Positions 1-64,000 of a DNA stretch of 64,000 bases are shown here, piece by piece. A program made the translations under genes and the position numbers. The notes beneath the pieces were generated by a model. It was not told the origin of the DNA. It searched no databases and was given only the letters and a program-made list of their open reading frames with translations. Origin of the DNA: Streptantibioticus ferralitis (lineage in GTDB: Bacteria; Actinomycetota; Actinomycetes; Streptomycetales; Streptomycetaceae); contig NZ_JARHTQ010000002.1 of assembly GCF_029223525.1 (NCBI RefSeq), positions 310,001-374,000 of the forward strand, written 5' to 3'. How positions within the stretch are numbered: the stretch's first letter is position 1; every line of letters begins with the position of its first letter.

Positions 1-507
1 TGCCCGATCCAGCCCGACAACTTCTCGGAGACGCTGACCTACCTGCTGTACCAGATGGCCGGGTCGGCCCCGATGATTCCGCTCGACGACAAGCTCCGGC
101 CCACCTGGCTGTTCGGGGCCACCGTGCACGAGGGCTGCGACCGGGCCGGGTACTACGAGCAGGGCCAGTTCGCCGAGTCGTACAACTCGCCGGAGTGCCT
201 GGTGAAGATCGGCTGCTGGGGGCCCGTGGTCAAGTGCAACGTCCCCAAGCGCGGCTGGATGGACGGCATCGGCGGCTGCCCCAACGTGGGCGGCATCTGC
301 ATCGCCTGCACGATGCCCGGCTTCCCCGACAAGTTCATGCCGTTCATGGACGCCCCGCCCGGAAGCAAGGTCTCCAGTGCCGCCAGCCACACCTACGGGG
401 GCGTGATCCGCAAGCTGCGTTCCATCACCGCCAGGACCGTGGACAAGGAACCGAAGTGGCGGCGCACCGGCCGCGAGCTGACCACCGGCTACCACCCTCC
501 CGCGTGA
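1..507 (+). CDS. hhyS: [NiFe] hydrogenase small subunit, group 1h/5, 5' partial
   Basis: This is the last 168 residues of the iron-sulfur subunit; the reading frame is open to the left edge, so the N-terminus and proximal-cluster ligands lie outside the window. It passes electrons from the Ni-Fe site of HhyL through FeS clusters. Visible ligand regions are the opening CPI, HEGCDRAG, SPECLVKIGCWGP, a single KCN, and the C-terminal GGCPNVGGICIACTMPGFPD typical of the medial/distal clusters. There is no C-terminal membrane anchor, as in the actinobacterial oxygen-tolerant type. It lies 83 bases upstream of hhyL in the same operon. Assignment to group 1h/5 rests on the partner subunit and on the accessory gene set that follows. 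Confidence 0.93.
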   Translation, partial: CPIQPDNFSETLTYLLYQMAGSAPMIPLDDKLRPTWLFGATVHEGCDRAGYYEQGQFAESYNSPECLVKIGCWGPVVKCNVPKRGWMDGIGGCPNVGGICIACTMPGFPDKFMPFMDAPPGSKVSSAASHTYGGVIRKLRSITARTVDKEPKWRRTGRELTTGYHPPA

Positions 508-590
508 ACCGGGCCAGGGATCCAGCCACCACGTTGAACTTCCGCTTGATGACCGGCAGTTACGGCTTGTAGAAGGGCGCGACACACACA

Positions 591-2369
591 ATGGCACCGA
601 CGACGAAAACAGCCGGGGACGGCCTGGTGGAGATGTCCTGGGATCCGATCACCCGGATCGTGGGCAGCCTGGGCATCCACACGAAGATCGACTTCAAGCA
701 GAAGCGGGTCGCCGAGTGCTACAGCACGTCATCGGTGTTCCGCGGCTACAGCGTCTTCATGCGCGGCAAGGACCCGCGGGACGCGCACTTCATCACCAGC
801 CGGATCTGCGGCATCTGCGGCGACAACCACGCCACCTGCTCGGTGTACACGCAGAACATGGCGTACGGCGTCAAACCGCCGCACCTGGGCGAGTGGATCA
901 TCAACCTCGGCGAGTCCGCAGAGTACATGTTCGACCACAACATCTTCCAGGAGAACCTGGTCGGGGTCGACTACTGCGAGAAGATGGTGCGGGAGACCAA
1001 CCCCGGTGTCCTGGAACAGGCGGAGCGCACCGAGGCCCCGCACGCCGCGGAGCACGGCTACCGCACCATCGCCGACATCATGCGCTCCCTCAACCCCATC
1101 GAGGGCGAGTTCTACCGCGAGGCGCTCCAGGTCAGCCGCTACACCCGCGAGATGTTCTGCCTGATGGAAGGGCGCCATGTGCACCCCTCCACGCTGTACC
1201 CGGGCGGGGTGGGCACGGTCGCCTCCGTCCAGTTGTTCACCGACTACCTCAGCCGGCTGATGCGGTACGTGGAGTTCATGAAGCGCGTCGTGCCGATGCA
1301 CGACGACCTGTTCGACTTCTTCTACGAGGCGCTGCCCGGCTACGAGGAGGTGGGCCGGCGACGCGTGCTGCTCGGCTGCTGGGGCGCCATGAACGACCCC
1401 GAGTACTGCGACTTCACCTACCGCAACATGACCGACTGGGGCCGTCGGATGTTCGTCACCCCGGGCATCATCGTGGACGGCAACCTGATCACCAACGACC
1501 TGACGGAGATCAACCTCGGCATCCGCATCCTGCTCGGCAGCTCCTACTACCAGGACTGGCAGGGCCAGGAACTCTTCGTCACCCACGACCCGCTCGGCAA
1601 CCCGGTCGACCCGCGCCACCCGTGGAACCAGCACACCATCCCGGCCCCGCAGAAGCGCGACTTCTCGGACAAGTACAGCTGGGTGATGTCGCCGCGCTGG
1701 TTCGACGGCAAGAACTACCTGGCGCTGGACACCGGCGGCGGCCCGCTGGCCCGCCTGTGGTCCACCGCGCTGTCCGGGCTGGTGGACATCGGCTACATCA
1801 AGGCCACCGGGAACAGCGTGGTGATCAACCTGCCGCGCTCCATGACCAAACCGGAGACCACCTTCGAGTGGAAGATCCCGCGTTGGAGCAACGCCATCGA
1901 GCGCAACCGCGCACGCACCTACTTCCAGGCCTACAGCGCGGCGATGGCACTGCACTTCGCCGAGCGGGGGCTTGAGGAGGTCAGGGCCGGGCGCACCCAG
2001 ACCTGGGAGAAGTTCGAGGTGCCCGACGAGAGCATCGGCTGCGGATTCAGCGAGGCGGTACGCGGTCTCCTCTCGCACCACATGGTGATCCGCGACGGGA
2101 AGATCGCCAACTACCACCCCTACCCGCCGACCCCATGGAACGCCAGCGTCCGCGACAGCCACGGCACTCCTGGCCCGTACGAGGACGCGGTGCAGAACAC
2201 CCCGATCTTCGAGGAGAACCGCCCGGAGAACTTCAAGGGCATCGACATCATGCGCACCGTGCGCAGCTTCGACCCGTGTCTGCCGTGCGGTGTGCACATG
2301 TACCTCGGCAACGGCAAGACGATGCGGCAGACGCACATGCCCACCGGGCTGAGCGGCCTGGCCGGATGA
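591..2369 (+). CDS. hhyL: [NiFe] hydrogenase large subunit, group 1h/5
   Basis: Catalytic subunit of an H2-oxidising hydrogenase of the high-affinity actinobacterial type, 592 residues. The L1 motif RICGICGDNH (about residues 71-80) and the L2 motif DPCLPCGVH (561-569) supply the four cysteines that hold the Ni-Fe(CN)2CO centre. After the final histidine there are 23 more residues (MYLGNG...), the kind of tail a HyaD/HybD protease removes; such a protease gene is present downstream. The ATG at 591 follows an AGAAGG element. The stop codon overlaps the next start (ATGA), so translation is probably coupled. In streptomycetes this enzyme scavenges atmospheric H2, mainly in spores or stationary phase; that role is inferred from the family. 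Confidence 0.97.
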   Translation: MAPTTKTAGDGLVEMSWDPITRIVGSLGIHTKIDFKQKRVAECYSTSSVFRGYSVFMRGKDPRDAHFITSRICGICGDNHATCSVYTQNMAYGVKPPHLGEWIINLGESAEYMFDHNIFQENLVGVDYCEKMVRETNPGVLEQAERTEAPHAAEHGYRTIADIMRSLNPIEGEFYREALQVSRYTREMFCLMEGRHVHPSTLYPGGVGTVASVQLFTDYLSRLMRYVEFMKRVVPMHDDLFDFFYEALPGYEEVGRRRVLLGCWGAMNDPEYCDFTYRNMTDWGRRMFVTPGIIVDGNLITNDLTEINLGIRILLGSSYYQDWQGQELFVTHDPLGNPVDPRHPWNQHTIPAPQKRDFSDKYSWVMSPRWFDGKNYLALDTGGGPLARLWSTALSGLVDIGYIKATGNSVVINLPRSMTKPETTFEWKIPRWSNAIERNRARTYFQAYSAAMALHFAERGLEEVRAGRTQTWEKFEVPDESIGCGFSEAVRGLLSHHMVIRDGKIANYHPYPPTPWNASVRDSHGTPGPYEDAVQNTPIFEENRPENFKGIDIMRTVRSFDPCLPCGVHMYLGNGKTMRQTHMPTGLSGLAG

Positions 2370-2956
2370 GCGCGCCGAGCACAGCGGCCGGATCCGGCGT
2401 GGTGAACGCGGAACAGACCGGCAAGCGGTTGGAGGCCGTACTGGATCGCCTGGCACAGGGCGGTGACCCCACGGTCTCCGCCGCCGCCGAGGAACTGGTG
2501 CGCATCCTGATGGACTTCTACGGTGCGGGGCTGGCCCGTGCCGTCGACCTGGTCGCGGCGGCCGGGCAAAGTGGCGGTCCGCTGGCCGCCCTGCTGGGCG
2601 ACGAGTTGGTGGCCAGTCTGCTGGTGCTGCACGATCTGCACCCGGAGGACACCATGACCCGGATCGCCCGGGCCGTGAACACAGTCGCCGGGCGACCGTT
2701 CGAGCTGGCCGGGCTCGACAAAGTCTCCGGCGTCCTGCGGTTGCGCCCGGCCGCAAGCTCCGGGTGCGGCTGCGGCAACACCGCGCAGGCCGCCAAGGAG
2801 CAGGTCGAAGCGGCCCTGTCCTGCTTCGCGCCGGAAGTGACCGCCGTGGAAGTCGAACCGGCCCAGGGCGGCGCGTCCGAGCCCAAGCTGCTGAACATCG
2901 GCCCGACCCGCACCAGGTCCGCCGACCCCGAGCCGCAGCCGGCGGAGGCACGGTGA
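2366..2956 (+). CDS. NifU-like hydrogenase-associated protein
   Basis: A 196-residue protein starting at the ATG of the ATGA overlap with hhyL. The N-terminal half is helical. The C-terminal part (about residues 95-175) resembles a NifU C-terminal scaffold domain, with a GxLRLR strand followed by SGCGCGN and a further cysteine in ALSCF. This suggests assembly or delivery of an iron-sulfur cluster for the hydrogenase, but the spacing is not the canonical CxxC of NifU, so the function is inferred. Proteins of this type sit in the same place in other actinobacterial group 1h operons. It overlaps the following gene by four bases. Confidence 0.8.
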   Translation: MSAPSTAAGSGVVNAEQTGKRLEAVLDRLAQGGDPTVSAAAEELVRILMDFYGAGLARAVDLVAAAGQSGGPLAALLGDELVASLLVLHDLHPEDTMTRIARAVNTVAGRPFELAGLDKVSGVLRLRPAASSGCGCGNTAQAAKEQVEAALSCFAPEVTAVEVEPAQGGASEPKLLNIGPTRTRSADPEPQPAEAR

Positions 2957-3603
2957 CCGCGCAGCAACAGACGGCAGCGCCGCCGCGCGCGGGCCTGCGC
3001 CGGTTCCTCGCCCCGACACCACCAGCGCCGCAGCAGTGCGAACTGTGCGGACGCCAACTTCCGGACGGACACCGGCATTTGGCCGACACCGAGCAGCGCG
3101 CCCTCGCCTGCGCATGCGACATGTGCGCGGTGCTGTTCACCCGGCCAGGAGCGGGCGGCGGCCGGTTCCACACGGTTCCCGACCGCTACCTCGCCGACCC
3201 CGGGCCGGGCCTCGACGAAGCCACCTGGCAGCGGCTGCGGATCCCGGTGAGCGTGGTCTTCTTCTTCCACAACGCCGCGCTGGACCGCCCGGTCGCGCTC
3301 TACCCGAGCCCCGCGGGCGCCACGGAGAGCGAACTGGACCCGGAGAGCTGGCAGACCGTCGTGGCCGCGACCCCGCTGGCGGAACTGCTGGCACCCGATG
3401 TGGAAGCGCTGCTGGTGCGTCGCTCGGCAGGCCGTGGCGAATGCTTCCTGGTACCGATCGACGACTGCTACCAACTGGTGGGCAGGATGCGGCTGCACTG
3501 GCAGGGCTTCGACGGCGGATCAGCGGCGCGAGCCGATCTGGACGCCTTCTTCGGCCAGGTGGCGGCGCGCGCCCGGCTGCCGCGGAAGGACGAACAGCGG
3601 TGA
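2953..3603 (+). CDS. DUF5947-type cysteine-rich hydrogenase accessory protein
   Basis: A 216-residue cytoplasmic protein beginning at a GTG within a GTGA overlap. The N-terminal region carries CELC (residues 29-32), HRH at about 40-42 and CACDMC (53-58), a possible zinc or iron-sulfur site. The rest is an alpha/beta domain without motifs I can assign. I recognise it as the DUF5947 family found only beside actinobacterial hydrogenases. In mycobacteria the equivalent operon position holds a small FeS protein (HhyE) proposed to relay electrons to menaquinone; this protein may do that job or help assembly, but the sequence alone does not decide. Confidence 0.75.
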   Translation: MTAQQQTAAPPRAGLRRFLAPTPPAPQQCELCGRQLPDGHRHLADTEQRALACACDMCAVLFTRPGAGGGRFHTVPDRYLADPGPGLDEATWQRLRIPVSVVFFFHNAALDRPVALYPSPAGATESELDPESWQTVVAATPLAELLAPDVEALLVRRSAGRGECFLVPIDDCYQLVGRMRLHWQGFDGGSAARADLDAFFGQVAARARLPRKDEQR

Positions 3604-4259
3604 CCGAGCTGACCTTCGCCTGCACCGGCGTACGAGCCGACCCGTACGCCGCCGGCCCGGCCCTTGTCTTCCGGCTGCGGATCACCGCCGCGGGCGGTGC
3701 CCGGGTGCATGCGCTCGCCCTGCGCTGCCAGATCCGCATCGAACCGGCGCGCCGCCACTACGAGCCGTCCGAGACCGACCAGTTGGGCGACCTGTTCGGT
3801 GAGCCGTCCCGCTGGGGCAGCACGCTGAACCCGCTGCAGCTCGCCCAAGTCCCGCTCACCGTATCGGGCTTCACCGGACAGACCGAGGCGGACCTGGTGG
3901 TCCCGTGCACCTACGACATGGACATCGGCGCGACGCGGTACTTCCGGGCGCTGCGCGACGGTGAGGTGCCGCTGCTGATGCTGTTCTCCGGCACCGCGTT
4001 CACCGGTCACGGCGGCTTCCAGGCGGAACCAGTGCCCTGGGACCGCGAGGCGCGGTACCGGATGCCGGCAGGGGTATGGCGGGAGATGATCGAGCAGCAC
4101 TTCCCCGGCTGCGGCTGGATCCGCCTGCCCCGCGACACCATGGACGCACTGCTGCGGTACCGCTCGCAGCGGGCGCTGCCCTCCTGGGAGGCGACACTGC
4201 GGTCCCTGCTCCAGGTGGCCGGGCCGGTCGACGCGCGGGCCGAGGCGGTCGCGACATGA
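3600..4259 (+). CDS. DUF6084-type hydrogenase-associated protein
   Basis: A 219-residue protein from the GTG of a GTGA overlap. It is mostly beta-rich at the N-terminus (LTFACTGVRADPYAAGP, then alternating strands), with the conserved phrases RIEPARRHY and WGSTLNPLQ, and ends in a short helical segment. No catalytic motif, signal peptide or membrane helix is visible. It matches my recollection of DUF6084, another family restricted to this hydrogenase neighbourhood. Coupling to both neighbours by four-base overlaps indicates it is made in step with the hydrogenase. Function unknown. Confidence 0.72.
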   Translation: MTELTFACTGVRADPYAAGPALVFRLRITAAGGARVHALALRCQIRIEPARRHYEPSETDQLGDLFGEPSRWGSTLNPLQLAQVPLTVSGFTGQTEADLVVPCTYDMDIGATRYFRALRDGEVPLLMLFSGTAFTGHGGFQAEPVPWDREARYRMPAGVWREMIEQHFPGCGWIRLPRDTMDALLRYRSQRALPSWEATLRSLLQVAGPVDARAEAVAT

Positions 4260-5635
4260 CGGCGCCGACGCTCACCGCACGGACGGACCCGAGGTTCTCC
4301 CTGGCCCGGCAGGTCGCCGACGCCGTGCTGTTCGAGGGCTATGTGCTCTACCCGTACCGGGCCTCGGCGGCGAAGAACCAGCTGCGCTGGCAGTTCGGGG
4401 TGCTCGTCCCCCCGGCCTGGGGTGCGGGGCGCGCCGAGCACACGTATCAGCGCACCGAGTGCCTGATGGAACCGCGCCGCGATGCGACCCTGTCGCTGGA
4501 GCTGCGCTTCCTGCACGCACAGCGGCGGACGGTACAACGGCTGGGCTCGGACGGGGAGTTCGAGACCGCCGAGTCGCTGGACGCCGATGACCGCGTGTAC
4601 GTCCCCTGGGACGAGGGCGTCGAGGAGAGCGTGGAACTGTCGGTCCCGGTAGCGGAGTTGACCGGTGACGGCGTCACTGTTCCCTTCACCCGGCCCGCGC
4701 ACCAGGAGACCGAATCGGTGCGCGCCGACGGCCGGATCGCCGGGCGCTTGCTACGCCGCCGGGAGCGGCTCGACGGGGCGCTGCGGCTGTCCGCCGACGA
4801 GATCGACGGCCCGTACGCCGCGCTGCGGCTGACCGCGGTGGTGCAGAACACCGGCGACTGGCCGTCGGACGGCGGCGAGGCAGAGCGCGATGACGCGCTG
4901 CTGCGCTCGCTGGTCTCCGCCCATCTGCTGCTCGGACTGAGCGACGGATCGTTCGTGTCGATGGCCGATCCGCCCGAGTGGGCCAAGGGCGCCGCGGCGC
5001 ACTGCCGCAACGAGCACACCTGGCCGGTACTGGCAGGAGAGGGCGACCGCGCGGATGTGATGCTGTCCTCGCCGATCATCCTGGAGGACCATCCGCGGAT
5101 CGCGCCGGAAAGCCTCGGCACGCTCTACGACGCCACCGAGATCGACGAGATCCTCGCCCTGCGCACCGCGGCACTGACCGACCAGGAGAAACGGGAAGCA
5201 CGCGGCACGGACGACCGGGCCGGTGCGGTGATCGACCTGGCCGACACCATGCCACCCGAGGTCCTGGAACGGCTGCACGGCGCGGTACGCGCACTGCGCG
5301 AGGTCACCGAACCGGCGGGCGAACCGGACACACCCTGGTGGGACCCGGCGGGCGACCCCTCCGTCGACCCCGCCCACGACCGGGTCCTGGTGGACGGCCG
5401 GGAGGTGGGCGCGGGCAGCAGGGTGCGACTGCGTCCCGGATCGCGCCGCACCGATGCCCAGGACCTGTTCCTGCACGGCCGCACCGCGATGGTCGAGGCG
5501 GTGCTGCACGACGTGGACGGCCTGGTGCACCTGGCGGTGACCGTGGACGGCGACCCGGGCGCGGACCTGCGCCGGGAGCAGGGCCGGTTCCTGTACTTCC
5601 AGCCCGACGAGGTCACTCCGCTGGAGGACGCGTGA
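4256..5635 (+). CDS. hydrogenase-associated protein of unknown function (459 aa)
   Basis: A 459-residue protein starting at the ATG of an ATGA overlap. The phrase LFEGYVLYPYRASAAKNQLRWQFG near the N-terminus is typical of proteins in group 1h hydrogenase operons. The middle is rich in acidic residues, and a C-terminal segment (about 380-450) with DRVLVDGREVGAGSRVRLRPG and HDVDGLVHLAVTVDGDPG resembles a small beta-barrel. It has no signal peptide or membrane helix. It is followed by the protease gene with a GTGA overlap. Its exclusive company with hydrogenase genes suggests a structural or assembly partner; no enzymatic activity can be read from it. Confidence 0.72.
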   Translation: MTAPTLTARTDPRFSLARQVADAVLFEGYVLYPYRASAAKNQLRWQFGVLVPPAWGAGRAEHTYQRTECLMEPRRDATLSLELRFLHAQRRTVQRLGSDGEFETAESLDADDRVYVPWDEGVEESVELSVPVAELTGDGVTVPFTRPAHQETESVRADGRIAGRLLRRRERLDGALRLSADEIDGPYAALRLTAVVQNTGDWPSDGGEAERDDALLRSLVSAHLLLGLSDGSFVSMADPPEWAKGAAAHCRNEHTWPVLAGEGDRADVMLSSPIILEDHPRIAPESLGTLYDATEIDEILALRTAALTDQEKREARGTDDRAGAVIDLADTMPPEVLERLHGAVRALREVTEPAGEPDTPWWDPAGDPSVDPAHDRVLVDGREVGAGSRVRLRPGSRRTDAQDLFLHGRTAMVEAVLHDVDGLVHLAVTVDGDPGADLRREQGRFLYFQPDEVTPLEDA

Positions 5636-6180
5636 ACGCCCCGGCAGACGGTGTGCTGGTCGCGGGGGTCGGCAATGTCTTCCTCGGCGACGACGGTTTC
5701 GGCGTGGAGGTGGTCCGGCGACTGACGCACCACCAACTGCCGCCGTACGTCGAGGTCGTGGACAGCGGAGTGCGCGGCGTGCACCTGGCGTACCAACTCC
5801 TGGACGGCTACCGCACCGTGGTGCTGGTCGATGCCACGGCTCGCGGCGCGGAGCCCGGAACGGTGTACCTGATCGACGCCTCGGCACCGGCGGCGGTCGA
5901 ACCGCGGCAGACACAACTGGACGGCCATCACATGTCCCCGGACGCCGTGTTGGCGCTGCTGGACACGCTGCGCCAGAGCATCGGCGGCAGCGCGCCGGGG
6001 CGGGTCCTGGTCGTCGGCTGCGAACCGGCCTGCGTGGACGAGGGCATCGGCCTCAGCGCGCCGGTCGCCGCGGCGGTGGACGAGGCGGTGCGCCTGGTCC
6101 TGCGCGTCGTGCGGGATGAGGAGCCGCTCACGGTGACCGTGGCGGACAGCAACTACCCGGAGAGGAACCCCCAGCCATGA
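5632..6180 (+). CDS. hydrogenase maturation protease (HyaD/HybD family)
   Basis: A 182-residue endopeptidase that would trim the C-terminus of HhyL after nickel insertion. The family signature GVGNVFLGDDGFGVEV is at residues 13-28, with Asp in the DDG supplying one nickel-sensing ligand; the DSGVRG strand near residue 43 and the HH pair near residue 101 fit the other ligands. The GTG start overlaps the previous stop (GTGA). The end overlaps the start of the tiny next gene (ATGA). Length agrees with the family. The protease cleaves only its own hydrogenase, so its presence argues that the 23-residue HhyL tail is removed. Confidence 0.93.
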   Translation: MNAPADGVLVAGVGNVFLGDDGFGVEVVRRLTHHQLPPYVEVVDSGVRGVHLAYQLLDGYRTVVLVDATARGAEPGTVYLIDASAPAAVEPRQTQLDGHHMSPDAVLALLDTLRQSIGGSAPGRVLVVGCEPACVDEGIGLSAPVAAAVDEAVRLVLRVVRDEEPLTVTVADSNYPERNPQP

Positions 6181-6281
6181 AGAAGATCACCATCAGCGCA
6201 GCAGTGGCGGGCCTGCTCGCCGTCATCGCGGCCCGCAACCTGCCGGACCTCAGGCGCTACCTGCGGATCCGCGCCATGTGA
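6177..6281 (+). CDS. 34-residue membrane peptide in the hydrogenase operon (DUF6893-like)
   Basis: An ATG inside the ATGA overlap with the protease opens a 34-codon frame. It begins MKKITISAAVAGLLAV, a positively charged start and short hydrophobic stretch, and ends in the basic tail RRYLRIRAM. The arrangement (MKK, one hydrophobic helix, arginine-rich tail) is what I recall for the DUF6893 small-protein family of streptomycete hydrogenase clusters. It could be a single-span membrane peptide that tethers or stabilises the soluble hydrogenase. The four-base overlap and preservation of frame favour a real gene; it is short enough to be missed by gene callers. Confidence 0.65.
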   Translation: MKKITISAAVAGLLAVIAARNLPDLRRYLRIRAM

Positions 6282-6452
6282 GCGTCCGGCTCGCGACCGC
6301 CGCGGCAGATCGGGCTGCGGCGAACGGCGTACGCCCGGGCGCCCGGGCGGCGCGTCGGGACCGCCGCCCCCGGGCCGCCGCCTGTAATGGGACACAGCGG
6401 GCGGCCCCGGCAGCGGCGGCCCTCGGTCGGCACGCGCGGCAGAAAGAGACCG

Positions 6453-6842
6453 ATGCACGAGATGTCCATCGCCATGGCGGTCGTGGAGCAGGTTGCGGCC
6501 GCCGCCCGGGACGCGGGCGTCGACTCGGTCCAGCAGGTGCGGCTAGAGGTCGGCGAACTCGCCGGTGTGGTTCCGGACGCGCTGGACTTCTCCTTCGAAC
6601 TGGCCTGCGCGGGAACGGCGCTTGAGGGAGCCGAGCTGATCGCCGAGCCGGTCCCGGGCCGGGCCCGCTGCGAGGAGTGCCGGGCCGAGTGGCCTACCGG
6701 GATGCCGCCGCAGCTGCGCTGCCCGCGCTGTGCGGTCTCGACCGGGCAGCTGCTGTCCGGCAGGGAACTGCGGATCACCAGCGTGCGCTGGGCCGGTGAA
6801 CCTGAGGAACCCGAGCCTGTACGCGTCCGTGAGGAGTGCTGA
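6453..6842 (+). CDS. hypA: hydrogenase nickel incorporation protein HypA
   Basis: A 129-residue nickel metallochaperone. The N-terminal MHEMS supplies the amino-terminal/His2 nickel ligands. A zinc site is formed by CEEC (about residues 73-76) and CPRC (about 91-94). It works with HypB to insert Ni into HhyL. The ATG at 6453 was chosen because HypA must begin with MHE; an in-frame ATG 66 bases upstream would bury that motif. The AAAGAGA just upstream may serve as ribosome site. A 171-base gap separates it from the 34-residue peptide, so a second promoter could lie here. Confidence 0.95.
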   Translation: MHEMSIAMAVVEQVAAAARDAGVDSVQQVRLEVGELAGVVPDALDFSFELACAGTALEGAELIAEPVPGRARCEECRAEWPTGMPPQLRCPRCAVSTGQLLSGRELRITSVRWAGEPEEPEPVRVREEC

Positions 6843-6845
6843 GCC

Positions 6846-7553
6846 ATGTGCCGAGTCGTTGACCTCCAGCAGTCGGTGCTCGCCAAGAACGACGAGTACG
6901 CGCAGCGGTTGCGGGCCGACATGGCCGCCCGCGGCGCCACCGTCGTCAATCTGCTGTCCAGCCCGGGCAGCGGCAAGACGGCACTGCTGGAACTCGAACT
7001 GTCCACGGCCCGTCAGCGCGGCCTGACGGTGGCTGCGCTGACCGCGGACCTCGCCACCGAGAACGACGCGGTGCGCCTGGCCCGATCCGGAGCGCCGGTC
7101 AAACAGGTGCTCACGGACGGTCTGTGCCATCTGGAGGCCCGGATGCTCGCCGGCCACCTGGACGGGTGGCTGCCCGAGGCGACCCGGCTGCTGTTCGTGG
7201 AGAACGTGGGCAACCTGGTCTGCCCGGCCTCCTACGATCTGGGCGAGTCGCTGCGCGTGGTGCTCGCCTCCGTCACCGAGGGCGAGGACAAGCCGCTCAA
7301 GTACCCCACCGCCTTCGGGCTGGCCCACCTGGTCGTGGTGACCAAGACCGACATCGCGCGAGCCGTCGGCTTCGACGAGGCGGCGTTCCGCGCCAACGTC
7401 GCGCAGGTGAACCCCGGTGTCGAGGTGCTGCTCACCTCCGCCCGCCGCGGACAGGGCGTCGGCGCCCTCCTCGACCGGGCGCTGGCCGCCGGGGACGGCG
7501 CCGAGGTCCACCGACCGGTGATGGCCGTGCCGTCCGCCCACCACCACTCGTGA
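6846..7553 (+). CDS. hypB: hydrogenase nickel incorporation GTPase HypB
   Basis: A 235-residue SIMIBI-class GTPase. The P-loop SSPGSGKTALLE lies at about residues 37-48, the metal-binding switch ENVGNLVCP at about 119-127, and a TKTD guanine-recognition motif near residue 159. The N-terminus lacks the high-affinity CxxCGC nickel site and the long histidine stretch of some HypB proteins, but it ends in HHHS. An ATG three bases after hypA with GAGGAG upstream fixes the start. Its stop overlaps the GTG of hypF. It hydrolyses GTP to drive nickel transfer with HypA. Confidence 0.95.
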   Translation: MCRVVDLQQSVLAKNDEYAQRLRADMAARGATVVNLLSSPGSGKTALLELELSTARQRGLTVAALTADLATENDAVRLARSGAPVKQVLTDGLCHLEARMLAGHLDGWLPEATRLLFVENVGNLVCPASYDLGESLRVVLASVTEGEDKPLKYPTAFGLAHLVVVTKTDIARAVGFDEAAFRANVAQVNPGVEVLLTSARRGQGVGALLDRALAAGDGAEVHRPVMAVPSAHHHS

Positions 7554-9919
7554 CGCAGCAACGGGAGATGGTGCCGAGCGCCGCACCGGTACAGCGCCGC
7601 CGGGTCACCGTGCGAGGGGTGGTGCAGGGCGTGGGGTTCCGGCCCTTCGTCTTCACCCTCGCCACCGAGCTGGGGTTGGCCGGGCATGTGACGAACACCT
7701 CCGAGGGCGTCCTCGCCGAGGTCGAGGGCGATCCACAGGTGCTGGCCGCGTTCTGCGACCGGCTCACGGCCGACGCGCCGCCGCTGTCCGTGGTCGAATC
7801 GGTCGTCCATGAGCCGGTCGCGCCGACCGCCGCCACCGGGTTCGCCATCCTGCCCTCCAGCGCGGGCGGACAGCCGCGCACCCTGGTGTCGCCGGACACC
7901 GCCACCTGCCGCGACTGCCTTGCCGAACTGGCCGATCCGGACGATCGCCGCCACCGCCATCCGTTCATCACCTGTACGCACTGCGGACCGCGCTTCACGA
8001 TCGTCACCGGACTGCCCTACGACCGCGCCAACACCACGATGGCCCGGTTCGCGATGTGTCCGGACTGCGCCCGGGAGTACGCGGATCCCGCCGACCGCCG
8101 CTTCCACGCCCAGCCCGTCGCCTGCCACGCCTGCGGGCCCCGGCTGCGGCTGCTCGAACCGTCGCCGGAGCGTGCGGCGTCCGGTGCGCAGGCGCTGGCC
8201 CGGGCCCGGCGGCTGCTGGCGGCGGGTGCGGTGCTGGCGGTCAAGGGACTCGGCGGCTACCACCTCGCCTGTGACGCGGCTGATCCGGACGCGGTCATGA
8301 CGCTGCGCCGCCGCAAGGCGCGCGGTGACAAGCCGTTCGCGCTGATGGCGCGGGACATCGCCGATGTGGGGCGGCTGGTGCATCTGGGGCCGCGGGAGCG
8401 GGAGTTGCTCACCGGTACCGTCCGGCCGATCGTACTGATGCGCCGGCGCCAAGGGGCCGAACGGCCCTGGGACGCCCTGCCGGTGGCCGAGCCCGTGGCG
8501 CCCGGCAGCCCCGACCTCGGCGTCATGCTGCCGTACACCCCGCTGCACCACCTGCTGCTGGGCCTGCCGGGCGATCCGCCGGGCCCTCGGCTGCTCGTGA
8601 TGACCAGTGGGAATCTCGCCGGCGAGCCGATCGTCACCGACGATGACGAGGCCCGTGAGCGGCTGGCCGGTCTGGCCGACGCCTGGCTGGTCCACAACCG
8701 CCCGATCCATGTGCCCTGCGACGACTCGGTGGTCCGGGTCTGCGACGGTGCCGAACTGCTGGTTCGCCGCTCCCGCGGGTACGCGCCGCTGCCGTTGACG
8801 CTGCCGGTACCGGTGCGGGCGGCCCTCGCCGTCGGCGGAGACCTGAAGAACACATTCTGCGTGGCCGAGGGACGGCACGCCTGGCTGTCCGCGCACATCG
8901 GCGACATGGACGACCTGGCGACGCAGCGCGCCTTCGACCGCGCGGTACGGCAGTTGACCGCGATCAGCGGAGTGGAACCGCGGTTGCTGGCAGTAGACCG
9001 GCACCCGGGCTACCGCTCCATGCGGTGGGCGCGGCGCCATGCCGACGGCCGACCGCTGGCGTACGTCCAGCACCATCACGCGCACATCGCGTCGGCCATG
9101 GCGGACGGCGGCCTGGACGGCGGCCGCCGGGTGATCGGGGTCGCCTTCGACGGCACCGGCTACGGCGACGACGGCGCGGTGTGGGGCGGGGAGGTGCTGC
9201 TCGCCGACTATGCCGGGTTCCACCGCTTCGCACAGCTCGCCTATGTGCCGTTGCCGGGCGGGGACTCCGCGGTGCACCGCCCGTACCGGATGGCGCTGGC
9301 CCACCTGCGCGGCGCGGGACTTCAGTGGTCGGCCGACCTGCCCTGCACGGCGGCCTGCCCGCCGACCGAACTGCGGGTGCTGGAGGACCAGTTGGCGCGG
9401 GGCCTGGGCTGCGTGCCCACCTCCAGCATGGGGCGGCTGTTCGACGCGGTCTCCTCGCTCGCCGGAGTCTGCCACCGGGCGCGGTACGAGGCCCAGGCGG
9501 CCATCGAACTGGAGGCCGCAGCCCTGGCCGGGGACCCACGGGCGCCCGGATACGCCTTCGCACTGCGCCGCGGTGGGCCGGAGCCGGGCGCGGCCGAACT
9601 GGTCGCTGATCCGGCGCCGGTGCTCGCCGCCGTCATCGCCGACCTGCGGGCGGGCGCCAACGCCGCACAGTTCGCGGTGCGTTTCCACCACGCGGTCGCC
9701 GACCTCGTCCGCCAGCTCTGCGTCATGGCGCGGGAGCGGTACGGACTGGAGACGGCCGCGCTCACCGGCGGAGTCTTCGCCAACACCGTGCTGCTGTCGG
9801 CCTGTTCCCGGGCGCTGCGGCGGGAGGGCTTCACGGTGCTGCGGCACCGCCGTGTCCCGCCCAACGACGGAGGCCTGGCCCTCGGGCAGCTGATGGTGGC
9901 CGCGGCCCGCACCACCTGA
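7550..9919 (+). CDS. hypF: carbamoyltransferase HypF
   Basis: Makes the carbamoyl group that HypE turns into the cyanide ligands of the active-site iron. The 789-residue protein has the full domain order: acylphosphatase (VVQGVGFRPFVF near residue 25), two zinc fingers with paired CxxC motifs (CRDC/CTHC and CPDC/CHAC, about residues 120-200), a YrdC-like domain, and the C-terminal Kae1-like domain with QHHHAH near residue 505. The GTG at 7550 was preferred because it overlaps the hypB stop (GTGA), like other junctions here; an ATG 18 bases later is possible. The gene ends 32 bases before hypC. Confidence 0.95.
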   Translation: MTQQREMVPSAAPVQRRRVTVRGVVQGVGFRPFVFTLATELGLAGHVTNTSEGVLAEVEGDPQVLAAFCDRLTADAPPLSVVESVVHEPVAPTAATGFAILPSSAGGQPRTLVSPDTATCRDCLAELADPDDRRHRHPFITCTHCGPRFTIVTGLPYDRANTTMARFAMCPDCAREYADPADRRFHAQPVACHACGPRLRLLEPSPERAASGAQALARARRLLAAGAVLAVKGLGGYHLACDAADPDAVMTLRRRKARGDKPFALMARDIADVGRLVHLGPRERELLTGTVRPIVLMRRRQGAERPWDALPVAEPVAPGSPDLGVMLPYTPLHHLLLGLPGDPPGPRLLVMTSGNLAGEPIVTDDDEARERLAGLADAWLVHNRPIHVPCDDSVVRVCDGAELLVRRSRGYAPLPLTLPVPVRAALAVGGDLKNTFCVAEGRHAWLSAHIGDMDDLATQRAFDRAVRQLTAISGVEPRLLAVDRHPGYRSMRWARRHADGRPLAYVQHHHAHIASAMADGGLDGGRRVIGVAFDGTGYGDDGAVWGGEVLLADYAGFHRFAQLAYVPLPGGDSAVHRPYRMALAHLRGAGLQWSADLPCTAACPPTELRVLEDQLARGLGCVPTSSMGRLFDAVSSLAGVCHRARYEAQAAIELEAAALAGDPRAPGYAFALRRGGPEPGAAELVADPAPVLAAVIADLRAGANAAQFAVRFHHAVADLVRQLCVMARERYGLETAALTGGVFANTVLLSACSRALRREGFTVLRHRRVPPNDGGLALGQLMVAAARTT

Positions 9920-9951
9920 CCACCGACCGCACGAACAGCGAGGAGAACGCC

Positions 9952-10239
9952 ATGTGCCTGGCGGTACCAGGCAAGGTCCTGGACATCGAGGACCGGGACG
10001 GCACCCGGATGGCCACCGTCGACTTCGGCGGTGTGCTCAAGGACGTGTGTCTCGAATACCTGCCGGACCTGGAAGTCGGCGAATACGCCATCGTCCACGT
10101 GGGGTTCGCCCTGCAACGCCTTGACGAGGAATCGGCCAAGCGGACTCTGGCGCTGTTCGAGAACCTCGGCATGCTGCAGGAGGAGTTCGGCGATCCATGG
10201 GCCATGGCCGCCGCGACACCGCAGGAGGCACAGGGATGA
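9952..10239 (+). CDS. hypC: hydrogenase maturation chaperone HypC
   Basis: A 95-residue chaperone that starts MCLAVPGKV; Cys2 binds the iron carried by HypD and later the HhyL precursor. The ATG is preceded by GAGGAGAACGCC. A somewhat longer acidic C-terminal tail than the usual 75-90 residues is present. It overlaps hypD by four bases (ATGA), matching their physical complex. Confidence 0.95.
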
Positions 10240-11360
10240 AGTACATCGAGGAGTTCCAGAACCCGCAGCTGGCCCAGCGCCTGCTCGACGACATCCACGC
10301 CACGGTCACCCGGCCGTGGGCGCTGATGGAGGTCTGCGGCGGCCAGACGCACAGCATCATCCGGCACGGCATCGACCAACTCCTGCCGGAACACGTGGAG
10401 TTGATCCACGGCCCGGGCTGCCCGGTGTGCGTGACCCCGCTGGAGGTGATCGACAAGGCCCTGGAGATCGCCTCCCGCCCCGAGGTGGTGTTCTGCTCGT
10501 TCGGGGACATGCTGCGGGTGCCGGGCACCGGACGCGACCTGTTCCGGGTCAAGAGCGAGGGTGGCGATGTGCGGGTGGTGTACTCGCCACTGGACGCGCT
10601 GCGGATCGCCCAGCAGAACCCCGAACGGCAGGTGGTGTTCTTCGGGATCGGCTTCGAGACGACCGCACCTCCGAACGCCATGACGGTGTATCAGGCGCGT
10701 CGGCTCGGCATCCGCAACTTCAGCCTGCTGGTCTCCCATGTCCGGGTGCCGCCCGCCATCGAGGCGCTCATGCTGTCGCCGGACTGCCGGGTGCAGGGGT
10801 TCCTCGCCGCCGGGCATGTGTGCAGTGTGATGGGCACCGACGAGTACCCGGAGCTGGCCGAGCGGTTCGCCGTACCGATCGTGGTCACCGGCTTCGAGCC
10901 GCTGGACATCCTGGAGGGCGTGCGCCGAACGGTCCGCCAGCTGGAGCGCGGCGAGCACCGCGTCGAGAACGCCTATCCGCGCGCGGTGCGCCCGGAGGGC
11001 AACCCCGCGGCCAAGGCCATGCTGGAGGACGTCTTCGAGGTCACCGACCGCGCCTGGCGCGGCATCGGCGTCATCCCGGACAGCGGATGGCGACTGTCCG
11101 AGCGCTACCGCGAATACGACGCGGAGCACCGCTTCACGGTGGGCGGCATCACCACCGAGGAACCGGCCGCCTGCCGCAGCGGTGAGGTCCTGCAGGGCCT
11201 GCTCAAGCCGCACGAGTGCGAGGCGTTCGGCACCCTGTGCACCCCGCGCAACCCGCTGGGCGCCACCATGGTCTCCAACGAGGGAGCGTGTGCCGCCTAC
11301 TACCTCTACCGCCGACTCGGCGGCGCCACCGCCCCCAAGGAGACGAGCCCCGTTGCCTGA
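10236..11360 (+). CDS. hypD: hydrogenase maturation protein HypD
   Basis: A 374-residue iron-sulfur scaffold on which Fe(CN)2CO is built. It shows the family motifs MEVCGGQTH near residue 28, [11 protein letters not shown] near 62, GFETTAP near 147, and a C-terminal set of cysteines ([22 protein letters not shown]) that hold the 4Fe-4S cluster. The ATG at 10236 is within the ATGA overlap with hypC and has GCAGGAGG upstream; an in-frame ATG 39 bases earlier lies inside hypC and adds no family sequence. Its end overlaps hypE by eight bases. Confidence 0.96.
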
Positions 11361-12423
11361 CACCACACAAGCACCGCCCGACCTGACCGCCTGGACGTGC
11401 CCGGCGCCGCTTCGGGACCAGCCCAAGGTGGTCATGGGCCACGGAGGCGGCGGAGTGATGTCGGCCGAACTGGTCCAGAACATCTTCGCCCCCGCCTTCG
11501 GCGGCCGGGTCCTGTCCCAACTGGGCGACTCGGCGGCGCTGAGCCTCGGCGGTATCCGGCTGGCGTTCTCCACCGACTCCTTCGTGGTGCGCCCGCTGTT
11601 CTTCCCCGGCGGCAGCATCGGCGACCTCGCGGTCAACGGGACCGTCAACGACCTGGCCATGAGCGGTGCCCGGGCGGCCTTCCTGTCCTGCGGGTTCATC
11701 CTCGAAGAAGGCGTCGAGATGGAAGTCGTCGCCCGGGTGTCGCATGCGCTGGGCGCGGCGGCGCGGGCGGCGGACGTCGAGGTGGTCACCGGCGACACCA
11801 AGGTCGTCGAAGCGGGCCACGGCGACGGCGTCTACCTCAACACCGCGGGAATCGGGCTGATCCCCGACGGGGTCGACATCCGACCGCAGCGTGTGGTCCC
11901 CGGCGACGTGGTGATCGTCAGCGGTGCGATCGGGGTCCACGGAGTGGCGATCATGAGCGTTCGGGAGGGGCTTGAGTTCGGCGTGGAGATCGTGAGCGAC
12001 TGCGCCGCCCTCGGTGGTCTGGTCGCCACGATGCTGGACGTCACACCGGATCTGCACGCGCTGCGCGACCCGACGCGCGGCGGTCTGGCCGCCGCACTCA
12101 ACGAGATCGCGGTCGCCGCCCGGGTCGGCGTGGAGATCCGGGAGAAAGCCGTCCCGGTGCCGCCCGAGGTCGACGGCGCCTGCACGATGCTCGGCCTGGA
12201 CCCGTTGTACGTGGCCAATGAGGGCAAGCTCGTCGCCTTCGTCCCCCGGCAGCACGCCGACGCGGTACTCGCGGCGATGCGGGCCCATCCGCTGGGCGCC
12301 GGCTCGACGGTGATCGGCGAATGCGTGCGGTCCCACCCCGGAATGGTCGTCGCCCGTACCGGGCTCGGCGGTACGCGGGTGGTGGACCTGCCCATCGGTG
12401 AGCAGCTGCCGCGCATCTGCTGA
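11353..12423 (+). CDS. hypE: hydrogenase maturation protein HypE
   Basis: A 356-residue AIR-synthase-like dehydratase that converts its own C-terminal thiocarbamate to thiocyanate. The nucleotide region includes [15 protein letters not shown] and DSAALSLGG, followed by the FSTDSFVV strand; the essential C-terminal PRIC ends the protein with the cysteine that carries the ligand. The best start is a TTG at 11353, inside the last codons of hypD; no ATG or GTG in frame lies before the conserved region. It is the last gene of the hydrogenase operon, followed by a strong hairpin. Confidence 0.94.
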
Positions 12424-12472
12424 CGGCCCGTACCACGCGGCGAACGCGTGGCCGCCGGCATCTCCTCGTGCC

Positions 12473-12500
12473 GGGGGCCGGGTCGAAAGACCCGGCCCCC
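12473..12500. terminator. bidirectional terminator between hypE and qcrB
   Basis: A perfect 12-base-pair, almost pure G-C stem closed by a GAAA tetraloop lies 49 bases after hypE and 31 bases after the qcrB stop on the other strand. The stem works in either direction and would end both convergent operons; there is no U-tract, as is common in streptomycetes. Confidence 0.85.
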
Positions 12501-12531
12501 GCGGTGTGTTCCGCTTGACTCCCGTGGCGCT

Positions 12532-14172
12532 TCAGTGGTGCTGGCTGGTGCTCTCCTCCAGCTCCTCGGCCGTCGGCTTGGGCACCTGGCTGTGCTCGCC
12601 GAAGTAGACCGAGGACAGCTTCGCGCGGAGCTTCTCGGAGAACGGGACCTTGCGGGGGATACCGGTCCTGTCCTCGGCCGGCGGCAGTTCCAGCGGCTGG
12701 AGTTGGTCGTGCGCGGTGAGTTCGTAGATCCTCTCCTGCGGCAGCCGCTCGTGGACCTCGATGAACTCGCCGTGCGGCAGGCGCTTGATGACCCCGGTCT
12801 CCCGGCCGTGCAGCACCTTGTCCCGGTCGCGGCGCTGCAACCCCAGGCAGATCCGCTTGGTGGCGACGAAGACGATCACCGGCAGCACGAAGAAGCCGAT
12901 CCGGACGATCCAGGTGATGGCGTTGATCGAGAGCTGGAAGTGGGTGGCGACCAGGTCGTTTCCGCCGCCGAGCAGCAGGATCAGGTACAGCGCCAGCCAG
13001 GCGGTGGCGAGCGCGGTGCGCACCGGCGCGTTGCGCGGGCGGTCCAGCAGATGGTGCTCGCGTTTGTCGGCGGTGACCCAGGACTCGACGAACGGGTAGA
13101 CCGCGATGGCCACCAGCACCAGGATGAAGACCACCAGCGGGATGAAGACGCCCAACTCCAGGGTGTGGCCGAGGAAATGGATCTCCCACCCGGGCATGAT
13201 GCGGATCAGGCCTTCCGAGAAGCCCATGTACCAGTCGGGTTGGGCGTCGGTGGTCACCTGGTCGGAGCGGTACGGTCCGTACGCCCAGATGGGGTTGACC
13301 TGAGCGATCGCGGAGATGAGCGCCAGCGCACCGAAGACGACGAAGAAGAAGCCGCCGGCCTTGGCCATGTAGACCGGCATCAGGGGCATGCCGATGACGT
13401 TCTTCTCGGTGCGGCCGGGACCCGCGAACTGGGTGTGCTTGTGGTAGAAGACCAGGATCAGATGGGCCACCACCAGACCGGCCATGATGCCGGGGATGAG
13501 CAGGATGTGGACGGTGAACAGACGCGGGATGATCACGGTTCCGGGGAACTGCCCGCCGTAGGCGAACATCGTCAGATAGCTGCCGACGATCGGCACCGAC
13601 AGGACGGCGCCCTCCAGGAACCGGATGCCGGTGCCGGACAGCAGGTCGTCCGGCAGTGAGTAGCCCATGAAACCGTCGAACTGGCCGAGGAACAGCAGGA
13701 GGAAGCCGAAGAGCCAGTTCACCTCGCGCGGTTTGCGGAACGCACCGGTGAACAGTACGCGCATCATGTGGACGAACATGGCCGCGACGAAGACGATGGC
13801 CGCCCAGTGGTGGACCTGACGCATCAGCAGACCGGCGCGCACGTCGAAACTGATGTCGAGCGTCGTCTTGTACGCCTCCGACATACGGATGTTGTTCAGC
13901 GGCGTGTACGTGCCGTGGTAGACGACCTCGTTCATGCTCGGGGTGAAGAACAGCGTCAGATAGACGCCGGTCAGGATGATGATGACGAAGGTGTACAGGC
14001 AGATCTCGCCCAGCATGAACGACCAGTGGTCGGGGAAGATCTTCCGCAGGTTGGACTTGGCCAGGCTGTAGATGCCGAGCCGTCCGTCCGCCCAGTCCGC
14101 GATCCGCTCGCCCGGGTTGGGCTGCCTGTTGCGGTCCGCCGAGGCGCCCTCGGCCGAAGAGTGAGTGCTCAT
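12532..14172 (-). CDS. qcrB: cytochrome bc1 complex cytochrome b subunit
   Basis: A 546-residue membrane protein of the actinobacterial menaquinol:cytochrome c reductase. Paired haem-ligand histidines lie in QVHHWAA and the later HILLIPG/AHLILVFYHKH helices; the Qo-site motif appears as PDWYMGF near residue 312. About nine hydrophobic segments are followed by the long cytoplasmic tail typical of actinobacterial QcrB. Its ATG overlaps the qcrA stop by four bases, so the order on the minus strand is qcrC-qcrA-qcrB. It faces the hydrogenase operon tail to tail. The usual actinobacterial neighbour ctaE (oxidase subunit III) is missing, suggesting an extra copy of the complex. Confidence 0.95.
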   Translation of the reverse strand: MSTHSSAEGASADRNRQPNPGERIADWADGRLGIYSLAKSNLRKIFPDHWSFMLGEICLYTFVIIILTGVYLTLFFTPSMNEVVYHGTYTPLNNIRMSEAYKTTLDISFDVRAGLLMRQVHHWAAIVFVAAMFVHMMRVLFTGAFRKPREVNWLFGFLLLFLGQFDGFMGYSLPDDLLSGTGIRFLEGAVLSVPIVGSYLTMFAYGGQFPGTVIIPRLFTVHILLIPGIMAGLVVAHLILVFYHKHTQFAGPGRTEKNVIGMPLMPVYMAKAGGFFFVVFGALALISAIAQVNPIWAYGPYRSDQVTTDAQPDWYMGFSEGLIRIMPGWEIHFLGHTLELGVFIPLVVFILVLVAIAVYPFVESWVTADKREHHLLDRPRNAPVRTALATAWLALYLILLLGGGNDLVATHFQLSINAITWIVRIGFFVLPVIVFVATKRICLGLQRRDRDKVLHGRETGVIKRLPHGEFIEVHERLPQERIYELTAHDQLQPLELPPAEDRTGIPRKVPFSEKLRAKLSSVYFGEHSQVPKPTAEELEESTSQHH

Positions 14173-15221
14173 GCGCTGCGCTCCCAGAATCCAGGGCCGA
14201 CGGGCTTGTCGAAGTCGCCCTGGGCCGCCAGGTAGCCCTGGCTGTCCACGGCGATCCGCAGTTGCGGCAACGGGTGCCCGGCCGGGCCGAAGATGACCCG
14301 GCCGCCGTCTGCCAGGTCGAACGTCGACTGGTGGCAGGGGCAGAGCACATGGTGCGTCTGCTGTTCGTACAGGCTGATCGGGCAGCCGACATGGGTGCAG
14401 ATCTTGGAGTACGCGAGGATGCCCTGGTGGCCCCAGTCCGCCGACTGCTTGTCCTTGATCTCCGTCGGGATCAGCCGGACGATCATCAGCGCCGCCTTGG
14501 CCATGACCACCTGGAAGTCCGCGTCGCTCTCGTGCACCCCTTCGGGCTGGGCGAAGGTCAGTGACCCGACCAGGATGTCCTCGGGCCGCAGCGGCCGGTC
14601 GTCACTCATGTTGATCAGGCGCTTGCCGCTCGACCACACGGTGTGGAAGAGCTTCTTCTCCGGCAGTGGGCCGAGGTCCCGGAACAGCACGATCGCGGAG
14701 AGCGGGACGATGGTCAGTGCGCCGAGCAGCGCGTTGCGCAGCACCTTGCGGCGGCCGATGGCGCTGTCCGCGGCGCCCTGCTGGAAGTCGGCGAAGACCT
14801 GCTGGCGCACCTGAGGCGGGGCCTCGATCGGGTGGCGCTCGGACACGTGCTCCACGTCGGACATCAGGGTGCGGGCCCAGTGGATGGCGCCGACGCCGAT
14901 GCACAGCAGCGCGATGCCGAGCGTCCCGCCGAGCGCGAAGTTCTGTGCGCTGACATGACCCACCGGGAAGATGAAGACGACCTTCTCCTTCGGGATCAGG
15001 ACGTACGACGCGATGAAACCGAAGGCGGCGATCACCGCGGTCGCGAACAGCCTCGCGACAACGTGCTCGGAGCGTTTCGCGGCGCGTTCGTCGATGTCCT
15101 GGCGGCGCGGCTGGTGCGGGGGCAGGCCCGGATCGGCGAAGGGGTCCGCGAGCTTGGGCGGCTTGCCCGGCTTGCCGGCCTCTGGCAGGCGCTCTTCGGG
15201 GCTGTTGTCCTGGTGGGTCAT
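14169..15221 (-). CDS. qcrA: cytochrome bc1 complex Rieske iron-sulfur subunit
   Basis: A 350-residue Rieske protein with the three-helix N-terminal anchor that is special to actinobacteria (hydrophobic segments near residues 60, 95 and 165) and a C-terminal Rieske fold with CTHVGC and CPCHQSTFD binding the 2Fe-2S cluster. It transfers an electron from menaquinol at the Qo site to the cytochrome cc subunit. It is coupled to qcrC by a one-base TAATG overlap and to qcrB by an ATGA overlap. Confidence 0.95.
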   Translation of the reverse strand: MTHQDNSPEERLPEAGKPGKPPKLADPFADPGLPPHQPRRQDIDERAAKRSEHVVARLFATAVIAAFGFIASYVLIPKEKVVFIFPVGHVSAQNFALGGTLGIALLCIGVGAIHWARTLMSDVEHVSERHPIEAPPQVRQQVFADFQQGAADSAIGRRKVLRNALLGALTIVPLSAIVLFRDLGPLPEKKLFHTVWSSGKRLINMSDDRPLRPEDILVGSLTFAQPEGVHESDADFQVVMAKAALMIVRLIPTEIKDKQSADWGHQGILAYSKICTHVGCPISLYEQQTHHVLCPCHQSTFDLADGGRVIFGPAGHPLPQLRIAVDSQGYLAAQGDFDKPVGPGFWERSA

Positions 15222-16045
15222 TACTTCCTGGCCTTTGCGGTCCGGGCGGCGATCCAGATGGAGGCGGCGATCAGCACGCCCAGTCCGAAGATCCAGCCGA
15301 AGAGCCCCTCGGGGACCGGACCCAGCGAGCCCAGGCTCAGGCCGCCGTAGCTGGGATTGGTGGCGGGGTTCGTGGTGTGCGTCACGAACGCGATGAGGTC
15401 CCGCTTCTGCGCCTCGGGCATCGTCGTGTCAGGGAAGGACGGCATGTTCTGCGGCCCGGTCAGCATGGCCTCGTAGATGTGCTTGGGGGTGACACCGCGC
15501 AGTTCCGGTGCGAACTTGCCCTGGCTGAGGGCGCCACCCGCACCGGCGAAGTTGTGGCACTGGGCGCAGTTGGTACGGAAGAGCTGACCGCCGGCCGCGA
15601 CGTCACCGGGCGCGTACTGCGAAGGGTTCGGGATGCCCGGGCCGGGCCCCAGGGAGGCCACGTACGCGGCGAGCTGGTCGATCTGCGGCTGCGAGTAGAC
15701 GGGCTTCTTCTTCGGAACCTGCGCGCCGGGCTGCTGGGCGGGCATACGGCCGGTGCCCACCTGGAAGTCCACCGCGGCCGCGCCCACGCCGACCAGGCTG
15801 GGGCCGAGGTGGCTGCCCTGGCCCGAGGGGCCGTGGCAGGTGGAGCAGCCGACCTCGTAGAGCTTCCGGCCCTGATCGATCGCCAGCGACTGGGCGGGGT
15901 TGGCCTGCGCCCTCTGCGTCGGTGCGAACGCGGCGTACAGCCCGCCGCTGGCCGCGAGCGCGATGAGGAGTGCGACGAGCGCCGCCAGCGGATGACGGCG
16001 TCGTGCGGAGAGTTTTTCCACGGACAACCCCGATGTGCTGAGCAT
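15221..16045 (-). CDS. qcrC: cytochrome bc1 complex dihaem cytochrome c subunit
   Basis: A dihaem c-type cytochrome with two CxxCH sites (CSTCH near residue 67, CAQCH near 164), an N-terminal membrane anchor and a C-terminal transmembrane helix. The dihaem QcrC carries electrons straight to the aa3 oxidase in actinobacterial supercomplexes. The frame opens at ATG 16045. The conserved family start is probably the GTG at 16021 (VEKLSARRRHPLAA), giving 266 residues, because QcrC proteins usually begin at that KKLSARRRHP phrase. First gene of the qcrCAB operon; nothing resembling ctaE precedes it. Confidence 0.93.
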   Translation of the reverse strand: MLSTSGLSVEKLSARRRHPLAALVALLIALAASGGLYAAFAPTQRAQANPAQSLAIDQGRKLYEVGCSTCHGPSGQGSHLGPSLVGVGAAAVDFQVGTGRMPAQQPGAQVPKKKPVYSQPQIDQLAAYVASLGPGPGIPNPSQYAPGDVAAGGQLFRTNCAQCHNFAGAGGALSQGKFAPELRGVTPKHIYEAMLTGPQNMPSFPDTTMPEAQKRDLIAFVTHTTNPATNPSYGGLSLGSLGPVPEGLFGWIFGLGVLIAASIWIAARTAKARK

Positions 16046-16289
16046 GATGTGTCGAATGGGTGGCCGTTCGGCCGACCGGCAGGTGCTGGCGACGAAAGCC
16101 CCTGTCCGGGATGAATCAGGCAGAACGGCCAGCCCCTAGGACATCACACTCCTGTTCGTGATCCATGGCTCTCGGTGATCGTGTCTCGGACGGGCTGGGC
16201 TTCATGGGCTGCGCGCCGCCGATCCGGCGACCCATCCGGCTGCCGTTCCATGCTCGGCGCGGCCGTGGGAAGCGCGGGAGAATCACAGC

Positions 16290-16691
16290 ATGACCGAACG
16301 CAAACCGCCCGGCGTCAGCTTCGAGTCGTGGGTCGACCGGCAGATCCGCGAAGCGGCGGAGCGCGGGGAGTTCGACAACCTGCCGGGCATCGGAAAGCCC
16401 CTCCCCGACTTGGACCAGCCCTATGACGAACTGTGGTGGGTCAAGCGGAAAATGCGCCGCGAAGGAGTGAGTTACCTGCCGCCGACGCTGGTGCTGCGCA
16501 AGGAAGCGGAAGACGCGCTGGCCGCCGCGTCGGGAGCCGGCTCGGAGCCGGAGGTGCGGCGGATCATCTCGGAGGTCAACGAGCGGATCCGCGAGGCGCT
16601 CAGGACCCCGGTTCCCGGGCCGCCGCTCAACCTGGTGCCCTTTGACGTCGAACGCGTCGTCCGCGAGTGGCGCGAGCGGCACTCCGGCTAG
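16290..16691 (+). CDS. DUF1992 (DnaJC28-like) domain protein
   Basis: A 133-residue cytoplasmic protein dominated by the DUF1992 domain: WVDRQIREAAERGEFDNLPGIGKPL near residues 13-37, followed by a WWVKRKMRREG helix and a helical C-terminus with ISEVNERIREAL. In other organisms this domain is the conserved part of DnaJ homolog C28, of unknown biochemical role. Single gene, divergent from qcrC with 244 bases between the two starts. Confidence 0.85.
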   Translation: MTERKPPGVSFESWVDRQIREAAERGEFDNLPGIGKPLPDLDQPYDELWWVKRKMRREGVSYLPPTLVLRKEAEDALAAASGAGSEPEVRRIISEVNERIREALRTPVPGPPLNLVPFDVERVVREWRERHSG

Positions 16692-16829
16692 CGCCGCGCT
16701 CGCCCGGGTGTCCGCCCGGTCGGCGTACAGGATCGGCTCAACCTGTCCTATGCCCGACGCGTTCCCGGTGGTGACATGAACGCACCAACCCGTTCGAGCG
16801 GGGACCGCACAGGGACCAGAGGGGAAACC

Positions 16830-17474
16830 ATGCTCAAATCGATGTTCGTCGGCGGCGCCGCCGCAGCACTGCTCGCAGTGCCGTTATCCCCGTCGGCGTC
16901 TGCCCACATCACAGATCCCCCGCCCGGAAAGATCGTCATCGACCTGGTGACCGTCAACGGCTCGGGCTGCCCGGCGGGCACGGCCGCGGTGGCCGTGTCG
17001 CCCGACAACACGGCGTTCACCGTCACCTACAGCGACTACCTCGCCCAGGTGGGCGTCGGCTCCAGACCCACCGACTTCCGCAAGAACTGCCAACTCGGGC
17101 TGGACGTGCACGTCCCGCAGGGCTTCACCTACGCCGTCGCCGAGGCCGACTACCGCGGTTACGCGCATCTGGCGAACGGTGCGAGCGGCCTGGAGAGGGC
17201 CAACTACTACTTCCAGGGCATGCAGCAGACCGGGTACAACGAACACCCCTTCAGCGGCGCGATGGACCAGGACTGGCAGACCACCGACACCACCGACGTC
17301 GCGTCCCTGGTCTACGCCCCCTGCGGCGAAGAGCGCAACTTCAACATCAACACTGAACTGCGCGTCAACGCCGGTACCTCGGACCCGACCACGACCAACA
17401 GCTTCATGGCGATGGACTCGACCGACGGCAGCATCAACACGATCTACCACTTCGCCTGGAAGCAGTGTCCCTGA
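16830..17474 (+). CDS. secreted DUF4360 protein
   Basis: A 214-residue exported protein. The ATG at 16830, with AGAGGGGAAACC just upstream, starts the signal peptide MLKSMFVGGAAAALLAVPLSPSASA; an ATG 54 bases earlier would add a charged leader not expected for a secreted protein. The mature part has the DUF4360 pattern: GSGCPAGT, FTVTYSDY, KNCQL, and a late CGEERNFNINTELRV, with four cysteines likely forming two disulfides. The family is of unknown function and common in streptomycetes and fungi. A long stem-loop follows it. Confidence 0.88.
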   Translation: MLKSMFVGGAAAALLAVPLSPSASAHITDPPPGKIVIDLVTVNGSGCPAGTAAVAVSPDNTAFTVTYSDYLAQVGVGSRPTDFRKNCQLGLDVHVPQGFTYAVAEADYRGYAHLANGASGLERANYYFQGMQQTGYNEHPFSGAMDQDWQTTDTTDVASLVYAPCGEERNFNINTELRVNAGTSDPTTTNSFMAMDSTDGSINTIYHFAWKQCP

Positions 17475-17483
17475 CACCAGGTG

Positions 17484-17530
17484 GCCCGCGGCCCGGATCC
17501 CCTCCGTCGGTCGGGGTCCGGGCCGCGGGC
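17484..17530. terminator. terminator after the DUF4360 gene
   Basis: A stem of about 18 G-C-rich base pairs with one bulged base and a 10-base loop begins 10 bases after the stop codon. It also precedes the convergent VIT-family gene stop at 17577, so it probably serves both strands. Confidence 0.8.
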
Positions 17531-17576
17531 GGACTCGCGCCTGCCGGGCCGCAGGCCGGACGCTCGGCACGCCCGC

Positions 17577-18533
17577 CTATGAGATGTTCGCTCCCACGAG
17601 GTGCCCGACGAGGAACGTCATCCCCGTCGCGAGGGCACCCAGTACGAACTGGCGCAGTCCGCCGTTCAACGCCGGGCGGCCGGTGAGCCGGGCGACGGCG
17701 CCGCCGCCGACGAAGGCCGCCAGGCCGGCGAGCACCAGGGCCAGTACGAAGCTGGGGAAGCCGATGAAATAGGGAAGCAGCGGGATGAGCGCGCCGACCG
17801 TGAAGGACGCGAAGGACGCCCCTGCCGCCGTCCAGGGCGACGGCAGGTCGTCCGGGTCGATGCCGAGCTCCTCGCGCACATGCACGGCCACGGCCTGCTC
17901 CGGGTCGGCGGAGATCTGCCGGGCGACGACGTCCGCCAGATGGGCGTCGACACCGCGCTTGACGAAGACCTCGGCGAGCTCCCGCTGCTCAGCCCGGGGA
18001 TTGCGCTCGTGCTGGAGTTGCTCGACGGCGACCTCGGCCTCGGTGAGTTCGTTCTGCGAGCTGACCGAGATGTACTCGCCGGTGGCCATGGAGAAGGCAC
18101 CGGCGATCAGACCGGCCAGTCCGGTGAGGGCGATGGTGTGGTTGGCGGCCCCGCCGCCGCCGACGCCCGCGATCAGCGACGCGTTGGTGACGAGTCCGTC
18201 CATGGCGCCGAACACCGCTGGCCGAAGCCAGCCGCCGGAGACGTCACGGTGCCGCAGCGCCCGGTGGCGGCCGCTCGTCTCACGCCTGTTCGACGGCGCC
18301 TGCCCGAAGGGGGGTGCGGTCGGTGGCTGGGGTATGGGCATCGCGTACCGCTCGTTCACCAACGTCTCGTTCACCGGACGTCCGTTCGGATACGGATCGG
18401 CGGGGTACGGACCGTTCGGGTACGGATCGTTCGGGTACGGATCGGCGGCGTAGAACCCCGTCGCGTTCGTGCCCGGAGGGTACGGCCCGGGGGGTGTATC
18501 AGGGGATGAGAGCCACTGCGTGTTGACCGACAC
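17577..18533 (-). CDS. VIT1/CCC1-family iron or manganese transporter
   Basis: A 318-residue membrane protein. The GTG at 18533 with GGAGGG five bases upstream is the best start; an in-frame ATG 81 bases earlier has no ribosome site. The N-terminal 95 residues are a disordered cytoplasmic tail with tandem PYPN-type repeats (about residues 28-50). The transporter begins at FGAMDGLVTNASLIAGVGG, the VIT1 helix 1 signature, and includes GAFSMATGEYISVSSQNE, a cytoplasmic metal-binding helical hairpin rich in Glu, and three C-terminal helices. It would move Fe2+ or Mn2+ in exchange for protons. It starts 74 bases downstream of the P450 gene and may share its transcript. Confidence 0.88.
   Translation of the reverse strand: MSVNTQWLSSPDTPPGPYPPGTNATGFYAADPYPNDPYPNGPYPADPYPNGRPVNETLVNERYAMPIPQPPTAPPFGQAPSNRRETSGRHRALRHRDVSGGWLRPAVFGAMDGLVTNASLIAGVGGGGAANHTIALTGLAGLIAGAFSMATGEYISVSSQNELTEAEVAVEQLQHERNPRAEQRELAEVFVKRGVDAHLADVVARQISADPEQAVAVHVREELGIDPDDLPSPWTAAGASFASFTVGALIPLLPYFIGFPSFVLALVLAGLAAFVGGGAVARLTGRPALNGGLRQFVLGALATGMTFLVGHLVGANIS
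18383..18453 (-). repeat. 15-bp tandem repeat in the VIT-family N-terminus
   Basis: About four and a half copies of a 15-base unit related to GTACGGATCGTTCGG encode the peptide DPYPN/GPYPA repeats in the N-terminal tail of the transporter. Units differ by one to three bases and keep the reading frame, so copy number can change without destroying the protein. Confidence 0.8.
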
Positions 18534-18607
18534 GTCTACCCTCCAACAGCACGGACACTTCGTGAAGCCTGCTTTCGGGTGGGTAACGGAGCTACCAGGT
18601 CCGTGGT

Positions 18608-19927
18608 TCACCAACGGCGGTCAGAACGCGGTCGGCGTCGCACGATCAGGGGCATCGCGCTGGGCATCGGCATCAGTCGGGTGACCAGGTGGGCCGGCCT
18701 TCCCGGTACCGGCTGCACGCTGCACCGGCTGAAGATGACGCTCAGGAAGGCGGCCATCTCCGCTCGGGCGAACTGCTCTCCGGCGCATCCGCGCAGCCCG
18801 CTGCCGAACGGGATGTACGCGTCCCAGGGGATCCCCGGAGTCGACTCGGGCAGCCATCGGTCGGGGTCGAACTGCTCGGGGTGTGCGAACAGTTCGGGGT
18901 CGCGCTGCAGCGCGTAGATGGAGAACAGCACGGTGGCTCCGGCCGGAATGCGGTGTCCGGCGAACTCCACGTCGTTGGTCGGCCGTCGCGTCAGCGTCCA
19001 GGTGGAGGGATACAGCCGCAGCGTCTCGGCGATCACCCGTTGCTGGAAAGCGAGTTCCTGCAGGGTCTCGTGGGAGACATGCCGCACGTCGCGCCTACCG
19101 AGCGCCTCGTCCAGTTCGCGCTGGAAGCGCCGTTGGGCGTCGTGGTTCCGGCTGAGCAGATGGCAGGCCCAGCTCAGGGCGCCGGCGGTGGTCTCGGTAC
19201 CGGCGATCAGCATCGTGAGGACCTCGTCGTAGACCTGCTCATCGCTCAACCCGGCGCCGGTCGCCTCGTCCCGCGCGGTGAGCAGCATCGACAACAGATC
19301 ACCGGATTCAAGCCCACCGGCCGGGTCGGCACGGTACTCCGCGATGGTGTGGCGCACCGCCTCCTGGAGGGTGCGCAACGCCCGTTTGAAACGCAGGTTC
19401 ATCGGAGTGGGAAGTCTGTCGAGTGCGCTGACCGGGGTCAGCGCCCGTCTGCCGAGCCCCTCCAGCAGTACCGGCACGGTGCGCCGGATGTCCTCGGCGA
19501 GGCGCTGTCCGGCATGCCCGGAGAACAGCACCTTGGTGACCGTCGCGAGGCTGAGCGAGAACAGCTCCTGGTCCAACAGGATTTCCGCTCCGTGCCGCCA
19601 GGAGTCGACCCGTGCCTCCGCCAGTTCGCACATGGTCGCCGCGTACTGCCGGATCCTGGACGGGTGGAACACCGGCCGAACGGGTCCGCGCCGCGGCACG
19701 GGGGCATCTGCCGCCGCCTCGGTCACCAGCAGCTGCCGGATGAGCACGGGGGAGTTGACCGCATAGGCCGCCCGGGGGCCCAGGCGGAACCGCACGACAT
19801 CACCGTGCGCCCGCAGCGATCGGACGAACTCCAGTGGCTGACGGCGCAGTTGCGGCATGTGCCCGAGAAGGGGGAGTGCGCCCGGCATGGACGGGATCGG
19901 AAGGTGGTGGGAAGTGGTGGCACGCAT
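18608..19927 (-). CDS. cytochrome P450, terpene-oxygenase-like
   Basis: A 439-residue P450. The start at ATG 19927 follows GAGGAGGAGCC; an in-frame ATG 60 bases upstream lacks this site. It has the PSMPGALPLLGH proline-rich entry, the oxygen-binding I-helix IAGTETTAG, the K-helix ETLR, the PERF-region FDPDRW and the haem loop FGSGLRGCAGEQFA with the cysteine ligand. The long-form architecture (LPLLGH...FDPDRWLPE) is closer to the CYP170/CYP183 sesquiterpene oxidases than to CYP105. No terpene cyclase or ferredoxin adjoins it, so the substrate is open. The VIT-family gene follows on the same strand. Confidence 0.88.
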   Translation of the reverse strand: MRATTSHHLPIPSMPGALPLLGHMPQLRRQPLEFVRSLRAHGDVVRFRLGPRAAYAVNSPVLIRQLLVTEAAADAPVPRRGPVRPVFHPSRIRQYAATMCELAEARVDSWRHGAEILLDQELFSLSLATVTKVLFSGHAGQRLAEDIRRTVPVLLEGLGRRALTPVSALDRLPTPMNLRFKRALRTLQEAVRHTIAEYRADPAGGLESGDLLSMLLTARDEATGAGLSDEQVYDEVLTMLIAGTETTAGALSWACHLLSRNHDAQRRFQRELDEALGRRDVRHVSHETLQELAFQQRVIAETLRLYPSTWTLTRRPTNDVEFAGHRIPAGATVLFSIYALQRDPELFAHPEQFDPDRWLPESTPGIPWDAYIPFGSGLRGCAGEQFARAEMAAFLSVIFSRCSVQPVPGRPAHLVTRLMPMPSAMPLIVRRRPRSDRRW

Positions 19928-20240
19928 GTGTCGGCTCCTCCTCGGGCGAGCGATGACCGACGGACGCGCGCCGGGGATGCCGCTCACTTCCAGCCGTGGC
20001 TTCCCCCGCTCCTGCCCGTGCGAGGTGCCGCAAAACGGGCGGAGCCCGGCCCACGGGTGCGAAGGAGCGCAGGCGGCGCGGACCGTATGGGCCGCTGGCC
20101 CGTTGCGAGCGCTGTGCGCTCCGGCGATCTCGTCCGGACTTGTCCGCCGGGGCGGGCGCTCATCGCGTTTATAGGCATTTAAAAGCCCCTGTTACGTACT
20201 ACGCTGTTGTCGTTCTGCTGAACAAGTTGGAGATGGTGCG
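19928..20240. other. intergenic region with a probable promoter
   Basis: A 313-base gap between the divergent P450 and a small hypothetical gene. The part near 20160-20215 is AT-rich for this genome (TTTATAGGCATTTAAAAGCC) and contains an imperfect inverted repeat around GGC-ATTTAAAA-GCC; it is the likely promoter for the gene at 20241. I see no gene in it. Confidence 0.5.
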
Positions 20241-20594
20241 ATGCTGGCGGTGGATGTGCGGCAGTCGCTGCGTCATGGGGAGACGGTCGAGGAGGGCGCG
20301 GCGCGCTGGTGGCGCTTTTCGGCGCACACCGTAGAGCAGCACGGTGACTACCTGCTGGCCTTCGTGGACGGCGGGGTGTGTGTCGGCGCCTTCGAGATCC
20401 GTTCCGCCCGGGCCGATGAGGAGGCGGGCGGCAAGTACGTCTTCGACCTGGCTCCGGCCGACCGCTTCCAGTGGGCGCTGGGCCGCAGACTGCCGCTGCC
20501 CGCCGGGCGGAATCCCGCGCGGATCCTGACCGGACAGGCTCTGCGGGAGTTCCTGGACGCCCAGCCCCGCCAGGCACCCGCGACGCGGAGCTGA
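20241..20594 (+). CDS. hypothetical protein (117 aa)
   Basis: A 117-residue acidic cytoplasmic protein with no signal peptide or membrane helix. It is predicted to be mostly beta (WWRFSAHTVEQHGDYLLAFVDGG, GGKYVFDLAP), ending in a proline- and arginine-rich tail. GTTGGAGATGG precedes the ATG. The gene is followed 14 bases later by another small gene of unknown function on the same strand, so the two probably form an operon. I do not recognise either family. Confidence 0.65.
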   Translation: MLAVDVRQSLRHGETVEEGAARWWRFSAHTVEQHGDYLLAFVDGGVCVGAFEIRSARADEEAGGKYVFDLAPADRFQWALGRRLPLPAGRNPARILTGQALREFLDAQPRQAPATRS

Positions 20595-20608
20595 GGGAGG
20601 CTGACCGT

Positions 20609-20971
20609 ATGTCCCGCGAGCATGAAGCCGTCGAGGCCCTTCTGGAGGGCGGGCCCGTTCTCATGGACCTCCCGGATCCCGGCCGACGCCTCCAGCTGCG
20701 CACCTCCTACGGGTTGACCCGGGCGCGCTTCGGCTTCACCGCCGCTCCCGGCTCCACCGGCGACCCGCGGCTGCGCAGGATCACCGAGCACCTGCCGCCG
20801 ACGTTCGCGGCCCGGCTGTTCGAGGCCCACCAAGCCGGTTCCACCGAACGGCAGTTGGAGCTCATCACCGCCGAGGGCCTACAGGAGATGTACTTCACGG
20901 ACCGCGGCCGCCGGGCCCGCGACCTGACGGTGGACTTCACCAATCTCGACTACATCGAACTCGGCTACTGA
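20609..20971 (+). CDS. hypothetical protein (120 aa)
   Basis: A 120-residue protein, start chosen at ATG 20609 behind GAGGGAGG. It has a beta-rich first half (VLMDLPDPGRRLQLRTSYGLTRARFGF) and a helical second half (LPPTFAARLFEAHQAGS), ending in VDFTNLDYIELGY. No motif or membrane segment is visible. It lies 14 bases after the previous small gene; a paired function is likely but unknown. Confidence 0.62.
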   Translation: MSREHEAVEALLEGGPVLMDLPDPGRRLQLRTSYGLTRARFGFTAAPGSTGDPRLRRITEHLPPTFAARLFEAHQAGSTERQLELITAEGLQEMYFTDRGRRARDLTVDFTNLDYIELGY

Positions 20972-21054
20972 GACCGGCACGGTCTCGCGTTTCCCCGGTG
21001 GTGCCATGATCTGCACCGCGGCGGATACGCGCGCCGGAACCGCGGAGGGATGAC

Positions 21055-21333
21055 ATGACGCGTCACCGTGCAGGCACGGCCAGCACAGCGGAAACGCCTG
21101 CGACGGCTGCCGAGAACCCAGTGGATCCCGCACAGTTCGCCACGGAGGAGTTCCGTATCAAGGCACCCATACGCCCGACGATCTCCAAGGTGAGCTGCCC
21201 GCACTGCCCGGGAGCGGCCTTCTTCGACGGCACGTCGGGCTGGATGTGCATGAAGTGCGGTCCGGTGTACGGGGCGGCGCTGCAGGCAGACGGCGTGAGC
21301 CGGGAACCGTCCTCGGACGACACCCGCCAATGA
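21055..21333 (+). CDS. small zinc-ribbon protein (92 aa)
   Basis: A 92-residue protein with a Thr/Ala-rich disordered N-terminus and a C-terminal zinc ribbon: CPHC near residues 46-49 and CMKC near residues 62-65. The ATG follows GCGGAGGGATGAC. The ribbon resembles nucleic-acid-binding treble-clef proteins but no further domain is attached. Function unknown. Confidence 0.65.
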   Translation: MTRHRAGTASTAETPATAAENPVDPAQFATEEFRIKAPIRPTISKVSCPHCPGAAFFDGTSGWMCMKCGPVYGAALQADGVSREPSSDDTRQ

Positions 21334-21380
21334 TCTTGCGCTGGTGACCGGCCCATTGGGGGCCGAGCCCCCACGACTCG

Positions 21381-21728
21381 ATGCTGACCCCGCTCACCGT
21401 TCGTGGTGTGTGGGTCGCACCGCGTGGGGATGCGTCTTGCGACGAGCACCTCAAGGAGAGCGCGCTGGAGCGCGGCGAGAGCGAGCGCCGGGCGGAGGAG
21501 ATCGCGTCCCGCACGGTGAACAAGGAACGCGCCCGCGCCGGTGAGTCCACGTCGGCCAGCCGCCAGTCCGTCGAGGGCATGTCCTCCTCCCGCCGTGGCG
21601 GACTGCGCTCCGGTTCCGGCGCCGAGGGGCCGACCAAGGACCAACTGTATGCCGAGGCGCAGCGGCGGCACATCAAGGGCCGCTCGTCGATGACCAGGTC
21701 CGAACTGAAGGACGCCCTGGGCGAGTAG
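21381..21728 (+). CDS. plasmid-stabilisation-like protein with Rho-N/SAP-like tail
   Basis: A 115-residue lysine/arginine-rich protein. From about residue 23 it follows the streptomycete family annotated plasmid stabilization protein: EHLKESALERGES, ASRTVNKERARAGES, SSRRGGLRSGSG, and the C-terminal TKDQLYAEAQRRHIKGRSSMTRSELKDAL, a SAP/Rho-N-like nucleic-acid-binding helix pair. The first 20 residues do not match the family start (usually a basic peptide before EHIKES), so the true start may be one of the GTGs just downstream, or the 5' end has diverged. No plasmid gene is nearby. Confidence 0.7.
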   Translation: MLTPLTVRGVWVAPRGDASCDEHLKESALERGESERRAEEIASRTVNKERARAGESTSASRQSVEGMSSSRRGGLRSGSGAEGPTKDQLYAEAQRRHIKGRSSMTRSELKDALGE

Positions 21729-21851
21729 GGCGGCATCGGCGCAAGCCGCCCGCCGCCGTAGTGGCGAGCAACCCCCACGGAGCGGACCGGCCGACCCGAA
21801 CCTGCCGCAACCCGACCAACAGCCGCCGGACAGGCCCTAGGCTTCCTGACC

Positions 21852-23066
21852 ATGACGGCAGGAGACTCGCTCGCGACCGGTCAACGCTCCCTCGGTGACA
21901 AGGACATCAGCTACCCGCTGTGGCCGCCGTTGACCAACGGCTGCCCGCGGACGAGCACGGACGAGGTCGCGTACCCCGTCGAGGTCGACTACACCTATGA
22001 GAGGGTCAACTCCGACCTCCTCTCCCACTCCGGTCGTGGGAGCCGCGGAAGTGGGCTCGACCGGTGGGCGCCGCTGCTGCCGCCGCTGGCCGCGCCGGGA
22101 CTCGGTGAGGGGGGCACGCCACTGGTCGACATCGGCGGCGGCGTCTTCGTCAAGGACGAGTCGCGCAACCCGACGTGGAGCCACAAGGACCGGTTGAACC
22201 GCTGCACGGTCAGCGCCGCCGTCGGTGTGGGAGCGCAGGGCGTCGTCGTCGCCTCGTCCGGCAACCACGGCGCCTCCGCCGCCGCCTTCGCGGCGCGTGC
22301 CGGACTGCGCTGTGTGGTGCTCGCATCCGACGGTATGCCGCCCGCGGTCGACACCTTCCTGAACGCCTACGGCGCCACCGTGCTGCCCGTCCCGGAGGCC
22401 GCCCGATGGCCGCTCATGCGGCAGTTGGTCGAGCGGTTCGACCTGCATCCGGTCAGCAACCTCACCGTCACCCACACCGGCCACCCGTTCGGCGCCGAGG
22501 GCTACAAGACGATCGCGTACGAGATCTTCACCGAACTCGGGGTGCCGGAAGCCGTGTTCGTCCCCACCGGCTATGGAGAACTGCTCTTCGGCGTCTGGAA
22601 GGGCTTCGCGGAACTGAAACGCCTCGGTCTCGCGCAGCGGACCCCGCGCATGTTCGCCTGTGAGCCCGCCGCCGGGGGCCCGCTCGCCGCCGCCCTGCGC
22701 GCGGGGCGGCTGACCGGGCGGATCCCGGTGGGGCCGACCTCCGCGTACGCCATCGACTGCTCGGTCGCGGGCCACCGGGGCATCGTCGCCGTCCGGGAGA
22801 GCGGCGGCGAGGCGCTTGTCGTCAGCGACGAGGAGATGCGCTCCGCCCAGTCGGAACTGGCCGGGCAAGGGCTGTGGGCGGAGCTCTCCAGCGCCGCGGG
22901 GCTCGCCGGGCTGCGCGGCTACGGCGCATTCGACGGACCGGTGGTGTGCGTGTCCACATCCAGCGGTTTCAAGGACCTCAGCGTCGGCTCGCGCAAGTCC
23001 GAGGCCGTCGAACCGACATGGGACGGGGTGCTGAGCCGACTGCGTGCCACGGGCTTTCCCACGTGA
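21852..23066 (+). CDS. threonine-synthase-like PLP-dependent enzyme
   Basis: A 404-residue fold-type II PLP enzyme. The Schiff-base lysine is in WSHKDR (Lys112), the substrate/phosphate loop is ASSGNHG near residue 136, and the PLP-phosphate-binding Gly run is in VFVPTGYGELLFG near residue 238. Overall layout (KDESRNPTWSHKDR) matches threonine synthase and related dehydratases, but the sequence is divergent and no thr operon is adjacent, so it may act on another amino acid. Its 3' end overlaps the convergent DMT transporter gene by 148 bases. Confidence 0.82.
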   Translation: MTAGDSLATGQRSLGDKDISYPLWPPLTNGCPRTSTDEVAYPVEVDYTYERVNSDLLSHSGRGSRGSGLDRWAPLLPPLAAPGLGEGGTPLVDIGGGVFVKDESRNPTWSHKDRLNRCTVSAAVGVGAQGVVVASSGNHGASAAAFAARAGLRCVVLASDGMPPAVDTFLNAYGATVLPVPEAARWPLMRQLVERFDLHPVSNLTVTHTGHPFGAEGYKTIAYEIFTELGVPEAVFVPTGYGELLFGVWKGFAELKRLGLAQRTPRMFACEPAAGGPLAAALRAGRLTGRIPVGPTSAYAIDCSVAGHRGIVAVRESGGEALVVSDEEMRSAQSELAGQGLWAELSSAAGLAGLRGYGAFDGPVVCVSTSSGFKDLSVGSRKSEAVEPTWDGVLSRLRATGFPT

Positions 23067-23983
23067 TCGGCCGAAGTCCCGCCCAGTGCCGCTGAGTCGA
23101 CCGCGAGTCGGGCTCCGGGACCTGCGGGGGTGATCCCCACGCAGACCCCGGCCCCCACCAGCAGGGCGCCCAGCAACTCGCCGATGTGGAGGCTTCCCGT
23201 GCCGAGGGCCCAGGCCGAGAGCGCCGCGGCGATCGGGACCAGTCCGGCGAACAGCCCCGCGCGCTCCGCGCCCAGCCGGGACAGCCCGGCGTACCACAGC
23301 AGGAACGCGATCGCGGTGAGCAGGACCGCCAGGTACAGCAGCGCGGTGAGCTCGGCCGCCGTCGGGCGGCGTAGCACCGCGGCGCCGTCGACGGCCAGGC
23401 CGGTGCCGGCGAACAGCGGAACCGCGATCACGGTGGCGTACGCGGAGATACGGACCGGCCCCAGTCGGGGCAGCAACGGTATGGCCACCAGCGAGAAGGC
23501 CGCCTCGCAGGCCAGTGTGCCCAGCGCGTACAGCACTCCGGTCGGGCTGGCCGCGCCGACGCCCTGCACCACCGCCGCCCCGGCCACCACCAGTGCGGAG
23601 GCGGCGATCACCCGCGGCCGTGGGCGGCGCCGGGCCAGCGCCGGTCCGACAAGGGCGAGCACCAGCGGGGTGCAGCCCACCACGCTGCCCACCGCGGCCG
23701 GGTCGGCGGCGCGCAGCGCGTGCACCATCAGGATGTTGAAGGCGAACAGGCCGGTTCCGGCGAGCACGGTCAGCCGCGCCAGCTCGCGCGGGGTCAGACG
23801 CGGGGTGAGCGGGCCCCGCAGCCGGGCGATCGGCAGCAGGACGGCGGCGGCGAGCAGGTATCGGGCGGCCTGGCCGCCGGACAGCGGGTAATGGACGATC
23901 GCCGCGGTCACGCCCGTAGAGCAGCCCAGCAGGACCATTGCCGTGGCGGCCTGTACACCGCCGGTGGTGTGGGGAAAGCGCAT
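22919..23983 (-). CDS. DMT-superfamily (EamA) exporter
   Basis: A 354-residue membrane protein with ten hydrophobic helices arranged as two EamA repeats (MVLLGCSTGVTAAIVHYPLSGG at the start, later GVLYALGTLACEAAFSLVA). It probably exports an amino acid or metabolite. ATG 23983 begins the first helix; the longer open frame upstream is basic and implausible. It is divergent from a MocR regulator with a 68-base shared promoter region, a common arrangement for a regulator and its target. The last 55 residues (TSADHVGKPVARS...) lie antisense inside the neighbouring PLP enzyme gene and look like a read-through extension. Confidence 0.84.
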   Translation of the reverse strand: MRFPHTTGGVQAATAMVLLGCSTGVTAAIVHYPLSGGQAARYLLAAAVLLPIARLRGPLTPRLTPRELARLTVLAGTGLFAFNILMVHALRAADPAAVGSVVGCTPLVLALVGPALARRRPRPRVIAASALVVAGAAVVQGVGAASPTGVLYALGTLACEAAFSLVAIPLLPRLGPVRISAYATVIAVPLFAGTGLAVDGAAVLRRPTAAELTALLYLAVLLTAIAFLLWYAGLSRLGAERAGLFAGLVPIAAALSAWALGTGSLHIGELLGALLVGAGVCVGITPAGPGARLAVDSAALGGTSADHVGKPVARSRLSTPSHVGSTASDLREPTLRSLKPLDVDTHTTGPSNAP

Positions 23984-24006
23984 GCCTGGCACGCTAGGCA
24001 GTGGAG

Positions 24007-24026
24007 TGGACCTCGATACAGGTCCA
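24007..24026. promoter_or_regulatory. candidate MocR operator
   Basis: TGGACC and GGTCCA form an inverted repeat separated by eight bases, in the 68-base gap between the divergent exporter and MocR genes. A related half-site (GGACCA) follows at about 24045-24050. MocR/PdxR proteins bind repeated half-sites of this kind next to their own genes. Confidence 0.6.
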
Positions 24027-24051
24027 TTGATCTGGCGGTCTGGAGGACCAC

Positions 24052-25470
24052 TTGCTGGATTTGCTGATCGCCGTGGACCGTGAGCGGGGCGATCTGGCCC
24101 GGCAGCTGACCGCGGCCCTGCGGGACGGCGTCCGGGCGGGACGGCTGGGCGGCGGCTCCAGGCTTCCGTCGACCCGTGTGCTCGCCGCCGACCTGGGCGT
24201 TTCGCGGGGCGTCGTCGTCGAGGCGTATGCACAACTGGTCGCCGAGGGCTATCTGACCAGCCGGCGCGGATCGGGGACCCGGGTGGCGAACGGCGTCTCG
24301 CAGGCGGCCCCGCCGCAGCCGGGCGCCGGTATCACGCTCGTCCCGGCCGTCAGGTACGACCTCAAGCCCGGCACCCCTGATCTGGCCGCGTTCCCGCGCA
24401 CGGCCTGGCTGGCCGCGACCCGTCAGGCGCTGGCCGACGCCCGGCACAGCCACCTCGGCTACGGGGATCCGGCCGGGCTGCCGGAGCTACGCGCCGAGCT
24501 GGCCGCCTATCTGGGCAGGGTGCGCGCGGCGGTCGCGGCGCCCGAGCGGGTGGTCGTGGTCAGCGGCGTCGCACAGAGCCTGGCATTGCTCGCCACGGTG
24601 CTGGCGGCCCGAGGACACCGGCGGCTGGCCGTCGAGGACCCCGGCTCGCCCGGGGCGCTCGCGCTGCTGCGCGCCCATGGCTTCGACCCGGTGGGCGTAC
24701 CGGTGGACGCGGAGGGCATGGACGTCGCCAAGCTGGCGGACAGTGGCGCGACCGTAGCGCTGGTGACCCCGGCGCATCAGTATCCGACGGGGGTCGTGCT
24801 CTCACCGCGGCGCAGGGCCGCGCTGGCCGAGTGGGCGGGCGCGGTGGACGGCCTGGTGCTGGAGGACGACTACGACGCGGAGTTCCGCTACGACCGTGAG
24901 CCGGTGGGCTGTCTTCAGGGCCTCGCGCCGGACCGGGTGGTGCACCTCGGCTCGCTGAGCAAGGCGCTCGCACCGGGACTGCGTCTTGGGTGGGCGGTGG
25001 TGCCGGAGTGGCTGGTGGGTGAGTTCCGCGAGGCCAAGCGGTACGCGGACCTCGGTACCGGCGCCCTCGACCAGCTGGCCTTCGCCGGGCTGCTCACATC
25101 CGGGGCCTATGACCGGCATCTGCGGGCGATGCGCGGCCGCTACCGGGCGCGCCGTGACGCGCTCGTCGAGGCGCTGGCCCGACGTCTGCCCGCCGCAGAC
25201 GTCCGTGGCGTCGCGGCGGGGCTGCACCTCTATCTGGACCTTCCGCGCGACGCCGCGGAAGCGGCCGTAGTGACCGCCTGCGCCGAGCGGGGCCTGGGCG
25301 TCGAGGCGGTGGCGCCCATGCGGTTGACGCCGGGCGGCCCCGCCCTGGTGCTGGGCTACGCCGGTCACTCGCAGCGCCACCTGGCGCTGGCCGCGGGTCT
25401 TCTGGGCGAGGCGGTGGCCGCCTGCGCGCCGGTGACGACCTCGCGCCGTGGCGCAGGGCAACCAGGATGA
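24052..25470 (+). CDS. MocR/PdxR-family transcriptional regulator
   Basis: A 472-residue fusion of a GntR winged helix (about residues 10-78; GSRLPSTRVLAADLGVSRGVVVEAY is the recognition region) and a fold-type I aminotransferase-like domain. The PLP lysine is in LGSLSKALAPGLRLGW and the aspartate in LEDDYDAEFRYDR. The TTG start at 24052 has GGAGG five bases upstream. It would sense an amino acid or vitamin B6 through PLP and control the divergent DMT exporter. It ends against a strong terminator shared with the Rpf-like gene. Confidence 0.88.
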   Translation: MLDLLIAVDRERGDLARQLTAALRDGVRAGRLGGGSRLPSTRVLAADLGVSRGVVVEAYAQLVAEGYLTSRRGSGTRVANGVSQAAPPQPGAGITLVPAVRYDLKPGTPDLAAFPRTAWLAATRQALADARHSHLGYGDPAGLPELRAELAAYLGRVRAAVAAPERVVVVSGVAQSLALLATVLAARGHRRLAVEDPGSPGALALLRAHGFDPVGVPVDAEGMDVAKLADSGATVALVTPAHQYPTGVVLSPRRRAALAEWAGAVDGLVLEDDYDAEFRYDREPVGCLQGLAPDRVVHLGSLSKALAPGLRLGWAVVPEWLVGEFREAKRYADLGTGALDQLAFAGLLTSGAYDRHLRAMRGRYRARRDALVEALARRLPAADVRGVAAGLHLYLDLPRDAAEAAVVTACAERGLGVEAVAPMRLTPGGPALVLGYAGHSQRHLALAAGLLGEAVAACAPVTTSRRGAGQPG

Positions 25471-25503
25471 TGCGGACCGGCGGTCATGCGACTACCGAAG
25501 CAG

Positions 25504-25537
25504 AAGGCCTGTCCGGGGAGTTTCCCGGGCAGGCCTT
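25504..25537. terminator. bidirectional terminator between the MocR and Rpf-like genes
   Basis: A 14-base-pair stem (AAGGCCTG outer arm) with a six-base loop lies between two convergent genes, 33 bases from the MocR stop and 10 bases from the Rpf-like stop. On the minus strand the outer arm ends in CCTT, on the plus strand likewise, so it can serve both. Confidence 0.85.
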
Positions 25538-25547
25538 GAGCCGTGGG

Positions 25548-25910
25548 TCACTTCAGGCCGCCGGCCTTGGCGCACTGCCAGGCGCCCGGGCCCTGCATGG
25601 CCAGGAGCTTGTTGGCGACGGTGATCTGCTGGTCCTTGGTGGCGTGGTCGGCGCGGGGGGCGAACTTCAGGCCGCCGGCGGCTGCCCAGCTGGAGGGGGA
25701 GAACTGCAGGCCGCCGTAGTGGCCGTTGCCGCCGGTGTTGTGGTTGGACCAGTTGCCGCTGGATTCGCACTGGGCTACGCGGTCCCAGGTGGCGGTGGTG
25801 GCGGCGGAGGCGGTGGTGGCGCTGAGGACGGGGATGGTGATGGCGGCGGTGGCGATGCCGGCGAGCGTGGCGATGCGGGTGGTCTTGGAGGCATGGCTGA
25901 GCTTGGGCAT
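25548..25910 (-). CDS. Rpf-like secreted muralytic protein
   Basis: A 120-residue exported protein. A Sec signal (KTTRIATLAGIATAAITIPVLSATTASA) is followed directly by a single resuscitation-promoting-factor domain: TATWDRVAQCESSGNW with the catalytic glutamate, HYGGLQFSPSSW, ATKDQQITVANKLL and the closing disulfide cysteine in GAWQCAKAGG. No LysM or G5 domain is attached, so it is a minimal Rpf. Such enzymes cleave peptidoglycan during spore germination. A c-di-AMP riboswitch sits in the leader, as for rpfA in streptomycetes, tying expression to second-messenger level. Confidence 0.93.
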   Translation of the reverse strand: MPKLSHASKTTRIATLAGIATAAITIPVLSATTASAATTATWDRVAQCESSGNWSNHNTGGNGHYGGLQFSPSSWAAAGGLKFAPRADHATKDQQITVANKLLAMQGPGAWQCAKAGGLK

Positions 25911-25984
25911 GGGTGTGGTTCCTCACCGACGCCTGCGAGGTCAGCTGTCGGGTTCGGGCTGGTGAGTGCCCGGTCGCGGCTGGT

Positions 25985-26118
25985 GTGGCGCGCGGCTTTA
26001 CCCCTAGCCGGTCCGTGTCGTGGGGTGGACCGGCGGTGGACCTTGGGTCCCCCGCTCCTGCCTTCGGCGCTGTCGCGTCGGGTGTTCCCGTCGGTTGGCG
26101 GCAGGATTCGGCGTTCCG
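25985..26118 (-). promoter_or_regulatory. ydaO/yuaA-type c-di-AMP riboswitch
   Basis: On the minus strand the leader contains, in order, the conserved ydaO segments: CGCCGAATCCTGCCGCC, then GCGCCGAAGGCAGGAGCGGG joined to GGGGACCCA, and finally GGGGTAAAGCCGCGCG. These are the strongly conserved joining regions of the class. About 75 bases follow to the Rpf-like ATG; there CTCACC (25961-25966) can pair with GGTGAG (25922-25927), which holds the GAGG ribosome site, and a competing CCGAC/GTCGG pairing is possible. In actinobacteria this riboswitch turns off cell-wall-hydrolase genes when c-di-AMP is high. Confidence 0.9.
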
Positions 26119-26392
26119 ACCGGCGGGGCCCGCGGCAGCGGGCGATGTCGACAGAAACATGGATCGCGGGGGTGGGGCAAGACCCCCCTGAACGGTAGAA
26201 AACGGGCACCTGGCGATCACTGGGCGCGCGAAACCGCAGGTCAGTGGGCGTAAAGTCCGGAAAATGACCGATTAGTCCAGGTTTTCGAAGAGAGGTAAGT
26301 CACACCCGCGCTCGCGTCCCGCCCCCCCGTCGGTGCCCTGGTGGGGCGCCCAACTGGCCCTCCGACCAGCCGCTTCCGCGTAGCATCTGCGC
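26119..26392. other. intergenic region between the riboswitch and dgt
   Basis: A 274-base stretch between divergent units. It must contain the promoter of the riboswitch-Rpf transcript. A small hairpin with GGGGGT/ACCCCC arms is at 26168-26187. No open frame with a credible start is present. Confidence 0.45.
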
Positions 26393-27718
26393 ATGCGACC
26401 GGCCAAATACCGCGATGAGGACCTGGAACAGCACGCACTGCACCGCAGGGTGTCCGACGACGGGCAGCGTTCCGGTTTCGAGCACGACGTCGACCGGATC
26501 CTGTACTCGACCCAGTGGCGGGCGTTGGCCGGCAAGAGCCAGGTCGTGGCCAGCGCCGAACTGGGCGCGTATCACACGCGATTGACGCACTCGATGAAGG
26601 TGGCCCAGTTGGGCCGCCGCATGGCCGAGCGCCTGGAACGGCGTTACGGCGGCCCCAATCCGGCGCTGGTCGAGGCCGCCTGCATGGCGCATGACATCGG
26701 CCATCCGCCCTTCGGGCACGCGGGCGAGACGGCGCTGCGGGCGACCATGGACGAACTGCGCCGCGCGGAGGGCTCGCTGGACAGCTTCGAGGGCAACGCC
26801 CAGACGCTGCGCGTCCTGACCTTCCTGGCCGCGCACAAGTACCCCGGCCATCGCGGGTTGCACCTCACCCGGGCATGTCTGGACGCGTCGATCAAGTACC
26901 CATGGGTGCGGGCCCCGTTGGCCGAGGACCCGGCACGGCACGCCAAGTGGGGCGTCTACGCGGCGGACCGGGAGGCGTTCGCCTGGGTGCGGGCGGGCCG
27001 CACCGGAACCGGGGTGCCGGTCGAGGAGCAGGTGATGGACTGGGCCGACGATGTCACCTACGCCTGCCACGACGTGGAGGACTTCTACCGGACCGGCCTG
27101 ATTCCGCTGGCATCCCTGTTCCCGCCGGAGGGGTGCGCGGGCGGCGACACCGAACGCGAGACCAGGCGCTTCCTGGACTACGTGGAAGCGAAACGGGCCC
27201 GCGACCAGGAGCCGTTCGACCGCGTCGCGGCGCTGCAGCTCATGGCGGACATCGGCAAGCGGCTCCAGGTGCCGGCGCCGTACAGCGGCCGTCATGCGGA
27301 CGCGGTCGCCGTGAACAGGCGCACGGCCGATCTGATCGCCTACTTCACCCGGGACATCGACCTCGAAGTCAGCGGCCCGGCCGCGATCCGCTGCGGCGCC
27401 CGCCTGATCATCCCCCAGGAGCGCCGCGCGGCCTGCGACTTGCTCAAGGAACTGGTCTGGTGCTACGTGATCGACCGCCCGGCGCTCGCCACCCAGCAGC
27501 ACGGGAAGCGGCGCATCGTCAGTGAGTTGCTGCGCTGGAGCCACGACGCCCCGGAACTGCTACCGCCGGACCGGGCGGAGGAGCTGGAGCTGCACGGAGA
27601 CCGGCTGCGCGTCGCGGCCGACCATGTCGCGTCGCTCACCGAGGACCAGGCCGTCGCCTTGCACCATCGCCTGTCCGGCGTCGGCCTCGGGGCGCTGAGC
27701 GACAACATGTGGCTGTGA
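26393..27718 (+). CDS. dgt: dGTPase-like HD-domain phosphohydrolase
   Basis: A 441-residue deoxynucleoside triphosphate triphosphohydrolase. It has the HD metal-binding set RLTHS (His66), AHDIGHPPFGHAGE (His100, Asp101) and the later WADDVTYACHDVED with its aspartate. RILYSTQWRALAGKSQV is the nucleotide-binding N-terminal region. It hydrolyses dGTP or other dNTPs to deoxynucleoside and triphosphate, trimming nucleotide pools; some relatives restrict phage. It is close to the form found on its own in many streptomycetes, not the dnaG-linked one. A hairpin follows the stop. Confidence 0.9.
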   Translation: MRPAKYRDEDLEQHALHRRVSDDGQRSGFEHDVDRILYSTQWRALAGKSQVVASAELGAYHTRLTHSMKVAQLGRRMAERLERRYGGPNPALVEAACMAHDIGHPPFGHAGETALRATMDELRRAEGSLDSFEGNAQTLRVLTFLAAHKYPGHRGLHLTRACLDASIKYPWVRAPLAEDPARHAKWGVYAADREAFAWVRAGRTGTGVPVEEQVMDWADDVTYACHDVEDFYRTGLIPLASLFPPEGCAGGDTERETRRFLDYVEAKRARDQEPFDRVAALQLMADIGKRLQVPAPYSGRHADAVAVNRRTADLIAYFTRDIDLEVSGPAAIRCGARLIIPQERRAACDLLKELVWCYVIDRPALATQQHGKRRIVSELLRWSHDAPELLPPDRAEELELHGDRLRVAADHVASLTEDQAVALHHRLSGVGLGALSDNMWL

Positions 27719-27733
27719 CCGGATGAGTGACCG

Positions 27734-27763
27734 GCGTATCGGCCGACGCCCCAGCCGATACGC
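27734..27763 (+). terminator. terminator after dgt
   Basis: GCGTATCGGC and GCCGATACGC form a perfect 10-base-pair stem with a 10-base loop, 16 bases after the dgt stop. Confidence 0.7.
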
Positions 27764-27796
27764 TCGTCCATCCCGTCCGGGATAAAATCGACACGT

Positions 27797-28339
27797 ATGT
27801 CTGTCCGTGCGGAGGCTGCCGCCTTCGCGAGAGTCGAGGCGTCGACGATGGGAAGCAGTGATCACGGTCGATCATCGGCAGGCGGCCACGACCCGGTCCC
27901 GTCCGCTGTGCCGACGGCCCTCGACGCTCAGAGCGCGATGTTCGCCGAGGCGCTGCGGCAGCTGGTGCGGGCACTGCGCGCCACCACCGCCATCGGCTAC
28001 GTAGCCGTCGACGACGGCCGGAGCCTGGCCGCGGCGGTCGTGGCGGGCGGGCCGCTGTCGATATTCGCCACCGCGGAACGCATCGCGGCGGCCAGCGAGC
28101 CGTACACCGCCGCCATCGCGCACCGTACCGGCAAGCAGTCCGTGCAGACCTTTCCGGAGACCATCGGCATTCCGTCCCGGCTCGATGTGACGATGCCGTT
28201 CGCCTATACGGCGGCCTCCACCCCGGTGCGGGCCTCGGGGCGCGGAGTGGGCGTGCTCACCGTCATCTGGGCTCCGCCGCTGGGGCCGAGGACGCTGCTG
28301 CCCGAAGAGCGGGAGCGTCGAGATGGCCCTCCCATGTAG
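27797..28339 (+). pseudogene. truncated GAF-domain regulator
   Basis: A 180-codon frame. Residues 45-170 (LRQLVRALRATTAIGYVAVDDG through GRGVGVLTVIWAPP) follow the N-terminal GAF domain of streptomycete SpoIIE-type PP2C phosphatases. It then stops just where the linker to the catalytic domain would begin (LPEERERRDGPPM). No phosphatase or kinase domain follows in any frame before the deaminase gene. It is either a stand-alone GAF protein or, more likely, the remaining front of a larger regulator. The N-terminal 40 residues are low complexity. Confidence 0.6.
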
Positions 28340-28381
28340 GGCCCGCAGGGTGCTACGGCCCGTCGGGTGGGTGGATGAACG

Positions 28382-28798
28382 ATGATGCAAGGCACTCCCG
28401 TCGACCACGAACTCGTTCAGGCCGCCACCAGGACGGCGCGCACCTTCTGCCGGGGCGACAACCACACCGTTGCCGCCGCGGCGCGCACCCGCGACGGCCG
28501 GATCGTCACCGGGCTGAACGCCTACCACTTCACGGGCGGCCCGTGCGCCGAACTCGTCGTCATCGGCGCGGCAGCGGCCCAGGGCGGCTACGACCTCACC
28601 ACCATGGTCGCGGTGGGCGATCACGAACGCGGCGTCATCCCCCCGTGCGGCCGCTGCCGCCAGGTCCTGTTCGACTACTTCCCGGCACTCGACGTCATCA
28701 TCGGCGCAGCCGACCACCTACGAGCCGTCCCCATCGCGCAACTGCTCCCCGAGCCCTACGCCTGGTCGGACCACCAGCCCGACGACGGTACCGACTGA
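28382..28798 (+). CDS. cytidine/blasticidin-S deaminase-like enzyme
   Basis: A 138-residue zinc deaminase of the cytidine deaminase fold. The catalytic signature GGPCAELVVIG holds the zinc cysteine and the proton-shuttling glutamate; PCGRCRQVLFDY supplies the other two zinc cysteines. Length and the short C-terminus are nearer to blasticidin-S deaminases than to housekeeping Cdd. A nucleoside-antibiotic detoxifying role is possible but not shown. Two ATG codons in a row (28382 and 28385) could start it. Confidence 0.85.
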   Translation: MMQGTPVDHELVQAATRTARTFCRGDNHTVAAAARTRDGRIVTGLNAYHFTGGPCAELVVIGAAAAQGGYDLTTMVAVGDHERGVIPPCGRCRQVLFDYFPALDVIIGAADHLRAVPIAQLLPEPYAWSDHQPDDGTD

Positions 28799-28899
28799 CC
28801 GCGCCGATCAGTCGTGCGGCTGCCGAGTCGGAGTCGACGGCTGGTCAGCGCGCCGATAATTGGCTCGACGGTGTCGTGGCGGTTCGGCAGGATCCGGTC

Positions 28900-29541
28900 A
28901 TGGACAGGCACTTTTGGCCCCTGCTCGGGCTTCGGGTCACCACACCCCGCCTGGAACTGCGGCTTCCGGACATGGAGTTGGCCGAGGAACTGGCGGCAGT
29001 GGCTGCGGACGGTGTGCATGACGCGGCGAACATGCCGTTCACGGTTCCGTGGACAAATGCGTCCCCGCAGGAGCGGGGGCGTGCGACGTTCCAGCATGTA
29101 CTGGGAACCATCGCGAACTGGCGCCCCGACAACTGGACGCTGAGCCTTGCGGTGCTGGACGGCGGAAAGGTCGTCGGACGGCAGGATCTGACCGCGGTCG
29201 ACTTCGGGGTGACCCGGGAGGTCACCACCGGATCCTGGCTGGGGCTGGCTCATCAGGGGCAGGGGGTCGGCACGGAAATGCGGGCAGCGGCGGTGCACCT
29301 GGCGTTCGAAGGGCTGGGCGCGCGGTATGCGACCTCGTCCGCGATGACGGACAACGCGCCCTCGCTGGGTGTGTCCCGAAAGCTCGGCTACCGCCCCGAC
29401 GGCCTGACCGTGGCCTCGGTGCGCGGGCAGGCGCAGACCCTGCAACGGTTGCGTCTGGACCGTATGGCATGGCGGTCGCACCGCTCGGTCCCTGTCCGCA
29501 TCGAGGGATTGGAACAGTGCCGCCCACTGTTCGGAGCGTAG
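28900..29541 (+). CDS. GNAT-family N-acetyltransferase (RimJ/RimL-like)
   Basis: A 213-residue acetyltransferase with TPRLELRLPDMELAEELA at the start, the strand-4/acetyl-CoA loop SWLGLAHQGQGVGTEMRAAAVHLAF near residue 115, and the motif-B region NAPSLGVSRKLGYRPDG. Substrate unknown; the RimJ/RimL subfamily acts on protein N-termini or small molecules. ATG 28900 matches the family start. It lies 100 bases after the deaminase gene and on the same strand. Confidence 0.87.
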   Translation: MDRHFWPLLGLRVTTPRLELRLPDMELAEELAAVAADGVHDAANMPFTVPWTNASPQERGRATFQHVLGTIANWRPDNWTLSLAVLDGGKVVGRQDLTAVDFGVTREVTTGSWLGLAHQGQGVGTEMRAAAVHLAFEGLGARYATSSAMTDNAPSLGVSRKLGYRPDGLTVASVRGQAQTLQRLRLDRMAWRSHRSVPVRIEGLEQCRPLFGA

Positions 29542-29644
29542 CCCCAGGCGTCGGCCCCGGTTGTGCGGCGCTCTGGTCGGGGTGAGGGAGCCGCACTATC
29601 GTCGTTGCCCAGGGAGCAGGAGGGCGGAACACAGGGGGTTCGTA

Positions 29645-30400
29645 GTGGGAAGCGCGCATACCCTGATCGGAACCGGTGAGCACCAAGTCATCGCGCTGCA
29701 CGGCTGGTTCAGTGATCGTACCGGCTACCAGGGGCTGTGGCCGTACCTCGATCGGCAGGCGTTCTCCTACGCGTTCATGGACTACCGGGGCTACGGTGAG
29801 GAGATAGGCGCCGCCGGGGAGTTCACGCTGGACGAGATCGCGGGCGATGTCCTCGCACTCGCCGACCAACTCGGCTGGGCCGAGTTCAGTCTGATCGGGC
29901 ATTCGATGGGTGGAGCCGCGATACAGCAGGTGCTGGCCCGGTCACCAGGGCGGGTGCGCAAGCTGATCGGCCTGTGCCCGGTGCCCGCGTCGGGCGTCCC
30001 GTTCGACGACGACGGCTGGCGGCTGTTCTCCGGAGCCGCGGACAGCGCCGACAACCGGCGGGCGATCATCGACCGGACCACCGGCGGCAGACTGGCCGAC
30101 GGCTGGCTGGACGTCATGACGGCCCGTTCGCTGGAATGCTCCGCCCGGGACGCCTTCGCGGCCTATCTGCCGCAATGGGCCAGGGCCGATCTGGTGCACC
30201 TGGTCAAGGGCAGCACGCTGCCGGTGAAGGTGGTGGTGGGCGAGCATGACCCCGGGATGTCCGCCGACTTCATGCGCGCCACCTGGCTGACGACATATCC
30301 GAACACCGATCTCGAGGTGATGGGAAACTGCGGCCACTATCCGATGGACGAGACACCGATCGCCCTGATCACCTCCGTTGAGTCCTTCCTCCGCGAGTGA
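29645..30400 (+). CDS. alpha/beta hydrolase
   Basis: A 251-residue alpha/beta-fold hydrolase. HGWFSDRTG forms the oxyanion region; the nucleophile is in GHSMGG, the acid in VVGEHDPG and the histidine in GNCGHYPMDE. GTG 29645 is the likely start. Its stop overlaps the GTG of the following P450 (GTGA), so the two are made together, suggesting that the hydrolase and P450 act on the same compound. Confidence 0.87.
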   Translation: MGSAHTLIGTGEHQVIALHGWFSDRTGYQGLWPYLDRQAFSYAFMDYRGYGEEIGAAGEFTLDEIAGDVLALADQLGWAEFSLIGHSMGGAAIQQVLARSPGRVRKLIGLCPVPASGVPFDDDGWRLFSGAADSADNRRAIIDRTTGGRLADGWLDVMTARSLECSARDAFAAYLPQWARADLVHLVKGSTLPVKVVVGEHDPGMSADFMRATWLTTYPNTDLEVMGNCGHYPMDETPIALITSVESFLRE

Positions 30401-31746
30401 CCGCCATGCCGGTGAGCGCGCAGGAGCGCCGAGACGCCGCGGAGATCCACAGCCCGGACACCTATGTGCACGGCATGCCGCACAGCGCGTTCGGACGGCT
30501 GCGCGAGCGGGCCGCGGCGGTGCGGTTCGAAGGCTCCGCCGAGCTCGGCGCCGGATTCACCGCGGTGCTGCGGCACGCGGAGGTACGGCAGGTGCTCCGC
30601 TCGCCCCAGCGGTTCTCGTCGCATCTGGGAGGCACACAGATCAGGGATCCGGCGACCCCGGAAGACCTGACGGCGGTGCGCCGGATGATGCTCAACATGG
30701 ATCCGCCGGACCACTCCCGGCTGCGAACGCTGCTGACGAGCGCCTTCACCCCGCGTGCGGTGGCCGCGTTGGGCGAGCGCATCCGGTCGCGTGCCCGCGC
30801 ACTGGTCGACGCCGTGGCCGAACGCGGCGAGTGCGACTTCGCCACCGAGGTCGCCGCCGACCTGCCGGTCGCCACCCTCGCCGAAATCCTGGGAGTCCCG
30901 GCCGCCGACCGCGCGCTGCTGTACGACTGGTCCAATCGCGTCGTCGGCTATCAGGACCAGGAGTACGCCGCCTGCCACACCGTCGACCCGCAAGGCGTGA
31001 GCGAAGCCGCCCGCCGTGCGCTGGCCCTTCGCCCGCAGCCCGATGCCGCGGGCCGGATGCCCGATCCGCGATCGCGCCGGGGCATGCCCGATCTCTACGG
31101 GTACGCCCGTGAACTGGGGGAGTGGAAGCGGGACCGGACGTCAGGCGGGGAAGCGGGCGACATCATGGGCATCCTGATGCGGCAGGTGGACACGGAGGGC
31201 GGCCGGGTCTCGATCGAGGAGTTCGAGCAGCTCTTCTGGCTGCTGACGGTCGCCGGCAACGAGACCCTGCGCAACGGCCTGCCGGGCGGTCTGCTCGCCC
31301 TGATCAGCCACCCCGCCCAGTACCGCAGGCTGCGCGCGGACCGGTCGCTGCTGCCGGGAGCGGTTGACGAGATGCTGCGGTGGTGGACCCCCGTACTGCA
31401 CATCCGCCGGACCGCCACGGTCGACACCGAACTCGGCGGGGTGCCGATCAGGGCGGGGGAGAAGGTGGTGGTGTACTTCTGCTCGGCCAACCGTGACGAG
31501 CGGGTGTTCACCGAGCCGGACAGCTTCGACATCGGCCGGGTGCCGGGCGGCCATCTGTCGTTCGGGCACGGTCCGCACTTCTGCCTCGGCGCCCAACTGG
31601 CGCGGGTGCAGATGCGGGAGATGTTCGCCGCCGTGCTCGACAGGCTGGGCGAGGTGGAACTCGCCGGAGAGCCACGGCGGTTGCGGTCGAATTTCCAGAA
31701 CGGGGTCAAGCATCTGCCGATCCGCTGGCGGCCGGTCGGCGGCTGA
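30397..31746 (+). CDS. cytochrome P450, CYP125/CYP142-like
   Basis: A 449-residue soluble P450 translated from a GTG overlapping the upstream hydrolase. The I-helix reads LTVAGNETLRNGLPGG, in which AGNET replaces AGxDT, a mark of sterol-type CYP124/125/142 enzymes; the K-helix is DEMLRWWTP and the haem loop FGHGPHFCLGAQLA. An insertion of about 60 residues (GVSEAARRALAL...SRRGMPDLYGYAR) precedes the F/G region. Likely hydroxylates a lipid, sterol or polyketide. No redox partner is encoded here. Confidence 0.88.
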   Translation: MTAMPVSAQERRDAAEIHSPDTYVHGMPHSAFGRLRERAAAVRFEGSAELGAGFTAVLRHAEVRQVLRSPQRFSSHLGGTQIRDPATPEDLTAVRRMMLNMDPPDHSRLRTLLTSAFTPRAVAALGERIRSRARALVDAVAERGECDFATEVAADLPVATLAEILGVPAADRALLYDWSNRVVGYQDQEYAACHTVDPQGVSEAARRALALRPQPDAAGRMPDPRSRRGMPDLYGYARELGEWKRDRTSGGEAGDIMGILMRQVDTEGGRVSIEEFEQLFWLLTVAGNETLRNGLPGGLLALISHPAQYRRLRADRSLLPGAVDEMLRWWTPVLHIRRTATVDTELGGVPIRAGEKVVVYFCSANRDERVFTEPDSFDIGRVPGGHLSFGHGPHFCLGAQLARVQMREMFAAVLDRLGEVELAGEPRRLRSNFQNGVKHLPIRWRPVGG

Positions 31747-31773
31747 CCGCACCCGCGGCGCGTCCGAGACCAC

Positions 31774-31827
31774 GAGCGGGCAGGCGACCCCGATGGTGGC
31801 CCGAGTCCGAGTGCCGCCCGCCCGCTC
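31774..31827. terminator. weak terminator between the P450 and PucR genes
   Basis: GAGCGGGCAGGCG pairs with CGCCCGCCCGCTC except at one position, with a 28-base loop, in the 94-base space between two convergent genes. Confidence 0.5.
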
Positions 31828-31840
31828 CCTGATGCCGCTG

Positions 31841-33088
31841 TCAGGCGATCACGCCGCGCAGCAGCAGAGCGGCCAGTGCGAGGGCCGCGCCGCGGGGTGT
31901 GGACAGGTCGAGGGCGGTGAGTTCGGTGATCCGGGCGAGCCGGTTGTCAACGGTGTTGGGATGCAGGCCCAGTTGACGCGCGGTGCCCCGGCGGTCCCGC
32001 TGGCTCTCCAGATAGGTGCGCAGGGTTTCGAGCAGTTCCGGCCGGTCGTCGACGGGGTCGAGCAGGGCGGCGATCGGGCCGCTGCTCTCGTTGTCGCGGG
32101 ACAGGTGGAATTCGAGCAGCACGTCTTCGAGGCGGTGCAGTCCGGGCGGCCGTCCGCAGGCGCGGGCGACCCGGATGATCTCGGCGGCGGTACCGGCGGC
32201 ACCCGGCAGGTCCGCCGCCGTCGCGGCGGGGCAGGCGGCCATACGAACCTCGGCACCGCAGTCGCGGCGCAGCCGTTCCGCGAGCCCCTCGGGGACCTCG
32301 GGCGGTCCGCCGTGGCCGTCCCGCCCCGGCACGATGGCGTGCCCTCCGTCCTCCGCCAGGACGGTGAGCACCTCGGTACCGAAGCCGCGGTCCAGCGCCG
32401 TCTGCAGCCGGCGCCTGCGGCGGCGGTCGGCGACCGCGTGGCCTGCCGTCACGGGGGCGGACGTCGGCGGCCCGATCCGCAGGCACAGCACCAGCCCGCC
32501 GTGCTCCACTCCGAGGGCGCGCACGGCTTCGTCATCCGGCACCCGCGTGCCGTCGAGGAGTCCGCGCACCAGGGAACGGCGCCGCTCCTGCCGTTCGGCG
32601 TCGAGCGTCGCCCGCTCGTCGAGGTAGGTCTCGGCGACCGCGCCCATGATGCCCTCCTGCGCGCGCAGCAGCAGCCCGGCCAGCTCGGTCAGGGCGGCCT
32701 CCTCGCCCGGCCGGGCGCTCTCGTGCAGCGCCTGCCACAACACGTACACCCCGAGCGCATGGCTGCGCAGCAGCAGTTGCAGCGGTACGCCCTCCTCGGC
32801 GCGCTGGGCGGCGCGCTCGCGGAACAGCCGATGGTCGTCGGCGCGGTGCAGCGGGTCGTGGATCCTGCGGACGAACAGGCGCAGACCGTACCGGGCGGTG
32901 GCGGCGATCTCCATGTCCTTCATGTCGCCGGGTAGTTCGGCGTAGCCCGGGATCCGCTCGAAGGAGTCACGGGACATCCGGCGGGCGAGTTCGTTGATCC
33001 GGGGCTCGCAACGAGCCGCGAGGACACGGGCGTTCTGGGAGATCTGGTACCGACCGGGTGGGCGACTCGTGGGCGGATGTGCGGTCAT
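31841..33088 (-). CDS. PucR-family transcriptional regulator
   Basis: A 415-residue regulator. The N-terminal half is the helical RsbR/GAF-like sensor region seen in PucR proteins (INELARRMSRDSFERIPGYAEL), the centre resembles a GGDEF-like inactive domain, and the C-terminus has the PucR helix-turn-helix (LLETLRTYLESQRDRRGTARQLGLHPNTVDNRLARI). It is divergent from the metallo-beta-lactamase gene, with a set of CTGTGA half-sites between them; it probably controls that gene and itself. Confidence 0.9.
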   Translation of the reverse strand: MTAHPPTSRPPGRYQISQNARVLAARCEPRINELARRMSRDSFERIPGYAELPGDMKDMEIAATARYGLRLFVRRIHDPLHRADDHRLFRERAAQRAEEGVPLQLLLRSHALGVYVLWQALHESARPGEEAALTELAGLLLRAQEGIMGAVAETYLDERATLDAERQERRRSLVRGLLDGTRVPDDEAVRALGVEHGGLVLCLRIGPPTSAPVTAGHAVADRRRRRRLQTALDRGFGTEVLTVLAEDGGHAIVPGRDGHGGPPEVPEGLAERLRRDCGAEVRMAACPAATAADLPGAAGTAAEIIRVARACGRPPGLHRLEDVLLEFHLSRDNESSGPIAALLDPVDDRPELLETLRTYLESQRDRRGTARQLGLHPNTVDNRLARITELTALDLSTPRGAALALAALLLRGVIA

Positions 33089-33123
33089 CGCTCTCCTTCG
33101 AGCACTCGACGTCGCCTCCCTGG

Positions 33124-33161
33124 CTGTGAGGAATCACAGTATCCAGCCGGGACCACTGTGA
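33124..33161. promoter_or_regulatory. triple CTGTGA half-site, candidate PucR operator
   Basis: CTGTGA-GGAA-TCACAG (33124-33139) is a perfect palindrome, and a further CTGTGA at 33156-33161 makes a second inverted pair with the middle TCACAG. All lie 36-73 bases upstream of the PucR start, between divergent genes. A TATCCAG direct repeat (about 33141 and 33227) is also present. Confidence 0.6.
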
Positions 33162-33261
33162 CGAGAGGTGCTGTCCACCGACCCGTGAGGAGACCAGGAT
33201 CGGCGGCGGGAGTGGGGGAGTTGGGGTATCCAGGGCTGACCAGGTGACGAGACGAGGTCCT

Positions 33262-34629
33262 ATGACGGAGCACAACGTGGACACCTATCTGTCCTACGCC
33301 GACGGGGTCTGGAACGGTACGGAGAGCCTGCTGCCGCACTTCAGTGGCCGCTTCACCGGCCCTGAACTGGTGCGCGTCGGCGAACGCGGTGGATTCTTCC
33401 CGGCGTTCGCCAATGTGTCGGTCTTCGACACCGGCGACGGCCTGGTGCTGGTCGACAGCGGTGACTTCCGTACCGCCGAGACACTGCACACGGCCGTACG
33501 AGCGTTCTCCGACGCCGAGGTGCGCGCCGTCGTCTACACGCACGGACACATCGACCATGTCTTCGGGGTCTCCCCGTTCGACGCGACGGCGGACCGGGAC
33601 GGCACCGGGCGGCCGGAGGTGATCGGGCACGAGGCGGTGGCCGCGCGCTTCGACCGCTACCGGGCGACGGCCGGCTACAACGGCTGGATCAACCGCCGCC
33701 AGTTCGGGGTGCCCGGGCTGGAGTGGCCGACCACGTACCGCTATCCGGACACCGTCTACCGGGACCGGCTGACCGTGCGGCGCGGCGAGCTGACCTTCGA
33801 GCTGACGCACGCATGGGGCGAGACGGACGATCACACCTATGTGTGGATTCCCGAGCTGAAGACGGTGTGCACAGGAGACCTTTTCATCTGGAACTCTCCC
33901 AACGCCGGCAACCCGCAGAAGGTGCAGCGCTATCCCGAGGAGTGGGCGCGGGCGCTGCGCGACATGCGGGCGCTGGGCGCCGAGGTGCTGCTGCCCGGTC
34001 ACGGCGTGCCGATCCTGGGGGCCGACCGGATCCGCCAGGCGCTGGACGACACGGCCGAGTTGCTGGAGACGCTGTGCACCCAGACCCGTGACCTGATGAA
34101 CGCGGGCCTGCGCCTGGACGAGGTGATCCATGCGGTACGGGTGCCCGGTGAACTGCTCGCCAAGCCGTATCTCCATCCCGCGTACGACGAGCCGGAGTTC
34201 GTGGTCCGCAACCTGTGGCGGCTGTGGGGCGGTTGGTACGACCAGAATCCCGCACACCTCAAGCCCGCGCCGCAGGCCGCCGTCGCCACCGAACTGGCCG
34301 CGGCCGCCGGTGGCGCGCGGGTACTGGCGGACCGGGCCATGGAGTTGCTGGACGCCGGTCAGCTGCGGCTGGCCTGTCATCTGGCGGAGACCGCCGCGCT
34401 GGCCGCCCCCGAGGACCGCGGCATCGCACGGGTACGGGCGGCGGTGTACGGGAAGCGGGCGGCGGCCGAGAGCTCGACGATGGCGCGTGGAGTGTTCGGC
34501 TGGGCCGCCGCCGAGTCGGCGGCGGTGGCCGAAGGCACCGATGTGGCCACCGAGTTGACCCGCACCGAGGAGGGACGTCGGCGTGCGGCGGGCGCCATCA
34601 GCGTAGGCGTGGTCGACGACGACCGCTGA
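33262..34629 (+). CDS. metallo-beta-lactamase-fold alkylsulfatase-like enzyme
   Basis: A 455-residue enzyme. The zinc motif THGHIDH (about residues 93-99), the THAWGETDDH region, TGDLFIWNSPNAGNP and PGHGVPILG follow the SdsA1/BDS1 alkylsulfatase family rather than glyoxalase II. The dimerisation region is present but the C-terminal SCP2-like domain of true alkylsulfatases is replaced by a short helical tail. ATG 33262 has GAGG upstream; an in-frame GTG 18 bases earlier is weaker. It may hydrolyse alkyl sulfates or a related ester. Control by the divergent PucR gene is likely. Confidence 0.82.
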   Translation: MTEHNVDTYLSYADGVWNGTESLLPHFSGRFTGPELVRVGERGGFFPAFANVSVFDTGDGLVLVDSGDFRTAETLHTAVRAFSDAEVRAVVYTHGHIDHVFGVSPFDATADRDGTGRPEVIGHEAVAARFDRYRATAGYNGWINRRQFGVPGLEWPTTYRYPDTVYRDRLTVRRGELTFELTHAWGETDDHTYVWIPELKTVCTGDLFIWNSPNAGNPQKVQRYPEEWARALRDMRALGAEVLLPGHGVPILGADRIRQALDDTAELLETLCTQTRDLMNAGLRLDEVIHAVRVPGELLAKPYLHPAYDEPEFVVRNLWRLWGGWYDQNPAHLKPAPQAAVATELAAAAGGARVLADRAMELLDAGQLRLACHLAETAALAAPEDRGIARVRAAVYGKRAAAESSTMARGVFGWAAAESAAVAEGTDVATELTRTEEGRRRAAGAISVGVVDDDR

Positions 34630-34837
34630 GCGAGAGAGCGCTGAAGCCATCTCCCGCACCGGGTGGTCCGGCCGCGGATGGTGAGCCGAAGGCCGCGTCA
34701 CACGAACAGCCGGTCGCTGTGGCCAGCTTCGTAACCTGACGGGACGACCGGCGTTCACACGGTGGCTGCCTCATGCAATGACCTCGCGGCCGAGGCGGCG
34801 GCGTCGCGAGGACCCGATCGGTGGAAGGGCTGCCGCT

Positions 34838-35191
34838 GTGCCGTACACCTCGGCCACGCCCGCCACGCCGGTCGGTGTCCTCGACCCGGTGGGGGCGGAC
34901 TACCGCCACGCCTTCCAGGCGTTCCCGGCGGGCACCGATCAGAAGCGGGTCGCCGAGGAGTATCTGTCCGGTGTGGTGCGGCGGCTGCGGCACCGCCGTC
35001 TGTTCGTCGACGCGGGTGCCGGGGACGGCGGAACCACCCGGCACCTCGCCGGGCACTTCGGGCGGACGATCGCCGTCGAGCCGAGCACGTACCTGCACGA
35101 CGCGCTGCGGCGGGCCTGCCCGGGCGCCGAGGTGCTCGGCGAGACGATCGGCTGTACGCAGGACTTCCTGCGCGTCCGCAGGTCGCGCTGA
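34838..35191 (+). pseudogene. truncated SAM-dependent methyltransferase
   Basis: A 117-codon frame from GTG 34838. GADYRHAFQAFPAGTDQKRVAEEYLSGVVRRL leads into the SAM-binding motif I FVDAGAGDGGTTRHLA and motif II IAVEPS, then the frame breaks off at TIGCTQDFLRVRRSR. The catalytic half (motifs III-VI, about 120 residues) is missing, and the next gene is in another frame. This is a methyltransferase that lost its C-terminus. Confidence 0.7.
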
Positions 35192-35256
35192 TGCACCGGG
35201 GACAACCCGCCGGTCCAGGCCTCCGGTTCGCGCCCGCCGGACCAGACACTCCCTCG

Positions 35257-35772
35257 ATGGAAGACAGTTGGTGCCACACCGTGGTTGACCGGGACTACAC
35301 CGCTGCTCGTACGCTGCCCCGACTGCTGCTCCTCGGCGCACTTCCGGCGCTGCTGTGCGGCTGCGTCGCCGTACGCTCGCCCGCGCAATCCGCCGAGGTC
35401 GCGGGCCAGTTCGACCCATCGTCCACGCCAGGACCGGCCCGGTCCGCGCGGGCGCTGACGGGGGAGGGTACGCCCTCGGCGTCGGCCCCCTTCGTGCGGA
35501 TCACCGCACCCGCCACCGCGCCGCCGCACAGCGCGCCCGCGGTTCGGCGCCCGGACATCCCCGCCCCCAGCGGTCCGCCCGCCGGCGAGGACGCCGCCCC
35601 GCAGCAGAGCCCCCAGCGGCCGGCGCCGCACCGGCGCCGCGAGGGCCGGTCACCGGAACCAGCGGGACCGCCGGCGAACGTCCGACCGGGCTATCTGTGC
35701 GACCAGGCGGTGGAGTCCGGGCAACTCCCGCCAGGTCTCGCGCCGTCGTGCCGCCAGATGTTCGGGCACTGA
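35257..35772 (+). CDS. proline-rich putative lipoprotein
   Basis: A 171-residue protein with a hydrophobic N-terminal stretch ending in a lipobox-like site, LLLLGALPALLCGC, so it may be a lipoprotein. The rest is a Pro/Ala/Ser-rich low-complexity region, closing with GYLCDQAVESGQLPPGLAPSCRQMFG, whose two cysteines could form a disulfide. GTG 35281 is an alternative start that brings the signal closer to the N-terminus. The short C-terminal CDQAVESGQ...CRQMFG motif recurs in small streptomycete secreted proteins. No function can be assigned. Confidence 0.55.
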   Translation: MEDSWCHTVVDRDYTAARTLPRLLLLGALPALLCGCVAVRSPAQSAEVAGQFDPSSTPGPARSARALTGEGTPSASAPFVRITAPATAPPHSAPAVRRPDIPAPSGPPAGEDAAPQQSPQRPAPHRRREGRSPEPAGPPANVRPGYLCDQAVESGQLPPGLAPSCRQMFGH

Positions 35773-35780
35773 GGTCACAG

Positions 35781-35966
35781 ACCGCGCAGTCGGTCGATCA
35801 CCTCGCGGAGCAGTTCGGGGTCCGGCTGGCCCTTGGTGGCGCGGGCCGGAGCGACGGTGACCAGACCGGCGTCAACAGGTCGAAGACGACGCCCACCCCG
35901 ATCAGTGCGGTGGGCGCCCACCGCACGACGGTGAGCCACGGATCGACGGGAGGGCCCATGAGCTGT
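35781..35966 (-). pseudogene. remnant of a membrane PP2C/SpoIIE-like phosphatase
   Basis: On the minus strand, codons after an ATG near 35958 read PWLTVVRWAPTALIGVGVVFDLLTP, the first membrane helix of streptomycete SpoIIE-type phosphatases. A shift of frame then leads within 30 codons to PELLREVIDRLRGL and a stop. Nothing between them resembles the missing body. The evidence is one short helix, so this is tentative. Confidence 0.3.
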
Positions 35967-38900
35967 TCAGAGCAGGGTCGGGTCAGTGGCGTCGGGCGGG
36001 GCGCAGCAGGCTTCCCGGCGTAGCTGTGTGCTGATCGCCAGCCAGGCCGCCTCGTCCACGCGGTGCGGATCGGTGTGTTCCGCCCTGGCGCTGAACGCGT
36101 CCACCAGGTCCCGTTGGCGGTGCACGACACCGTCGCGCATCACCATGCTGGTACGCACCAGATGGGAGAAGTCCTGGAACGGGTTGCCGTCGACAAAGGT
36201 CAGGTCCGCGAGCTTGCCCGGTTCCACGGTGCCGAGATCGTCGCTGACCCCGAACATCCGCGCGGGCGCCGCGGTGACGGTGCGCAGCGTCTGCGCCGGG
36301 GTCAGCCCGCCGAACCGGTGCAGGGCGCGCAGGGCGAGGTGCAGATGCAGCCCGTAGGGCACGAGCGCGGCGTCGGTGCCGAGTGCCAGGTTCGCCTGCT
36401 GGCCGATGAGCCGCCAGTAGATGTCCATCTCCCGGCGCAGGGCACGCAGTTGGTCATCGTTGGGCGGCTTGTCGGCGGTGTTCCTGACCAGGGCGGCGTC
36501 CCAGCGTGGCATCAAGGTGGTGACCCGTGGGTCATCGGCCAGGTACGGGTCGGCGCCGAGCAGGGGTGCGGCGGTGAACGGGGTGGCGATGATCTGGAAT
36601 TCGGCGTCGCGGTAGACCTCGCCCACGTCCTGGTAGGAGTGGCGGGTCGGGGACAGGGCATGCCCGAACTCCAGCCGCTGGGTGGCGTGCAGATGGGTGG
36701 TCAGGTCCAGCCCAAGACCCAGCCCCGGCGCGCACAGATGGCCGCCGGTGCGCACTCCCAGGACCTGGTGGGCGGTGCGGGCCGCCTCCGCCATGATCCA
36801 GGCCGGTGCTCTGACGTACGTCTTGACGAAGTCGTAGTCCAGCGCGACGGCACGCTGCAGCGAGCGCCGCACACCGTCGGCCGTGCGGTGGGCCCGGTCG
36901 TGGTTGGACGCGACACGGCTGCCGTCGATCAGCTCACCGGTGGCGAACTGGCGTGGCCCGTGCATCGTCCCCGCGGCCACCGACTCGCGGATGCGCACCG
37001 ATTCGTAGGCGAATCCGCCCAGGAAGACGCATGTGGTGATGCCGTAGGCCAGCATCAGATGGTTCTGCCGGCCGCCGTAGCAGAACTGCCAGGGATGGAT
37101 GTGGGAGTCCCACAGCCCGGGGAGCACGGTGCCCTCGGAGGCGTCGATGAGCCGCTCGCCGCGGCGGGCGGCCCCCGGGCGGTGCGGTTCGATCGCGGTG
37201 ATGCGGTTGCCGCTGATGACGATGTCGACGTTGGTGCGCACCGTCTCGCCGGTGCCGTCCCACAGCCGTCCGGCGTGCACCCGGGAGACCGCGGAGCGCG
37301 GCGGCAGGCGGCGGCCGTGGTGCAACGGGACGGGGACCGTGCGCCGCCCTGTGCCGTCCCGCCGGATCAGCCGCAACATCCCGTTGGACAGGTACAGCAG
37401 GGTGTTGGAGTCGCCCGCCCACGAGGGGTGGTCGGCCGCCTCGTCGGCCAGCAGCCGCGGCGGGCCGCTGGGCGAGCCGTCCGGGCGCACCGGCAGCACC
37501 CACAGGGCGGATTCCATGATGATCGCCATCCACCTGCCGTCCGGCGACCACACCGGCCCGCAGTCCCCGCGGTCGGACAGCGGGGAGTGCGGCAGCGGCA
37601 GGTGGCCGGTCCACCTGCCGGTACGGGTGTCGACGACGCGGATGTGGTTGTAGCCCTCGCGGAAGCGGTGGTTCAGCCGGTTGCGGTCGCAGAAGGCCAG
37701 GTAGCGCCCGTCAGGGGACCAACTCGGCCGCCCGGGAAGGCCGCCGCCGTGCAGGGAGGAGGCGAGGGTGCGCTCGGTGCCGGTGTGCAGGTCGCGGACG
37801 ACCAGCCTTCCGGTGACGTCCTGGCAGGCGAGCTTGGAGCCGTCAGGTGACAGCGCGGGGTTGAGCCTGCCGCCGGTGGCCAGCACGGTGTCGGTCCCGT
37901 CGGCCAGCCGTCTGCGGTGCACGGCGAAATGCCCGTCTCCGTCGTACGCGTACAGGATGCTGCCGCCGTCCCGGGCCCACGACGGCATCTGGAGGTATCG
38001 GGACGGGTCCGCCTGCGCGAGCTTGCGCGGGCGCCCATCGATCGGCATCAGCCACAGGGCGTTCAGCGCCACGAAGGCGACCGACGCTCCGTCGGGAGAC
38101 AGCGCCGGAAGATGGATGCCGCGCGTCGGCACCATTGCCGTGGAGTCGAAGCCGAAGCGCTTCTGACGGTAGCGTGGGCGGGGCACGTCGAGGTGTGCGG
38201 CGAACGGGATCCGCTCGGCGTAGTCGGATCGCGTTCCGGTCCTGCGCACCTTGATGTGGCCGTCGGCGATGTAGAACAGTTCCCCGCTGGGGGTCCAGCA
38301 GGCGGGCTGCGGGGATACGTCCTCGCCTTCGGTGATCGCCTTGCCGTCCACGATCAGTGTCGAGGTGCGCGCGCCGGTCGGCAGTGGGCCGGGGTCGAGG
38401 TAGACGTACGCGATCCGGCCGTCGGGGGACACCGCGGGCCCGGACACCGCGCCGTCCTGCACGGTGTGCCGCACGGTGACCTTGCCGCCCCGGGCGGACA
38501 CCGAGGCGATGATCCGGCCGTTCCCCCGCGCGCTGCCGCCCTGGTGTTCGGAGCGTACGAAGGTCACCTTGCTGCCGTCGGGGTGCCAGGCCGGGTCGTA
38601 GTCCTCGGACGGCCCATGGGTGAGCCGATGCAGCTCACCGGTGCGGACGCGGACCGTCCAGATGCTGTACGAGCTGCCGGTGACATCGCTTCCGCCGCGT
38701 TCGGACGAGAAGGCGATCCGTTCGCCGTCCGGCGACCAGGACACGCCCCGGTCGTCCCAGGGGCCGTCCGTCAACCGGCGCAGAGCGGAGCCGTCCGGTG
38801 CCATGGTCCACAGATGGAAGGCGCCGCCCTTGTAGGCGCAGAAGGCGATCTGCGAGCCATCCGGTGACCAGGCCGGACGGGTCGGTTCCAGGTCGACCGG

Positions 38901-39194
38901 GGTCAGCGCCTTCGCCGTGCCACCCTCGCGCGGCAGCGACCACAGCACGCCCTGGACCTCAAGCACCAGCCGGTCTCCTGTGGGCGAGACGGCCACACAG
39001 GCGTTGGTGCCGCCGGTGAAGGTGACCGTTCTGGTCGCCGCCTCCTGCGTCGCCGCCTCCTGCGTCGTCGCCTCCTGCGTCGTGGGCAGTGCGGCGGCTG
39101 CCGCCGGGGAGCGCACGGCAAGAGCGGCGACGCTCGCTCCCGTACTCGTCAGGGCCGCCGCTCTTACGAAACCTCGTCGGGTCAGGTGGTCCAC
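35967..39194 (-). CDS. Tat-exported TolB/WD40-like beta-propeller amidohydrolase
   Basis: A 1075-residue exported enzyme. The GTG at 39194 begins a twin-arginine signal (LTRRGFVRAAALTSTGASVAALAV). It continues with an Ala/Thr/Gln repeat, then about 570 residues of TolB-like propeller repeats (WSPDGSQIAFCAYKGG and many similar SPDG units), then an amidohydrolase TIM barrel: LPGLWDSHIHPWQ holds the HxH metal pair, and ALGTDAAL near the end the catalytic aspartate. The family joins peptide-like substrate recognition to imidazolonepropionase-like hydrolysis. No neighbour indicates the substrate. An 8-base inverted repeat lies about 190 bases upstream. Confidence 0.9.
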   Translation of the reverse strand: MDHLTRRGFVRAAALTSTGASVAALAVRSPAAAAALPTTQEATTQEAATQEAATRTVTFTGGTNACVAVSPTGDRLVLEVQGVLWSLPREGGTAKALTPVDLEPTRPAWSPDGSQIAFCAYKGGAFHLWTMAPDGSALRRLTDGPWDDRGVSWSPDGERIAFSSERGGSDVTGSSYSIWTVRVRTGELHRLTHGPSEDYDPAWHPDGSKVTFVRSEHQGGSARGNGRIIASVSARGGKVTVRHTVQDGAVSGPAVSPDGRIAYVYLDPGPLPTGARTSTLIVDGKAITEGEDVSPQPACWTPSGELFYIADGHIKVRRTGTRSDYAERIPFAAHLDVPRPRYRQKRFGFDSTAMVPTRGIHLPALSPDGASVAFVALNALWLMPIDGRPRKLAQADPSRYLQMPSWARDGGSILYAYDGDGHFAVHRRRLADGTDTVLATGGRLNPALSPDGSKLACQDVTGRLVVRDLHTGTERTLASSLHGGGLPGRPSWSPDGRYLAFCDRNRLNHRFREGYNHIRVVDTRTGRWTGHLPLPHSPLSDRGDCGPVWSPDGRWMAIIMESALWVLPVRPDGSPSGPPRLLADEAADHPSWAGDSNTLLYLSNGMLRLIRRDGTGRRTVPVPLHHGRRLPPRSAVSRVHAGRLWDGTGETVRTNVDIVISGNRITAIEPHRPGAARRGERLIDASEGTVLPGLWDSHIHPWQFCYGGRQNHLMLAYGITTCVFLGGFAYESVRIRESVAAGTMHGPRQFATGELIDGSRVASNHDRAHRTADGVRRSLQRAVALDYDFVKTYVRAPAWIMAEAARTAHQVLGVRTGGHLCAPGLGLGLDLTTHLHATQRLEFGHALSPTRHSYQDVGEVYRDAEFQIIATPFTAAPLLGADPYLADDPRVTTLMPRWDAALVRNTADKPPNDDQLRALRREMDIYWRLIGQQANLALGTDAALVPYGLHLHLALRALHRFGGLTPAQTLRTVTAAPARMFGVSDDLGTVEPGKLADLTFVDGNPFQDFSHLVRTSMVMRDGVVHRQRDLVDAFSARAEHTDPHRVDEAAWLAISTQLRREACCAPPDATDPTLL
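39039..39083 (-). repeat. 15-bp tandem repeat in the amidohydrolase N-terminus
   Basis: Three near-identical 15-base units (CCTCCTGCGTCGCCG type on the plus strand) encode the peptide ATTQE-AATQE-AATRT just after the Tat signal. The unit length keeps the frame. Confidence 0.75.
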
Positions 39195-39604
39195 AAGGGT
39201 TCCTTCCGAAGTCAACGGGCACGGAGGGCATGGGGGAGGGGGAGCGTGAGCGGCGGGGTCCCGGTATCGGTAACAGGCCCTGGCGGCAGTGCGGTTCACG
39301 GCATCGGCAGCCGTCGCCGTGCTCACGGGCGCGGATCTGAGCACGGTGGCTGTGCGGGCAGGGCAACTGTGGTGATTCCTTTCATACCTGACATGACGTA
39401 TGAAACTCCACCAGGAAACCCGATCCCTCCGCTTGTGGACGTGTCAGGGAGACAGACAGCCCGAAAGCAGTAGGCGGCCGCGTGCGCCCCGGTCAGCAGT
39501 ACGAATCGGCGGTACGGGTGGACGGCGCAGGGCGTCCGACCGGGGAGCCCGCTGCGGGGCATGCCGCCGCAGGCGATGGCGGGCCGTCACGGGGCGGGCG
39601 CGGG
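39195..39604. other. intergenic region upstream of the amidohydrolase
   Basis: Apart from the inverted repeat at 39380-39405, this 410-base stretch holds no credible gene. It must include the amidohydrolase promoter; the AT-rich segment around 39370-39420 is the best candidate. Confidence 0.45.
39380..39405. promoter_or_regulatory. TTTCATAC-N10-GTATGAAA inverted repeat
   Basis: Two perfect 8-base arms separated by 10 bases lie in a locally AT-rich stretch 186 bases upstream of the amidohydrolase GTG. It has the form of a dimeric repressor or activator site. No regulator gene adjoins it. Confidence 0.6.
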
Positions 39605-40045
39605 ATCCGGCCGGCCGGAAGGCCAGTACGGTGATGTGGCCGCCGAGGCCGCGGGAGTCGCTCAGGCAAGGCGGATGTCCTGCTTTCGGGCGGCGCCGAC
39701 CACCAGGTCGATGACGCTGGTGCCGGGCTCCGGGCAGCTGAAGTGGGCGCCGTGCGGGGCGATTTGGTGCTCGACCGCCGGTACCGTCAGGGCCGCCTCG
39801 ATGGCTCCGGCCGCGTCCATGGTGTGCCCCAGGACCCCCTTGGGCGCGGTGGCCGAGGGGGGATCGGCGACGAAGACCCGGTGCAGTACGGCGGCTTCGA
39901 TGAGGTCGTTGAGCGGCGTGCTGGTGCCGTGCGCGTTGACGCGGTCGATGTGCCCGGGGAACTGCGCCGACAATGTCGCGTGCGCCGTCCTCCCGCCATG
40001 GGCGTTGAGCGACGCCGTGTCGAACCGCACGGCGAGCCGCGCCAT
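39605..40045 (-). pseudogene. ketosynthase (FabF-type) C-terminal fragment, frameshifted
   Basis: On the minus strand the frame from 40045 reads HIDRVNAHGTSTPLND, KGVLGHTMDAAGAIEAALT and IDLVVGAARKQDIRLA, the C-terminal half of a beta-ketoacyl synthase II with the first active-site histidine (VNAHGTSTP) and the KxxxGH motif. It stops at 39662, but shifting one base continues SDSRGLGGHITVLAF, the expected family ending with the GGH region. The N-terminal half with the catalytic cysteine is gone. It is therefore a degraded ketosynthase. Confidence 0.8.
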
Positions 40046-40508
40046 GGTGATCTCCCCTTGGCCCGCGCGACGTTGCGCCCCAGGCTTCGTCTTCCACTCG
40101 GTTCCACCCACCGCGGGTCCAGGAGATCCGCCACCCGGTAGCCGCTGCCGCAGGCGCATGCGTCCAGCGGGGTCCGCGTCCGCTCAGCAGAGCGCCGTGA
40201 GCTCCGCCCCGGCGTCCTGGCCGTCCTCGAACGGATCATGACGCGGCCCGGCGACACGTCATCGGAGCTGAACCCCGCGTCGTCGGGGCAGACCGTGCGC
40301 TGACGACGGCGGGCCAACACCTCGGCGATCAGTTCGGGCACCGGCGCCTTGGGCTGTGTACCCCTCCAGTCGACCGGTCCGGTCAGGCCATGACGGAGCG
40401 CGCTCGCGGGCGCACCTGTAGTGATGGCGCACTGGTGGTGATCGAGACACTGAATGGCTCGTTCGCTGGTGCGGCAAGATGGATATGGGCAAGAAAAGGT
40501 GATGCGCG
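40046..40508. other. gene-poor stretch between remnants
   Basis: About 460 bases without a convincing gene. A short minus-strand reading (PELIAEVLARRRQRTV, 40270-40341) could be another fragment but I cannot identify it. The promoter of the deacetylase gene must lie near 40440-40500, where AT content rises. Confidence 0.4.
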
Positions 40509-40535
40509 ATTAGGCAGCGGCGTATACGCACAGCC

Positions 40536-41309
40536 TTGGCGCTGGCCGTGCTCTGTGTCGCGGTCCTGGTCACGGCGGTGGTGACACACGGCCGCGGTCG
40601 TTCGGTGTCCACCGTCGGCTCCGGCCCGCCGCGCGCCGTCACGCTCTCGCGTCATCTCGGGCCGAGCGCTCTTCCGCCGCTCCGCGCCCCGCGGACGCCC
40701 GCCGTGGACTGCCGTAAGGCGAAGTGCGTGGCGCTCACCTTCGACGACGGCCCCTCCCGCTACACCGCGGCACTGCTGGACATCCTGGACGCACGGCACG
40801 CCAAGGCCACGTTCTTCCAGATCGGCCCGCACGCGCTGACCTATCCGCAGGTGGCCAGGCGCGCTTACCGGGAGGGTTTCGCCATCGGGGACCACACGGT
40901 CACCCATCCCCACCTCACCCGGATCTCCACGGCGCGGATCAGATACGAGGTCAGGACCGCTGCCCGGCAGATCGCGCAGGTCACCGGCCACGCCCCGGCC
41001 ATCATGCGGCCGCCGTTCGGCGCGCAGGACGCGCGGGTGCGCGCCGCGGTCGGCATGCCGGTGATCATGTGGGACGTCACTCCGCGGGACTGGAAGATCC
41101 GTAAGACGCCGTCGGTCGAACACAAGGTGCTGGCCAAGGTGCACCCGGGAGCGATCGTGCTGCTGCACGACACCTACCCGACGACCATCGCCGCCGTGCC
41201 GCACATCGTCGATGTGCTGCACGCCCGCGGCTACACGCTGGTGACCGTGCCGCAACTGCTCGCCCACCCGGGGATGTCGCCGGGCGTCGCCTACTTCCAC
41301 GGTCCCTGA
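40536..41309 (+). CDS. polysaccharide deacetylase (NodB domain)
   Basis: A 257-residue (minimum) membrane-anchored or secreted deacetylase of carbohydrate-esterase family 4. LTFDDGPS carries the catalytic base and metal aspartate; GDHTVTHPHL supplies the HxxxH metal ligands; RPPFGAQD, WDVTPRDWK and VLLHDTY are the later family motifs. It removes acetyl groups from peptidoglycan or chitin-like polymers. The start is uncertain: TTG 40536 cuts into an N-terminal anchor whose natural beginning (RQRRIRTALAL) lies upstream in frame without ATG or GTG, while an ATG with a good AAAAGGTG site at 40503 is one base out of frame. Confidence 0.85.
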   Translation: MALAVLCVAVLVTAVVTHGRGRSVSTVGSGPPRAVTLSRHLGPSALPPLRAPRTPAVDCRKAKCVALTFDDGPSRYTAALLDILDARHAKATFFQIGPHALTYPQVARRAYREGFAIGDHTVTHPHLTRISTARIRYEVRTAARQIAQVTGHAPAIMRPPFGAQDARVRAAVGMPVIMWDVTPRDWKIRKTPSVEHKVLAKVHPGAIVLLHDTYPTTIAAVPHIVDVLHARGYTLVTVPQLLAHPGMSPGVAYFHGP

Positions 41310-41355
41310 GCGGACGCCCGCCCGAGCGGCGTGGTGACACCGCTCGCGCCGACCA

Positions 41356-41390
41356 CGACGGCCCCACCGAGAGATACGGCGGGGTCGTCG
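41356..41390. terminator. bidirectional terminator between deacetylase and DUF4232 genes
   Basis: A 14-base-pair stem with two G-U pairs or mismatches and a 7-base AGAGATA loop lies 46 bases after the deacetylase stop and 24 bases beyond the DUF4232 stop. Confidence 0.7.
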
Positions 41391-41414
41391 CCGTGTGCCC
41401 CTCGGAGGCTGCCG

Positions 41415-41951
41415 CTACGAGACCTTGACGGAGCGTGCGAAGGCGGTCACCGACAAGTCGCCGTTGGTCACGACGTTCTTGAACGGAATGGTCAGATGGG
41501 TGCGGGAGCCGGGCGGTGTGAGCTCCAGGTAGCCGGCGTGCACCATGCGCGGGGCGTCGGCGTCAGCCCACGCCAGGTCGGCCTCCGCGGACTGGCCGGG
41601 GCGCAGCGCGATGGTCTTCGTGCCCGGGTCGGGCACGAAGTAGGTGCCGCCCCAGTGGGTGTGGGTGGTCTGCGGCTGGTGGCGGCCGTTCTCCAACCGC
41701 AGACCCGGGTAGCCGCGCAGGGCGCAGGTACGGCCGGAGGTGTTCTTCAGCACCAGCACCTTGCCTATGTGCGACATGCCGACCTGGCTGCCCTTGTCGA
41801 CCAGCGAGGCGTGCAGGGCGGACGTGGTGCAGGTGGCCGCGGGCGCGGCAGGCGCCGCGGAGGCGACTTCGGCGGTCGTGAGGACGGTGCCCGCGGCGAG
41901 TGCGATCCCCGCGGCAGCCGCGGCCGTCTTGCGAGCGGTGCTCCGCATCAT
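41415..41951 (-). CDS. secreted DUF4232 protein
   Basis: A 178-residue exported protein. ATG 41951 (an ATGATG pair) with GAAGGAGC upstream starts a Sec signal (RKTAAAAAGIALAAGTVLTTAEVASA). The mature part is one DUF4232 domain: CTTSALHASLVDKG, VLKNTSGRTCALRGYPGLRL with the paired cysteines, and DLAWADADA near the end. Family members are secreted or lipoprotein beta-sandwich proteins of unknown role, abundant in streptomycetes. Confidence 0.88.
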   Translation of the reverse strand: MMRSTARKTAAAAAGIALAAGTVLTTAEVASAAPAAPAATCTTSALHASLVDKGSQVGMSHIGKVLVLKNTSGRTCALRGYPGLRLENGRHQPQTTHTHWGGTYFVPDPGTKTIALRPGQSAEADLAWADADAPRMVHAGYLELTPPGSRTHLTIPFKNVVTNGDLSVTAFARSVKVS

Positions 41952-42360
41952 CGGATGCTCCTTCGGTGTGTTCCGGGTCCTGGCCGCCCATCGGACACAA
42001 AAGGCATATTCCTCCCAAGGGGGAAACGGTGGCCTCATCCGTCACTTTGCGGTATGGACGTCGCAGTTCCGCCCCCCGCTCGTAACCGCTTCGAACCGTT
42101 GCCCGGAGAGAGGTGATGGACCGTCAACGGCCTTTCATCACATGGCGGTTACCCACGTGACGTACGGGGCACAGGCGGTCGCACCGGACGAACGCGCCAT
42201 CGCCTCAGGCGCCGTCATGCACCGCGCGCAGCCCGGGTACTCGCCCCGCGCCCGGTCGGCCTTCTCAGCGGTACCGCAGCTTCGATGGTATGATGTTCGG
42301 CGCGGTCCGGCCGCCGCACAGCGCGGGACCCCCGCCCCGTACCCTGGCCGACGTGCATGT

Positions 42361-42735
42361 CTGCTTCGATTGCAGCGGGTCTGCCAGCTGCCGCCCGAAC
42401 CGGCCGGTCCGGCCGCGCCCCCGGCACGGCTGCACGGTGACCTGTGGAGCGGCAACGTGGTGTGGGGGAGGGACGGGCACGCCCCGCTGATCGATCCGGC
42501 GGCGCACGGCGGGCACCGGGAGACCGACCTCGCCATGCTGCGGCTCTTCGGCTGCCCTCATCTGGACCGGGTACTCGCCGGCTACCAGGAGGCCTCCCCG
42601 CTGCCCGACGGCTGGACGGACCGCATAGGCCTGCATCAGCTCTTCCCGTTGCCGGTGCACGCCGTGCTGTTCGGGCGCGGCTACGCCCGGCAGGCGGTCG
42701 CGGTGGCCGGCGGCGTGCCGGCGCCACGGCGCTGA
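42361..42735 (+). pseudogene. fructosamine kinase C-terminal remnant
   Basis: The frame carries PARLHGDLWSGNVVWGRDG (kinase catalytic loop), LIDPAAHGGHRETDLAML (DFG-equivalent region) and the C-terminal helices (LDRVLAGYQEASPLPDGW, YARQAVAVAGG) of the fructosamine-3-kinase/ketosamine kinase family. The ATP-binding N-terminal 150 residues are absent; upstream sequence in this frame is unrelated. The protein would have repaired glycated proteins; this copy is a truncated remnant. Confidence 0.82.
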
Positions 42736-42792
42736 CGACGACCCGTCCTCCGGCCGAGCACGACGGGGCTGGTGCGGCCGGGGTGGTGTGGA

Positions 42793-43476
42793 TCAGTACC
42801 AGATGGCCACCGGCAGCCCGCCGAGTGTGCGTTCAGGCGGGTCGGGCAGTGGCTGGGCGGTGTGGCAGCTGATGCGGGCGGCGCTCCAGGCGGCCGCGCA
42901 GGCGTCCAGGATGTCATCGGGCGCCACCGTGCCCACCGCACCCGCGAAGTGCTCGGGTACCGCGATGCCATGGGCGACGAGGAGACGGCGACGTGTCATC
43001 TGACCGTTCCAGCTCCTCTTGCTCCAGGAGACCGGCTGGCTGTCGTTCATGGCGGCGAAGGAGATCTCGGGGTGGACCTCGTACAGTCGGTCATCGCCGT
43101 GCTCTCGGCGGGAGTTGGCCTCGCGCAGCTTGCCCTTCAGCGCCCAGGCCTGGCGGCTCAGTCCGGACCCGGTGAACTCGCGGCAGCGCTGGTTCGCCGT
43201 GGCGTAGTCGGCCTCCTCCCAGATCGGCCGCGGCGCCACCCGGAAGACCCGGGACCGGTGCCGCCCGAGCCAGTCGGCGGCCAGCAGGTCGGCGCGCCGC
43301 CATGCCGCGGTTTCCAGCAGCCCCAACGGCATGTCGATCCCGACCACCGCCGCGTCCGGCACCTCGGCCAACAGCACGTCCAAGTCGCGCGCCACGTATG
43401 AGCCGTGAAACTGCCCGTCCCGCAGGACGACGCCGACCCAGCCGACCGCACAGGCATCGACCCCTAGCACTGTCAT
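42793..43476 (-). CDS. DUF429 (predicted RNase H-like nuclease) protein
   Basis: A 227-residue protein of the DUF429 family. The N-terminus VLGVDACAVGWVGVVL and IDMPLGLLE, followed by CREFTGSGLSRQAWALKGK, EVHPEISFAAMN and the later APDDILDACAAAWSA, are the conserved blocks; the aspartates in GVDAC, IDMPLG and PDDILDA are arranged as in RNase H-fold nucleases. Function unproven. It converges on the kinase remnant. Confidence 0.88.
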   Translation of the reverse strand: MTVLGVDACAVGWVGVVLRDGQFHGSYVARDLDVLLAEVPDAAVVGIDMPLGLLETAAWRRADLLAADWLGRHRSRVFRVAPRPIWEEADYATANQRCREFTGSGLSRQAWALKGKLREANSRREHGDDRLYEVHPEISFAAMNDSQPVSWSKRSWNGQMTRRRLLVAHGIAVPEHFAGAVGTVAPDDILDACAAAWSAARISCHTAQPLPDPPERTLGGLPVAIWY

Positions 43477-43899
43477 GGGAGCAATCGTGGCAGCGCGCTA
43501 CGGATCGGGCATGCCGGTCACCCAGGGCGGGACGGGAGCTCGCGCGGTGTGAATTCGACGTATCGGGCCTGCTGTCTTTCTTCCGGGCGCCGTGGGCAGC
43601 GGTCCCGGCACCGCTTTTACCGACGGAGTGCCAGGGGTGTGAGCTGGGCGATATGGCGTGGGTCACTATTTCAGGTTGGCGGTGTGACCTTCGTTATGTG
43701 GCGCATGTCACTACGAACCCCAATAGTGGAAAAAACGGGCGTTACGCCCACATGGGGGTCATCGGATGTATCTCAGCTTAGGGAATATACGAGGGTTGAT
43801 AGTAGTAAAGCCCTATTGACCCGGATTTATGCACCGTTAACACTTCCGGTTACCCGATGGGGCTTCCTCGGGTTCCTGAATGGTTGAGGTGGTCCTCTC
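43477..43899. other. long AT-enriched leader of the SLT-domain gene
   Basis: A 423-base region, clearly lower in GC than its surroundings from about 43650 on. It holds a Crp-like site (43698-43711), several GTCAC/GTGAC inverted half-sites, and a GGGCGT-T-ACGCCC palindrome at 43737-43749. I find no gene. It is probably an extended promoter and leader for the downstream muralytic enzyme. Confidence 0.55.
43698..43711. promoter_or_regulatory. candidate Crp-binding site
   Basis: GTGGCGCATGTCAC matches the streptomycete Crp consensus GTG-N6-GNCAC exactly. It lies 189 bases before the SLT-domain gene. Crp controls germination and secreted hydrolases in Streptomyces, which fits the target. A second pair, GGTCAC/GTGACC, flanks it upstream at about 43665-43688. 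Confidence 0.55.
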
Positions 43900-44361
43900 A
43901 TGCAGTTTTCCGTGATGTCGAAGTTCGGCCGACTGGCCAAGGCCGCGAAGTACTCCGTGGGCGCCACGGTCGCCGGTGTCGCCGTGGCCGCCGGTGCGCT
44001 GGCTGCCGCTCCGGCCGCGTCCGCGGCCGCGCCCGCCCACCAGAGCAACCTGGACGGCTGGATCAAGCAGTCGCTGGCGGTCCTGCACTCCCATGGCATT
44101 CCGGGCAGCTACCAGGGCATCTACCGCAACGTGCTGCGTGAGTCGTCCGGCAACCCGGCGGCGATCAACCTCTGGGACTCCAACGCGGCGATCGGCACCC
44201 CCTCCAAGGGGCTGCTGCAGGTGATCGACCCGACGTTCAACGCGTACCACGTCCAGGGCACGTCCTGGAACATCTACGACCCGGTCGCGAACATCACCGC
44301 CGCCTGCAACTACGCGGCCCATCGCTACGGCTCGATCGACAACGTCAACTCGGCTTACTGA
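43900..44361 (+). CDS. secreted SLT-domain transglycosylase
   Basis: A 153-residue exported muralytic enzyme. A long basic Sec signal (KFGRLAKAAKYSVGATVAGVAVAAGALAAAPAASA) precedes one soluble-lytic-transglycosylase domain: IYRNVLRESSGNP holds the catalytic glutamate, then INLWDSN, GTPSKGLLQVIDPTF and YDPVANITAACNYAAHRYGS. It cleaves peptidoglycan glycan strands, as do the SwlA/B-type proteins of germinating Streptomyces spores. The promoter carries a Crp-like site; a 16-bp terminator follows. Confidence 0.92.
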   Translation: MQFSVMSKFGRLAKAAKYSVGATVAGVAVAAGALAAAPAASAAAPAHQSNLDGWIKQSLAVLHSHGIPGSYQGIYRNVLRESSGNPAAINLWDSNAAIGTPSKGLLQVIDPTFNAYHVQGTSWNIYDPVANITAACNYAAHRYGSIDNVNSAY

Positions 44362-44371
44362 TCCGCACGTT

Positions 44372-44406
44372 CCGGCCACTGGCGGCATCCTGCCGCCAGT
44401 GGCCGG
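44372..44406 (+). terminator. strong terminator after the SLT-domain gene
   Basis: A perfect 16-base-pair stem (arms CCGGCCACTGGCGGCA and its complement) with a three-base loop, 10 bases after the stop. Confidence 0.9.
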
Positions 44407-44424
44407 GTGACGAGTGGATGAGTG

Positions 44425-44491
44425 AAGTGCCCTCCCTGCGAGGGCCGCTGGACCTGCCGAAGGTCTGCGCGGTCCCAGCGGGAGGGCACTT
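44425..44491. repeat. 67-base imperfect inverted repeat
   Basis: AAGTGCCCTCCC at the left end pairs perfectly with GGGAGGGCACTT at the right end. Inside, CGCTGGACC can pair with GGTCCCAGCG with one bulge. The whole would fold as a long cruciform or RNA hairpin, right behind the SLT terminator. It may be a second terminator, a small RNA or a short mobile-type repeat; neighbours do not decide. Confidence 0.65.
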
Positions 44492-44654
44492 GCCATGCGC
44501 CCGCGAGTCGACGCGGTGATCCACCCGGGTAGTCCGGTCCCGGCCGGCCGGGACCGTGCGCAGGCCGGTGCGCCCTCTGCCCGCTGCCGCAGGGCGCCCC
44601 TACACTCGGACCACGCCGGTCGGTTCGGGCAGGGGCGCGCATCCGGGAGTAGCG

Positions 44655-45347
44655 GTGGAGATGGCCTTCTCTGTGCTGTGCGGTCTGTGCTGGACCGCGA
44701 CATACGTCCTCGCGATCCGGGCGGGCGTTCGCGACCGCACGTTCGCGATGCCGGTCGTTGCGCTGGCGACGAACATCTCCTGGGAGTTCCAGTTCGCCTT
44801 CGTCCGCCCGCCGGGCGGGTTCCAGAACGCCATCAACATCACGTGGTTCCTCCTCGACTGCGGTCTGGTCTACACGGTGCTGCGTCACGGGCCCCGGGAG
44901 TTCCCGTACCTCACGCCGCGCGTCTTCTACCCGGCCTTCGCGGGGCTGCTGGCGCTGGCGTACGCCGGGATGGATCTGGCGTCCACCCAACTGGACACGG
45001 GGCAGGGCGTGTTCACCGCCTTCGGCTCCAACGTGGCGATGTCCGGGTTGTTCCTGGCGATGCTGGCCGCTCGTGGCAGCAGCCGCGGGCAGTCGCTGGG
45101 CATCGCGGCCACCAAGCTCGCCGGTACGGCCGCCGCCTCCGTCTCCTGGTACCTCCGGCACGATCCCGCCCAGCGCTACCGGGGCGGGCTCCTGACGTAC
45201 TGCTCGGTGGCCTGCTTCGTACTCGACCTGGGCTATCTGCTCGTGCTCGCGGCGGTGATCCACCAGGAGAACGGCGGTCGGTGGAGCGCGGTCGGCAAGC
45301 CGGGTCGTACGGAGGCGACGGTGGCCGGCTCCGAGCTCGCGGTCTAG
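44655..45347 (+). CDS. seven-helix membrane protein, possible PaxB-type terpene cyclase
   Basis: A 230-residue integral membrane protein with about seven helices. NISWEFQFAF (Glu44) followed by WFLLDCGLVY (Asp68) near helices 2-3, and a late helix with FVLDLGYLLVL (Asp191), match the pattern of acidic residues in PaxB/Pyr4-type membrane terpene cyclases and their actinomycete relatives. I infer but cannot prove cyclase activity; no prenyltransferase or epoxidase is nearby. GTG 44655 has GGGAG at a good distance; ATG 44661 is the alternative. Confidence 0.55.
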   Translation: MEMAFSVLCGLCWTATYVLAIRAGVRDRTFAMPVVALATNISWEFQFAFVRPPGGFQNAINITWFLLDCGLVYTVLRHGPREFPYLTPRVFYPAFAGLLALAYAGMDLASTQLDTGQGVFTAFGSNVAMSGLFLAMLAARGSSRGQSLGIAATKLAGTAAASVSWYLRHDPAQRYRGGLLTYCSVACFVLDLGYLLVLAAVIHQENGGRWSAVGKPGRTEATVAGSELAV

Positions 45348-45424
45348 CCCGTGACGCACGCGGCCGAGGCAAGGCTCGACGGGCGGGTGCGTGCGCCGGT
45401 GTGAGCGATGGTTAGAGTCGGTCC

Positions 45425-46612
45425 ATGATGACGACGCTCGCGGTCGAGAACTACCGTTCGCTGCGGCACCTCGTCGTCCCACTGGGGCCGCTCAACGTGG
45501 TGACCGGCGCCAACGGCAGTGGCAAGTCCAGCCTCTACCGGGCGCTCCGGCTGCTCGCCGATGCCGCACGGAACGGTGCTGTGGCGGCGCTCGCTCGCGA
45601 GGGAGGGCTGACGTCCACCCTCTGGGCCGGTCCGGAGAAGATCGGCCGGGCCGTCCGCGAGGGTCTCCATCCAGTCCAGGGCACGGCCCGATCCGAGCCG
45701 GTCAACCTGCGGTTGGGCTTCGCCGGTGGCCGCGACGACTTCGGTTACGCCATCGATCTGGGCCTTCCCCCGCTCGCCGCGCAGACGATGTTCGGCTCGG
45801 ATCCGGACATCAAGCGCGAATCCGTTTGGAGTGGGCCGGTCCTGCGTCCCGCGTCGCTGCTCGCGGACCGACACAAGGGCGCCGTCCGCATCCGCGACAC
45901 CGACGGCACCTGGTCCCACCAGACGCACTCCATCCGCCCCTACGACAGCATGCTCAGCGAGTTCGCCGACCCGAGGCACGCCCCCGAGGTCCTCAGGCTC
46001 CGCGAGCGCATCCGCTCCTGGCGTTTCTACGACCACTTCCGTACCGACGCCGCCGCCCCGGCGCGCGGCAGCCATGTCGGTACCCGCACTCCGGTGCTCA
46101 GCCATGACGGCGCGGACCTGGCGGCCGCGCTGCAGACCATCCGGGAGATCGGGGACAGCGGTGCGCTGGCCGCGGCGATCGACCTGGCCTTTCCCGGCAG
46201 CCAGCTCACCGTGGCCGACCACGCGGGGCGTCTCGACCTGCAGTTGCGGCAGCCGGGGCTGTTGCGTCCACTCGGCGCCGCGGAGCTGTCCGACGGGACC
46301 CTGCGCTATCTGCTGCTCGTCGCCGCGCTGCTCACCCCGCGGCCGCCGGAACTGCTGGTGCTCAACGAGCCCGAGACCAGCCTGCACCCCGATCTGCTGG
46401 CCCCGCTGGCCCAGCTCATCGCCATGGCCGCGGACCACTCCCAGATCATCGTGGTCTCGCACTCCCGGCCGCTGATCACCGCGGTGGAGCGCCTTGCCGT
46501 CGATCATGCGCCGGAGGTCAGGACCATCGAGCTGACCAAGGATTTCGGCCAGACGCACATCGTCGGCCAAGGACCGCTCGACGAGCCCCCCTGGCACTGG
46601 CCGAAGCGTTGA
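45425..46612 (+). CDS. SMC/RecF-like AAA ATPase
   Basis: A 395-residue ABC-type ATPase of the AAA15/AAA21 group. Walker A is VTGANGSGKSSLYRAL (about residues 27-42), the signature-like LSDGTLRYLLLVAAL is near residue 291, and the Walker B run LLVLNEPETSLHPDLL is near residue 315, followed by the switch histidine in VVSHSRPL. The region between has no coiled-coil arm or zinc hook, and there is no TOPRIM domain as in OLD nucleases. Stand-alone proteins of this kind appear in DNA repair and in phage-defence systems; nothing in the neighbourhood decides. Confidence 0.85.
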   Translation: MMTTLAVENYRSLRHLVVPLGPLNVVTGANGSGKSSLYRALRLLADAARNGAVAALAREGGLTSTLWAGPEKIGRAVREGLHPVQGTARSEPVNLRLGFAGGRDDFGYAIDLGLPPLAAQTMFGSDPDIKRESVWSGPVLRPASLLADRHKGAVRIRDTDGTWSHQTHSIRPYDSMLSEFADPRHAPEVLRLRERIRSWRFYDHFRTDAAAPARGSHVGTRTPVLSHDGADLAAALQTIREIGDSGALAAAIDLAFPGSQLTVADHAGRLDLQLRQPGLLRPLGAAELSDGTLRYLLLVAALLTPRPPELLVLNEPETSLHPDLLAPLAQLIAMAADHSQIIVVSHSRPLITAVERLAVDHAPEVRTIELTKDFGQTHIVGQGPLDEPPWHWPKR

Positions 46613-46973
46613 ACGCGCGCGTGGGCATACGACAGCCTCCGGTGTTTCGTATCGGTCCCGTGAGTCTCAGTCGTCGCTGCCAACTCCGAAACCGGCACGT
46701 ACTGGCCGGAGGCCTAACCAGAGCCAAGCAGGGGGTCACTCTGACCGACAGACGTCTCTGTCGGTGGTGCGGCTCTCTCTGGTTTTCTGGTGTATTGCTA
46801 TCTTCCTCCCTATTTGCCCAGAGTCAAGAGATTTGTTCGAAGTCAAGGGGTGCGGCGGAGATTCACCCCTTGGCGGCGGCTACGGGGAGTGCCGGTAATT
46901 CAACTAAAGGATCACGGCGGCGTAGCCTTGGGTTGGGACTTGGGGGGCCGAGGGCGACCCCCGGAGGCGCACT
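46613..46973. other. AT-enriched intergenic region with hairpin
   Basis: A 361-base region of lower GC, with a hairpin at 46744-46765 (ACCGACAGA, loop CGTC, TCTGTCGGT) followed by a T-rich stretch, a plausible terminator for the ATPase gene. Two AGTCAAG direct repeats lie near 46823-46845. No gene is seen. It is probably the promoter of the 63-residue zinc-ribbon gene. Confidence 0.5.
46744..46765 (+). terminator. hairpin downstream of the AAA ATPase gene
   Basis: A nine-base-pair stem with a CGTC loop, followed within 40 bases by pyrimidine-rich sequence; 131 bases past the ATPase stop. Confidence 0.45.
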
Positions 46974-47165
46974 ATGGCTGAATCTATGGACTGGTGGCCG
47001 TGTCGGAACTGCGGCGAGACGGACCCGGAGAAGGTGCGCTGGAGCGAGCCGGAATTCGCCGTGAAGACCGATGCCGAAGGCCATCAGGTGGTGTATATCC
47101 GTGCCGCGCTCATGGAGTGCGCCACCTGCGGCACCGAACGGCGCGAAATCCTGGAGGGCGACTGA
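46974..47165 (+). CDS. small zinc-ribbon protein (63 aa)
   Basis: A 63-residue protein with two CxxC knuckles: CRNC near residues 10-13 and CATC near residues 50-53, spaced like a rubredoxin-type zinc ribbon. CGGAGGCGCACT lies just before the ATG. It contains no other domain. Possible roles are transcription-factor-like nucleic acid binding or metal storage; unknown. Confidence 0.68.
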   Translation: MAESMDWWPCRNCGETDPEKVRWSEPEFAVKTDAEGHQVVYIRAALMECATCGTERREILEGD

Positions 47166-47207
47166 CGCCTCAGCCGCCCGGCCACACGGGGTCACTTCGC
47201 CGCCCCG

Positions 47208-48866
47208 TCAACCGTGTTCGCGACGCCCGCCGGGCGGTACCGGCTCGCCCGTCGCCTCTCCCCGCACCGCCGCGTCCACCGCCTCGGGCGCCATCGCCAG
47301 CCGTACGGCGGTGTAGTGCACGGCCAGGCTGAAGGCGATCACGATCAGCAGGTCCCACCAGTTGGGAAGAGCATGGGTGCCGCCGTAGCGGCCGAAGCGG
47401 CAGATGGCGACCAGGCCGCCGAGCCAGGGCCACACCCAGGCGGCGGACCGCCAGCGCAGCAGCCCCCGGTCGCCCGGCGGAATCCCGCGACGGGTGAGCG
47501 CGAGGACGGCCAGCCCGAGCACCACGGTGACCGCGAGCTTCCAGTCGGCCTCGTACCCGGACCAGTAGAAGATCAGGTTGGCGCAGACGAACCCCGCCGG
47601 AGCCAGTACCGACCAGGCGGGCAGCCGGTACGGCCGTGGTCGCCCGCGGTCCCGCACCCTGAGGGCGTGCAGCGCCACCGGTGCGAAGGCGTACATGATC
47701 GCCGCCGCCGAGGTGACCACACTGACCAGGGCCTGCCAGCTGGGGAACGGCAGGAAGGCCAGTTCGCCGACGACGAAGGCGAGCAGGACCGAGACGACCG
47801 GTACCCCGCGGCGGCCCACCTCGGCGACCGGTCCGGGCAGCACCCGCTGCCGACCCATGGCATAGGAAAGCCGGGCCGCACCGGCCATGTAGACCAGGCC
47901 GGTGCCCGCCGGGGAGATGACCGCGTCGACGTAGAGGACGGTCGCCAGCCAGGCGGCCCCGAGGGCGGTCGCCAATGTGGCGTACGGCCCGAAGTTGCCC
48001 TTGCCGACCGGGCTGGCCCAGCCGTGCGTCAGCGCCGAGGGTTCCAGGGCGCCGATGAAGGCGATCTGTAGCAGGAGGTACACCGCGGTGCCGATCGCCA
48101 TGGCCACGATCACCGCCCGGGAGACGTCCCGTTGCGGATCGCGTGCCTCCCCGGCCAGCTGGATCGCCTGCTCGAAGCCGAGGAAGGCGAACACCACACC
48201 GGCGGGCAGCGCCGCGAAGACGCCGTGTGCTCCCTGCGGGGCGAAGCCGCCGCCCGCGGTGAAGTTCGAGCCGTGGAAGGCCAGTGACATCAGGACCGCC
48301 GCGGTCAGCACCGGCACGGCGGTCTTCACGACGACGGTGACCGAGTTGGTCGAGGACAGCAGCCGTACGCCGAGGATGTTGATGACCGTGAACAGCAGCA
48401 TGAAGCAGCTCGCGATCACCAGGCCGGCGGGGGTGAGGGTGCCGTTCGGGTGCAGGATGTGGACCTGGTCGTGGACCCAGCCGATGCGGTCGGAGTAGGA
48501 GAGGGTTGCCTCGACCTCGATCGGCGAGATCATGACCGACCGCAGCCAGGACACCCAGCCCGCGGTGAAGCCGACCAGCGGACCAAAGGCGAAGAACGGG
48601 AACCGGGCGGTGCCCCCGGCGATCGGGTACGCGGCACCCAGCTCCGCGTGGGCCAGCGCCAGTACACCGAGCATCACCGATGCCAGTACCCAGGACAGCA
48701 GCGACGCCGGACCGGCGATGACGGCGGTGGTGAGCGCGCCCAGCAGCCATCCGGAGCCGATGATCGACCCCAGCGAGATGAACATCAGGCCCCAGAACCC
48801 GACCGCCCGATGGAGATGGCCGTTTCCGGTGGCGCTTCCGTTCGCGGCTGCGTTGGCCTTCGTCAC
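47208..48866 (-). CDS. APC-family amino acid permease
   Basis: A 552-residue transporter with 12 or more membrane helices. Helix 1 has FISLGSIIGSGWLLGA, the unwound substrate-binding segment; helix 6 region reads GVVFAFLGFEQAIQLAGEARDP, the family signature. GTG 48866 with GGGAG upstream begins just before the first helix; the longer frame upstream is proline/arginine-rich and not coding. It probably imports an amino acid or amine by proton symport. It stands alone, converging on the zinc-ribbon gene. Confidence 0.88.
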   Translation of the reverse strand: MTKANAAANGSATGNGHLHRAVGFWGLMFISLGSIIGSGWLLGALTTAVIAGPASLLSWVLASVMLGVLALAHAELGAAYPIAGGTARFPFFAFGPLVGFTAGWVSWLRSVMISPIEVEATLSYSDRIGWVHDQVHILHPNGTLTPAGLVIASCFMLLFTVINILGVRLLSSTNSVTVVVKTAVPVLTAAVLMSLAFHGSNFTAGGGFAPQGAHGVFAALPAGVVFAFLGFEQAIQLAGEARDPQRDVSRAVIVAMAIGTAVYLLLQIAFIGALEPSALTHGWASPVGKGNFGPYATLATALGAAWLATVLYVDAVISPAGTGLVYMAGAARLSYAMGRQRVLPGPVAEVGRRGVPVVSVLLAFVVGELAFLPFPSWQALVSVVTSAAAIMYAFAPVALHALRVRDRGRPRPYRLPAWSVLAPAGFVCANLIFYWSGYEADWKLAVTVVLGLAVLALTRRGIPPGDRGLLRWRSAAWVWPWLGGLVAICRFGRYGGTHALPNWWDLLIVIAFSLAVHYTAVRLAMAPEAVDAAVRGEATGEPVPPGGRREHG

Positions 48867-49226
48867 GCGTACTCCCGCTTCTCCGGAACCATCCTGGTAC
48901 CGGGACGCGGGCCCGCACGCCAGGGCGCAGCCGCCCGCCCGAACCTGACGGTCCCGGCTGCCGAGGGACCCCCGGCGCCGCCGGTCCGCTGGGGGTCGGC
49001 CACTTCTCCGGCGTGCTGCTGGTGGTCGACTGGCAGATCGCCGGCTTCCCCGGGCCGGGAGACCTCCCTTCGGCGACCGCCCGGACACCGTCCAGCAGGA
49101 TCTGGCAGGAGACGATCCCGTTCCCGGCCGGGGCCACCTCCAGCCGGGCTGCTGCCCCGGTGTTGACACCCTGAGGTCGCACGCCCCGCCGTCACCTCAG
49201 TGGTCTGGCTGACGGTGCCGATGGCA
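48867..49226. other. intergenic region with possible gene remnant
   Basis: A 360-base gap. On the minus strand at about 49040-49180 a short reading GNGIVSCQILLDGVRAVAEG resembles the C-terminus of MmpS-like secreted proteins, but no start, signal or body is present. The permease promoter should lie near 48880-48950. Confidence 0.35.
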
Positions 49227-49547
49227 TCAGGAGCACTGCTCCTGCTTCTTGACGACCCGCAGTTCCACCCGCCCGGATTCGAGCGACCTACCCGGCGCGG
49301 GACTTTGCGAGCAGACCTTCCAGTTCGCCGGCCAGAACACGTGGCGCCCGGCGCCGCGGGCGTCGACCAGCTTGGCCCGCACCCCGTGGGGGAGCGCCTG
49401 CTCGGCGACGACCAGGCCCTTGCCCGTGACGTTCGGCATTCTGGCCGCGCCGGTTCCGCGGGCGGCGACCACGGTGGCCTGGGCGGGCAGGGTGAGCGTG
49501 CCCAGGAGCGCAACGGCTCCCAGAGTGACAGCGGCCGTACGGCGCAT
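49227..49547 (-). CDS. secreted single-PASTA-domain protein
   Basis: A 106-residue exported protein. The signal RRTAAVTLGAVALLGTLTLPAQA is followed by one PASTA-like repeat (MPNVTGKGLVVAEQALP, SPAPGRSLESGRVELRVVKK) with the usual beta-alpha-beta pattern and a cysteine pair (VCSQ and the C-terminal QCS). PASTA domains bind peptidoglycan fragments or beta-lactams when in kinases; secreted stand-alone forms in streptomycetes have no known role. ATG 49547 was chosen as the signal-peptide start. Confidence 0.75.
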   Translation of the reverse strand: MRRTAAVTLGAVALLGTLTLPAQATVVAARGTGAARMPNVTGKGLVVAEQALPHGVRAKLVDARGAGRHVFWPANWKVCSQSPAPGRSLESGRVELRVVKKQEQCS

Positions 49548-49683
49548 CGGTGACACCTTCCTTGACGGGATCCGGAGACACCCGGCCTGGAGCTCCGGGT
49601 GTCTGGTGAAATCCCCACAGGGGGCACGCGGATACCGACGTTCACCCGTCCGCCCCACAAGCGGCCGGGCGGCCCGACTCCGG

Positions 49684-49996
49684 ACTGCTCCGCCTGGCGA
49701 AGCGCGTACACCGTGACCGGCTTGCCCCACAGAACGTCCTCGCGCAGCAAGGAGAACCCCAGTCGTTGCGCGACGCGTACCGACGCGGTGTTGCCCGGAT
49801 GGATCATCGCAGTGAAGTAGTCGACGCCCAACGTCGCGAAGCCCCAGTCAAGGCACGCCCGAGCGGCCTCCGTCGCATAGCCGCGGCCCCACGCCTCGGC
49901 CTTCAGCGTCCAGCCGCTTCGACCTCGTCGAACTGCTCCCAGTAGATGATCCGCGACAGGAAGCGTGCGTACCCGTCGGCAATCAAAACTCTTATG
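49684..49996 (-). pseudogene. broken GNAT acetyltransferase
   Basis: Reading the minus strand, ADGYARFLSRIIYWEQFDEV begins the family, then a short deletion and frame change bring in WTLKAEAWGRGYATEAARACLDWGF (acetyl-CoA loop) and MIHPGNTASVRVAQRLGF. About 25 residues between the two parts and the first 50 residues of the protein are missing. It was an acetyltransferase of the RimJ type. Confidence 0.72.
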
Positions 49997-50066
49997 GTCG
50001 GTTTATTCGGAATATGTCAACGGAAACTTCTCGTACGGGTACCGGGGGCCGAGGAGGAGGTTGGTC

Positions 50067-50657
50067 ATGGGCTCGAAGCGGCAGCACAACGGGCAACACG
50101 ATGGGCAGTTTGACGGGCAGTTGGCCAATCTGGAGGACATTCCGGTGCTCATCGCCGGGGGTGAGATCGGAACCGGGAACCGCCAGGAAGCACATGAGGC
50201 CGGCCCCACCCGCATCGAGGCGAAGAACCTGCAGGCGGAGGTCGATCTGCACGTCTGCATGGGCCTGAACGCGTGCAAGGGACATGGGCACGGCGGCACC
50301 GGTCTGATGGCCGGGATGGGAGAGTGCGCCACGGTCTGGCACATCTGCCACGGCGCCAACGAGTGCCGGGGCCAAGGCGGCTGCGGATACAGCGGCTCCG
50401 ACGCGGAGCAGGCCAAACCGGGCGACCAGACGTGCCGTTGGAACGGCAGCTGCGCCAGCCCGATCAACGAGAGCCGGGTGCACGCCGCCGGGCCCTACCG
50501 CGGCACCAGTGTGTGGAAGCGGGCGCGCCAGATCTTCGAGCACCGGATGTTCGAGTCGGGCATCGCGTTCGGGCCCGCCCCCGGCGAGGGCTACCCGGAC
50601 GACCTGGTCCCCAGCTACGAGAAGAAGCGCGGCACCCCGCACTCCTCCGGCTCATGA
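50067..50657 (+). CDS. cysteine-rich substrate/precursor protein of the DUF692 (MNIO) operon
   Basis: A 196-residue protein without signal peptide, start ATG 50067 behind GAGGAGGAGG. An acidic/Gln-rich N-terminus (residues 1-60) leads to a core with eight cysteines at 64, 70, 87, 94, 100, 106, 123 and 129. Most are spaced C-x5-C and sit in repeats: [29 protein letters not shown]. The C-terminal part has no cysteine. The C-x-G-x-N-x-C-[KR]-G pattern is that of bufferin-like substrates whose cysteines are oxidised by DUF692 enzymes; this makes it the probable modified, metal-binding product. Role inferred from motif and operon. Confidence 0.75.
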
Positions 50658-50670
50658 GCGGCACCGCCCA

Positions 50671-51591
50671 GTGAGCAGCGGCCACCACCCGCCCGCCGCC
50701 CGATCACGGCCGGTCCCGGCAGCGGACCTCGGCCTCGGCGTCGGACTGCGCTCCCCGCACTTCGCCCATGTGCTGAGCCACTGGCCCGAGGTGGAGTGGT
50801 TCGAGATCATCTCCGAGAACTTCATGGACTCCGGCGGCTATCCGCGCCATGCGCTCGACCGCATCGCCGAGCGCTACCCGATCGTCATGCACGGCGTTTC
50901 CCTGTCGGTGGGCAGTACCGACCCGCTGGACTTCGGCTATCTCGACCGGCTGCGCCGCCTGGCGGACGCCACCAGGGCGCGCTGGGTCTCCGACCATGTG
51001 TGCTGGACCGGGGTGGCCGGGCTCAACACCCATGACCTGCTGCCGGTCCCGTTCACCGAGGAGTCGCTGGCCCATGTGGTCCGCAGGGTCAAGGTGGTCC
51101 AGGACGTACTGGAACGCCCGCTGGTCCTGGAGAACCCCAGCACCTACGCGGCCTTCTCCGGCGCGGCCATGTCCGAGTGGGAGTTCCTCGCACGGCTGGC
51201 CACCGAGTCCGGCTGTGGACTGCTGCTGGACGTCAACAACGTCTACGTCTCGGCGTTCAACCATGACTTCGACCCCGAGGAGTACGTGCGGGCGCTACCG
51301 CACGACCGGGTGGTGCAGATCCATCTCGCCGGTCACTCCGACATGGGCACGCATATCGTGGACACCCATGACCAGCCGGTCGCCGAGCCCGTGTGGCGGC
51401 TGTACGAACTTGCCACCAGCCTGACCGGGCCGGTTCCCACACTGCTGGAATGGGACGACCACATCCCGCAATTCCCTGAACTGCTCGCGGAGTTGGACAA
51501 GGCGCGCCGGTACACCGCCGTGTCCGACGCCGAAGCGCGGGCCGAGAGCCGCACCGCGGTCCCGGTGGCGATGCCGGTGCGCTGTGGCTAG
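50671..51591 (+). CDS. DUF692 multinuclear non-haem iron oxidative enzyme (MbnB/BufB-like)
   Basis: A 306-residue TIM-barrel enzyme of the MNIO superfamily. Metal ligands visible in order: [67 protein letters not shown] and LEWDDH. Such enzymes use two or three irons and oxygen to turn cysteines in a peptide into oxazolone/thioamide, thiooxazole or related groups. GTG 50671 follows the precursor stop by 13 bases; its end overlaps the DUF2063 gene by eight bases. Target is presumably the cysteine-rich protein just upstream. Confidence 0.9.
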
Positions 51592-52420
51592 CCCGCCCGC
51601 GCTCGCCGAGGCGCAGCGCTGGCTCCAGCACGCGGTCCTCGCACAGCACCCGCCGTCGCAGCCGGTCGAGGACATGCTGACCGCCTCTTCGCGGCTCGGC
51701 GCCGCACAGCGCCTCGGGGTCTACCGGCGCGGCTACCGGCTGCGGCTGCTGCAGGCGATGCGCGGACTGCACCCGGGGCTGCGCGCCCTGCTGGGCCCGG
51801 AGTTGTTCGACGACTTCGCCCTGGACTACCTGGACGCCTGCCCGTCCGGCTCGTACACGCTGCAACGGCTGGACGAGCGGTTCGCCGGCCATCTCGCGGC
51901 AGGTCGGCCGGACCGGGAACAGCCGGTGCGCCTGCGCGAGACCTGGATCGACGTGATGATCGACCTGGCCCGCTACGAGCGGGTGTTCGCCGAGGTCTAC
52001 GACGGTCCTGGCACCGAGGGCACGGGGATACCGACGTGGACCGGTCCGTTGGAGTCGGCACCGGAACTGCTCGGCCGGCGCGTGCTGTTGGCGCCTTGTC
52101 TTCGGGTGCTGCGACTGTGCGCGCCGGTCCACACGTACCTCGCCGCGGTCCGCCGGGGCCGTCGACCGGAACCGCCCGCCCCGCGGCCGGTATGGCTCGC
52201 CGTCTCGCGCCGGGACTACGTGGTCACCGCGACCGAGATCGCGTCCGACTCCTACCAGTTCCTGGCGGCGCTGCTCGGGGGCGCCGCTGTCCGCGTGGCG
52301 GCCGTCGAGGCGGGGATGGACACCGCCGACGCCGTGAACCGGCTCCGCGGGTGGGCGGCGAACGGCTGGGCGCGCGGACTGGCTCGCGCTCAGCCGTTCG
52401 CCGTACCGGCCTCGGCGTAG
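51584..52420 (+). CDS. DUF2063 partner protein (BufC/HvfC-like)
   Basis: A 278-residue protein of the DUF2063 family, named for a putative DNA-binding region but better known as the substrate-recognition partner of DUF692 enzymes. [54 protein letters not shown] (residues 43-96) is the conserved helical domain; the rest contains a beta region with [12 protein letters not shown]. It is translated from a GTG inside the last codons of the DUF692 gene, so the two are coupled and likely form a complex that docks the precursor. Confidence 0.85.
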
Positions 52421-52467
52421 GACCGGTGAGGAGCGATTTCAACCAGCCCTGTCTGCAAGGAGAAACC

Positions 52468-53703
52468 ATGGCATCCCCCACCACCACCGAGATCAGCCTG
52501 CCACCGATCGTCCTCAGCTCGCCGGTCGATCCAACCACCGAGATCAGCGATGTCAGCCAGCTGATCAACCATCTCAAACAGGCCGCGTACCTGGAGATGT
52601 CCACCATCCCCATGTATCTCTACGCGTCGTTCTCGATCGGTTCCCGCGGCTACTCGCAGTGGGACCCCGGGATGGGGGCGTTCCGGCTGATTCGCAGCAT
52701 CGTGGTCGAGGAGATGCTGCACCTGTGCCTGGTCCGCAACCTGCTGGTGGCGCTCGGCTCCGACGAGATCGCCTTCTACTCGAAGGACTTCATGCCGAAG
52801 TACCCGTCGCCCATGCTGCACCGCCACCCCGAGCTGATCCTGCATCTGGGGCCCTGTGACAAGAAGTTGGTGCGGGACGTGTTCATGGAGTTCGAGCGGC
52901 CCAAGCCCAGGAAGGGCGAAGGGCCGCCGCCTCCCGGTCAGTACGCCACCATCGGCGAGTTCTACAAGGCGGTCGGCAAGGGGCTCGCCGCCCTCGACAA
53001 GAAGATGGGGCCCGCGCTGTGGCGGCACAACCGCCCGGAGTTGCAGTACGTGGCCGCGTACTGGAACAAGGACGGCGGCGGTGCACCGGTGCTGGTCCAC
53101 AACCTGAAGACCGCCAAGGACGCCCTGAAGATCATCGTGGAGCAGGGGGAGGGCATCGACCCCGACAAGCCCTCGGTGCCGATCGATCCGCTCAAGCCCA
53201 TCCCGGGCCTGGACGAGCTGCCGCACTACACCAAGTTCAAGCGCATCGCGGACGGCGTCGAGCCGTTGGGCCCGGTGTGGGCGCTGCCCACCGACCCGTG
53301 CGCCAAGATGTACGACGGCGACGCCGCGGTGAAGGCCGTCAACACCCTGTTCAACGCGATGTACTGCTATGTGCTGCACATGCTGGACGTCATGTACCAC
53401 ACCCCGTGGAAGGACGTGGAGCCCGGCAAGCACAGCAAGCGCTACGGACTGGAGCGCACCTTCATGTCGGCGATGCAGGGCGTGCTGGTGACCGTGGCGG
53501 ACATGATGGTCGCCACCCGCACCACGGTGGGCGACCTGGCTGTGCAGTACAACGCCGCGCCGACCTTCGAGTACCACAAGCTGCCGAAAACCGGGAAGCG
53601 CAAGCACCTCATCGAGCTGTGCGACAAGGCGATGACCTACTTCCCGCAGCTCGGCGGGGACAACAGCGTGCGCTGGCTGCTCGGCAAGATGCCCGACCTG
53701 TGA
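52468..53703 (+). CDS. large ferritin-like domain protein (VioB/IPD-synthase type)
   Basis: A 411-residue protein. The first 100 residues are a four-helix ferritin-like di-iron half: YLEMSTIPMYLYASFS (Glu43) and IVVEEMLHLCLVRNLL (Glu82, His85) give an ExnExxH pattern. A second half with helices FNAMYCYVLHMLDVMYH and a late TFMSAMQGVLVTVADMMVA follows. Layout matches the iminophenyl-pyruvate-dimer-synthase/ferritin-like family seen in violacein VioB-type proteins. ATG 52468 follows AAGGAGAAACC, 47 bases after the DUF2063 gene. It ends the operon. It could add a further oxidation or supply iron; unproven. Confidence 0.85.
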   Translation: MASPTTTEISLPPIVLSSPVDPTTEISDVSQLINHLKQAAYLEMSTIPMYLYASFSIGSRGYSQWDPGMGAFRLIRSIVVEEMLHLCLVRNLLVALGSDEIAFYSKDFMPKYPSPMLHRHPELILHLGPCDKKLVRDVFMEFERPKPRKGEGPPPPGQYATIGEFYKAVGKGLAALDKKMGPALWRHNRPELQYVAAYWNKDGGGAPVLVHNLKTAKDALKIIVEQGEGIDPDKPSVPIDPLKPIPGLDELPHYTKFKRIADGVEPLGPVWALPTDPCAKMYDGDAAVKAVNTLFNAMYCYVLHMLDVMYHTPWKDVEPGKHSKRYGLERTFMSAMQGVLVTVADMMVATRTTVGDLAVQYNAAPTFEYHKLPKTGKRKHLIELCDKAMTYFPQLGGDNSVRWLLGKMPDL

Positions 53704-53723
53704 GCCGGCTCGGCTGACCGGAA

Positions 53724-53769
53724 GCGGGAGACGGCGAGCCCTCCGTTCCTCGGTGGGCTCGCCGCCCGC
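53724..53769. terminator. terminator between the MNIO operon and the PLP enzyme gene
   Basis: A 15-base-pair G-C-rich stem with a three-base AGA bulge and a 13-base loop lies 20 bases after the ferritin-like gene, against the convergent stop at 53771. Confidence 0.8.
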
Positions 53770-53770
53770 G

Positions 53771-55276
53771 TCAGACGGTCGCGTCGGCGGTCGGCTGCCA
53801 ACCGATCTTCGGTGCGTGGGAGAGGAGTTGCCCCAGAGCCTCGCCGATCAGCTTGACGGCCTTGGTGACCGTCTCGCGGGCGTAGGCCGTGAAGCACAGA
53901 CGGAAGTAGCCGGGCTCAGGGCAGGACAGGGTCGTGCCGGGGAGCAGCTGTACGCCGGTCCGCTCGGCGATGTACCACCGCAGCAGTTCCTCGGCGGGCG
54001 GGATGTCCCGGAAGACGATCGGAAGTCGGCGGCGCTCCGACTCCGGAAGGCAGTCGTGGAAACGCCGCGGTTCGGGGAATCGCTCCCGCAGGCAGTCGAG
54101 CAGATCCACCGGCGGCTGGTTGAAATACGGCAGGTAGTTCCGCAGATCGAGCAGGAAGAACTGCGCCGGATTGGCCTTCTCCCGGTACACATACGGAAGG
54201 CCCGCCTCCTGGAGCGCTGCGCGGACGCCGGCGAAGTTCGCGGTGAGCGTCTTGCCGTACTCCTTCATCAGTGTCGCGGTGTACGGCTCGCTGTCATGGC
54301 CGCGGCTCTCCAACAGTTTGCCGATCACGAAGTGCTTGAGGGAGTCGAACGGGCTGAACCAGGAGAGGGTTTCCCGGCTACTGGTGCCGCCCATGGCCTC
54401 ATGGACCACGGGCGAGCGGGAGATCACCACTCCCGCGCGGAATCCGGAGAGGCCGAAGTCCTTCGCGAAACCCCACACGACGTGGATCCGGTCGCTGTTG
54501 CCCGGTTTCTTGTAGGCGTCCAATGCGAGCGCACTGGTGAACGAAGGGGTGGCGCCCGCGATTTGGGAATGCGCGTACATCTCGTCCGAGATGATGTGCA
54601 TCTGCGGGTCGCGTTCCAGCGCCCACGAGTAGATCGATTCCAGCAGCGCTTTGTCGTAGTTGACGCCGAGCGGGTTGTGCGGATTGGTGAGGACCAGCAG
54701 TTTCGGCGGGACGGGCTGTGCGGCGTAGGCGTCCTGGAGGTTCTTCAGGGTCAGTGTGAACGGCGGGTCGCCCTCGGGTGAGACCGGGGCGGGGACGCAG
54801 ACCAGGCCAGGACGTTGCTGGAAGCACCACTTGAAGCCCTGCCAGAACGGCGCGGGCAGCAGTACGCCGTCGCCTGACTTGAGGGCGCCGCCCTCCTTCA
54901 GCGCGAAGGCCAGGCATTCCAGGGCGCCGGACACGCCCGCGGTCCCGAAGACATCGCGCCAGTCGACGTCGACGTGGAAGGCACGGCTGAGCATCCGCGC
55001 CGTCTCCTGGCGCAGTTGGTCGGTTCCGTACGCTCTGGTGTATCTGATCCCGTTCTCCGGGAGAACGCCCAGCTGCTTGAACACCTTCTCCTTGAGGGAG
55101 TCGTAGAGCAGGACGTTCTCCGCGGTGGCGAGATTGACCGTCTTGGGGTGGTACTCCTGATACAGGGCGAGGCGCTGTTCCGGGTCGGCGACGTGCGCCA
55201 GCAGAGTTGACAGTTCGTCTGCTGCCAGGGCGTCGACCACGTGCTGCGCCGTCGTCGTGTCGGATTTCACGGTCAT
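53771..55276 (-). CDS. ACC-synthase-like fold-type I aminotransferase
   Basis: A 501-residue PLP enzyme. ATG 55276 with GCAGGAGAAGC upstream. Conserved phrases NLATAENVLLYDSL, TRAYGTDQLRQETA, FGTAGVSGALECLAF, LTNPHNPLGVNY, IISDEMYAHSQ and WGFAKDFGLSGFRAGVV (PLP lysine) follow the 1-aminocyclopropane-1-carboxylate synthase / class I aminotransferase pattern. SGFRAG and a final RLCFTAYA supply the carboxylate-binding arginines. ACC synthase itself, a gamma-elimination PLP lyase, or an aminotransferase for a specialised metabolite are all possible. No adjacent pathway gene tells which. Confidence 0.82.
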   Translation of the reverse strand: MTVKSDTTTAQHVVDALAADELSTLLAHVADPEQRLALYQEYHPKTVNLATAENVLLYDSLKEKVFKQLGVLPENGIRYTRAYGTDQLRQETARMLSRAFHVDVDWRDVFGTAGVSGALECLAFALKEGGALKSGDGVLLPAPFWQGFKWCFQQRPGLVCVPAPVSPEGDPPFTLTLKNLQDAYAAQPVPPKLLVLTNPHNPLGVNYDKALLESIYSWALERDPQMHIISDEMYAHSQIAGATPSFTSALALDAYKKPGNSDRIHVVWGFAKDFGLSGFRAGVVISRSPVVHEAMGGTSSRETLSWFSPFDSLKHFVIGKLLESRGHDSEPYTATLMKEYGKTLTANFAGVRAALQEAGLPYVYREKANPAQFFLLDLRNYLPYFNQPPVDLLDCLRERFPEPRRFHDCLPESERRRLPIVFRDIPPAEELLRWYIAERTGVQLLPGTTLSCPEPGYFRLCFTAYARETVTKAVKLIGEALGQLLSHAPKIGWQPTADATV

Positions 55277-55402
55277 GGTGCTTCTCCTGCGCGTCGTTGA
55301 GCGGAGTGAATTCGATGTCACATGACGCGCAGATGTTATCGCCGACGGTAATCAATTCCGGGGCGGCGCGATGGTCAGGCCGTCAGTTGATTCCGCTGAC
55401 GG

Positions 55403-56377
55403 TCAGATCCAGTCCTTGCGCTTGAAGCTGACGTACAGGATGGCGGAGAGGATCACGATGGCCGCGGTGGATTCCACGAAACCCCATTCGGTGCTGAATC
55501 CCGGATAGGGGACGTTCTGCCCGTAGAAACCGGTCACCGCGGTGGGCACGGCGATGATCGACGCCCAGCTGGTCACCTTCTTCATGATGAGGTTCATGCG
55601 GTTGCCCTGGACGGTGAGGTTCGTCTCCATGATGGAGGTGACCATGTCGCGCAGGGATTCGGTCCATTCGGTGGCCCGCAGCACGTGGTCGTAGACGTCC
55701 TGGTAATAGGGCATCAGCGGTTCGTTGACGATGTGCAGATCGCGGCGCAGCAGGCTGTTGACCACTTCCCGCATGGGGATGACGACCCGGCGCAGTCTGG
55801 TCAGGCTCTTGCGCAGCTCGTAGGAACGGCGTTGGACGGAGTCGATCTGCGCGCGGCTGTCCTCGAAGAGGAGGTCCTCGACCTCCTCGATACGGTCGTC
55901 GAGGGTCTGCACCGCTGCGAAGTGCCCGTCGACGATGACGTCGAGCAGCCCGTACAGCAGGAAGCCGACACCGTGTTTGGCCAGGTCGGGGTTGTTGTCC
56001 CAGCGGGCCACGACCTGTTCGATGTCGAAGCTGTCGTCGTTGCGGATGGTGATCAGCGCCGTCTTGGTGACGAAGACCGAGATCTCGTGGGTGGTGAGCA
56101 GCCCGCTGTCGGGGTCGGTGCTGACCGAGTAGGCGCTCACGAAGGCGTGGGTGCGGTAGTGGTCGAGTTTGGGGCGCTGGTGGTCGTGGCGTGCGTCCTC
56201 CACCGCCAGTTCGTGCAGCCCGAACTCCTCGCTGATCATCGCGAAGTCGGCGGGCCCGGGGGCGCACAGATCGAGCCACACCGCCGCGTCGGGATCGGTG
56301 ATGTATTCGGATATGTCCTCGACCGGGAAGTCTTCCAGTGCGAGGGTGCCATTGCGGTAGAGACGGGTTCGAGCCAT
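55403..56377 (-). CDS. corA: CorA-family magnesium/cobalt transporter
   Basis: A 324-residue CorA protein. The N-terminal cytoplasmic funnel has FAMISEEFGLHELAVEDARH and SVFVTKTALITIRNDD; the stalk helix with REVVNSLLRRD leads to two C-terminal membrane helices. The pore signature, normally GMN, reads FYGQNVPYPG here (YGQN), a variant common in streptomycetes. ATG 56377 is the start; the open frame extends further upstream without homology. Confidence 0.9.
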   Translation of the reverse strand: MARTRLYRNGTLALEDFPVEDISEYITDPDAAVWLDLCAPGPADFAMISEEFGLHELAVEDARHDHQRPKLDHYRTHAFVSAYSVSTDPDSGLLTTHEISVFVTKTALITIRNDDSFDIEQVVARWDNNPDLAKHGVGFLLYGLLDVIVDGHFAAVQTLDDRIEEVEDLLFEDSRAQIDSVQRRSYELRKSLTRLRRVVIPMREVVNSLLRRDLHIVNEPLMPYYQDVYDHVLRATEWTESLRDMVTSIMETNLTVQGNRMNLIMKKVTSWASIIAVPTAVTGFYGQNVPYPGFSTEWGFVESTAAIVILSAILYVSFKRKDWI

Positions 56378-56664
56378 GGCGCCAGAGCCTAGGGGGACGG
56401 CCGCTCGCCCTGGCAGGGGGGTGGCGAAGATCCGCTCAACAGGCCACCGGCCGACCGTCCGCCGGCTGCGGCCGCAAGGGCGTAGGCCGAGGTCGGTGCC
56501 GCGTGCCGGTGACCGTGTTGAGGTACTGCTCGATGCCGTCGAGGATTCCCTCGGTACCGGCGACCGCCTGATCACAGGTGTAGGGGGCGATGACGTCCTG
56601 GTGGTGGACGGCGACCGTCTGACCCGCGCGGACCTGCCGGGCGCGGCCGTGCCGTGGGGCCGGA

Positions 56665-57417
56665 TCAGCAGTAGCGGAGCGAGCCCGGCGTGGTGAGCAG
56701 TTCGCCCGTCTCAAGCCAGGTCTTCAGACCGGAGAGGATCATCGGCCAGCCGCCGTAGAGCTCTTCGTTGGCGCCCTCGCGCAGCTGGTCGTGGGTGACG
56801 GTCAGCCGGCAGGAGTCGCCGATGGGTTCGATCTCCCAGGTGATCCGCGACGCTCCCTCGCTCTTCACCTCGTCGCTCCACAGCGCGGTCATGGTCTGCA
56901 CGAGTCGGCGCGGCGGGTCGACCTCCAGGTTCTCGCCCTCGCCGAGCGGCCCCGGGGCGCCCGGGGCACCCATCTCGAACCGTGAGCCCGGTGTCCAGTC
57001 CGAGGTCACCCGGGCGCCGAAGTTGTACTTGCTCCTGATCTCGGGGTCGGTGATCGCCTCCCAGAGGCGCTCCGGGGTGGTGCGGATGTAGATCTCGAAG
57101 ATCTTCTGCATCGGACTCTCCAGTCGGCTCTTGAGGCCGCTCAGCGCGGCGGCCCAGGGCTCCGCGTACTTGCTCACCCACCGGTCGTGGACGAGCCGGA
57201 TGGGGACGGGGTTGAGGAAGTGCAGCTTCTGCCGGCCTTGCCGCCGCGTTACCACCAGCCCTGCCTCCTCAAGCTGCTTGAGGTGCTTCATCACCGCGAA
57301 GCGGGTGATGTCGAACCGTGCCTCAAGCGCGCTGAGCGTCTGCCCGTCCTCACGGAAGAGCTCGTCGAGCAGGCTGCGTCGCGTCGGGTCGGCGAGCGCC
57401 TTGAATACCGCGTCCAC
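56665..57417 (-). CDS. ArsR-SRPBCC (AHSA1) fusion autorepressor
   Basis: A 250-residue fusion. The N-terminal ArsR winged helix (FKALADPTRRSLLDELF, then TRFAVMKHLKQLEEAGLV and a beta wing) occupies residues 1-95. An AHSA1/SRPBCC hydrophobic ligand pocket (YIRTTPERLWEAITDPE, FEMGAPGAPG, and a last WPMILSGLKTWLE helix) follows. The start is GTG 57417 with no ribosome site, since the promoter places the transcript start at or near that codon (leaderless). The operator palindrome between -35 and -10 points to strict autorepression released by an unknown lipid or aromatic ligand. Confidence 0.88.
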   Translation of the reverse strand: MDAVFKALADPTRRSLLDELFREDGQTLSALEARFDITRFAVMKHLKQLEEAGLVVTRRQGRQKLHFLNPVPIRLVHDRWVSKYAEPWAAALSGLKSRLESPMQKIFEIYIRTTPERLWEAITDPEIRSKYNFGARVTSDWTPGSRFEMGAPGAPGPLGEGENLEVDPPRRLVQTMTALWSDEVKSEGASRITWEIEPIGDSCRLTVTHDQLREGANEELYGGWPMILSGLKTWLETGELLTTPGSLRYC

Positions 57418-57423
57418 CCCTCG

Positions 57424-57453
57424 AAAATAGGTGACCAATTGGTCACATGTCAA
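57424..57453 (-). promoter_or_regulatory. promoter with built-in operator for the ArsR-SRPBCC gene
   Basis: On the minus strand TTGACA (57453-57448) and TATTTT (57429-57424) are 18 bases apart. The spacer contains the perfect palindrome GTGACCAATTGGTCAC (57446-57431). The GTG start lies 7 bases after the -10 box, so the mRNA should start at the codon itself. Repressor binding would block polymerase directly. Confidence 0.82.
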
Positions 57454-57475
57454 TGATGCGGGCCGGCGGCGGGTG

Positions 57476-58732
57476 TCAGGCGCGAGGTCGTGCGGCGGCG
57501 CGGTGAGTCCGGGGCAGCGAGTGGAAGGCGAGCCCGGCGAGGAGGCCCCAGAAGGCGGCGCCGATACCCAGCACGGTGATGCCCGACGCGGTGACGGCGA
57601 AGGCGATCATGGAGGCTTCGCGGGCCTCCGAATCGGCGACCGCGGCAGCCAGGGCGGAGCCCAGCGTGCCGAGCAGGGCGAGGCCCGCGACCGCCTCGAT
57701 GAGCAGCGGAGGTGCGGCGGTGAGGAGCGCGGTGGACACACCCGCGGTGAGTCCCAGCCCCAGATAGGTCGCGCCTGCCGTGGCGGAGGCTATCCAGCGG
57801 CGCTTCGGGTCGGGGCCCGCGTCCGGCCCGGCCGCGAGCGCCGCACTGATCGCTGCCAGATTGAGCGCGAAACCGCCGAAGGGTGCGCACAGCGCGCTGG
57901 TCGTGCCGGTGCTGACCAGGATGGGCCGGGTGGGCGGTCGGTAGCCGAACTGGTTGAGGACCGCGATCCCAGGAACGTTCTGGGCGGCCATCGTGACCAC
58001 GTAGAGCGGTAGGGCGATGCCGATCACCGCGCCGACACTGAAGGCCGCAGGGGTCAGCGTCGGGGTGGGCAAGAGCTGCTCGAACGAGCCCAGATGGGGA
58101 TGGCGCAGAACGGCGAGGCTGCCGAGCGCGACGACAAATGCGGCAGGCGTGGCCCAGCGGCGGGCGAAGGGGGTGAGCAGTGCCCAGGTGGCGATGGCTG
58201 GCAGGGAGAGGGAAGGCAGCCGCACGGCGGCCTGCACCGGTGTGAGACACACCGGCAGCAGCACTCCGGCCAGCATGGCGGATGCCAGCGGTGCCGGAAT
58301 GCCGGTCACCCAGCGGCCGAGCCGACGCCAAAGGCCGGTGGTGGCAAGCAGGATTCCGGCGATGACGAAGGCGCCGACCGCACAGGAGTAACCGCCGGGT
58401 TGGCGGCCGGTGGAGACCAGAAGCGCGGCTCCCGGAGTCGACCAGGCGATGCTGATCGGCTGCCGGTAGCGGATCGAGAGTCCGATGCCCAGTAGTCCCA
58501 TCGCCGTACAGAGCGCCAGGAGCCCGGAGACGGCCTGGCGCTGGTCCGCGCCGACCGCGCGTAGCCCCGAGATGACCACCGCGAAGGCACCGGAGAAGCC
58601 GACGACGGCGGTGACGACTCCGGCGGTCAGCGGTTGCGTGAGGCCGCGGGCCGGATCGCCGGTCGAACCGGCGCGGGCATCGGGTGTGGAGCCGTTGCGC
58701 CTGCGGGCCTCGGCGCGAAGCTGCTGTTCCAT
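57476..58732 (-). CDS. benE: benzoate/H+ symporter family permease
   Basis: A 418-residue BenE-family membrane protein with about 12 helices. GLTQPLTAGVVTAVVGFSGAFAVVISGLRAVGAD at the start and FGGFALNLAAISAALAAGPDAGPDPKRRW in the middle are the family signatures; PGAALL near residue 120 is also conserved. ATG 58732 is 37 bases from the start of the divergent XRE-cupin regulator, whose operator lies between, so uptake is probably controlled by that regulator. Substrate may be benzoate or another aromatic acid; no ben catabolic gene is in the window. Confidence 0.88.
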   Translation of the reverse strand: MEQQLRAEARRRNGSTPDARAGSTGDPARGLTQPLTAGVVTAVVGFSGAFAVVISGLRAVGADQRQAVSGLLALCTAMGLLGIGLSIRYRQPISIAWSTPGAALLVSTGRQPGGYSCAVGAFVIAGILLATTGLWRRLGRWVTGIPAPLASAMLAGVLLPVCLTPVQAAVRLPSLSLPAIATWALLTPFARRWATPAAFVVALGSLAVLRHPHLGSFEQLLPTPTLTPAAFSVGAVIGIALPLYVVTMAAQNVPGIAVLNQFGYRPPTRPILVSTGTTSALCAPFGGFALNLAAISAALAAGPDAGPDPKRRWIASATAGATYLGLGLTAGVSTALLTAAPPLLIEAVAGLALLGTLGSALAAAVADSEAREASMIAFAVTASGITVLGIGAAFWGLLAGLAFHSLPRTHRAAARPRA

Positions 58733-58759
58733 ATACGGAACACTATCCCGGCCGGGATA
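58726..58759. promoter_or_regulatory. two palindromes in the benE / XRE-cupin divergent promoter
   Basis: GTTCC-ATATAC-GGAAC (58726-58741) overlaps the benE start, and the perfect 16-base palindrome TATCCCGGCCGGGATA (58744-58759) lies between the two genes. The 37-base gap leaves little room, so the two transcripts would compete and a bound regulator would block both. Confidence 0.7.
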
Positions 58760-58768
58760 CTGAATGCC

Positions 58769-59362
58769 ATGGTTCAGGCGTGGACCGCGCAATCCGCGGT
58801 CGAGACGGGTCGACGGATCCAGCGGCTTCGACAGGAACGCGGGCTCAGCCTCTCGGAGCTGGCGCGCTGCGCGGGCATCGGTAAGGCGACCCTGTCCGGA
58901 CTGGAGTCGGGCACGCGCAACCCGACGCTGGAGACGCTCTACGCCATCACCGGGCAACTGGGCGTCCCGCTGGCCTCCTTGCTGACGGCCGAGGGCGAGA
59001 CGGCCGGATCGGGACGTGCTGTGGCCGCGATCCGTGAGGTGCGTGGGGCGGCGGTGACCGCGAGGCTGCTGGAGGTCTTCGACGACGAAGCGGCCACCAC
59101 CGAGCTCTACTGGCTGACGATCGAGCCCGGTCGGGTGCAGCACTCGCCCGCGCATCCGCCGGGCGTGGTGGAGCACTTGACGGTCGTAGCCGGAGTCGCG
59201 CGGGTGGGGCCGCAGGACGCGGAGGTACTCGTGCCCGTGGGGGAGCACGTCTCCTGGCACGCGGACGTGCCGCACACCTATGCCGCCGCGACCGACGAGG
59301 TGGTGCAGGCCAGTCTGCTGATCCGGCAGCCGCGCGCCGCGTTGCACGGTAAGCGCGGCTGA
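58769..59362 (+). CDS. XRE-family regulator with C-terminal cupin
   Basis: A 197-residue regulator. The HTH (RIQRLRQERGLSLSELARCAGIGKATLSGLESGTRNPTLETLYAI, about residues 14-60) is joined to a cupin ligand domain (VQHSPAHPPGVVEHLTVVAGVARV, HVSWHADVPHTYAA). This class controls adjacent transporter genes in response to small molecules; here benE is divergent. ATG 58769 was preferred; an out-of-frame ATG lies 5 bases before. Confidence 0.88.
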   Translation: MVQAWTAQSAVETGRRIQRLRQERGLSLSELARCAGIGKATLSGLESGTRNPTLETLYAITGQLGVPLASLLTAEGETAGSGRAVAAIREVRGAAVTARLLEVFDDEAATTELYWLTIEPGRVQHSPAHPPGVVEHLTVVAGVARVGPQDAEVLVPVGEHVSWHADVPHTYAAATDEVVQASLLIRQPRAALHGKRG

Positions 59363-59586
59363 ACGACCTGGTGCGCGAGGTCATCCGTCGCCGGGCGGGA
59401 CGCAACGGCTCGGATCCGGGGGAGAGTTGTGGCCATCCGCGTCCAGCGTGCTGGGGGCGAGCCTCCGGCCGCTCCCCTCATCGGGCACCTACCGCCCGTA
59501 ACGGTCCGTGCGGACGCTGACCACGGCGGGCTGAACAGCGGGTCTAAAGTGGCAGCGGGGGCGAATCGGAACTCCTCGGAGCGGTC
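59363..59586. other. intergenic region
   Basis: About 220 bases between the XRE-cupin gene and a small coupled frame. No repeat or hairpin of note. It likely holds the promoter for the MASE1 gene. Confidence 0.4.
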
Positions 59587-59760
59587 ATGAGCCGACGCCG
59601 CACCATCCCGCCGGACAGCGAGGGAGGTCTGCCGCACGCCCTCGCCCGGCTCGGCAGGGCTCCCGGGGCGCGCACCGCGCCCGATCGGACCCGACGCAGC
59701 GCCGCTCCCCACATCCGCCACGGCGTTACCGCGCGCGGTAGAGAAACGGTCGTCGGGTGA
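59587..59760 (+). CDS. 57-residue frame coupled to the MASE1 gene
   Basis: ATG 59587, with CTCGGAGCGG upstream, opens a 57-codon frame (MSRRRTIPPDSEGG...), basic and without known motif, which ends at TGA 59758-59760. The GTG start of the MASE1 gene lies within it (GTGA). The overlap and good ribosome site suggest a leader peptide that delivers ribosomes to the membrane gene. A chance frame in GC-rich DNA cannot be ruled out. Confidence 0.4.
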   Translation: MSRRRTIPPDSEGGLPHALARLGRAPGARTAPDRTRRSAAPHIRHGVTARGRETVVG

Positions 59761-60755
59761 GCACCGTGGTGCCAGGCGAAGGGATCCGGCGGTATCGCGC
59801 CGATGCCCTGCGGATCCTTGCCCTGGCCGCCGTCTACTACGGCGGTGGCGAGCTGGGGCTGATCGCACAGCAGGTGCGCGGCCAGGTCACGCCGCTGTGG
59901 CCGCCGACCGGTATCGCGTTGGCCGCGCTGCTCCTGTTCGGCCTGCGGATCTGGCCGGGGATCGCGCTGGGCGCCTTTCTGGTCAATGTCGCGATCGGGC
60001 CGTCGGCGCCAGCGGTCCTGGGGATCGTCGCGGGGAACACGTTGGCCCCGGTCTGCTCGTATCTGCTGCTGCGGCGTGCCGGGTTCCGCGCCGAAGTGGA
60101 CCGGCTGCAAGACGCCCTCGCGCTCGTCTTCCTCGGCGCGCTGCTCGGGATGATGGTCAGTGCCACCGTGGGCAGCGGTGTGCTGGCGCTCGCGGGTGTC
60201 CTGCCCGCCCGTGGCTTCTGGCCGACGTGGTCGGTGTGGTGGACGGGCGACGCGATGGGGGTGCTGGTGGTCACGCCGGTGCTGCTCGTGCTGCGCAGGG
60301 CCCGGTGGCCGCGCGGCGTCCCGCTGTCCCGCTGGGTGGAGGCGTTGCTGCTGGTGGTGGCCACGCCACTGGTCGCGTTCGTTGCGACCCGAACCTCGTC
60401 GCTGCTCTTCCTGGCCTTCCCGATCGTGCTGTGGGCCGCGTTCCGCTTCCAGCGGGCGGGCGCCGCCCCGTGCGCCTTGGCCATCTCGACGATCGCGATC
60501 TCCGCGGCCGCCAGCTGGGTGGGTCCGTTCGCCCATCACGATCTGTTCCACAACATGGTCACCGTCCAGGCGTTCAACGGCGCGGTGGCCCTGACCGCCC
60601 TGCTGATCTCGGCGACCATCACCCAGCGCAACAAGACGCACGAACAGATCACCCGGCTGTACACGCAGTTCTCCGAAGTGATGGCGCAGCTCGATCCGGG
60701 CGAGATGTACCGGCTGTCACGCCCTGAGGACCGCACCGAGGGCGACAGTTCCTAG
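59757..60755 (+). CDS. stand-alone MASE1 sensor-domain membrane protein
   Basis: A 332-residue membrane protein with eight or more helices forming a MASE1 domain (LALAAVYYGGGELGLI, LWPPTGIALAALLLFGLRIWPGIALGAF, and GFWPTWSVWWTGDAMGVLVVTPVLL). MASE1 normally precedes a GGDEF, kinase or phosphatase module. Here only a short helical tail (THEQITRLYTQFSEVMAQLD) follows and the protein ends. It may sense a signal and act through a partner, or be a truncated kinase; the tail ends cleanly and no fragment follows. Confidence 0.82.
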   Translation: MSTVVPGEGIRRYRADALRILALAAVYYGGGELGLIAQQVRGQVTPLWPPTGIALAALLLFGLRIWPGIALGAFLVNVAIGPSAPAVLGIVAGNTLAPVCSYLLLRRAGFRAEVDRLQDALALVFLGALLGMMVSATVGSGVLALAGVLPARGFWPTWSVWWTGDAMGVLVVTPVLLVLRRARWPRGVPLSRWVEALLLVVATPLVAFVATRTSSLLFLAFPIVLWAAFRFQRAGAAPCALAISTIAISAAASWVGPFAHHDLFHNMVTVQAFNGAVALTALLISATITQRNKTHEQITRLYTQFSEVMAQLDPGEMYRLSRPEDRTEGDSS

Positions 60756-60965
60756 AACGTCTTCTCCGCGCAACGTGGTCCATGCGACGAGTCCGGCGTC
60801 GGGCGGGGCTTCCCACCGAGGGCGAACCGCATGCTCCAGGTGCTGCACCCCGCTGTGCCTCCCAGGACTGGAATTCCAGGTCGAGGCGGCGGTGCGCGCC
60901 GCCCCGTGGTGGGGCTGACGGCACGGTGATGGCAAGCCGAATCATCAGAAGAAAGGGCAAATGCC

Positions 60966-62294
60966 GTGAGGAACCGGAGCCGCTGCCAAGCCGTCGCCCG
61001 CACCACCATCGCGAGCGGGCCCCCACGCCCCCGGCGTGCCACGAAGGCCCTGGTCGCCGTAGGCACCGCGGCGGCCCTCGCCGTGGCCGCGGGCGGCTGT
61101 TCCTCCGGCGCCTCCACACCCGCCCCGGGCGCCACGAGATCCTCCGGACACCCCAGCGCCGCGACCCCGGACGTGCGGGTCACCGACCACACCTACCAGG
61201 TTCCGCGGCCGTTGCCGCCCGGCGCCCCCGGCGCGCTGATCGCCGCCACTGACCACGGGCCGGACCGCCTTGTCGGCTCCGCGCGCCGCTGGACGGTGCT
61301 GTACCACTCGGTCAACGCCCATCACGCGGACGTCCCGGTGAGCGGCACCGTGCTCGTCCCGCAGGGCACCCCGCCGCCCGGCGGCTGGCCGGTGGTGTCC
61401 TGGGGGCACGGCACCACCGGCGTCGCGGACAGCTGTGCGCCGTCGCAGACACCGAACCTGGGCTTCAACGAATACGCCCAGGAGCTGCGCGCCTTCGTAC
61501 GGGCCGGCTACGCGGTCGCCGCGTCGGACTACCCGGGGCTCGGCACACCCGGTATGCACACCTATCTGGTCGGCGCCGACGAAGGCAACGCCGTCGTCGA
61601 CATCGTCACCGCCGCACGCCAGTTGGCGCCGACGCTGGCGCCGACATGGTTCGCCGTCGGGCACTCACAAGGCGGCCAGGCCGCCCTCTTCGCCGCCAAC
61701 GCGGCGCACCGGTCGGCCGGTCTGCACCTCGGCGGCACGGTCGCCATCGCACCGGCCAGCCACCTCGAATCCATGCTGCCCGGCGTCATCGCCTCACACC
61801 AGTCCTCCGAGCTGTCCTTCGCCCTGTACTCGCTGGCCGGGTTGAGCGCCACGGATCCGTCGGTCAACCTCCGCTCGCTGCTCGGGGCTTCGGCCGCCAG
61901 GACCGCCGCACGGGTGCTGGCCCAGTGCCTCAAGGCGGGGTACACGACGCTGAGCGATGTCACCACCGAGCAGACCCTGCCGCTGAGCGGCGAACAGCTC
62001 CGCCGGGTGGGCAGCGAGATGGGTGCGTACGGTGACCCTGACCGCACCGCGATCCACGGTCCGGTGCTGGTCATCCAAGGCGGGGCCGACCAGGACGTAC
62101 CGCCGCAGTGGACCTCGGCCGTGGTCCACAACCTGCGGTCGCTCGGTTCGCCCGCGGTCGTCGAGCGCACCTATCCGGGCCTCGACCACGACCAGGTGCT
62201 CGGGCAGTCCGTCTGCGACCTGCTGACGTTCCTCGGCAGCCATGGAGGACGCTCCGCGGCCAACTGCGCCCCGTTCCAGACCGGCGTCGGCTGA
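60966..62294 (+). CDS. secretory lipase-family lipoprotein
   Basis: A 442-residue exported lipase. GTG 60966 starts a long basic leader and signal ending in the lipobox AAGGCSSGA, so it is probably a lipoprotein. The alpha/beta catalytic region includes VVSWGHGTTGV, ASDYPGLGTPG, the nucleophile AVGHSQGGQAALF, a late VIQGGADQDVPP aspartate and the histidine in LDHDQVLGQS. It belongs to the fungal-type LIP family found also in actinomycetes; likely acts on triglycerides or ester polymers outside the cell. Confidence 0.87.
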   Translation: MRNRSRCQAVARTTIASGPPRPRRATKALVAVGTAAALAVAAGGCSSGASTPAPGATRSSGHPSAATPDVRVTDHTYQVPRPLPPGAPGALIAATDHGPDRLVGSARRWTVLYHSVNAHHADVPVSGTVLVPQGTPPPGGWPVVSWGHGTTGVADSCAPSQTPNLGFNEYAQELRAFVRAGYAVAASDYPGLGTPGMHTYLVGADEGNAVVDIVTAARQLAPTLAPTWFAVGHSQGGQAALFAANAAHRSAGLHLGGTVAIAPASHLESMLPGVIASHQSSELSFALYSLAGLSATDPSVNLRSLLGASAARTAARVLAQCLKAGYTTLSDVTTEQTLPLSGEQLRRVGSEMGAYGDPDRTAIHGPVLVIQGGADQDVPPQWTSAVVHNLRSLGSPAVVERTYPGLDHDQVLGQSVCDLLTFLGSHGGRSAANCAPFQTGVG

Positions 62295-62303
62295 GGCCGG
62301 GGC

Positions 62304-62340
62304 GGCGCGGCGGATCTTCGGCGCCCTCGACCGCCGCGCC
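62304..62340. terminator. terminator after the lipase gene
   Basis: GGCGCGGCGG and CCGCCGCGCC form a perfect 10-base-pair stem with a 17-base loop, 9 bases after the stop. Confidence 0.65.
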
Positions 62341-62366
62341 GTGCGGGTCGGCCCCGAGCGGTGCGG

Positions 62367-62816
62367 TCAGCCTGCGGCCGGTCGCGGCCGAGGGAGCGGG
62401 ATGTGCTTCGTGCGATGCGCCATGGGCCGCTTCCTGGCCTGCTTCAGGGTGCTGCGCAGGCATTCCTCGACCAGCTTGACCTGCTCCAGCATCGCTCGCG
62501 CCCAGTCCCGCTCGTGGGTGTACAGCTCCGAGGCGGCCTCGCGGATCGACAGCGACTCGGTCAGGCCGCGCAGTCCCGTCTGCATGGCGTGGACATCCGC
62601 TTCCAGCCACAGTCGTACCATCGACGCCAGCTCCACCGGGTGGCGGTGCAGCGACTCCTCGTGCCACCAGCGTGCCGGAGCAAGGTCGAACAGCCAGTTC
62701 TTGGCCGACTGCTCAAACCCCGGTGAGCCCGGCGGGCGCACCGAGCCCGGCCAGTTCGCGGGCGGTCGCTCGTGCGGGTAGGGGGACGAATCCGGGTGCG
62801 GAGTGGAACGTGCCAT
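62367..62816 (-). CDS. conserved actinomycete hypothetical protein
   Basis: A 149-residue soluble protein. The conserved centre NWLFDLAPARWWHEESLHRHPVELASMVRLWLEADVHAMQTGLRGL lies at residues 40-84, then a helical HERDWARAMLEQVKLVEECL and a basic C-terminus. I know the pattern as a family of about 150 residues widespread in streptomycetes without an assigned function. It has no signal peptide. It is convergent with the lipase gene across a terminator. Confidence 0.75.
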   Translation of the reverse strand: MARSTPHPDSSPYPHERPPANWPGSVRPPGSPGFEQSAKNWLFDLAPARWWHEESLHRHPVELASMVRLWLEADVHAMQTGLRGLTESLSIREAASELYTHERDWARAMLEQVKLVEECLRSTLKQARKRPMAHRTKHIPLPRPRPAAG

Positions 62817-63016
62817 GTTGCGCTCCCTGGTTGATCACCTCATTGGCGAGGCTGTTTACGGATTACGCCGGGGGACGAGGAGCGGTGGGGGTGGTGTGGG
62901 CCGGGGGCTCCTCGCGCACTGGGACCAGGATCTCCAGCAGCTAATTGTCAGCGAACGATATCTACTCACTGGTATGCGCACAAGGTTCCGAATTGCCAGC
63001 ACTGGCGCGAGAGGGC

Positions 63017-64000
63017 TCAGCGCGCCGCGGGGGTGGCCGCGAGTGTCTCCACCGAGGCTGCGACCGCGGCGGGGTCGGAGATCATGGTGAGGTGGCGGCC
63101 CCCGGGGATGATGGTGGGTGCCGGAGCGCCGATGCGTACGGCGGTCTGGGCCGGTGTCTGACGGCTGAAGACGTCGTCCTGCGCGCCGAAGACCACTGCC
63201 TTGGGCAGGTGCACATCGCGCAGCCGGGCCAACTGGTCAGCGGGCAGGCCGGGTACGCCGTCGCCGAGCATGCTCCACAGGCCCCCTTCGGCGCCGGACA
63301 CCTGGTAGGGCCGCCGCCATACGTCCACGCCCCTGCTGTCCAGCGCCGGGCACCCGGGCCCGCACCGCGAGTTGTACAGCCCGCGGATCAGCGAGTCGGA
63401 GCTGAGTCCGAGCCGCAGCAGGCTGGTGCGGTACGGATCGAGCAACACGTAACGGAACGCGGGCGGCGATCCGGCGCCGGTGTCGAGGGCGTCGCCGTCG
63501 AGGAGCATCAACCCGCCGATGCGTCCGGGCGCGCGCAACGCTGCCTTCGCCACCATGGCGGCCCCGCTGGAGTGGCCCACCAGCAGCGGACGACGGCCCG
63601 GACCGCCCAGATGCATCGCGTCCAGGAAGCCGAGGAGTTGTCGGGTGAGGTGGTCGACCGTGTACGGGCCGCGCCGTTGGCTGTAGCCGTCGCCGGTGAG
63701 GTCGAGGGCGTACACCCGGTGGTGGCGGGCGAGCAGCGGGGCGAGCCGCGACCAGGTGTCGACCGATTCGAAGGCGCCGTGCACCAGGACGATCGGGCTA
63801 CCGGTGTTCCCCCATGCCTGGTAGCGGGTGCGGACGTCGGCCGCCTGCACGTAGCTGAGCCCAGAAGGCGGTGCGGCCCGCTCGGCCGTGGCGGCGTTGT
63901 ACGCGAACGACGCCAGGGTCACCGCGACCAGTAGCCCGGCACAGGTCAGGGCTATGCGCCGGGTCCACCGCGCCAGCCGGGAGGGGGCGGCGGAGCGGGG
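63017..64000 (-). CDS. alpha/beta hydrolase with N-terminal membrane anchor, 5' partial
   Basis: The minus-strand frame is open to the right edge of the window, so the N-terminus is missing. What is present (about 328 residues) has a hydrophobic segment (ALTCAGLLVAVTLASFAY, probably a membrane anchor or signal) and an alpha/beta hydrolase: VLVHGAFESVDTW oxyanion region, nucleophile GHSSGAAM, acid in VFGAQDDVF and histidine in IPGGRHLTM. A GTG at 63922 would cut into the hydrophobic helix, so the gene should start outside the window. Substrate unknown. Confidence 0.85.
   Translation of the reverse strand, partial: PRSAAPSRLARWTRRIALTCAGLLVAVTLASFAYNAATAERAAPPSGLSYVQAADVRTRYQAWGNTGSPIVLVHGAFESVDTWSRLAPLLARHHRVYALDLTGDGYSQRRGPYTVDHLTRQLLGFLDAMHLGGPGRRPLLVGHSSGAAMVAKAALRAPGRIGGLMLLDGDALDTGAGSPPAFRYVLLDPYRTSLLRLGLSSDSLIRGLYNSRCGPGCPALDSRGVDVWRRPYQVSGAEGGLWSMLGDGVPGLPADQLARLRDVHLPKAVVFGAQDDVFSRQTPAQTAVRIGAPAPTIIPGGRHLTMISDPAAVAASVETLAATPAAR

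Follow-up and report, generated by a model that had tools for sequence, protein, structure and literature searches.

A conserved actinomycete gene unit combines a BufB-type MNIO, a cysteine-rich protein without apparent export signal and a PF12902 ferritin-like protein

Results

Four adjacent genes, A, B, C and D, form one operon-like unit in a 64,000-nt window of Streptantibioticus ferralitis (NZ_JARHTQ010000002.1, 310,001-374,000, forward strand; all coordinates below are positions in this window). In this unit an iron enzyme, the MNIO B, probably rewrites cysteines of a small internal protein, A. Judged from sequence comparisons, the MNIO apparently matures a module working with, or forming part of, a diiron-type enzyme, D.

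A four-gene unit on one strand

All four genes lie on the + strand with tight spacing. A, defined by its reading frame, its relatives and a weak BufA2 match, is a cysteine-rich, signal-less putative MNIO substrate of 196 aa (50067..50657; ATG at 50067, stop codon at 50655-50657). It is followed after 13 nt by B, a BufB-type MNIO (DUF692) enzyme of 306 aa starting with GTG (50671..51591), then by C, a DUF2063 partner of 278 aa and PME-type 1 by its Pfam signature (51584..52420), and after 47 nt by D, a PF12902 ferritin-like protein of 411 aa (52468..53703). B and C overlap by 8 bases (GTGGCTAG) at 51584. The sequence-only reading had placed a cysteine-rich 196-residue protein, a DUF692 enzyme, a DUF2063 protein overlapping it by eight bases and a large ferritin-like protein in a single operon, and this arrangement was confirmed. 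Its terminator was borne out in part: a strong GC-rich hairpin lies 3′ of D (about 53721..53772, + strand; −49 kcal/mol, z −3.57 in the RNA fold of 53700-53775), but it has no T run and was not listed by a consensus terminator scanner. The hairpin is likely the transcription end between D and a convergent aminotransferase gene.

B reached 373 bits against PF05114 and 371 bits against the NCBIfam BufB model (NF050167), thus passing its cut-off of 310, and C reached 62.1 bits against PF09836 (cut-off 27.2). The NF050167 cut-off was exceeded by all eight clade MNIOs tested, out of 16 (342-371 bits vs 310), and each of the 12 partners tested carried the DUF2063 signature above its cut-off of 27.2 bits (57.3-75.5 bits; L017, L036 and the near-copy L038 excluded). 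MNIO trees were built from 49 rows, without duplicate loci and L026, and from 29 of these plus 6 new ones, 20 of the 24 distant Streptomyces-type rows being dropped. The 16 MNIOs of these systems fell on one side of a branch with support 100/99, against 19 others. A second MNIO, on another contig of the window's genome, is far off in the tree and 37% identical to B among the matches listed.

Conservation of the unit

Relatives of A were found in 14 other loci, making 15 with the window. A search for the same gene order in other actinomycetes, as the sequence-only reading had proposed, recovered A-B-C-D in 13 of these 15, the exceptions being one contig end and one decayed remnant. Of 293 genomes of the order, the same 7 hold A, the B clade and the D clade, so that the genes are co-conserved. 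Identities range from 63 to 100% in the B clade (next best genome 39%, among the matches listed) and from 40 to 100% in the D clade (next 37%, over part of the protein). The flanks differ between loci while the four-gene order holds; together with eight invariant cysteines in 13 sequences, this places the operon pattern beyond chance. No other gene (reading frames of at least 80 aa, barring those overlapping the four genes) was common to three or more of the 14 loci. In L017 and L018 a phosphatidylserine decarboxylase-type gene lies directly upstream, two cases being too few to build on. Upstream of A, a single 9-mer and its reverse complement occurred in only 4 of 14 loci; no usable regulatory motif resulted and it was rejected as evidence.

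A phylum-wide profile search (best 8 candidates per genome) gave at least two strong A matches in 396 genomes. The weak matches G031 (6e-4), G108 (1.7e-4) and G022 (3.2e-4) were left out of the counts; the matched stretches of G108 and G022 contain internal stops, and in L010, L011 and L031 other large open frames cover the places of weak A matches. No A relative was found on plasmids at E 1e-5, and none of 18 pattern matches in IMG/VR contigs was confirmed. A Tistrella pTM3 match (E 0.8) was discarded, the Cys motif, an MNIO and a ferritin-like gene all being absent within 5 kb.

The putative substrate

A carries eight cysteines (C64, C70, C87, C94, C100, C106, C123 and C129), and aligning the substrates for cysteine spacing showed all eight to be invariant in 13 sequences (alignment A1: window A and 12 of its 14 relatives, without the L026 remnant and L036). 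Three C-x5-C pairs are present as had been noted (C64/C70, C94/C100 and C123/C129), but the repeat form C-x-G-x-N-x-C-[KR]-G fits the first two only, the third being CRWNGSC-AS. The protein divides into a variable N-terminal region, marked by a drop in identity and possibly a leader (residues 1-57; 50067..50237, +), a conserved Cys module with all eight cysteines, outlined by A1 and by the BufA2 and fusion alignments described below (residues 61-130; 50247..50456, +), and a conserved C-terminal segment in A1, GP..G.SVW..AR..FE.RM...G..FGP.PG (residues 142-178; 50490..50600, +). Mean pairwise identity is 21% over residues 1-57 versus 74% over residues 58-178, a contrast that would fit a protein with a function of its own better than a natural product that diversifies.

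The 13 aligned A proteins have 184-293 residues (the L016 start is uncertain) and 8-13 cysteines. None has a hydrophobic N-terminal stretch: the maximal 12-residue mean within the first 45 residues was at most 1.36, against 2.07-2.37 in five BufA2 controls. The earlier statement that the substrate lacks an export signal thus extends, by this hydropathy measure rather than SignalP, to all 13.

Relationship of A to BufA2

A1 aligned with five BufA2-type proteins by hhalign (probability 95, E 2.7e-8, 43% identity over 35 columns), through the C64-C100 part of A, and by this alignment the core of A is homologous to BufA2. The BufA2 model NF050166 matched 13 of 13 A1 members at E up to 1 (best 1.1e-4). 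However, A itself scored 21.1 bits, below the cut-off of 60, and seven A proteins gave 13.6-22.2 bits against 88.5-105.6 for three BufA2 controls; in 296 genomes of the phylum the model gave two sub-threshold matches and none above cut-off. Because it has no apparent export signal and scores far below the cut-off, A is no bufferin. The proposal of a bufferin-like metal-binding peptide system therefore holds by descent, as the BufB model is passed and the core is homologous to BufA2, but not for A as a bufferin; metal binding and cysteine modification of A are putative. BufA2 was the only family matched by A, apart from the Rv1733c family at chance level (E 0.08, 1 of 13 members).

The ferritin-like partner

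D matched PF12902 with 154.3 bits (cut-off 22.3). Its predicted model (pTM 0.82, mean pLDDT 76.3) contains two ferritin-like bundles, 27-269 and 284-409, and structure comparison with 3hl1 gave Z 22.9. The VIA-align list for D was dominated by ferritin-type bundles, and a family missing from it counts as no evidence. Residues E43, E82, H85, E143, E228 and H253 are kept in 13 D proteins, in the fusion described below and in eight other PF12902 proteins. D is thus assigned, from fold prediction and alignment, as a ferritin-like protein with conserved diiron-type ligands. PF12902 also forms part of VioB; identification of D as VioB (iminophenyl-pyruvate dimer synthase) was rejected, TIGR04492 giving 20.4 bits against a cut-off of 1250. 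None of 26 other PF12902 contexts showed an MNIO link (16 actinomycete loci, about 1.5 kb; 10 plasmid loci, 5 kb). In the plasmid contexts, from 32 records matching D, the neighbours where annotated were GMC oxidoreductases, a LodA/GoxA oxidase or ebo-type genes, and both MNIO and Cys motif were absent within 5 kb.

The system had been presented as one of actinomycetes. This restriction does not hold: in Pseudoalteromonas, a marine gammaproteobacterium, a 775-residue protein joins an N-terminal PF12902 domain (66.6 bits, residues 51-380) to a C-terminal A-like cysteine module (hhalign E 7.1e-9, 40% over 53 columns), the C94-C129 part of A being the portion aligned. Its gene lies just upstream of an MNIO gene, followed by a DUF2063 gene, and this MNIO belongs to the same clade as those of actinomycetes (support 100/99). 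The fusion was found via its MNIO, and with a shorter A query at E 3e-3, so further fusions may be missed. Given the fusion and its MNIO of the same clade, D looks like an integral partner. Of the two roles previously suggested for D, a second oxidation or iron handling, the latter becomes less likely than direct work of D with modified A.

Discussion

The reading we favour, tentatively and at somewhat short of even confidence, is a four-gene maturation cassette branched from BufA2-type bufferin systems. B with C would oxidise cysteines of A, the likeliest product being Cu(I)-binding 5-thiooxazoles, and A would stay in the cytosol. Least certain are the last steps, in which mature A would serve D as an accessory subunit carrying a metal or redox function, A and D together making up a single oxidative enzyme whose metal site would derive from cysteine and be formed post-translationally. 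MNIOs with DUF2063-type partners reportedly have a broad role in 5-thiooxazole formation (PMC13097082), a source that gives an absorbance of 5-thiooxazole near 305 nm and whose available text leaves open whether this is the sole product of such pairs. That point counts against the favoured reading, as do several of our results. The fold prediction for A (7 sequences) gave no confident fold (mean pLDDT 39.8, pTM 0.25) and was set aside; no upstream motif is common to the loci; the BufA2 model made no call on A at E 0.001 in a six-frame search of the window's own genome; and the fusion was seen on two nearly identical plasmids only (99.4%). Moreover, the D gene of L016/G104 is interrupted by an in-frame TAG while the adjoining A, B and C genes look intact, so that D may be dispensable there.

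D could instead be a second tailoring enzyme, the diiron-type protein oxidising A further after B and C (hydroxylation, crosslink or cleavage) to give a doubly modified product. In borosins an enzyme is tethered to the substrate it modifies, and the Pseudoalteromonas fusion would be a further case; it accords equally well with a tailoring enzyme whose substrate is part of the same chain. The D gene comes after those of the modifying proteins in the operon and is co-conserved with them; D keeps its ligands and matches the oxidative enzyme VioB weakly and in part, far below cut-off. On the other hand, the ten plasmid contexts do not suggest peptide tailoring by PF12902 proteins elsewhere, and the core of A hardly varies instead of diversifying; we regard this explanation as possible but rather doubtful. 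The idea of a cytosolic copper or soft-metal buffer, modified A sequestering Cu(I) bufferin-like inside the cell while D, under the same stress, handles iron or peroxide, draws on the BufA2 homology of the core and on plasmid BufA2 operons, which have a copper-resistance multicopper oxidase and, in another case, a heavy-metal P-type ATPase in their vicinity. PMC12538549, in its available part, discusses intracellular or membrane residence of an MNIO-made copper binder; under the conditions used there, however, that system was neither expressed nor copper-responsive, and the paper is hesitant about ascribing a copper-protective role to it. As the loci share neither a metal-stress gene beside A-B-C-D nor an upstream motif, and as the fusion asks for more than co-regulation, a buffer seems unlikely. 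It is far less probable still that A is an unmodified cysteine-rich iron or zinc protein with B and C acting elsewhere: its eight cysteines could bind metal as they are, but A occupies the precursor position of BufA-BufB-BufC operons and shares the BufA2 core, and B, like the seven other clade MNIOs tested, passes the bufferin-maturase model.

From the portions of the MNIO literature available to us, known MNIO-made peptides are for the most part metal binders, periplasmic or otherwise, and natural products. In the present system this enzyme type is tied to a signal-less protein and a specific ferritin-like enzyme, the unit being kept across actinomycete families; the new point is that A-like and D-like parts form a single chain in a gammaproteobacterium. 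The system hints at an undescribed way to build a working enzyme part. It is conceivable, if rather unlikely, that the MNIO builds a cysteine-derived Cu- or Fe-binding site on the dedicated subunit, or in Pseudoalteromonas the covalently joined C-terminal domain, of an oxidase of the diiron ferritin-like kind. Should A indeed be matured into a subunit of D, thiooxazole chemistry would join the routes to protein-derived cofactors, and MNIO chemistry would make an enzyme's protein-derived metal cofactor, beyond metal-scavenging peptides.

Comparison with known systems

The ferritin-like gene, earlier described as no part of known bufferin operons, is a regular companion of A-B-C; the MNIO landscape paper PMC12452194 uses neither "ferritin" nor "PF12902" in its main text. 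The word "ferritin" is likewise absent from PMC13097082, and appears in PMC8224329, considered as a prior link of DUF692 and ferritin in bacteria, in the reference list only. Among the open-access papers listed, none connects MNIO/DUF692 or bufferins with PF12902 or with a ferritin-like partner. Compared with Caulobacter CC_0557/3hl1 (PF12902), D has the same fold and conserved ligand set; unlike the other PF12902 proteins examined, it is linked to an MNIO gene. TIGR04222-MNIO pairs also bring an MNIO into Actinomycetota, and one is present in the genome of the window; this MNIO is the second, tree-distant one described above, and the neighbour of this type belongs to a membrane protein family (PMC12452194, available part).

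Closer in description are the putative adjamnio-I precursors, which lack a signal peptide, contain 8 to 21 Cys in 122-293 residues and directly precede the MNIO (PMC12452194, Table 2). The 13 A proteins likewise have lengths within this range, at least 8 Cys, no apparent signal and a gene directly before the MNIO, and A may belong to this in silico family, compared by description (length, Cys count, gene position). The major, though not sole, adjamnio-I organisation has a PME-type 2 partner at its end, and the part of the paper available names no ferritin-like gene for it; here, in contrast, all 12 tested partners carry the DUF2063 signature and a ferritin-like gene is present. The same part reports that precursors without signal peptide pair with PME-type 2 partners, a correlation against which the signal-less A proteins, paired with DUF2063-type partners, stand out. 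As in the captophorins (fontiphorin, oxazolin and gonophorin), an MNIO and a DUF2063-type partner would act on precursor cysteines, putatively in the case of A; the captophorin precursors have EGKCG repeats (PMC13097082, available text), from which A differs.

The nearest relatives are the BufA2 operons, with the same gene order, a BufB-type MNIO over the curated cut-off and a DUF2063 partner. The core of A shares with BufA2 the pattern C-x-G-x-N-x-C-K-G ... C-x6-C ... C-[KR]-G-x-G, in which the intervals between the third, fourth and fifth Cys are the same in both. Unlike BufA2, A has no apparent export signal, is longer, and has extra invariant Cys and a conserved C-terminal segment; unlike BufA2 operons, the unit has a regular ferritin-like gene, and its A protein stays below the BufA2 cut-off. 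These comparisons support the view of the system as a signal-less offshoot of BufA2 systems, bufferin-like by descent.

Conservation of the four-gene unit

Four genes of the unit are read from the forward strand: A (50067-50657), the Cys-rich, signal-less putative MNIO substrate, with no Pfam match; B (50671-51591), the MNIO (DUF692; PF05114, 373 bits), which also reached the NCBIfam MNIO_BufB model (371 bits, cut-off 310); C (51584-52420), its DUF2063 partner (PF09836, 62 bits); and D (52468-53703), a ferritin-like protein (PF12902, 154 bits). A and B are separated by 13 nt, B and C overlap by 8 and C and D are 47 nt apart. Downstream of D is a GC hairpin that lacks a T run. The convergent PLP aminotransferase gene (53771-55321, reverse strand) was not shared by the other loci; its top NCBIfam match, to GntC (guanitoxin cyclodehydratase), reached 101 bits against a cut-off of 415 and so fell far short.

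The sequence-only reading, an MNIO operon of bufferin type, had set co-conservation of the four genes as a check, and this was borne out: the order A, B, C, D occurred in 13 of the 15 loci holding A (window included) and A, close relatives of B and close relatives of D turned up in the same 7 of 293 genomes of the order. With A as query we obtained 9 matches at E 0.001; seven genomes, including the window's own, gave strong matches (E 2.5e-53 or better) and two weak ones (G031, G108) were left out of the counts. With D as query there were 23 matches at 1e-20; those at 40% identity or more were the seven genomes with A, and the next match (37%) covered part of the protein. B matched 263 genomes, and among the matches listed those with at least 63% identity (E 4.9e-116 or better) came again from these seven, followed by two at 37-39% (E 7e-52 and 9e-48). 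A scan of named genomes added seven loci (Streptomyces cahuitamycinicus, five Actinomadura and Kitasatospora xanthocidica); at least one further locus (G383) came from searching 396 genomes across the phylum.

Outside the 13, one locus (L023) meets the contig end directly after B, with D beyond it. That of K. xanthocidica (L026, about 7947-9222) is a collapsed remnant: A continues directly into the last part of B, and the first part of C into the last part of D, which looks like the loss, or the misassembly, of two internal segments. The 8-base B/C overlap recurred in 11 of 12 intact loci with computed B and C ends. Clustering of reading frames of at least 80 aa revealed no further gene common to three or more of 14 loci, except frames overlapping A-D. 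A PSDC-type phosphatidylserine decarboxylase gene (PF02666 and PF12588) precedes A by 12-14 nt in L017 (gene at 9466-10842, reverse) and in L018 (4118-5428, forward).

Protein A and its relation to BufA2

We aligned A with 12 relatives. All eight Cys were invariant in the 13 sequences, and mean pairwise identity was 21% over residues 1-57, 74% over 58-178 and 27% beyond. The repeat proposed from sequence alone, C-x-G-x-N-x-C-[KR]-G, fitted two of three C-x5-C pairs; the third reads CRWNGSC-AS. None of the 13 proteins carried a hydrophobic N-terminus like those of five BufA2 (bufferin precursor) controls. The homologues of L017 and L018, at 293 aa, have an extra C-terminal extension, which in L017 weakly matched Big_1 (16.3 bits, cut-off 34.9). 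No confident fold was obtained for A.

The NCBIfam BufA2 model matched all 13 proteins at E up to 1 (best 1.1e-4), with scores (13.6-22.2 bits, n=7; 21.1 for A itself) far below the cut-off of 60. When profiles were compared, the A proteins aligned with five BufA2-type proteins over residues 58-104 of A (E 2.7e-8). A thus either derives from BufA2 or has a core in common with it. Compared with BufA2, A has additional Cys (C106, C123 and C129 fall beyond the aligned region) as well as a C-terminal segment that is itself conserved.

A tree of 35 MNIOs set the 16 enzymes of A-B(-C-D) loci and the two fusion loci (L023 included, though its D is past the contig end) on one side of a branch (support 100/99), apart from 19 others, among them BufA2-linked and DUF2282-linked enzymes and the window genome's own TIGR04222-linked one. 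The same branch appeared in a 49-row tree (100/98). Its closest outsiders were BufA2-linked MNIOs of Pseudomonas and Thiothrix; the simplest history would thus place the clade as a branch within BufA2 systems, the fusion being one later form. The position of Pseudoalteromonas inside the clade was weakly supported (82/53). The distant second MNIO of the window's genome (C19:108934-111140) is followed by a TIGR04222 gene, a pairing already described in actinomycetes. On plasmids, operons of BufA2 or DUF2282 type had a multicopper oxidase for copper resistance (L033), a P-type ATPase for heavy metals (L109) or genes for mercury resistance (L040) close by.

Protein D and the Pseudoalteromonas fusion

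The predicted model of D (pTM 0.82) contains two ferritin-like bundles and resembles Caulobacter CC_0557 (3hl1; Foldseek E 1.9e-7; Z 22.9, rmsd 3.1 over 266 residues). E43, E82, H85, E143, E228 and H253 are conserved in 13 D proteins, the fusion and 8 PF12902 proteins from elsewhere, a set that looks like diiron-type ligands; no comparable set was found in the second bundle. Assignment of D as VioB was ruled out (20.4 bits, NCBIfam cut-off 1250).

Among 353 matching plasmid records, the top MNIO matches were two from Pseudoalteromonas (59%). In NC201 (L032), a single 775-codon frame stands directly upstream of the MNIO gene, itself followed by a DUF2063 gene. The N-terminal part of its product matches PF12902 (66.6 bits, residues 51-380; E 1.3e-6 with D), and the C-terminal part, containing SCKGSNDCKAQGGCGF...KCNNLGGCAVPIS, aligns to A residues 88-140 (40% identity, E 7.1e-9). 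P. piscicida carries the same fusion (99.4%).

We also examined 10 plasmid PF12902 contexts out of 32 records matching D. Within 5 kb, none of the ten showed an MNIO or a Cys motif, nor did any of 16 further actinomycete PF12902 loci within about 1.5 kb. Eight of the ten plasmid contexts are annotated, and in these a GMC oxidoreductase, ebo-type genes or a LodA/GoxA oxidase stood adjacent or nearby. In L099, L100 and L106 the PF12902 gene immediately follows a GMC oxidoreductase gene, with a protein of ~155-170 residues nearby; in Azospirillum (L101) it adjoins a LodA/GoxA oxidase and a tryptophan 7-halogenase-like gene; in Gloeothece, Aureibacter and Mycetohabitans (L097, L098, L102) ebo-type or 3-dehydroquinate synthase genes are near. 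Fungal PF12902 genes near lodA genes have been published (PMC4417212).

Possible role of D

In relatives, MNIOs with DUF2063-type partners are reported to form 5-thiooxazoles from Cys, giving copper-binding products (PMC13097082; PMC12452194). By family membership, B and C would act on the Cys module of A; we infer both the modification of A and its metal binding, as well as how many Cys take part.

D was found in 13 of 13 intact loci and, in Pseudoalteromonas, is fused to the module where an MNIO substrate normally stands. This speaks for D working directly with A once A is modified. A might then be a metal-bearing subunit of D, our first choice; alternatively, D could be a second tailoring enzyme acting on A, a reading that shares this evidence and that we rank after the subunit. 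A copper buffer merely co-regulated with D accounts less well for the fusion. One full-order locus (L016, G104) has an in-frame TAG in D (7329-8603) with A, B and C apparently intact, which counts against a strict need for D.

Comparison with known systems

The adjamnio-I family, as described in PMC12452194, comprises 100 signal-less putative precursors of 122-293 residues with 8-21 Cys. Compared by description, A falls within both ranges, and its longest homologues (293 residues) equal the published maximum; this may therefore be a precursor family that has been named before. The major adjamnio-I organisation given there pairs an MNIO with a PME-type 2 partner, whereas the DUF2063 signature was above cut-off in all 12 partners tested here (those of L017, L036 and L038 were outside this set). 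Neither 'ferritin' nor 'PF12902' occurs in the main text of that paper, and no ferritin-like partner of, or fusion with, MNIO systems was found in the literature searched. Relative to that literature, the new elements here are the ferritin-like partner D and its fusion to an A-like Cys module.
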